Of a stretch of DNA of 23,356 nt, positions 1-23,356 are shown one piece after another. The notes beneath the pieces were generated by a model, which saw only the letters and a list, made by a program, of their open reading frames with translations, had not been told where the DNA came from and did not search any database. Every line of letters begins with the position of its first letter. Position 1 is the stretch's first letter. The DNA lies in the IMG/VR virus record IMGVR_UViG_3300006916_000404, positions 1 to 23,356 of that record; one strand, 5' to 3'. The DNA comes from a virus. A program made the translations under genes and the position numbers.

Positions 1-924
1 ATGGTTGAACTTAGAGAATACATGAATGATGCAGGACACAAGATAGTTATTACTTTTGTTGATGGTGAACCTACTACAGATATACCTGTAGGTTATTACC
101 CTGTATCTACCATTGTAACACCTTCACCTTCTGTGGCTACTCCTAGTGACAGGGATGATAAACCTTCTATGCCAATGCCAGAGGGAATAAACTATAAACA
201 GCTTTCTGTACAAGAACTAACAGATATGGTATCAGGTCAGCAAGACTCTAAAATAACAAACATGGTATCAAAACTTGCTATGGCTTCAAACCCTGTTATG
301 GGTGTCCTTATGAAAGTAGCAATGGCAGATCAATCTAGAAAACTTAAATCAGAAGTACAAAGACGTTTAGATGATCCTGCTACTACTGATCTAGATAGAA
401 TGAAATTAAACAATCTAATGGAAATAGAAGGTGAGTCTACATTTATAGAAAGACTTTTTGGTAAAGAACCAGCTAAGATGATAGCAAAACCAAAAGACAA
501 TGAGGCTTTTGTTGCTGCTGCTATAGCAGATCCAGAAAAGTTTTTAGCTCCTGTAGAAGATGTTTATGAACCAGAGGTAACAACACCCGAAGTATCTGGT
601 CTTGATCCTGAAATAATGAAGCAAGTAGAACAGGCATCAAAAGAAGCTGCTGAAATAGCTTTTGGAGATAGGGTATCTACACCTCAACCTACTCCTGTAA
701 ATGAAATGTCTGATAGAGTTAAACAAGCAAGACAAAACACTCAAAAATTAATGAAAGATATGAGAGATAGGGGAGCTTCAAGAGAAGAAAGAACTGAGTC
801 ATTGAAAGCAGCAGCTAGAACAGAACAAGTTTTAAAAGATATGGACAGAGGTATTATAAGAGGTTTTGAAAAAGGCGGTTTAATGCAAAGTAAAAAGAAG
901 AAAGCTACTAAAAATAAAAAATAA
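1..924 (+). CDS. Uncharacterised virion-module protein (307 aa), upstream of scaffold
   Basis: I do not recognise an assigned function. The ORF begins with ATG at the first base of the window, so an upstream extension cannot be excluded, but the opening (MVELREYMNDAG, then ITFVDGEP and GYYPV) reads like a natural N-terminus. An ordered N-terminal part of about 45 residues is followed by a Pro/Ser/Asp-rich linker, a Met-rich helical part (about 75-150), an acidic Pro-rich stretch (about 175-205) and a charged helical C-terminus (about 230-290). It ends in GGLM followed by a Lys-rich tail. Its place just before the scaffold gene suggests a head-associated or internal virion protein, perhaps next to the portal gene in the unseen upstream DNA. 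The GLM tail motif recurs in two other proteins of the window. Arginine is mostly AGA, unlike in the capsid gene. Confidence 0.75.
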   Translation: MVELREYMNDAGHKIVITFVDGEPTTDIPVGYYPVSTIVTPSPSVATPSDRDDKPSMPMPEGINYKQLSVQELTDMVSGQQDSKITNMVSKLAMASNPVMGVLMKVAMADQSRKLKSEVQRRLDDPATTDLDRMKLNNLMEIEGESTFIERLFGKEPAKMIAKPKDNEAFVAAAIADPEKFLAPVEDVYEPEVTTPEVSGLDPEIMKQVEQASKEAAEIAFGDRVSTPQPTPVNEMSDRVKQARQNTQKLMKDMRDRGASREERTESLKAAARTEQVLKDMDRGIIRGFEKGGLMQSKKKKATKNKK

Positions 925-946
925 ATCCAAATAACTATAAGGCCAC

Positions 947-960
947 TCAGCTACGGCTGA
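947..960 (+). promoter_or_regulatory. Intergenic hairpin with UACG tetraloop
   Basis: TCAGC (947-951) pairs perfectly with GCTGA (956-960) around a TACG loop closed by C-G. In RNA this is the exceptionally stable cUACGg tetraloop class. It lies in the 58-base gap before the scaffold gene, ten bases upstream of its AAGGAG ribosome site (970-975). No T-run follows, so a terminator is unlikely. An mRNA-stabilising or processing element is an inference. Confidence 0.45.
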
Positions 961-982
961 CCCCAGCATAAGGAGAAAACAA

Positions 983-1951
983 ATGGCTACAAGTGAAACA
1001 GCAAAACCAAACCCTATGGTAAAACCTGAAATCCCAAAAGTAATGATGGGCAGAGGAGGATACCTAAGTAATGAAGAACGTATCAAGAAAGATGAAGAAG
1101 AGCTTCTAGCTCTGAAGAAAGAAGCACTAGGTATTACAGATGAAGAAAGTACTGAAGATAAACCCAGTAGCGAAGAGCCTGAAGCTGAACCAGTACAGGC
1201 AGAGGGTGATACCAAACAAGAAGAAAAACCAAAAGTTGAAGCACAAGAAGATGAATCCGAACTAAGTGCAGAAGAGAAAAACTTCAAGAAACGTTATGGT
1301 GATTTACGTAGGCACGCACAGAAAAAAGAAGAAGAGTTCAACGCAAAACTAGAAGCACTACAAGCGCAGCTAGATAAAGCAACAAAGAATGAACTCATAC
1401 TTCCTAAAACTGATGAAGAGTTAGAGGCTTGGTCTAAAGAGTATCCCGATGTAGCAAGCATCATTGAGACTATAGCTGATAAGAAATCTAAGTCTACAGC
1501 TAAAGATCTAGAAGATCGTATGGCTGAGTTTGAAGAATTACGTATTACAGCTAAACGTGAAAAGGCAGAAGCTGAATTAGCTAGTATGCATCCTGACTTT
1601 TCTCAGATACGTGAAGACGATGCATTTCACAAATGGGCAGAGCAACAACCTAAATGGGTACAAGATGCTTTGTACGAGAATACTGAAGATGCTAAGTCAG
1701 TAGCACGTGTAATTGATCTATATAAAGTAGATACAGGAATAGTAACTAAAAAGACTAACAGTTCTGACAAAGCAGCAGCTTCTTCAGTTAAGACAAAAGG
1801 AGCAGCTAAACCTGAAGCAGATGAAGCAAGTAAGTATATACGAGAGTCACAGGTAGCTGCAATGTCTATTAAAGAATACGAGAAGCGTCAGGAAGAAATA
1901 CTTGATGCTCAACGTAACGGAAGATTTATTTACGATATGTCAAGAAAATAG
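983..1951 (+). CDS. Capsid assembly scaffolding protein
   Basis: Probable scaffolding protein that directs assembly of the major capsid protein into a procapsid and then leaves the head. The call rests on position directly before the capsid gene and on composition: highly charged, Glu/Lys/Ala-rich, no cysteine, with a predicted coiled coil at about residues 95-135 (KNFKKRYGDLRRHAQKKEEE onward), further helices at about 140-235 including EYPDVASIIETIADKKS, a disordered Ser/Lys/Ala linker at about 255-280, and a basic helical C-terminus ending YDMSRK. This architecture matches podovirus scaffolds, whose C-terminal basic helix contacts the coat protein. The start at 983 is supported by AAGGAG at 970-975. 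No protease catalytic motif was seen, so it is not obviously a protease-scaffold fusion. Function is inferred from context. Confidence 0.75.
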   Translation: MATSETAKPNPMVKPEIPKVMMGRGGYLSNEERIKKDEEELLALKKEALGITDEESTEDKPSSEEPEAEPVQAEGDTKQEEKPKVEAQEDESELSAEEKNFKKRYGDLRRHAQKKEEEFNAKLEALQAQLDKATKNELILPKTDEELEAWSKEYPDVASIIETIADKKSKSTAKDLEDRMAEFEELRITAKREKAEAELASMHPDFSQIREDDAFHKWAEQQPKWVQDALYENTEDAKSVARVIDLYKVDTGIVTKKTNSSDKAAASSVKTKGAAKPEADEASKYIRESQVAAMSIKEYEKRQEEILDAQRNGRFIYDMSRK

Positions 1952-1980
1952 TTGACAAACTATATATTGTAGATAAAACT
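1952..1980 (+). promoter_or_regulatory. Candidate sigma70-like promoter upstream of capsid gene
   Basis: A perfect TTGACA (1952-1957) starts immediately after the scaffold stop codon. The matching -10 is weak: TAAAAC at 1974-1979 (16-base spacer) or AAAACT at 1975-1980 (17-base spacer). A direct repeat AAACTATA occurs at 1957-1964 and 1976-1983. Placement before a long leader and the capsid gene fits a promoter, but the poor -10 keeps this tentative. Confidence 0.3.
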
Positions 1981-2179
1981 ATAGCATATACACAACAGTT
2001 AATGTGTGTATGCTTAATCAAGCACTAGCCACACAACAAGACTTACCTCAGAGTATAGGCCCAGCGCAACGAGAAAGCGCATTCTCAAAGCATAGCTGAC
2101 TACCCTAATACAAAGAGCCTCTTCATGGTGGATATGTAGTGTACTAAACTCACGCCATATCTATAAGGAGATTTTAACT
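1981..2179 (+). promoter_or_regulatory. Structured 5' leader of the major capsid gene
   Basis: This is the rest of the largest gene-free stretch in the window (1952-2179). It holds no convincing ORF or tRNA. A two-part hairpin occupies 2003-2035: TGTGTG (2003-2008) pairs with CACACA (2030-2035), and inside it TGCTT (2011-2015) pairs with AAGCA (2020-2024) around AATC. A second hairpin pairs GAGAA (2071-2075) with TTCTC (2082-2086). Its loop carries GCGC (2077-2080), complementary to GCGC at 2064-2067, which would allow a pseudoknot. A strong AAGGAG ribosome site lies at 2165-2170, nine bases from the ATG. A role in mRNA stability or translation control of the capsid gene is inferred. Confidence 0.45.
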
Positions 2180-3247
2180 ATGGCTATTACATCAGCAAGT
2201 GGAGGCTTTGACGGCAACTTCAGCCCAATTATGTACTCCAAACAAGCACAGATTGCTTTAAGAAAAGCCTCTGTGATTAGCGCAATCACTAATAACTCAT
2301 ACTTTGGTGACATTGCAAATCAGGGTGACGTTGTACGCATCCAAAAAGAGCCAGACGTAACTGTTAATGCGCTAGAGCGTCACACAGCTATTTCTGTAGA
2401 GAAGTTAGATGACAGTGACTTCCAGCTAACCATTGACAAAGCTAACTATTTTGCTTTCAAAATGGATGACATTGAAGAGCAGTTCTCACACGTTGACTTC
2501 GTAAGCCTAGCTGCAGACAGAGCAGCATATAAAATGGCAGACGCTATTGACGTAGACGTACTATCTTACATGTCAGGCTACACCACAGCAGGTGCATTAA
2601 TCACAACTGTATCAGGAACTGCACAGCACCCAACAGCAGGTGAAATCAACGGTGAATTTTTAATTGCTAACCAGTTGGATGCTACTGATATGGGTCAACT
2701 AGGTTCTGCTGACTCTGCATCAACAGCATACGCTACTGGTGACTCTATTCCACTAGCAGTACGTTTGCCAGGAGCAACTTCACTATCTTCAGACACTGTA
2801 TCACCATTGACAGTCGTAGCTCGTATGGCACGTCAAATGGACACAGCGAATGTTGACTCACGTGGACGTTGGTTGGTAGTAGATCCAGTATTCATGGAAA
2901 TGCTAAAAGATGAAGACTCACGTCTTCTCAACGCAGACTTCGGTGGAGCAGGTCTACAGAACGGTCTTGTAATGAACAACTTACATGGCTTCGCAGTACA
3001 CGTATCTAACAACCTACCTGCTAAAGGTACAGGTCCAGGTACATCAGGCTCACTAGCACAAGACGCTAACTACGGTGTGATCTTAGCTGGTCAGCAAGAA
3101 GCTGTAGCTACTGCAGAGCAGATCAACAAAGTTGAGAACTACAGAGATCCTGACTCATTTGCAGACATTGTACGTGGTATGCACCTTTACGGACGTAAAA
3201 TCTTACGCCCACAAGCATTGGTGTCAGCTATCTACAACGCTGCTTAA
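2180..3247 (+). CDS. Major capsid protein
   Basis: Main shell protein of the head, expected to have the HK97 fold used by tailed phages. The 355-residue length, position right after the scaffold, own leader and ribosome site (AAGGAG at 2165-2170), and a following terminator-like hairpin all fit. The N-terminal arm and E-loop region (about 1-90) contains VVRIQKEPDVTV. The C-terminal part has the pattern VENYRDPDSFADIVRGMHLYGRKILRP, quoted here in parts: a VENYRD turn, FADIVRG helix, YGRKILRP strand. This resembles the end of T7-like podovirus coat proteins, where a helix is followed by a strand ending near an RP dipeptide. Codon use differs from most neighbours: AAC, GAC, TTC and CGT are frequent, as expected for a highly expressed gene. 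Exact family is not proven without a profile search. Confidence 0.82.
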   Translation: MAITSASGGFDGNFSPIMYSKQAQIALRKASVISAITNNSYFGDIANQGDVVRIQKEPDVTVNALERHTAISVEKLDDSDFQLTIDKANYFAFKMDDIEEQFSHVDFVSLAADRAAYKMADAIDVDVLSYMSGYTTAGALITTVSGTAQHPTAGEINGEFLIANQLDATDMGQLGSADSASTAYATGDSIPLAVRLPGATSLSSDTVSPLTVVARMARQMDTANVDSRGRWLVVDPVFMEMLKDEDSRLLNADFGGAGLQNGLVMNNLHGFAVHVSNNLPAKGTGPGTSGSLAQDANYGVILAGQQEAVATAEQINKVENYRDPDSFADIVRGMHLYGRKILRPQALVSAIYNAA

Positions 3248-3260
3248 TCAAGTTAAACTT

Positions 3261-3290
3261 AGAGGCTGGCTATATGCTGGCCTCTTTGTG
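3261..3290 (+). terminator. Terminator-like hairpin after major capsid gene
   Basis: AGAGGCTGGC (3261-3270) pairs along its whole length with GCTGGCCTCT (3276-3285), with two G-T wobbles, around a TATAT loop. TTTGTG follows, a short and imperfect T-run. It lies 13 bases after the capsid stop and before the next ribosome site (GAGGA at 3305-3309). It probably terminates part of transcription or protects the 3' end of the capsid message. Confidence 0.65.
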
Positions 3291-3318
3291 CATTTAAACA
3301 CATAGAGGACATTCTCAA

Positions 3319-3774
3319 ATGGCAATTACAACGGCAATGTGCAACAGCTTCAAGCAAGAGCTACTTGGGGGTGTTCACGACTTAGACACAGACACATTAA
3401 AAATAGCTCTAATTAAAGCAACACCTACAGGTACATATGGTGCTGCAACTACAAACTACTCTGACGTGACAGGTAACAGTGATGAAGCTACTGGTACAAA
3501 CTACAGTGCAGGTGGGCAAAACTTAGGTGGGCCTACTGATGGTAGTTCTAGCATTATTAATCTATCTGGAAGCACTGCTTTTATTGACTTTGCAGATGAA
3601 GTATTTTCTACTTTAACCATATCTGCAGATGGTGCTATTATATATAACGCATCACAGGCAAATAAAGCTATTGCAGTTTTTGATTTTGGCAGTACAGTTA
3701 CAGCAACTAATGGTGATTTCACTGTAGTATTCCCAACGCAGGACGCATCTAACGCAGTTATCCGCATAACATAA
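3319..3774 (+). CDS. Small beta-rich virion protein (151 aa)
   Basis: I recognise this as a type of small phage protein commonly found in structural modules, but not with a secure function. The N-terminal segment (CNSFKQELLGGVHDLDTDTL, then KIALIKA) matches a recurring pattern in which a short helix is followed by a strand of the form LKIAL. The remainder is Gly/Ser/Thr-rich with strands such as TAFIDFAD, LTISADGAIIYN and KAIAVFDFGS, the last resembling the W-D-x-G-S segment seen in such families. It ends in a hydrophobic strand (FTVVFP, AVIRIT). Position between the capsid and the tail fibre suits a head decoration, collar or fibre-base protein; this is inference. Ribosome site GAGGA lies at 3305-3309. 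The gene is followed after 13 bases by the fibre gene. Confidence 0.7.
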   Translation: MAITTAMCNSFKQELLGGVHDLDTDTLKIALIKATPTGTYGAATTNYSDVTGNSDEATGTNYSAGGQNLGGPTDGSSSIINLSGSTAFIDFADEVFSTLTISADGAIIYNASQANKAIAVFDFGSTVTATNGDFTVVFPTQDASNAVIRIT

Positions 3775-3787
3775 TAAGGCTCTATAA

Positions 3788-6700
3788 ATGGCTTTTGTAC
3801 TAAAAGATCGTGTAAAAGAAGAAACTACAACTACAGGCACAGGTGCTATCAGTTTAGGTGGCACTTCTGCTACGTTTGATCAGTTTCAATCTTACATGTC
3901 AAATGGAGATACTACTTATTATACTATCTCTCATACTGTAGCAGGAACAGATGAATGGGAAGTGGGTGTAGGAACTTGGAACACAGGTAACACCTTAACT
4001 CGTACAACTGTTCTAGCTGGATCTAATGGTACATCAGCCGTTAACTTTAGTGCAGGAACTAAAGATGTCTTTATGACATATCCTGCAGATAAAGCTGTAT
4101 TCAAAGATGCTAGTGGTAACTTAGCAGATGTTTCTCTTTCTAACTTTGATACAGATGATTTATCTGAAGGTTCTACTAATCAATACTATACAGATGCCAG
4201 AGTAAACTCTCATCTATCTGGCGGTACAGGTGTTACATACTCAGATGGTGCTATTTCTATAGGACAAGCTGTAGGTACATCTGACAATGTCACCTTCAAC
4301 AATATAACATCTGGAGGAATAGTAACACTTAATGCTGATCCTAGTGCTGCTTTACAGGCGGCTACTAAACAGTACGTAGACACTATTGCATCTGCAGGTC
4401 TACACTATCATACTCCAGTACGTGCTGAACATCCTAGTAACCTAAATGCTACTTACAACAATGGTTCATCAGGTGTAGGGGCTACGCTTACTAATGCAGG
4501 AACAAACGCAGCATTAGTTATAGACAGCGTAAACATGGTATTAAATGATCGTGTTCTTGTCGCTAACCAAACAGACCAAACACAAAATGGTGTATATACT
4601 GTAACGACAGTAGGTGATGGCTCTACTGCGTGGGTACTAACTCGTTCTACAGACACAGATACTTCAGCACCGTCTGATCCTGATGCCTTTGGTAAGGGTG
4701 ATGCTTTCTTCATCAAAGAAGGTTCTACTAATGCAGGTCACTTAGATGTTTTAAGTACAGCAGGTACAATCGTATTTGGTACTACTAATATTGTTTTTGC
4801 AGAGGTTGCAGAAACTACTGTGTATCAGGCAGGTGACAGTTTAACACTTACTGGTACAACATTTGATACAGTACAAGATATTCGTACTACAGCCTCCCCA
4901 ACATTTGCAGGTGTTACCGCACCACTTACAGGTAACGTCACAGGTAACCTAACTGGCAATGTCACAGGTAATGTCACAGGTGACCTGACAGGTGATGTAA
5001 CAGGTAACGCAGACACAGCAACAGCTTTAGCTACAGCAAGAGATATACAACTATCAGGAGATGTAACAGGTACAGTTTCCTTTGATGGTTCAGGTAATGT
5101 CAATATGACAACTGCTGTAGTAGATGATTCCCATGCTCACATAATCTCTAATGTGGATGGGCTACAGACTGCACTTGACGGCAAGGTTGCTACGTCTTTT
5201 ACTGTTACATCAGGTAATGGTTTAACCGGGGGAGGTGATCTGACTGCTAATCGCACCCTTGCTGTCGGTGCAGGTACAGGTGTTACAGTAAATGCTGATG
5301 ACGTTGCTATTGGACAAGATGTCGCAACTACAGCAAGTGTTACGTTTGGTGGTTTGAGTGTTACATCAACAGCTAACCCAACAATAAGCATTGAAGATAC
5401 TGATAACGGTTTTGCCGCTTCTACCATAAAAGTAGAAAATGGTGGTCGTGATTTAGACATTACAGTTCCGCAAGATACTATTTTTACCCAAGGTTCTACT
5501 GAAGCCATGCGTATTTTGAGTGATGGCAATGTGGGGATTGGGGTAAGTTCTGTATCTGGCGTTAAATTGGATGTCTTGGCGACAGCTTCAGATAACTTAG
5601 TTGCTAGATTTGAAAACAATCACGCCACTGGTTCTTATGGTATTTCTGTAAAAGCTGGGGACGACAGCGGAAACTACGCTGCTGACTTTGCAAACAAGTC
5701 TGGCACATCTCTTATGCGCATCCTTGGGGATGGTAATATTGGGATTAACAACACAAGCGCAAATACAAAGTTAGACATTATCGGTTCGTCAACTAATGGT
5801 TCGGGTGTTGTTGATACTTTGAGGATTAGAAACACTGGCACAACTCTTAATGATGGGCCAAGACTTCAGTTCACATCGGGAACGTCTACATCTGGTGCAG
5901 CCATTGGCTCACAGGGTAAGGCACTTAATAGTGCAGAGTTATTGTTTTATGCTGGCGGGAACTCAGAACGTCTACGTATAGGATCGGCAGGACAGATTGG
6001 CTTGGGTGGTGCTAACTATGGTACATCTGGTCAGGTATTAACTTCTAATGGTTCTGGCTCGGCACCAACATGGCAGAATGCAGGTGGTGGATCTAACGCT
6101 GACACACTCGATGGATTAGACAGCACAGCGTTTTTAAGAAATAACGTAAGCTCAACAATGACAAGTGGTCAGCATAGTTATCAAAGCGCAGACGCTATTG
6201 AAAGTACAAGCGGTGATCAAGCAACCTTAGAAGTTTACCAAGATACCGCAGGGGCAGATGCTTTTATGCAATTTCATGTTGCAGGTGATTATGCTTTTTA
6301 TTTTGGTCTTGATGGGTCAACAAATAATCTTGCTATTGGTGGATGGTCACTAGGGGGAAATAAATATAAGGTTTGGAACCAATCAAATGACGGTTCGGGT
6401 TCTGGTTTAGATGCTGATTTACTAGACGGTGTTCATGGCAGTTCGTTTCTCAGAAGTGATGCTGATGACACTGTTAACGCAGGAGTGACTTATAGTTGGT
6501 CTGCTACAGACACAGAAGGTTTGCGTTTTACTAACAGTTCATACAACGCTTCTTTGTATATTGGTGGTTGGACTACTGCTAACAGTAATAACATTTCAAG
6601 AATAAGGAACTCTTCTGGCAACCTCCACATGGATAGTGCCGCCAATGGTAACATGTATCTTAACTGGTACACTTCTGGCACTGTCTACATGGGTTCTGCT

Positions 6701-7465
6701 TTAAATTTAAACAATAATAGTATAAGTGGTGTCGGTGACCTTACTACCAATAACGTCTACATGGGTAACGCCCTTTTACACACTGGCGATACTGATACTT
6801 ATATACAGTTTGCTACAAATGAAATTCGTATGCGTACAGCAAACTCCCAAGAGGTTACAATCAATACAACAGGCGTCCGACTAGGCGACACTGGCAACGG
6901 CTACTTTCAACCAGTCTCAGGTAACTACGGCTCTATTCAGATTGACGGTGGGGCGCATGGCAATTGGGAAGGTTATAACATTGGTGGTCGTATGGTGTTT
7001 ATGCACGACAACGGCAACAACGTGGGTATATTTAACGATGTTGATAACGAGTGGATGTTTTATGCCTCTCGTAACTCTTACGCCTATATGTACCATAATG
7101 GAGTATGGAAAGCACGATCACAAAGTTATGGACTTGAAGTAAGCGGCAATGTTAGATCGCAAAGCACAGCAAAAGTTTGGACTAACTTTAATTCTATTGG
7201 AACGCTAAGTGTTCGTGACAGTTTAAATCAATCAAGCGTTTCCGACTTGGGTACTGGTTATTTTCGCAGTAACTTCTCTTCTAATACAGCAAATAGTTCT
7301 TATTCTGCTAGCGGTGCGGCAGGGGGTGCATTACCTAACTATGGTGGTCGTGTTATACTTCCTCAATCTTACGCCACCAGTTCTTTTACGTTCTATACGG
7401 AATGGCAACCTGCAAATTCGTATTATGATAGTAACCATATCAATATAGTAATTATTGGTGATTAG
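3788..7465 (+). CDS. Large tail fibre protein (1225 aa)
   Basis: Elongated trimeric fibre likely to bind the host surface. Parts in order: an N-terminal module of about 105 residues (KDRVKEETTTTGTG, WEVGVGTW, LTRTTVLAGSNGT, DVFMTYPA) of a kind that recurs at the start of many marine phage fibres and probably anchors to the tail; a fibre motif DLSEGSTNQYYTDARV at about 130; AATKQYVDT near 190; a beta-rich domain from about residue 205 (LHYHTPVRAEHP) to about 330; TGN/TGD tetrapeptide repeats at about 381-407; then a shaft with GLTGGGDLTANRTL, GNVGIGV and two ADTLDGLDSTAFLR / ADLLDGVHGSSFLR motifs. The distal part (about 870-1225) is rich in Asn, Tyr, Trp and Gly and is the best candidate for receptor binding. 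No S74 chaperone domain is present at the end. Two chaperone-like genes follow directly, as is usual for fibre genes. Confidence 0.85.
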   Translation: MAFVLKDRVKEETTTTGTGAISLGGTSATFDQFQSYMSNGDTTYYTISHTVAGTDEWEVGVGTWNTGNTLTRTTVLAGSNGTSAVNFSAGTKDVFMTYPADKAVFKDASGNLADVSLSNFDTDDLSEGSTNQYYTDARVNSHLSGGTGVTYSDGAISIGQAVGTSDNVTFNNITSGGIVTLNADPSAALQAATKQYVDTIASAGLHYHTPVRAEHPSNLNATYNNGSSGVGATLTNAGTNAALVIDSVNMVLNDRVLVANQTDQTQNGVYTVTTVGDGSTAWVLTRSTDTDTSAPSDPDAFGKGDAFFIKEGSTNAGHLDVLSTAGTIVFGTTNIVFAEVAETTVYQAGDSLTLTGTTFDTVQDIRTTASPTFAGVTAPLTGNVTGNLTGNVTGNVTGDLTGDVTGNADTATALATARDIQLSGDVTGTVSFDGSGNVNMTTAVVDDSHAHIISNVDGLQTALDGKVATSFTVTSGNGLTGGGDLTANRTLAVGAGTGVTVNADDVAIGQDVATTASVTFGGLSVTSTANPTISIEDTDNGFAASTIKVENGGRDLDITVPQDTIFTQGSTEAMRILSDGNVGIGVSSVSGVKLDVLATASDNLVARFENNHATGSYGISVKAGDDSGNYAADFANKSGTSLMRILGDGNIGINNTSANTKLDIIGSSTNGSGVVDTLRIRNTGTTLNDGPRLQFTSGTSTSGAAIGSQGKALNSAELLFYAGGNSERLRIGSAGQIGLGGANYGTSGQVLTSNGSGSAPTWQNAGGGSNADTLDGLDSTAFLRNNVSSTMTSGQHSYQSADAIESTSGDQATLEVYQDTAGADAFMQFHVAGDYAFYFGLDGSTNNLAIGGWSLGGNKYKVWNQSNDGSGSGLDADLLDGVHGSSFLRSDADDTVNAGVTYSWSATDTEGLRFTNSSYNASLYIGGWTTANSNNISRIRNSSGNLHMDSAANGNMYLNWYTSGTVYMGSALNLNNNSISGVGDLTTNNVYMGNALLHTGDTDTYIQFATNEIRMRTANSQEVTINTTGVRLGDTGNGYFQPVSGNYGSIQIDGGAHGNWEGYNIGGRMVFMHDNGNNVGIFNDVDNEWMFYASRNSYAYMYHNGVWKARSQSYGLEVSGNVRSQSTAKVWTNFNSIGTLSVRDSLNQSSVSDLGTGYFRSNFSSNTANSSYSASGAAGGALPNYGGRVILPQSYATSSFTFYTEWQPANSYYDSNHINIVIIGD
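4928..5008 (+). repeat. 12-base repeats encoding (N/D)(V/L)TG in tail fibre
   Basis: Nearly seven copies of a 12-base unit of the form GTCACAGGTAAC run without gaps. They encode TGN-V, TGN-L, TGN-V, TGN-V, TGD-L, TGD-V and TGN-A tetrapeptides inside the fibre shaft. The frame is kept and third positions vary, so this is an old protein repeat that is still slippage-prone. The following sequence (GNADTATALATARD) recurs in the second fibre gene. Confidence 0.8.
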
Positions 7466-7467
7466 AC

Positions 7468-7878
7468 ATGTCTGAAACTTTATTTGATCGACTATGTGAT
7501 GCTAAATCTAAACTAAAAAAGGTGCAGTCAAAGTATCGTGTTATTTATGAAATACCAGATCAGCCTGATCAAACGGCGGTTGTTTTATGTCCTGACCCTA
7601 ATTGGATGGCTTGTGCGTTAGAGGGTGGTATTTTGCCTCCTATAGAAACTTATCATCGTGACCGATTAAAGCCAGAAGGCGCACCACAAGAGCATCATAC
7701 GGCGGAGCCTATTGGGGCTATGACTGAAGAACAAGCAATAGAATATTTAATTATGAAAGACGTAGAGCCTAGCGTTTGGCGTGACTACAAGGGAAACAGA
7801 ACCATTATGCGTATTGTTCCAGTGGAGTTAGTGCCAAGTGACAGGACTTTTCGAGAAGCATGGGAAGTGGCTCAATGA
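7468..7878 (+). CDS. Tail-assembly-chaperone-like protein 1 (136 aa)
   Basis: Small soluble protein that starts three bases after the tail fibre stop. The N-terminal part (about 1-60) has a helix rich in Lys (LCDAKSKLKKVQSKYRVIYE) followed by hydrophobic strands. The C-terminal part (about 85-136) contains MTEEQAIEYLIMKDVEPSVW and closes with LVPSDRTFREAWEVAQ. The DR-x-FREAWE motif is characteristic, in my recollection, of alphaproteobacterial phage proteins annotated as tail or fibre assembly proteins, where it is normally followed by a helical region. Here the protein stops right after the motif, and the next gene contains the same motif with the helical region. The function as a fibre chaperone is therefore inferred from position and motif; an alternative is a minor structural protein. 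Confidence 0.7.
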   Translation: MSETLFDRLCDAKSKLKKVQSKYRVIYEIPDQPDQTAVVLCPDPNWMACALEGGILPPIETYHRDRLKPEGAPQEHHTAEPIGAMTEEQAIEYLIMKDVEPSVWRDYKGNRTIMRIVPVELVPSDRTFREAWEVAQ

Positions 7879-8303
7879 GTGAAGAAGAAGAATTAGTAGA
7901 CCCAAATATTCTAGCAACTAAAGTTGATCCGATACCAGATGATCCTTTTGACGTCTTTGTTAAGGTTGGTGATGCAGAAGAAGTAGACATTGAAGATTTA
8001 ACAATACCGACAGATCGGGTTTTCCGTGAAGCATGGGAAGCCCCAGAAAATGGTGCGGTTGTAGTTAATATGGATAAGGCTAAAGATGTCTGGCGTGATA
8101 AAATACGTTTAGCTCGTGAGCCAGAGCTTGCAAAGCTAGACACTGATTTTATGAAAGCTTTAGAGACTAGCTCTTCTACAACGCAAATAGTAGCAGACAA
8201 GCAAGCACTTCGTGATGCTCCAACGCACTCAGACATTGATGCAGCAACTACTCCAGATGAGTTAAAAGCTGTTCAGCCAATACCAAATGTAACAGTAAAG
8301 TAA
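7875..8303 (+). CDS. Tail-assembly-chaperone-like protein 2 (142 aa)
   Basis: The start is set at 7875, where ATGA overlaps the preceding stop by four bases (MSEEEELVDPN); an in-frame ATG at 7860 lies deeper in the upstream gene and has no better support. The acidic N-terminus (about 1-50) leads to IPTDRVFREAWEAPENGAVV, near-identical in motif to the end of the preceding protein. Then come a helical DKAKDVWRDKIRLAREPELAKLD region, DFMKALETS, and KQALRDAP / IDAATTPDELKAV. The R-x-x-R-x-x-x-L...LD...ALE...K-QALRD layout resembles the family of phage tail assembly chaperones that assist fibre folding. Immediate position downstream of a giant fibre supports this. Assignment is moderate, by pattern only. 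Confidence 0.68.
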   Translation: MSEEEELVDPNILATKVDPIPDDPFDVFVKVGDAEEVDIEDLTIPTDRVFREAWEAPENGAVVVNMDKAKDVWRDKIRLAREPELAKLDTDFMKALETSSSTTQIVADKQALRDAPTHSDIDAATTPDELKAVQPIPNVTVK

Positions 8304-8309
8304 AAATAA

Positions 8310-9275
8310 ATGTTAGGCTTTAGTCCATTATCTGCTGCACCTTTATCTTCTCCAGGTGATGGAAGTGCTGCAACTACTTTAGCCTCTCAGGTAATAAATC
8401 AAGTAGTCAATAGCTTAACACTAGAAGCAAAAGCAAACAAAACAATACCTGCTGTTTCTTCTACTTTTACTGCTGGTACTTTAGGGTTTGATGCTGAAGC
8501 TAACATTACCTCAAGTGCAGTTACTTCAGCTTTTAGTATTGATACATTAGACTTTGTTGCTGAAGCTAATATAACACCTAGTGCTGCTACAGCTACAACA
8601 ACACTTAACAATCATACATTTACTCTTACAGCTTCTAAAGAAGTAACAGCAACTACAGCTTCTTTTACTATAAACAGTGTTGACTTTGATGCAGAAGCTA
8701 ATGTAACACCAAGTGCAACCACTGCAAGTTTTACTGAGGGTACGTTAGGTTTTGTTGGATTAGCTAACATAACACCCAGCGCAGCTACTGCTGTAACTAC
8801 TGCAGGTACTGCAGGTTTTGATGCTAAAGGAATTACTCCTGCTTTAAGTGGATTATCTTCTGTTATAAGCATATCAGCACTTGACTTTGACGCAAAAGCA
8901 AATATAACTACAAGCAGTGTCAATTTAACAACTACTGTTGTTGATATAACTCCTTTCTTGCAGGTAGGAGTGTCTGTAGAACTAGCTACACTACTTGCTC
9001 GTCTAAACATAAATTTAGATCCACCTGCTAATAATCTATTTGACTATGATGCAGTAGCAGATGATTTTAGTAGAACAAGAACAGTATATATACTTCCTGA
9101 AGGTGGTTATGGTTTAAGTAAAACAGTACATATACCACAACAAGACAACCCTGTGATAACTTTAATTAACCCTTCTTTAAGTCTAGGTAAAACCACTCAC
9201 ATAAATCCTGAAAACTTTACACTAGTTGTTGATAAGCACAGAGGTTTACCTACTACAGTACTAATAACACGATAA
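8310..9275 (+). CDS. Repeat protein with eight 22-residue units (321 aa)
   Basis: No known function is recognised. After a 35-residue N-terminus (MLGFSPLSAAPLSSPGDG, then a short hydrophobic helix), residues 36-212 consist of eight consecutive units of 22 residues (one has 23), each built like LGFDAEANITSSAVT followed by a short strand and turn. Alternating hydrophobic residues and the exact period suggest a beta-solenoid or a stack of beta hairpins. A distinct C-terminal part (about 230-321) is rich in strands and Tyr, Pro and His: NLFDYDAVADDF, RTVYILPEGG, KTVHIPQQD, KTTHINPEN, with two near-repeats of KT-x-HI-x-P. No cysteines and no signal peptide. Position between fibre chaperones and tail connector implies a virion adhesin or structural protein. 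The ribosome site is weak. Confidence 0.72.
   Translation: MLGFSPLSAAPLSSPGDGSAATTLASQVINQVVNSLTLEAKANKTIPAVSSTFTAGTLGFDAEANITSSAVTSAFSIDTLDFVAEANITPSAATATTTLNNHTFTLTASKEVTATTASFTINSVDFDAEANVTPSATTASFTEGTLGFVGLANITPSAATAVTTAGTAGFDAKGITPALSGLSSVISISALDFDAKANITTSSVNLTTTVVDITPFLQVGVSVELATLLARLNINLDPPANNLFDYDAVADDFSRTRTVYILPEGGYGLSKTVHIPQQDNPVITLINPSLSLGKTTHINPENFTLVVDKHRGLPTTVLITR
8415..8945 (+). repeat. Eight tandem 66-base (22-residue) coding repeats
   Basis: Units begin at residues 36, 58, 80, 102, 124, 146, 168 and 191 of the protein starting at 8310. The shared core is F-D-A-E-A-N-I-T-P-S-A. The third unit (HTFTLTASKEVTATTASF) is the most divergent and the seventh has one extra residue. 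DNA identity among units is low to moderate, so the repeat is mainly visible in protein. Confidence 0.85.
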
Positions 9276-9284
9276 GGACAAGCA

Positions 9285-9602
9285 ATGTCTTATAAATGGC
9301 CTGACAAAGATCCTGATGAAACTATAGACTACAGCGTAGATTGGTCAAGGTTTATACCTGATGACACTTTATCTGCTGCTTCTTGGTTTGTAAAAGACTC
9401 TGATGGTACTAAGGAACCAGTATCTAATGCTGAAGTGGTAGATGGATTACAGTTTGTTCAATCTACTATTTCTGGTAAAGTTGCTACTGCACGTTTTGCA
9501 TTAGGTACAAACAACAAACAATATAAAGTTACTTGTCAGATAACCACAGGAGATGGTCTTGTTTTTGAACGTTCCATTTTCCTAAAGATAAAAGAGAAGT
9601 AA
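9285..9602 (+). CDS. Small beta-sandwich-like virion protein (105 aa)
   Basis: Short protein with the opening KWPDKDPDETIDYSVDWSRF, followed by LSAASWFV, GKVATARFALG and YKVTCQITTGDGLVFERSIFLKI. The pattern DYSVDW...W...G...Y-V-T-x-x-I-T-T-x-x-G-x-x-x-E-R-S-I-x-L-x-V/I is one I associate with small phage proteins that occur beside tail connector and fibre genes; the second half looks like an immunoglobulin-like or fibronectin-like strand pattern. Biochemical role unknown. It has a good ribosome site (AAGGA, 9273-9277) and its stop is one base from the next start codon, so it is probably co-translated with the connector gene. Confidence 0.72.
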   Translation: MSYKWPDKDPDETIDYSVDWSRFIPDDTLSAASWFVKDSDGTKEPVSNAEVVDGLQFVQSTISGKVATARFALGTNNKQYKVTCQITTGDGLVFERSIFLKIKEK

Positions 9603-9603
9603 T

Positions 9604-10287
9604 ATGGCATACGATTTCATAGGACTAGTTAATGACGTTAACAGCAGACTTAATGAAGTACAATTAACCACAGATAACTTTACTACCGTTACAGGATTTT
9701 TTGCTTTTGCTAAAGAGGCAGTCAACTCTTCTATTAGACATATTCAACAAGAAGAATATGAATGGCCTTGGAATCATGTAGAAAATGAAGAAACACTTAC
9801 AGCATCGGAGCCTAGATATAGCTACCCTAATGATGCAAAAACTATAAACATGAATAGCTTCAGGATCAAGAGAAATGATACTCTTAATGTAGGTACTGTT
9901 AAGCTAAAGAACATGACATATGAAGAGTATCTAGAAAAGTATGCAGATGCTGAGTATAACACACAAACTAAGTCTGTACCAACGCACATAGTAAGAACAC
10001 CAAATAGAGAACTAATATGCTACCCTATGCCCGACAAAGCATATGAGATGGTGTATGAATATTATAGAGTAGGTTATGACCTTATAAGTGCTACAGATGT
10101 ACCATCTCTTCCAGAACAGTATCGTTTTGTTATTGTTGATGGTGCAATGCATTATGCTTATCAGTTTCGTGGTGATACACCAAATGCCACTGCAGCACTT
10201 CAAAAGTTTGAACAAGGTATAAAACATCTTAGAAGTATAAACATTAATAGAACAGATTATCTTAGAGATACGAGAGTACACTTCTAA
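9604..10287 (+). CDS. Tail connector/adaptor protein (T7 gp11 / P22 gp4-like)
   Basis: Probable head-to-tail adaptor that docks on the portal ring and starts the short tail tube. At 227 residues it is close to T7 gp11 (about 200). Visible features: an N-terminal helical region (FIGLVNDVNSRLNEVQL, AKEAVNSSIRHIQQEEYEWPW) typical of adaptors that begin with a helical bundle; a central beta part with ELICYPMPDKAYEMVYEYYR; and a C-terminal helix (YRFVIVDGAMHYAYQFRGDT, LQKFEQGIKHLRSI). The W-P-W and 'YEYYR...L...P..Y...IVDGA' segments are recurrent in this family as I know it. The next gene, with its start overlapping this stop, is the usual partner. Assignment is by pattern and gene order. Confidence 0.72.
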   Translation: MAYDFIGLVNDVNSRLNEVQLTTDNFTTVTGFFAFAKEAVNSSIRHIQQEEYEWPWNHVENEETLTASEPRYSYPNDAKTINMNSFRIKRNDTLNVGTVKLKNMTYEEYLEKYADAEYNTQTKSVPTHIVRTPNRELICYPMPDKAYEMVYEYYRVGYDLISATDVPSLPEQYRFVIVDGAMHYAYQFRGDTPNATAALQKFEQGIKHLRSININRTDYLRDTRVHF

Positions 10288-12101
10288 TGCCAACACAATG
10301 GTCAACATTTCCTATTGAGTTCAAAGGTGGTTTGATCTCTAATATGTCACCCTTACAACAGGGTATAAATGCTATTGGCTCTGCTACTATACTTCAAAAT
10401 ATGGAAGCAGACAGGCAAGGTGGATACACTAAAGTAAGAGGCTTTCAAAAGTATAGTACATCTGAGATTCCTGGTACTGGAAATGTTTTAGGGTTACATG
10501 TAGTTTCTAGTGGACGTGCTGTAGTTGCACGTAAGGTAGACGCTGCTGCTGTGACAGAACTACAGACTGCTACCGCTAATGTTAACGGTGCTACATCTTC
10601 AAGTACTGCAGTTGTATTAGACGGTAATAGTGGTACTATAGAAGTAGGCATGTACGTCACAGGTACAGGTATAAGTGGTACTGTAACAGTTTCTACAGTA
10701 ACAGACCAAAACAATATTGTATTATCCTCTGCTCAAACTTTAGCTGATGATACTGTTCTCACTTTTGGTCATCTATCTTCTACTGAAGTAGGTAACACAG
10801 CTTACTATTATAGTACAGGAACTAGTTGGATACATCTAATTACATCATCTCAAACAGGTGGTGGTAAAGTATACAAAGCTATGTATAACTTTGATGGAGA
10901 TGACAAAGTAGTATTTGTAGATGGGCTACACTATCCTATGCTATACAATACTTCTGGCAACACTACATCCTATTTAACATCCTCCAGCCCTAACATAAAT
11001 ACAGATGTAGAAGGTGCAGAACTAGTAACTATATTTAAGAATACAGCATTTTATGCTAAAGCAAATCAAATATATTTTACAGCACCATTTACTGTAGATA
11101 ATTTTGCAGCAGCAGATGGGGCAGGTAGTATATCTGTAGGCAGTGATGTCACTGGTATGATAGTCTTTCGTGAACAGCTTATCATATTCACAGCAGACTC
11201 TGTTAAAAGGTTAGTAGGTAATACTACAGCAGATTTTCAACTACAACCTATAACAGATAAACTTGGTTGTATAAGTGCTGATAGTATACAAGAGTTTGGT
11301 GGAGATGTTATGTATCTTGCACCAGATGGACTAAGACTATTAAGTGCTACAGATAGAATAGGTGACTTTGGTTTAGACGTTGCTTCTGATAAGATATATA
11401 AAGACTCAGATGACTTTTTAACCTCGACAACACAATTCTCTTCTGTTATACTACGTGAAAAGGGTCAATACAGAATATTTGCTTTTATTCAGACACAAGA
11501 TAAAGGTGCAGCTATAGGTTTAATAGCTACTAAATTTATTGCTCAAGGTGCTGATAATATACAATGGTCAACAACTAAGGGCATAAAGGCATATATAGCA
11601 GACAGTATATACACAGGTACACAAGAGTCTATAATGTTTGCTAATGACGATGGCTACTTGTATGAGATGGAACAGACTAATGGGTTTGATGGTGAGACTA
11701 TACCTACTATCTTAGAAACACCCTACATGCCTGTAACTGATCCTGAAGTACGTAAAACAGCATACAAGCTAACACTATATACAGACCCTTCAGGTAGAAT
11801 AGATTTAAAGTTCAGGTTGCTATTTGACTTTGACTCAGGTGGTGATACAAGAATTGTACAACCAGAAGAGATAGACATAGACTCAGCTACAGGTGGCGGT
11901 GGTGTATTTATGTTTGGTGCACCTAATTCAACTTATGGGGGATCTGGTGTTATATTTGGTAGTAAGATAAAGAAAGTATATAACGAAAACCTTATAGGGT
12001 CTTTTCATACAGTAGCTATGAGAATAACTAGTGATGATATCAACCCACCTTATACACTAGACTCAGCAGTATTACAATATAGACAAAACGATAGGCAATA
12101 A
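10287..12101 (+). CDS. Tail stabilisation / tail-tube protein (P22 gp10 / T7 gp12-like)
   Basis: Large tail protein (604 aa) that would follow the adaptor to form the distal tail tube. The N-terminus (PIEFKGGLISNMSPLQQG, then ATILQNMEADRQGGYTKVRGF) fits the start of P22 gp10-type proteins, which begin with a gly-x-x-x-N-x-S pattern and a 'more-x-x-R-G' strand. The body has repeated beta-propeller-like strands: VVFVDGLHYPMLY, TIFKNTAFYAKANQIYF, GMIVFREQLIIFTADSVKRLVG, LGCISADSIQEFGGDVMYLAPDG, as expected of the propeller in this family. Residues about 91-162 look like an extra domain inserted between two strands (see findings). The ATG overlaps the previous stop by one base (TAATG), so translation is coupled. 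The next gene is a fibre. Confidence 0.75.
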   Translation: MPTQWSTFPIEFKGGLISNMSPLQQGINAIGSATILQNMEADRQGGYTKVRGFQKYSTSEIPGTGNVLGLHVVSSGRAVVARKVDAAAVTELQTATANVNGATSSSTAVVLDGNSGTIEVGMYVTGTGISGTVTVSTVTDQNNIVLSSAQTLADDTVLTFGHLSSTEVGNTAYYYSTGTSWIHLITSSQTGGGKVYKAMYNFDGDDKVVFVDGLHYPMLYNTSGNTTSYLTSSSPNINTDVEGAELVTIFKNTAFYAKANQIYFTAPFTVDNFAAADGAGSISVGSDVTGMIVFREQLIIFTADSVKRLVGNTTADFQLQPITDKLGCISADSIQEFGGDVMYLAPDGLRLLSATDRIGDFGLDVASDKIYKDSDDFLTSTTQFSSVILREKGQYRIFAFIQTQDKGAAIGLIATKFIAQGADNIQWSTTKGIKAYIADSIYTGTQESIMFANDDGYLYEMEQTNGFDGETIPTILETPYMPVTDPEVRKTAYKLTLYTDPSGRIDLKFRLLFDFDSGGDTRIVQPEEIDIDSATGGGGVFMFGAPNSTYGGSGVIFGSKIKKVYNENLIGSFHTVAMRITSDDINPPYTLDSAVLQYRQNDRQ

Positions 12102-12103
12102 TC

Positions 12104-13384
12104 ATGGCAGGATATACACGTCAATCAACAGCTAATATAGTCACAGGTGCAGTTATTGATGCTGCAGACTTTAACGCTGAATACAATGCTATTGAGGCAG
12201 CATTCAACGCATCTACTGGTCATACACACGATGGCACTACAGGTAATGGTCCACCTATTGAAAACTTAGGACCGTCTGCAGATCTTGTTGTAACCTCTAG
12301 TGTTGTGCGTCCAAAGGTAGACAATACTTACGATCTAGGCACATCTGCCATTGAGTGGAAGGATGCTTTCTTTGATGGAACAGTAAAAACAGATGTACTA
12401 ACCGTAGATGAGACTTCTACTTTTACAGGGGTAGTAACAACTACGACAGATGTAAATGTTGGTGGAGCATTAGACGTTACAGGTAACTTAACTGTTGATG
12501 GTAGTCTTACTTTAGGAAATGGTAATACAGACAATCTAGTTATTAATGCTAGAATAGACAGTAGCATGATTCCTGATGACGATAATGCTTTTGATCTAGG
12601 TTCATCTACCTTACAATGGCGTAATATTTATATTGATGGGCTTGCTGACGTTGACTCTCTTTTTTGCCCCTCTGTAGACATTAATGGTGGTAGTATTGAT
12701 GGAACTACTATTGGTGCTAATAGTGCTGCAGCTATAACTGCTACTACTATCAATGCATCAGGTAACATTACAGGATCTTTGGTAGGTAACGCATCTACTG
12801 CATCAACACTAGCAACCGCACGTACTATATCTTTAACTGGAGATGTTACAGGTTCAACATCCTTCAACGGATCAGCTAACGTTTCTATAGCTGCTACTCT
12901 TGTAGGGGATCAAAGACTAGCTGCTACTACTGATGTATACGTTGGAAATCTTCATGAGTATATACACTTTAATGACGGTAGCTCTGACATGAGATTTTGG
13001 ACTGGTGCTGCAGAGGACATGAGGCTAACAAGCGGAGGTGACTTACACGTTGATGGTAACGTAATTGCATACTCTACTACTATATCAGATGAAAGACTAA
13101 AGCATGACATACAAAAAATAGATAATGCTTTAGACAAAGTGTCACAGATAAATGGTTATACATTTAGCTACAACAAAGACGGCAAGAAATCTGCAGGTGT
13201 TATTGCTCAAGAGTTGGAAAAAGTACTACCTTCTGCAGTAGAAAATAAATCCCTCGTATTTCATAATGAGGATGATGTAGAATATAAAACAGTACAGTAT
13301 GATCAACTTCATGGATTACTTATTGAAGCTATCAAAGAGTTAAAAGCTGAAATAGAGGAACTAAAGAATGGCTCTGCAGACTAG
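12104..13384 (+). CDS. Tail fibre with C-terminal S74 chaperone of endosialidase domain
   Basis: Fibre or spike protein of 426 residues. The N-terminus (GYTRQSTANIVTGAVIDAADFNAEYNAIEAAF, GHTHDGTTGNGPPI) is a fibre-base pattern seen in many phages. Two DNTYDLGTSAIEWKDAFFDG / DNAFDLGSSTLQWRNIYIDG strands recur at about 67 and 160, and GNASTASTLATARTISLTGD repeats a segment of the large fibre. The C-terminal 100 residues form an intramolecular chaperone of the peptidase S74 family: ISDERLKHDIQKIDNAL at about 327-343, followed by YTFSYN, SAGVIAQELEKVLPSAV, VQYDQLHGLLIEAIKEL. In this family, the serine of S-D-x-R-x-K (here Ser328) is the self-cleavage residue and the Lys is its partner. The domain trimerises the fibre and is then cut off. 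The gene overlaps the next by 17 bases. Confidence 0.88.
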   Translation: MAGYTRQSTANIVTGAVIDAADFNAEYNAIEAAFNASTGHTHDGTTGNGPPIENLGPSADLVVTSSVVRPKVDNTYDLGTSAIEWKDAFFDGTVKTDVLTVDETSTFTGVVTTTTDVNVGGALDVTGNLTVDGSLTLGNGNTDNLVINARIDSSMIPDDDNAFDLGSSTLQWRNIYIDGLADVDSLFCPSVDINGGSIDGTTIGANSAAAITATTINASGNITGSLVGNASTASTLATARTISLTGDVTGSTSFNGSANVSIAATLVGDQRLAATTDVYVGNLHEYIHFNDGSSDMRFWTGAAEDMRLTSGGDLHVDGNVIAYSTTISDERLKHDIQKIDNALDKVSQINGYTFSYNKDGKKSAGVIAQELEKVLPSAVENKSLVFHNEDDVEYKTVQYDQLHGLLIEAIKELKAEIEELKNGSAD

Positions 13385-14453
13385 CGGTCAGATAAGCCTT
13401 AATGATATTCATTTAGAATTAGGTGCTACTACTGGAACACAAGTTTCTTTAAATGATGCAGACGTTAGGGGCTTAATAGGTAAAGCCTCTGGTGCACAAA
13501 ATGCTATGAATGAGTATTATGGTGCTGCTGATGAAACGGAAGCAGTAAATGAAGGTAACATAAACGGTCAAGCAAACATACAGGAAGCTCTTGTGTCAGA
13601 TTATATAAGCTCTGGTGAAACATTTGTAATACCTTCCAGCTTCTGGCTATGGTCAAACAGTACATCTACTGCTGCTCTTACAATTGACATACCTTGTACT
13701 ATAAAGAACTACGGTAAGATAATTGGACGTGGGGGTAATGGTGGTACTAACCAAACAAACGGTGCTGCAGGTGGTCCTGCTATAAAGATAAACTCTAGTG
13801 TATCTAACGTAACTATTACTAACTACTCAGGCGGCTACATAGCAGGTGGCGGTGGAGGTGGTGCAGGAGGTAATGGTACTGGCGGTGCTAGTTATGGTTC
13901 AGGTGCTGCTGCTGGTGGTGGTGGCGGTGCAGGTGGCGGTACTGGAGGCCAAGGCTCCAATGTTAACTTTACGTCAGGAACAACTATTGAAGGTACTTCT
14001 GGTCTTACCATAGGAAATGGTGGTGGTGGTGTTCTTAATGCTTCAGGCTTCAACGGTACAGTTAACGCAAATTCTGCAGGTAATCCAGCAGATGACTTAG
14101 GTTTTGGTGGTCAAGCTGGTGGCACAGGTGGTACTTATAACACAACATCATCAAATGCACAATACTGTGGTGGCGGCGGTGGTGGTGGACGTATCCTTCC
14201 CGGTGTAAGAAGAAACCGTGACAACAGAGATCTACAAGGTCAAGGTGGCTACGGTGGTGCAGCTAATGAAGCAGGTCAGGCATCTCAAGGCACTAGAGCA
14301 TCTCAAGCTGGCGGCGGTGGTGGTGGCTGGGGTGCTGCAGGTGGACAGTCTAGTGCTACCTACACTGGGGGTGCTGCAGGTAAAGCTATTGAGGATAGTG
14401 GAAACACTTACACACTTACCAACAGTGGCAATATTTATGGAGCTACAACATAA
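13368..14453 (+). CDS. Glycine-rich receptor-binding adhesin (361 aa)
   Basis: Likely fibre-tip adhesin. N-terminal part (1-60): SGQISLNDIHLELGATTGTQVSLNDADVRGL, quoted here by pieces SGQISL, ELGATTG, SLND and RGLIGKASG, a motif common in cyanophage and other marine phage fibre-associated proteins. Residues about 80-155 form beta strands (TFVIPSSFWLW, TIDIPCTIKNYGKIIGRGGNGG). Residues 160-328 are dominated by glycine, with runs at 160-168, 183-191, 268-274 and 315-320, interrupted by sequences that could be exposed loops (RILPGVRRNRDNRD at 275-288). Such gly-rich segments form packed polyglycine-II helices in the S16 gp38-type adhesins of T-even phages, where the loops between them set host range. 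Two cysteines (110, 267). It overlaps the S74 fibre gene by 17 bases, consistent with a fibre tip protein. Confidence 0.78.
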   Translation: MALQTSGQISLNDIHLELGATTGTQVSLNDADVRGLIGKASGAQNAMNEYYGAADETEAVNEGNINGQANIQEALVSDYISSGETFVIPSSFWLWSNSTSTAALTIDIPCTIKNYGKIIGRGGNGGTNQTNGAAGGPAIKINSSVSNVTITNYSGGYIAGGGGGGAGGNGTGGASYGSGAAAGGGGGAGGGTGGQGSNVNFTSGTTIEGTSGLTIGNGGGGVLNASGFNGTVNANSAGNPADDLGFGGQAGGTGGTYNTTSSNAQYCGGGGGGGRILPGVRRNRDNRDLQGQGGYGGAANEAGQASQGTRASQAGGGGGGWGAAGGQSSATYTGGAAGKAIEDSGNTYTLTNSGNIYGATT

Positions 14454-14905
14454 TGCCTAACTACACTTACGCATTCCAAGAGTTAGATACTGTTGCAGAA
14501 GTAGAAGCTGCAGTAGTTACAATGAAGTCTACATTAGATACACAGCCTACACTGTTTTGTGGGGTTACTAATATTACACCTACAGATGTAGCAGATGCTT
14601 GGGATGTAGGAGATAATTTAACAGATAGTGAAATAAATGCTTTAACTAGCTCTAGTACTGGTAACTACATTGTATACTCAGTATATGGAGGTGAAAACAC
14701 AATGCCTCTTACTGCTAGTGAGGTTATAACTAAAGTAAGACAATATAGAAACGAATATGGTGCTATGAAAAAAGTAGATAAATACTTTGAATATACTAGT
14801 ACTATGGAAGATCAAGACGATGGAAACGGTGGTACTATTGCTATGGAAGTAATTAGTATGACTGAGCATAATGTAACAAACGAGGATATGTCGGGCTATG
14901 TCTAG
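14453..14905 (+). CDS. Uncharacterised protein after adhesin (150 aa)
   Basis: No family recognised. The start ATG overlaps the adhesin stop (TAATG). The sequence is acidic, with an N-terminal strand (YTYAFQELDTVAEVEAAVV), a middle beta-like part (IVYSVYGGENTMPLTASEV), a helix (VITKVRQYRNEYGAMKKVDKYF) and a final strand region (EVISMTEHNVT). No transmembrane segment or signal peptide. A small protein directly downstream of an adhesin, translated with it, is often its assembly chaperone; here that is only a positional inference. The C-terminus overlaps the next gene by eight bases. Confidence 0.6.
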   Translation: MPNYTYAFQELDTVAEVEAAVVTMKSTLDTQPTLFCGVTNITPTDVADAWDVGDNLTDSEINALTSSSTGNYIVYSVYGGENTMPLTASEVITKVRQYRNEYGAMKKVDKYFEYTSTMEDQDDGNGGTIAMEVISMTEHNVTNEDMSGYV

Positions 14906-15146
14906 TATCACACCAGAGGAACTAGAAGATATGCTAGATCGTGCAGCCAAGCGTGGTGCTAAAGCAGCATTGCGTGAAGTAGGCTTGCATGATGATGATG
15001 CTCGTAAAGATATACAAGAGATGCGTAGCTTACTAGAAGCATGGCGTGATACACGTAAAGGTGTTTGGTCAACTATCGTAAAGATGTCAACTGTAGCAGT
15101 AATAACATTCATTGCAGCATCATTGTGGATGCAAATAGGGAAATAA
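14898..15146 (+). CDS. Small one-helix membrane protein, possible holin (DUF6127-like)
   Basis: 82 residues: an N-terminal amphipathic, charged part (EELEDMLDRAAKRGAKAALREVGLHDDDA, quoted in parts: LEDMLDRAA, KAALREVGLHDDDA), a second helix (IQEMRSLLEAWRDTRKGVW) and one predicted membrane segment at about 60-79 (IVKMSTVAVITFIAASLWM). The ALREVGL-x-x-x-DA...DI-x-x-x-R-x-LL-x-AWR pattern matches small phage proteins grouped, as I recall, as DUF6127 and often taken as holin candidates. Class III-like topology (one helix, N-terminus in cytoplasm) would be unusual for a pinholin, and a role in anchoring or virion assembly is also possible. The start overlaps the previous gene by eight bases. Confidence 0.62.
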   Translation: MSSITPEELEDMLDRAAKRGAKAALREVGLHDDDARKDIQEMRSLLEAWRDTRKGVWSTIVKMSTVAVITFIAASLWMQIGK

Positions 15147-15149
15147 AAA

Positions 15150-17450
15150 ATGGCTAAGAGATTTGCAGGGTTTAAGCCTGAGACATTACAGAATAAAATA
15201 TTACCAGCGTTGGGCTACAATGGACCTACTGATGAAAAGTCTATCAATCAGTTTCTAGCAGCTAACCCTGCTGCTGCAGCTAAGATGGGTAGATATACTA
15301 TGGCAGCTAGGCAGATGGTAGAAGGTAAACGTATTGGTGCATTTTTGGGATTGTTTGGCGGTCCTAAAATAGGCACACCTGAATATGCAGCAAAAACAAA
15401 AGAAACCCACGCTAGGGCAGTACAGAAACAGAAAGACAAAAAGACACTGCAAACAGGTACACTGAGAGAAAGATTAAATGTACCTGGAGTTGATCTTCAA
15501 ACAGCAATTAGAGGATTACCTGATGATAGGGGCAGTAAGAAAGCACCAGCTAATACACCAGCTACTACATCTAAAGGACTAGCTGACCTTGGAAATCTAA
15601 TAACAACTAACACGCCTAAAATTGATGATGGATTTCGTATCCTACCTCCCAATTCAATGCATACTAATGATATGTTAAATTATGGTGATTATAAAGGTAT
15701 AAATTCTACTGAGAAAGGTTTCTTAGAAAAGTACGGAAAGCCTTTTTCAGAAATGACTGAAGCTGAACAGCAAGCAGTGTTAAATGAAATAAACACACCT
15801 AGAAAGCCTCGTCCTTTGGATGACCGAAGAAATAGCCCTAACGCACAAGCTGCCCTGTTATCTGGTCAGGAGATGACAAGACAGATACAGGCAGATCCTA
15901 CAGCCCCAGTTACAAGGGCTGGTGTCGTAGCTGACGAGGGTGGAGCTAACCGTTTAATGGGAGAAGGTATCGGTCAAGCAGGAGATGCAACACAAGCAAC
16001 TGTTACGACTGCAGGACAACCTGCATTAGTTGCAGCACCTACGCCAATGGATGCAGCAACTATGGATGCTACACTAACACAAGATGCTATAGAAGCTGCA
16101 ACAGCAGACATGCAAGCTGCACAAGGACAAGTAAGTGACCAAGCTCAAATGGAAGCTGCACAGATGGACCCACAGACTGCAGCATCACTAGGCTTAGACG
16201 CTGCACAGTTAGCTGAAGCACAGAGAGTAGAAGCAGTAACACCATTACAGGTAACACCAGAACAGCTTATAGATGGTACTACTGTTGATCGGTCACAAGT
16301 AGAAGAAGAACTAGCCAAGACACAAGCAGCTACTGTAAGTGGTGAGCTAGGCAGATTGATGGAAGACTTTGAAGGTGGTGATACACCTGCTTGGGCTGCA
16401 GGGGCTATGAGAGCAGCTAACGCAGCAATGGCAGCACGTGGATTGTCTGCATCAAGTATGGCAGGTATGGCTATAACTCAAGCAGCTATGGAATCAGCAT
16501 TGCCCATCGCACAAATGGATGCGTCTAACAAGCAAGCTATGGCACTAGAGAAAGCCAAACAACGTGCAAACTTTTTAGGCATGGAGTTTGACCAAGAGTT
16601 CCAAACTAAAGTAAAGAATGCTGCACGTATATCTGAGATAGCTAACATCAACTTTAGTGCTGAACAACAAGTAGCAATAGAGAATGCAAGACTTGCTCAA
16701 AGTGTAGACCTAGCTAACCTATCTAATCAACAAGCAAAGGTATTGGCTGATGCTGCTACCATGTCACAGATTGATCTAGCTAACCTAGACAACAGACAAA
16801 GAGCAGCCGTACAAAACGCTCAGTCTTTCTTACAGATGGATATGGCTAATCTTAGCAATGAACAGCAAACTCTTATGTTCAAGCATCAAGCAAATGTTAG
16901 TGCTATATTTAGTGATCAGGGAGCAGACAATGCTGCTAAACAATTCAATGCTACTTCAGAAAATCAAACTAATCAGTTCTTTGCAAACCTAGCAACACAA
17001 GTAGCACAGTTTAATGCAGAACAAACTAATGCAATAAACAGATTTAATGCAGGTGAAACAAATGCTATTTCACAATTCAACGCAGCACAGTCTAACCTAC
17101 GAGATCAGTTTAATGCACAGAATCACTTAGTTGTTGCACAAGCTAACGCCAGATGGTTACAGTCAATTACTACAGCAGCAAATGCCGCAAACAATCAAGC
17201 TAATAGAGATGCAGCTATGGTGGCTAACAACTTAACAAGAGCAGCCTATGATGCCATTCTACAAAAAGAAAGAGATTTAATGGGCTGGGCTTGGAAGTCT
17301 GGAGAAAGTCAAAAACAAAGAGACAACAATATAGCTGTACAAAAAATAAAAGAAGGGGCAGATGATAGTAGTATTTTTGAAACAGGCTTGTCTGCTATTG
17401 CTGCTGAACTTACAGACTCTTTCTTGGAAAACATTTGGGATATCTTCTAG
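15150..17450 (+). CDS. Long helical internal-virion-type protein with hendecad repeats
   Basis: 766 residues, no known enzymatic motif. The N-terminus (about 1-100) is basic and helical; about 100-250 is a low-complexity linker; about 265-400 is an Ala/Gln/Thr-rich helical region with almost no aromatic residues. Residues about 412-450 carry AMRAANAAMAARGLSASSMAGM and AITQAAMESALPIAQMD, a pattern that I recall from structural proteins of marine phages. From 497 to 674 the protein is a chain of 22- and 11-residue repeats described separately. The C-terminus (about 675-766) is helical, ending with a short acidic hydrophobic segment (LENIWDIF). Such Ala/Gln-rich helical proteins encoded between fibres and lysozyme fit internal or ejected virion proteins. 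The ATG follows the previous stop closely with a weak GGGA site. Confidence 0.7.
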   Translation: MAKRFAGFKPETLQNKILPALGYNGPTDEKSINQFLAANPAAAAKMGRYTMAARQMVEGKRIGAFLGLFGGPKIGTPEYAAKTKETHARAVQKQKDKKTLQTGTLRERLNVPGVDLQTAIRGLPDDRGSKKAPANTPATTSKGLADLGNLITTNTPKIDDGFRILPPNSMHTNDMLNYGDYKGINSTEKGFLEKYGKPFSEMTEAEQQAVLNEINTPRKPRPLDDRRNSPNAQAALLSGQEMTRQIQADPTAPVTRAGVVADEGGANRLMGEGIGQAGDATQATVTTAGQPALVAAPTPMDAATMDATLTQDAIEAATADMQAAQGQVSDQAQMEAAQMDPQTAASLGLDAAQLAEAQRVEAVTPLQVTPEQLIDGTTVDRSQVEEELAKTQAATVSGELGRLMEDFEGGDTPAWAAGAMRAANAAMAARGLSASSMAGMAITQAAMESALPIAQMDASNKQAMALEKAKQRANFLGMEFDQEFQTKVKNAARISEIANINFSAEQQVAIENARLAQSVDLANLSNQQAKVLADAATMSQIDLANLDNRQRAAVQNAQSFLQMDMANLSNEQQTLMFKHQANVSAIFSDQGADNAAKQFNATSENQTNQFFANLATQVAQFNAEQTNAINRFNAGETNAISQFNAAQSNLRDQFNAQNHLVVAQANARWLQSITTAANAANNQANRDAAMVANNLTRAAYDAILQKERDLMGWAWKSGESQKQRDNNIAVQKIKEGADDSSIFETGLSAIAAELTDSFLENIWDIF
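16638..17171 (+). repeat. 22-residue then 11-residue coiled-coil repeats
   Basis: Within the protein starting at 15150, residues 497-584 hold four units of 22 residues (cores IANINFSAEQQ, VDLANLSNQQA, IDLANLDNRQR, MDMANLSNEQQ). Residues 598-674 then hold seven units of 11 residues (QFNATSENQTN, QFFANLATQVA, QFNAEQTNAIN, RFNAGETNAIS, QFNAAQSNLRD, QFNAQNHLVVA, QANARWLQSIT). The 22-residue unit is two hendecads, so one period runs through both blocks, interrupted by 13 residues at 585-597. Confidence 0.85.
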
Positions 17451-17460
17451 GGCAATCAAC

Positions 17461-19062
17461 ATGACATACAATCCAAATCATTTATCAAACGCTAACGCAC
17501 AGGCTGCTGCCTCCATGATGTCTGCAGGAATAGGCAGCGTTGGTGGTAAACCTATCACCTCTACTGCAGCACAAATTCAAAGTGACTTTATGAAAGAGTT
17601 CCGCAAGAGAGATGATGATAAACCAAGTGGATTAGGTGCAGCTACAACAAAGGTTGAGCCTGAAGAGGATGACAGAAACCTAGACCAAAAGATATATGAC
17701 TTCTTTGTAGGTGCTGGTGCTGATATGGAACCTAAAGAAGAAGAGCCTATGTATATGATGGACTTCTATGGTGGCCCTATGTTTGTTGTGCCTGAACCTG
17801 CTCCTGTTGAACGACAGGTATTATCTTCTCCTTTTGATGAATACAATGTAGAGACATATAACTTTGGTGGCTACTCCGACACCAGAGACACTTCTCCTTC
17901 TATTGGTTCAACAGTAGACCCTGACATGCAAGACCCTCGTAGAGGCTTAATGGCTGCTCCTACAATGTCACAACCTTCTACACCAGAAGAACTAACAGAT
18001 GTACCTAGAGCATTAGCTATGTCTGCTGCTGTACCTACAAAAACATATACAATAAAATCTGGAGATACACTATCAGAGATTGCCAGAGATAATAATACTA
18101 CTGTCAAAGCTCTAATGAGTTTAAATACTCAGATAGAAAAAGCAGATGAAATAGATGCTGGTGCTACTATACAGCTACCTTTATCAGACACACAAGCTGC
18201 TTTGCGTAGAGGTTTAGGCAGTGAGAAAGACATGAGTGGCGTACAAGTCGCAAGCACTGATCCTGAGTTTAAATTTTACCAGTCTGGTGTACCTTTAGAT
18301 CAACGTATATTTGAACCAGAGGACACAACTGGTTTTGGTGGTATGGGGCCAGACCCAAGCACAGGTCAGGGTATAATGACACCTCGTTCTTCTGTACCAA
18401 CAATAGAGAATAGTTTATCTGATGATGACTTGGGTATACCAGATACAGACAACTATATGGGTTACTTACCTTCAACTCCTGCACAAAAGGTTTTGAATAA
18501 GATTGCAGTGGGAGAAGGAGCAGTAGCTGATAAACTACAAAGACAGGCCAAACATGGTATAGGTACTACTGAATATGATATGGTATATAATTATGGAGAT
18601 ACATTAGCACCTGATAAACCTATAACACAAATGACAATACAAGAAGTTTTTGATTATCAAAAGAAACTTATAAATGCAACAAAAGGAAAAGTTCCGGGAA
18701 CAACAAAAGGAACTAGTGCAGTAGGTAAGTATCAGTTTGTTAAGACTTCACTGTTTGGGCCAAATGGAACACCAGAAAAACCACAAAAAAATTATTGGGC
18801 AGATAAACTTAAACTTACTCCAGATATGAAGTTTACTCCTGCGTTACAAGAAAAGATTGCTAGGCTTGCATTAAAAGAAACAGGCTATGATAACTACGTT
18901 AAAGGTAAAAAGTCACAAGACGCTACAATAAACAGAATAGCAGATATATGGGCTTCTGTAGAAGGGAATACATATGGTCAAGGAACAGGTACAACTAAAG
19001 CTGAATTAGCTGCTATATTAGATACAGTACAACCCGACTATATGCAATTAGGAACACCATAA
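17461..19062 (+). CDS. LysM and lysozyme-like peptidoglycan hydrolase (virion-associated)
   Basis: Start set at 17461 (MTYNPNHLSN), eleven bases after the preceding stop; the longer in-frame start at 17362 would sit inside the previous gene and adds an unlikely hydrophobic leader. 533 residues. After an acidic, Pro-rich linker there is a LysM domain at about 195-242 (KTYTIKSGDTLSEIARDNNT, then VKALMSLN and GATIQLPL), which binds GlcNAc in peptidoglycan. A second linker leads to a lysozyme-like domain at about 341-530: IAVGEGA with candidate catalytic Glu352, EYDMVYNYGD, TSAVGKYQF (418-426), LQEKIARLALKETGY, and NRIADIWASVEG. The E...GxYQ layout is that of phage muramidases/transglycosylases. 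Position in the virion module suggests a wall-opening enzyme for DNA entry; an endolysin role is also possible because a three-helix membrane protein follows. The start of the next gene overlaps its stop. Confidence 0.8.
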   Translation: MTYNPNHLSNANAQAAASMMSAGIGSVGGKPITSTAAQIQSDFMKEFRKRDDDKPSGLGAATTKVEPEEDDRNLDQKIYDFFVGAGADMEPKEEEPMYMMDFYGGPMFVVPEPAPVERQVLSSPFDEYNVETYNFGGYSDTRDTSPSIGSTVDPDMQDPRRGLMAAPTMSQPSTPEELTDVPRALAMSAAVPTKTYTIKSGDTLSEIARDNNTTVKALMSLNTQIEKADEIDAGATIQLPLSDTQAALRRGLGSEKDMSGVQVASTDPEFKFYQSGVPLDQRIFEPEDTTGFGGMGPDPSTGQGIMTPRSSVPTIENSLSDDDLGIPDTDNYMGYLPSTPAQKVLNKIAVGEGAVADKLQRQAKHGIGTTEYDMVYNYGDTLAPDKPITQMTIQEVFDYQKKLINATKGKVPGTTKGTSAVGKYQFVKTSLFGPNGTPEKPQKNYWADKLKLTPDMKFTPALQEKIARLALKETGYDNYVKGKKSQDATINRIADIWASVEGNTYGQGTGTTKAELAAILDTVQPDYMQLGTP

Positions 19063-19508
19063 TGTTTGGACTACCACTAGAACTAATAACAATGCTTGGC
19101 TCTACCGTACTAGGTGGAGTGATGTCCATCTGGGGGCAGAGCATGAAGATGAAACAAGAGCAGAACAAGATGCTCATGGAACGTGCCAACGCCAACGCAA
19201 GCTTTGCAGCAGAAGCACGTAACGCTGGAAAGAACGATAAACACTTCGCATGGACAAGAAGACTTATTGCATTATCTGCAGTATTTGCTATAATAGTGTT
19301 GCCAAAGTTGGTTGCGGTGTTCTATCCAGAAGTAGGTGTGTATGTAGGCTACACTGAGATACAGGTAGGCTTCCTTGACTTTATCTTCGGATCAGGACCA
19401 GAAGTAGTTAAGTGGCAGTACGCACAAGGATTTGTAATAACACCATTGGATACGCACATTGTATCAGCTATCGTAGGCTTATACTTTGGTGCAGGATTTA
19501 CTAAATAG
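19062..19508 (+). CDS. Three-helix membrane protein, putative holin
   Basis: 148 residues with predicted membrane segments at about 5-24 (PLELITMLGSTVLGGVMSIW), 68-87 (LIALSAVFAIIVLPKLVAVF) and 124-145 (VITPLDTHIVSAIVGLYFGA). A charged helix (MKQEQNKMLMERANANASFAAEAR) and FAWTRR lie between the first two. The PK-L-x-A-V-F, GYTE and TPLDTH-x-x-x-AI-x-GLYFG elements resemble membrane proteins common in marine phages and tentatively called holins. Its ATG overlaps the stop of the lysozyme gene (TAATG), so the two are coupled, as expected of a lysis pair. Codons ending in C are frequent (AAC, GCC, TTC), unlike in the flanking genes. An inner-membrane ejection channel is an alternative. Confidence 0.72.
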   Translation: MFGLPLELITMLGSTVLGGVMSIWGQSMKMKQEQNKMLMERANANASFAAEARNAGKNDKHFAWTRRLIALSAVFAIIVLPKLVAVFYPEVGVYVGYTEIQVGFLDFIFGSGPEVVKWQYAQGFVITPLDTHIVSAIVGLYFGAGFTK

Positions 19509-19517
19509 GATAACATC

Positions 19518-20045
19518 ATGGCAACATCACTATTCGATAGCCCAATTCCCGGTCAGTCTTTAACAGATGAACCGAAGAATAACCCTTGGGAAAACCCAGC
19601 AGAAATGTCAGACATGACAGAGATTACTAAGTTCTATATTAACAAGTTAGCTAATCAAGATGTTATAGATGATCTAGCTGTTATGATGCAGACAGGCATA
19701 CCACTGAAACCTATTGTTGAAACTATAACAACAACTGGTGTAATGAGAGGTATGCATACAGTAGATGCTGGAATGCTTGTTGGTCCTGTAATACATCAGT
19801 TCTTAAAGCAAGCTGTAGAGTCTCAAGGTATCAGTGTAAAAGATGATAAGATAGACTATAAGAAAAAAGCTGAAGATAGGGAAATGACTAGGTTTAAGAT
19901 GCTTGCTACTAAGTACCTTAGTGAAGAGCCTGATGAATCAGATCCCGGAAAAGAATTACTAGGTGAACTAGTTGAGGCTGGAGAGCCAGAGGAAGAGGTA
20001 ACACCAGAAGAAAAGCCACAAGGCTTAATGATGAAAGGTTTATGA
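19518..20045 (+). CDS. Uncharacterised virion-type protein (175 aa) with GLM tail
   Basis: N-terminus ATSLFDSPIPGQSLTDEPKN then NPWENPAEM, a proline-rich opening of a kind that I associate with structural proteins of marine myo- and podoviruses. Residues about 30-125 are helical (ITKFYINKLANQDVIDDLAV, MMQTGIPLKPIVETITTTGV, GPVIHQFLKQAVESQGI). The C-terminal 45 residues are acidic and end PQGLMMKGL. No membrane segment or enzymatic motif. The good ribosome site AGGA (19508-19511) precedes the start at 19518. It is probably a minor virion or internal protein that acts with the following two genes; function unknown. Confidence 0.68.
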   Translation: MATSLFDSPIPGQSLTDEPKNNPWENPAEMSDMTEITKFYINKLANQDVIDDLAVMMQTGIPLKPIVETITTTGVMRGMHTVDAGMLVGPVIHQFLKQAVESQGISVKDDKIDYKKKAEDREMTRFKMLATKYLSEEPDESDPGKELLGELVEAGEPEEEVTPEEKPQGLMMKGL

Positions 20046-20046
20046 T

Positions 20047-21540
20047 ATGAGCTTTAATTGGAAAGCGTTTGCTGGTAACTTCCTGCAGGAAACTGCTATG
20101 AACATACGAGAACGTAAAGAGGAAGCTAAAGCTTACGAAGAAGAGCAGAAACAACTAGCTGAACGTAACCTCCAATTAGTGCGTCAACGTGAAGCCGTAG
20201 CAAGAAATGCAGCACGTGTTGGTAAACAGGCTATGGAGTTAGGTGCTTCAAAAGAGTTAGTCATAAATGCTATGTCTTCTGGTGTGTCTGGTGTAACAGA
20301 TCTTTATGCCAATCTACAGAACCTACATTCACAGTTAGGATATCGTCCTGGACAAGAGTTAACAGAAGATGAAATAAGAATGGGCTTGAGTGCTCCTACT
20401 GCTGCTAACATTGATCCTAGTCTAGTAGCTGCTGACTTGACAGATCTTGCTATGCAGACATACGGTGTTGTACCTAAAGGTAAGTTATCAGATCCAAAAG
20501 AAGCCAGCACTATGAAAACTCTATTTGGCTTTGATGCTAAAGATAGAGTACGAAGAGAGCTAGCAGATGAAAAGTACTATGGTAACCTAAGTATAGGTGA
20601 CATAAACTACATAGCACAACAATCAGAATATAATGCTCTTGTAGGTGATGCTGTACAAAACTTTGCTGAGTTGCCTGTATATAACTCAGAAGCTAAGTTA
20701 AACTTTTCTACTAATCTAAACAAAGTTATGGATGATGCTATTACTGGTCAGGCATTTAAGAGCAGACTAAATGCTTTAGTAGATCCTGCAGATAAGCAAA
20801 CAGCTATGTTGATAGAGAGACAGAAAGCTGCTGGTAACTTTATAAGAAACTATGCAGGTACATATGAATACACAGGCTTCTTTGATGATCCAGCTACATT
20901 AGATTTAATTAAACAAACTTTTGAAATACCGGGCCAAGAAGGAGCAGGACAAAAGTGGTTAGATACTCTATTGGTAGAATATGACAGAGAGCCAGAGACT
21001 CCTATAAGTGAAGATGATACTTCTTTGAAAATAAAAGAACCAGTACCTCCTAAGAATATAGACCTGAAGAAAGACCCTGTAGACCCTGTAGAAACAGATG
21101 ATCCTTTCCCACCTGCTCCAGATCTAGATGAAGAAGGTAGAGCTATAATGGATGCATCTGTGTCAGGGGAACTAAGAAAAGGTTACACTGCACAGTACAC
21201 ACGTGAACAGTGGAACAAGATGTCTCGTAAGCAAAGAGAAGAAAGAGACTTACCTGTGTCTCCAATGGGTGTGATAGGCTTCCAGTTTAAAGAAGACGTA
21301 GATAAAGTACTGGAAAAATCTTTAAGTAACCTAAACGTAAAACGTAATACAAGAGAAGGTAAAGAGTATAAAGTTATTATAAAGAACTTAGGTACTTTTA
21401 CTGCAACAAAAGAGCAGCTTGATCAGATGCTTGACTCAGCGTTTATGGGAGAAAGGCCAGCCATAATACTAGAAGAGTATGGAGAGGAAGAACCTAGAGA
21501 AAGAAAACTAACTACACGTATAATCAAAAGGTTTAAATAA
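20047..21540 (+). CDS. Uncharacterised internal-virion-type protein (497 aa)
   Basis: N-terminal coiled coil at about 15-75 (MNIRERKEEAKAYEEEQKQL, NLQLVRQREAVARNAARVGK), then helical parts (ASKELVINAMSSGVSGVTDL, DLTDLAMQTYGVVPKG) and a mixed region with FAELPVYNSEAKLNFSTNLN and FIRNYAGTYEYTGFFDDPATL. A Pro/Asp/Glu-rich linker (about 310-365) separates a basic C-terminal part (YTAQYTREQWNKMSRKQREE, VIGFQFKEDVDKVLEKSL, KVIIKNLGTFTATKEQLDQM). No signal peptide or membrane helix. The composition (long helices plus charged linkers) and gene order suggest an ejected or internal virion protein. GAAAGG lies at 20033-20038, and the start is two bases after the previous stop. No family is recognised. 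Confidence 0.7.
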   Translation: MSFNWKAFAGNFLQETAMNIRERKEEAKAYEEEQKQLAERNLQLVRQREAVARNAARVGKQAMELGASKELVINAMSSGVSGVTDLYANLQNLHSQLGYRPGQELTEDEIRMGLSAPTAANIDPSLVAADLTDLAMQTYGVVPKGKLSDPKEASTMKTLFGFDAKDRVRRELADEKYYGNLSIGDINYIAQQSEYNALVGDAVQNFAELPVYNSEAKLNFSTNLNKVMDDAITGQAFKSRLNALVDPADKQTAMLIERQKAAGNFIRNYAGTYEYTGFFDDPATLDLIKQTFEIPGQEGAGQKWLDTLLVEYDREPETPISEDDTSLKIKEPVPPKNIDLKKDPVDPVETDDPFPPAPDLDEEGRAIMDASVSGELRKGYTAQYTREQWNKMSRKQREERDLPVSPMGVIGFQFKEDVDKVLEKSLSNLNVKRNTREGKEYKVIIKNLGTFTATKEQLDQMLDSAFMGERPAIILEEYGEEEPRERKLTTRIIKRFK

Positions 21541-23356
21541 TGTCCAAAGTACATGAAGAGTTTTACAGAAGTTTTAACCAAAGGACTTCTGGTTTAACTA
21601 GTGACGATACATCTAGTGTTTATGATACTCCAGAGCCTTTGTTTTCTGGTGATAGTCTTAGTAAAGATGAACTAAAAAAGCAGCAGTACCTACAGCCTAT
21701 ACGAGATTATATGGTAAAACGTAAAGGTGTAGATTACGCAGATAGAAATGCAGATGAAGTTGTTGATGACTTTGTTCAGCATATGAGATACTTTAACTCA
21801 AACACTTTATCTACTGCAACCGAAGCTAGATTTGTAAACAAAGCAGATCAGGACACAAAAGAAAAAGCACGAAGAGCATATCAGATATATGACAACTTAG
21901 GCAATGTCTTTGTTAATGATGGTGTGTTTGGTGCTGTTGATGGTGTAAAAGACTACGTGTTTGCTGCAGCTAAAGATCCTACTAACTACATAGGATTACT
22001 TACTGGTGGTATTGCACGTGCAGGTGCTGCAGGGGTAGCCCTGACAAGTAAAAAAACTGTCCAAGAAACTGTACGTAGAGCAGCACTAGAAGCGGCACAG
22101 AGTGGTGCAGGTAAACAAGCAGCAAGAGAAGCTGGTATTGAGGCAGGTAAGATAGCTGCAAAGAGAGCAGTAGCTAGGGGAGCTACCAGTAAAGCAGCAG
22201 ACAAGGCAGCAGAAGAAGTAGCTAAACGTGTATCAAAAGAAAAACGAAGAGCATTAGCTAAGAAAGCAGCACAGTCAGAACAAGATAAACTATTTGATGC
22301 AGCTTCATATAAAGCCCTAAAACAAACTATTGCAGCAGACTCTGTAGCTGCTGTGGCTCAAGACATCATGGCTCAGACAACTCTACTAAGAGCAGGAGCA
22401 CAGGAGAACTACAGCTATTTACAGACAGGCTTCTCATCTTTGCTAGGTGGTGTAGCAGGGGGAGCACAGCTAGTCTTTGGTAAAGCTAAAGGTGCATCAG
22501 GTCTAGCAGAAGATGTAGATGCAAAGCTTGAGGCTGTTACTAATAGAATTATAGATGGTGCAGCACCACTGCTAAACAAAGAAGAAAGCAAGAAAGCAGC
22601 AGAGGTTATTGAAGAAGCTGCTGATGAATGGAATAAAAAGGTAGAACGTGGGGGTGCATTCTCTTCACAGACTATGCCAGCAGACTTAGTTCATGACATA
22701 ATGTTTGGAACGAACTATAAGAAGAATAAAGAAATAGGTGGCATAGCAAAGATATTCAAAGACAGTGGTAAGAAGTTTGACAGAAAGAAAACTGTCTCTG
22801 ATGTTATGACTAATGTAGCACGTAACCTAAGTGAAGTAGATCTGATATCTGTAAATGCTAAGTTAAAAGGTTCTGGCTTGGAGATAGGTGAACTAGCTGC
22901 AAACAAAGGACAGCTAGGAGACATGCTTGCTAAGAAGATTAGTGATGCAGGTTCTACTTTGAATGTTATGTCTCAGATGCGTAGAATGTTAGACACATCT
23001 ATCGTAGCTGCAGAGGACTCTATACAGGCAACACTGAAGAGTGTCGAAGCAAAAGAAGCTGTAGAGCAAGAACTTAAAAGAGCAGAAGGACTAAGGTATG
23101 GTCAGTCTGTATGGAAACGTATGCTTGTTTCTTCTCCAGCTACTACAGCCGTAAACGTGTTTGGCTTTGGTCAGTTCTATATAGGACAATCTCTAGCTGA
23201 TATATTTAACTCAACCACCCTTTACGCAAAAGGTTTAGGTCAGATGTATATCAATCCTACTGAGGCCACAAGAACGTTTCAACAGGCACGTGTACTAAAG
23301 AATATCTTTGGTCAGAAGATGCGTAACTTGCTTGACCCATACACAACTCATGACCA
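21540..23356 (+). CDS. Large internal-virion protein, truncated by window end
   Basis: Open for 605 codons from an ATG that overlaps the preceding stop (TAATG), with no stop before the window ends, so the true protein is longer. The opening is SKVHEEFYRSFNQRTSGL. Residues about 110-145 read KEKARRAYQIYDNLGNVFV. A hydrophobic Gly/Ala segment at about 142-165 (KDPTNYIGLLTGGIARAGAA) is followed by a long Ala/Lys/Arg helix with GKQAAREAGIEAGKIAAKRA and ARGATSKAADKAAEEVAKRV. Later come VAAVAQDIMAQTTLLRAG and, near the end, WKRMLVSSPATTAVNVFGFG then QFYIGQSLADIFNS. That late segment is a pattern that I recall from very large structural proteins of marine phages. A role as internal virion protein of the DNA ejection apparatus (T7 gp15/gp16-like in function) is inferred from size, composition and place. 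Confidence 0.72.
   Translation, partial: MSKVHEEFYRSFNQRTSGLTSDDTSSVYDTPEPLFSGDSLSKDELKKQQYLQPIRDYMVKRKGVDYADRNADEVVDDFVQHMRYFNSNTLSTATEARFVNKADQDTKEKARRAYQIYDNLGNVFVNDGVFGAVDGVKDYVFAAAKDPTNYIGLLTGGIARAGAAGVALTSKKTVQETVRRAALEAAQSGAGKQAAREAGIEAGKIAAKRAVARGATSKAADKAAEEVAKRVSKEKRRALAKKAAQSEQDKLFDAASYKALKQTIAADSVAAVAQDIMAQTTLLRAGAQENYSYLQTGFSSLLGGVAGGAQLVFGKAKGASGLAEDVDAKLEAVTNRIIDGAAPLLNKEESKKAAEVIEEAADEWNKKVERGGAFSSQTMPADLVHDIMFGTNYKKNKEIGGIAKIFKDSGKKFDRKKTVSDVMTNVARNLSEVDLISVNAKLKGSGLEIGELAANKGQLGDMLAKKISDAGSTLNVMSQMRRMLDTSIVAAEDSIQATLKSVEAKEAVEQELKRAEGLRYGQSVWKRMLVSSPATTAVNVFGFGQFYIGQSLADIFNSTTLYAKGLGQMYINPTEATRTFQQARVLKNIFGQKMRNLLDPYTTHD

Follow-up and report, generated by a model that had tools for sequence, protein, structure and literature searches.

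The locus studied here raises the question of what a long array of 22- and 11-residue repeats does in a protein of a short-tailed phage. The window, a 23,356-nucleotide stretch of viral DNA (positions 1 to 23,356 of IMG/VR record IMGVR_UViG_3300006916_000404), is part of an HMO-2011-type podovirus genome and encodes, at 15150..17450 on the + strand, a protein of 766 residues, denoted here the repeat protein. An initial annotation, made from the sequence, had proposed that one 11-residue period, that of a right-handed coiled coil, runs through both kinds of repeat, and that a long bundle of such helices would suit a protein that forms a tube or crosses the cell envelope during DNA ejection.

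The repeat protein and its family

Homologues of the repeat protein were found in 26 phage records and in at least 592 viral-contig stretches. The contig IMGVR_UViG_3300025759_000152 is near-identical to the window and 100% identical over the repeat protein; among named phages, Roseobacter phage CRP-207 has the closest repeat protein (60.5% identical). HMO-2011 gp25, annotated as hypothetical, is a true homologue (42% identical, corresponding gene place), and a significant sequence match, the flanking motifs WA..LPIA and N.W and the conserved gene order place the window protein in the gp25-like family. Repeats in HMO-2011 gp25 and its counterparts are not mentioned in the accessible parts of PMC6918029 and PMC9038755. 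The named relatives that we looked at annotate the protein as hypothetical, with the single exception of a homologue of Podoviridae ctYwJ313 (locus L090, 4399-6990) labelled huntingtin; its array length is 334 and its N-terminal part is Pro/Ala-rich, and the label is probably an annotation artefact that stems from richness in Gln and Pro.

All features described below lie on the + strand. The protein begins with an Ala/Pro/Thr/Gln-rich region (residues 1-400; 15150..16349) of highly variable length among relatives; 182-822 residues precede the array in named phages, and the size of the N-terminal part is freer than that of the array. A conserved helical segment (residues 415-455; 16392..16514; WAAGAMRAANAAMAARGLSASSMAGMAITQAAMESALPIAQ), in which P, W/A, G and PIA are invariant or nearly so in the homologue alignment and WA is separated from LPIA by 34-36 residues in 28 clusters, ends in the upstream anchor LPIAQ (residues 451-455). 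Right after this anchor starts the array in 11-residue register (residues ~456-664; 16515..17141), which leads into the downstream anchor QANARW (residues 664-669; 17139..17156) and a conserved helical C-terminal part (residues 670-766; 17157..17447) without a transmembrane-like stretch. In the tails of 334 homologues, no 19-mer exceeds a Kyte-Doolittle mean of 1.6; crossing of a membrane by a transmembrane helix of the protein's own C-terminal tail is thus not borne out.

An S74-type (endosialidase chaperone) tail ends 6 of 339 homologues, with a Pfam match in 2 of 21. The six are L088 and L094 (CRP-3 and CRP-738) and L349-L352, in which the tail has been swapped onto an otherwise similar protein. 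A Pfam search found no S74 C-terminal domain in the window protein.

Two repeat blocks in a single register

Autocorrelation of residues 497-674 (16638-17171) yielded z values of 8.4 at lag 22 and 7.2 at lag 11, and the observed maximum was reached by 0 of 1000 shuffles, confirming that the repeats are real; residues 1-400 and 400-496 gave no comparable repeat signal. The 22-residue block (residues 497-594; 16638..16931) contains the four units originally described, whose cores F502, L524, L546 and L568 are spaced by 22 residues. In the 11-residue block (residues 595-664; 16932..17141), Phe occurs at exact 11-residue steps (F599, F610, F621, F632, F643 and F654); the last of the seven QFNA-type units first counted reads QANA, with A665 in place of Phe. 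The repeats at 497-674 are part of a longer array that runs, as delimited above, from just past LPIAQ to QANARW.

The 13 residues that had been taken as a gap between the blocks reflect an offset of the hydrophobic positions, from Leu to Phe, and not a break in the register. Asn recurs at one phase modulo 11 throughout (N501, N512, N523, N545, N556, N567, N600, N622, N633, N644 and N655), and the distance from N523 to N600 is 77 residues, or 7 x 11, so that the Asn register is unbroken across both blocks. As one straight helix, the window array would be ~31 nm long.

Array length changes in whole units of 11 residues

We defined array length as the distance between the anchors LPIA (451) upstream and (Q/S)(A/S)N..W (664) downstream. 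The anchors were picked by pattern, with a possible bias to some forms, and 68 loci without a scorable pair were left out. The anchor distance was 4 modulo 11 in 85 of 85 homologues of the first test set, in 157 of 158 of a larger set, where the misfit was due to a wrong anchor, and in 338 of the 339 homologues of the final set. Fifteen lengths were found on this grid: 136, 147, 158, 169, 180, 213, 224, 235, 279, 301, 312, 334, 422, 444 and 532. When homologues were clustered at <60% identity in the flanks, 27 of 28 clusters lay on the 11-residue grid. The off-grid exception, L178 (length 313), carries an additional residue past the last Phe, at the array exit.

Other parts of the protein served as controls. 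The length before the array falls in all classes modulo 11, and the tail length varies freely, unlike the array length. Elsewhere in the protein most indels are small and do not fit the grid, those of 1-4 residues being common. Net off-grid change of the array is scarce even at ~30-40% identity, from which we infer selection for phase; judging from these alignments, off-grid changes must be removed by selection.

Helical period and faces

Averaged over the 28 clusters, the hydrophobic period was 3.655-3.667 in the 11-residue block (mean power 4.4, null maximum 1.85) and 3.667 in the 22-residue block (mean power 2.27, null maximum 1.77), and the power at a period of 3.5 was low (0.79 and 0.36, respectively). 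A hydrophobic period near 3.667 was thus found together with a register in 11s, as in a hendecad (11/3) helix. The proposal of one 11-residue period through both blocks is upheld, at 3.66-3.67 residues per turn in 28 divergent clusters and with the register kept in all but one homologue. An 11/3 helix is well supported by these sequence data, and in the folded protein it would probably be continuous. Fourier analysis of the whole region in the window sequence alone gave a peak at 3.71 instead of 3.667, since the hydrophobic stripes face different ways in the two blocks and cancel each other; treating each block separately, with averages taken over clusters, removed the discrepancy.

With phases counted from the downstream anchor, Asn occupies phase 2 at a frequency of ~0.7 in both blocks (28 clusters). 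The 22-residue block has large hydrophobic residues at phase 0, alternating Leu/Ala at phase 3 and Gln at phases 7 and 8; the 11-residue block has Phe at phase 1 (0.81), I/V/M at phase 9 and L/Q/N at phase 5. Phe therefore does hold a fixed place in the 11-residue units, in 81% of cases, as had been noticed in the window. A single aromatic stripe along the whole rod had to be abandoned: at 98.2 degrees per residue the stripes of the two blocks are ~160 degrees apart, and the stripe switches at the junction to almost the other side of the helix. Accordingly, phase 0 in the window is I/L/V/M/F up to F587 and Q/R afterwards, and phase 1 turns to F. In one half of the 22-residue unit, phases 6 and 9 are hydrophobic as well and point to the opposite face; such a two-faced half-unit would be in keeping with a helix flanked by a neighbour on either side, as in a barrel.

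The composition of the array favours a helix. Among the 28 cluster representatives it contains 0 Pro in 6,868 residues, 0.0% Trp plus Cys and 30% Asn plus Gln. It is also low in charge, with 15 Lys plus Arg and 56 Asn plus Gln in 208 residues.

Structure prediction

The AlphaFold2 monomer model of residues 381-766, built from 44 sequences, is helical nearly throughout, at a confidence (pLDDT 57.9, pTM 0.26) too low to inform on packing, for or against an oligomer. Neither confident globular packing of the single chain nor a beta-rich fibre domain was seen in this model. Comparison of the same low-confidence model with the PDB by VIA-align returned generic helical matches only (best Z 6.3).

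Gene neighbourhood

Among the genes upstream of the repeat gene are those of the major capsid protein (PHROG match at E 1.1e-54) and of an adaptor of the SU10 type (PF24175, E 2.8e-18), along with a gene in the nozzle place and tail-fibre genes. A 1225-aa tail-fibre-like ORF contains a short tandem array of its own (12 and 36 bp; window 4928-5009), which encodes TGN-type repeats. Five genes follow downstream: one of LysM/lysozyme-like type, three that encode proteins of 148, 175 and 497 residues, in this order, and a large one that runs off the window end. The first of these (17461..19062) encodes a LysM domain (Pfam E 2.7e-11) and a lysozyme-like C-terminal part (PHROG endolysin, E 2.4e-10); its ORF as listed opens at 17362, overlapping the end of the repeat gene, and the ATG at 17461, past the repeat-gene stop, is the likelier start. 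The conserved 175-aa gene (19518..20045) has no Pfam match and no significant PHROG name. Of the 222 loci with at least 3 kb of sequence past the repeat gene, 220 have a homologue of it there, and the two genes are therefore probably functionally linked.

The 497-aa protein of the same cassette (20047..21540) gave a mostly helical AlphaFold2 model, confident in parts (pLDDT 78.7); a search of this model for a gp15-like fold returned no significant Foldseek match, which does not exclude a relationship. The large protein (21540..23354) stands in the place of HMO-2011 gp22 (1128 aa) and shows a profile match to its HMO-2011 and HTVC033P counterparts. Pelagibacter phage HTVC033P (L095, 3163-5277) carries two 2OG-Fe(II) oxygenase genes and a putative ferrochelatase gene between its tail and repeat genes.

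The repeat gene lies between the tail/fibre genes and the lysozyme-like and large-protein genes, a place that ejection proteins occupy in podoviruses. RCA phages of the HMO-2011 type are described as short-tailed, and an internal virion protein D is named among their genes (PMC6918029); in phage SU10, the ejection proteins gp20-24, numbered right after the needle gp18, leave the head on DNA release (PMC9509320). Gene place, lysozyme-like neighbour, short tails, internal virion protein D and the SU10 example together make an ejection-cassette protein the best reading of the repeat gene. Our literature search found no virion mass spectrometry for HMO-2011-type phages, and none in the MQM1 paper.

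Comparison with known ejection proteins

At the sensitivity used, no relationship to known ejection proteins was detectable from sequence. Profile-profile comparison gave no match to T7 gp14 (internal virion protein B; hhalign P 0.085, probability 0.7%) or to P22 gp7 (P 0.19 with four sequences, 0.83 with one), and no significant match to P22 gp20 or phiX174 H (P 0.21 for the latter); the best patch against T7 gp14, RGLSASSM aligned with SMLEGSSM, is not significant. An hmmsearch of PDB sequences with both alignments retrieved nothing relevant. The PHROG names DNA ejection protein and virion structural protein obtained for CRP-738 and CRP-3 came via their S74 tails only and were gone without the tail.

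Once ejected, T7 gp14 assembles into a hexameric channel of helices (PMC8954989, PMC11784390). The repeat protein resembles the T7 gp14/P22 gp7 class in genome place and helical nature, but is far larger, and its tail lacks a transmembrane stretch. The pilot protein H of phiX174 forms a decameric helical tube with hendecads, whose lumen is lined by N/Q/R at 18 of 23 positions (PMC7354561). Both proteins are N/Q-rich and have hendecads followed by a change, of register in H and of hydrophobic face in the array, and the H hendecad QKEIAEMQNET is similar to the unit SVDLANLSNQQ of the repeat protein in the placing of its hydrophobic residues. In H, however, heptads follow after three hendecads, whereas the repeat protein keeps the 11-residue register throughout.

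Proposed role and alternatives

The reading that we favour, as a substantial possibility that falls somewhat short of probable, is that the C-terminal half of the repeat protein forms one 11/3 helix whose chains are bundled or barrelled in the DNA-delivery apparatus of short-tailed phages. The C-terminal half would be a single, nearly unbroken alpha helix of the hendecad kind, and identical chains would probably lie side by side in a slightly right-handed bundle or barrel. Array units would be gained and lost only in whole 11-residue steps, as a step of any other size would rotate all that lies downstream onto another face. With an Asn in each unit and its many Gln, the helix would have a face that is polar but uncharged and that might line a lumen or a groove facing the DNA, much like the N/Q/R lumen of the phiX174 H tube. 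As the hydrophobic stripe changes side at the block junction, the rod probably has different contact partners before and after it. By analogy, the oligomer, its lumen, its presence in the virion and a role in ejection would follow; we regard an oligomeric tube that acts in DNA ejection as plausible on the basis of gene order, the lysozyme-like neighbour, composition and these analogies. The longest array (532 residues) would measure 80 nm as a single helix, which exceeds any periplasm, so the longest rod must fold back or serve otherwise.

Besides the phiX174 H tube, the closest published parallel by description comes from the tape-measure proteins of long-tailed phages, which have a variable number of 11-residue repeats with fixed Phe/Trp (PMC3271669, PMC5099701). 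In the tape measure of TP901-1, removal of one repeat and half of the next abolished visible plaques, alanines in place of an entire unit changed little, and the authors concluded that periodicity outweighs the side chains of any single unit (PMC5099701). With these proteins the repeat protein shares the 11-residue unit, an aromatic residue at a fixed place, a unit number that varies widely and a phage structural role; it differs in the 22-residue block that precedes its 11-residue block, and in that Asn, not the aromatic residue, marks both blocks. A ruler-like function, in which a small chaperone (perhaps the 175-aa partner, given its nearly constant downstream place) binds the Phe marks and an internal core or conduit takes its length from the array, nevertheless seems unlikely to us. 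The phages are short-tailed. The published pattern of seven F/W at 11-residue spacing was found in none of the 339 homologues, window included; runs reach six at most, as they do in the window, and in many clusters just 2-4 aromatics follow one another at this spacing. Array length is also not linked to the host: arrays of both 158 and 312 residues occur in Pelagibacter phages, which likewise weakens the idea of an envelope ruler set by the host.

Still less likely is an external trimeric coiled-coil fibre or needle, in which the rod would be a tail appendage that is not ejected. The repeat gene comes after the tail-fibre genes, and S74 domains such as those ending six homologues are typical of trimeric fibres. 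These tails are rare in the family, however, the repeat gene stays beside the 175-aa gene and the genes of large proteins, and the predicted model is devoid of a beta-rich fibre domain. We consider it quite improbable that the array is an amphipathic helix on a membrane surface: apolipoproteins, synucleins and perilipins likewise use 11- and 22-residue units, and a long proline-free helix would fit, but the array is low in charge, its hydrophobic stripes are narrow and change face, and some half-units are hydrophobic on both faces. Very doubtful, too, is a by-product of tandem duplication without structural constraint, since duplication of degenerate units naturally yields multiples of 11 and accounts for the steps, but not for the near absence, as net array changes, of the small off-grid indels that are common elsewhere.

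If the favoured bundle or barrel is correct, the repeat protein may represent a new class of podovirus DNA-delivery protein, a rather unlikely but attractive prospect: a register-locked 11/3 rod or tube of ~20-80 nm, adjustable in whole-unit steps, with a ladder of Asn unbroken through both blocks and hydrophobic stripes on opposite faces. Such a class would occur in one of the most abundant groups of marine phages. Helical phage proteins built from 11-residue units are already known; this one belongs to short-tailed phages and has a two-block structure.

Taken together, array lengths that change, with hardly an exception, in steps of exactly 11 residues suggest a rigid rod or tube made of a repeating unit, perhaps for DNA delivery. 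If the array is such a register-locked rod or tube, these phages would offer a natural system in which the length of a conduit or core is changed by whole units. Podovirus ejection proteins, tape measures and the phiX174 pilot tube would then be separate uses of one 11-residue helical geometry.
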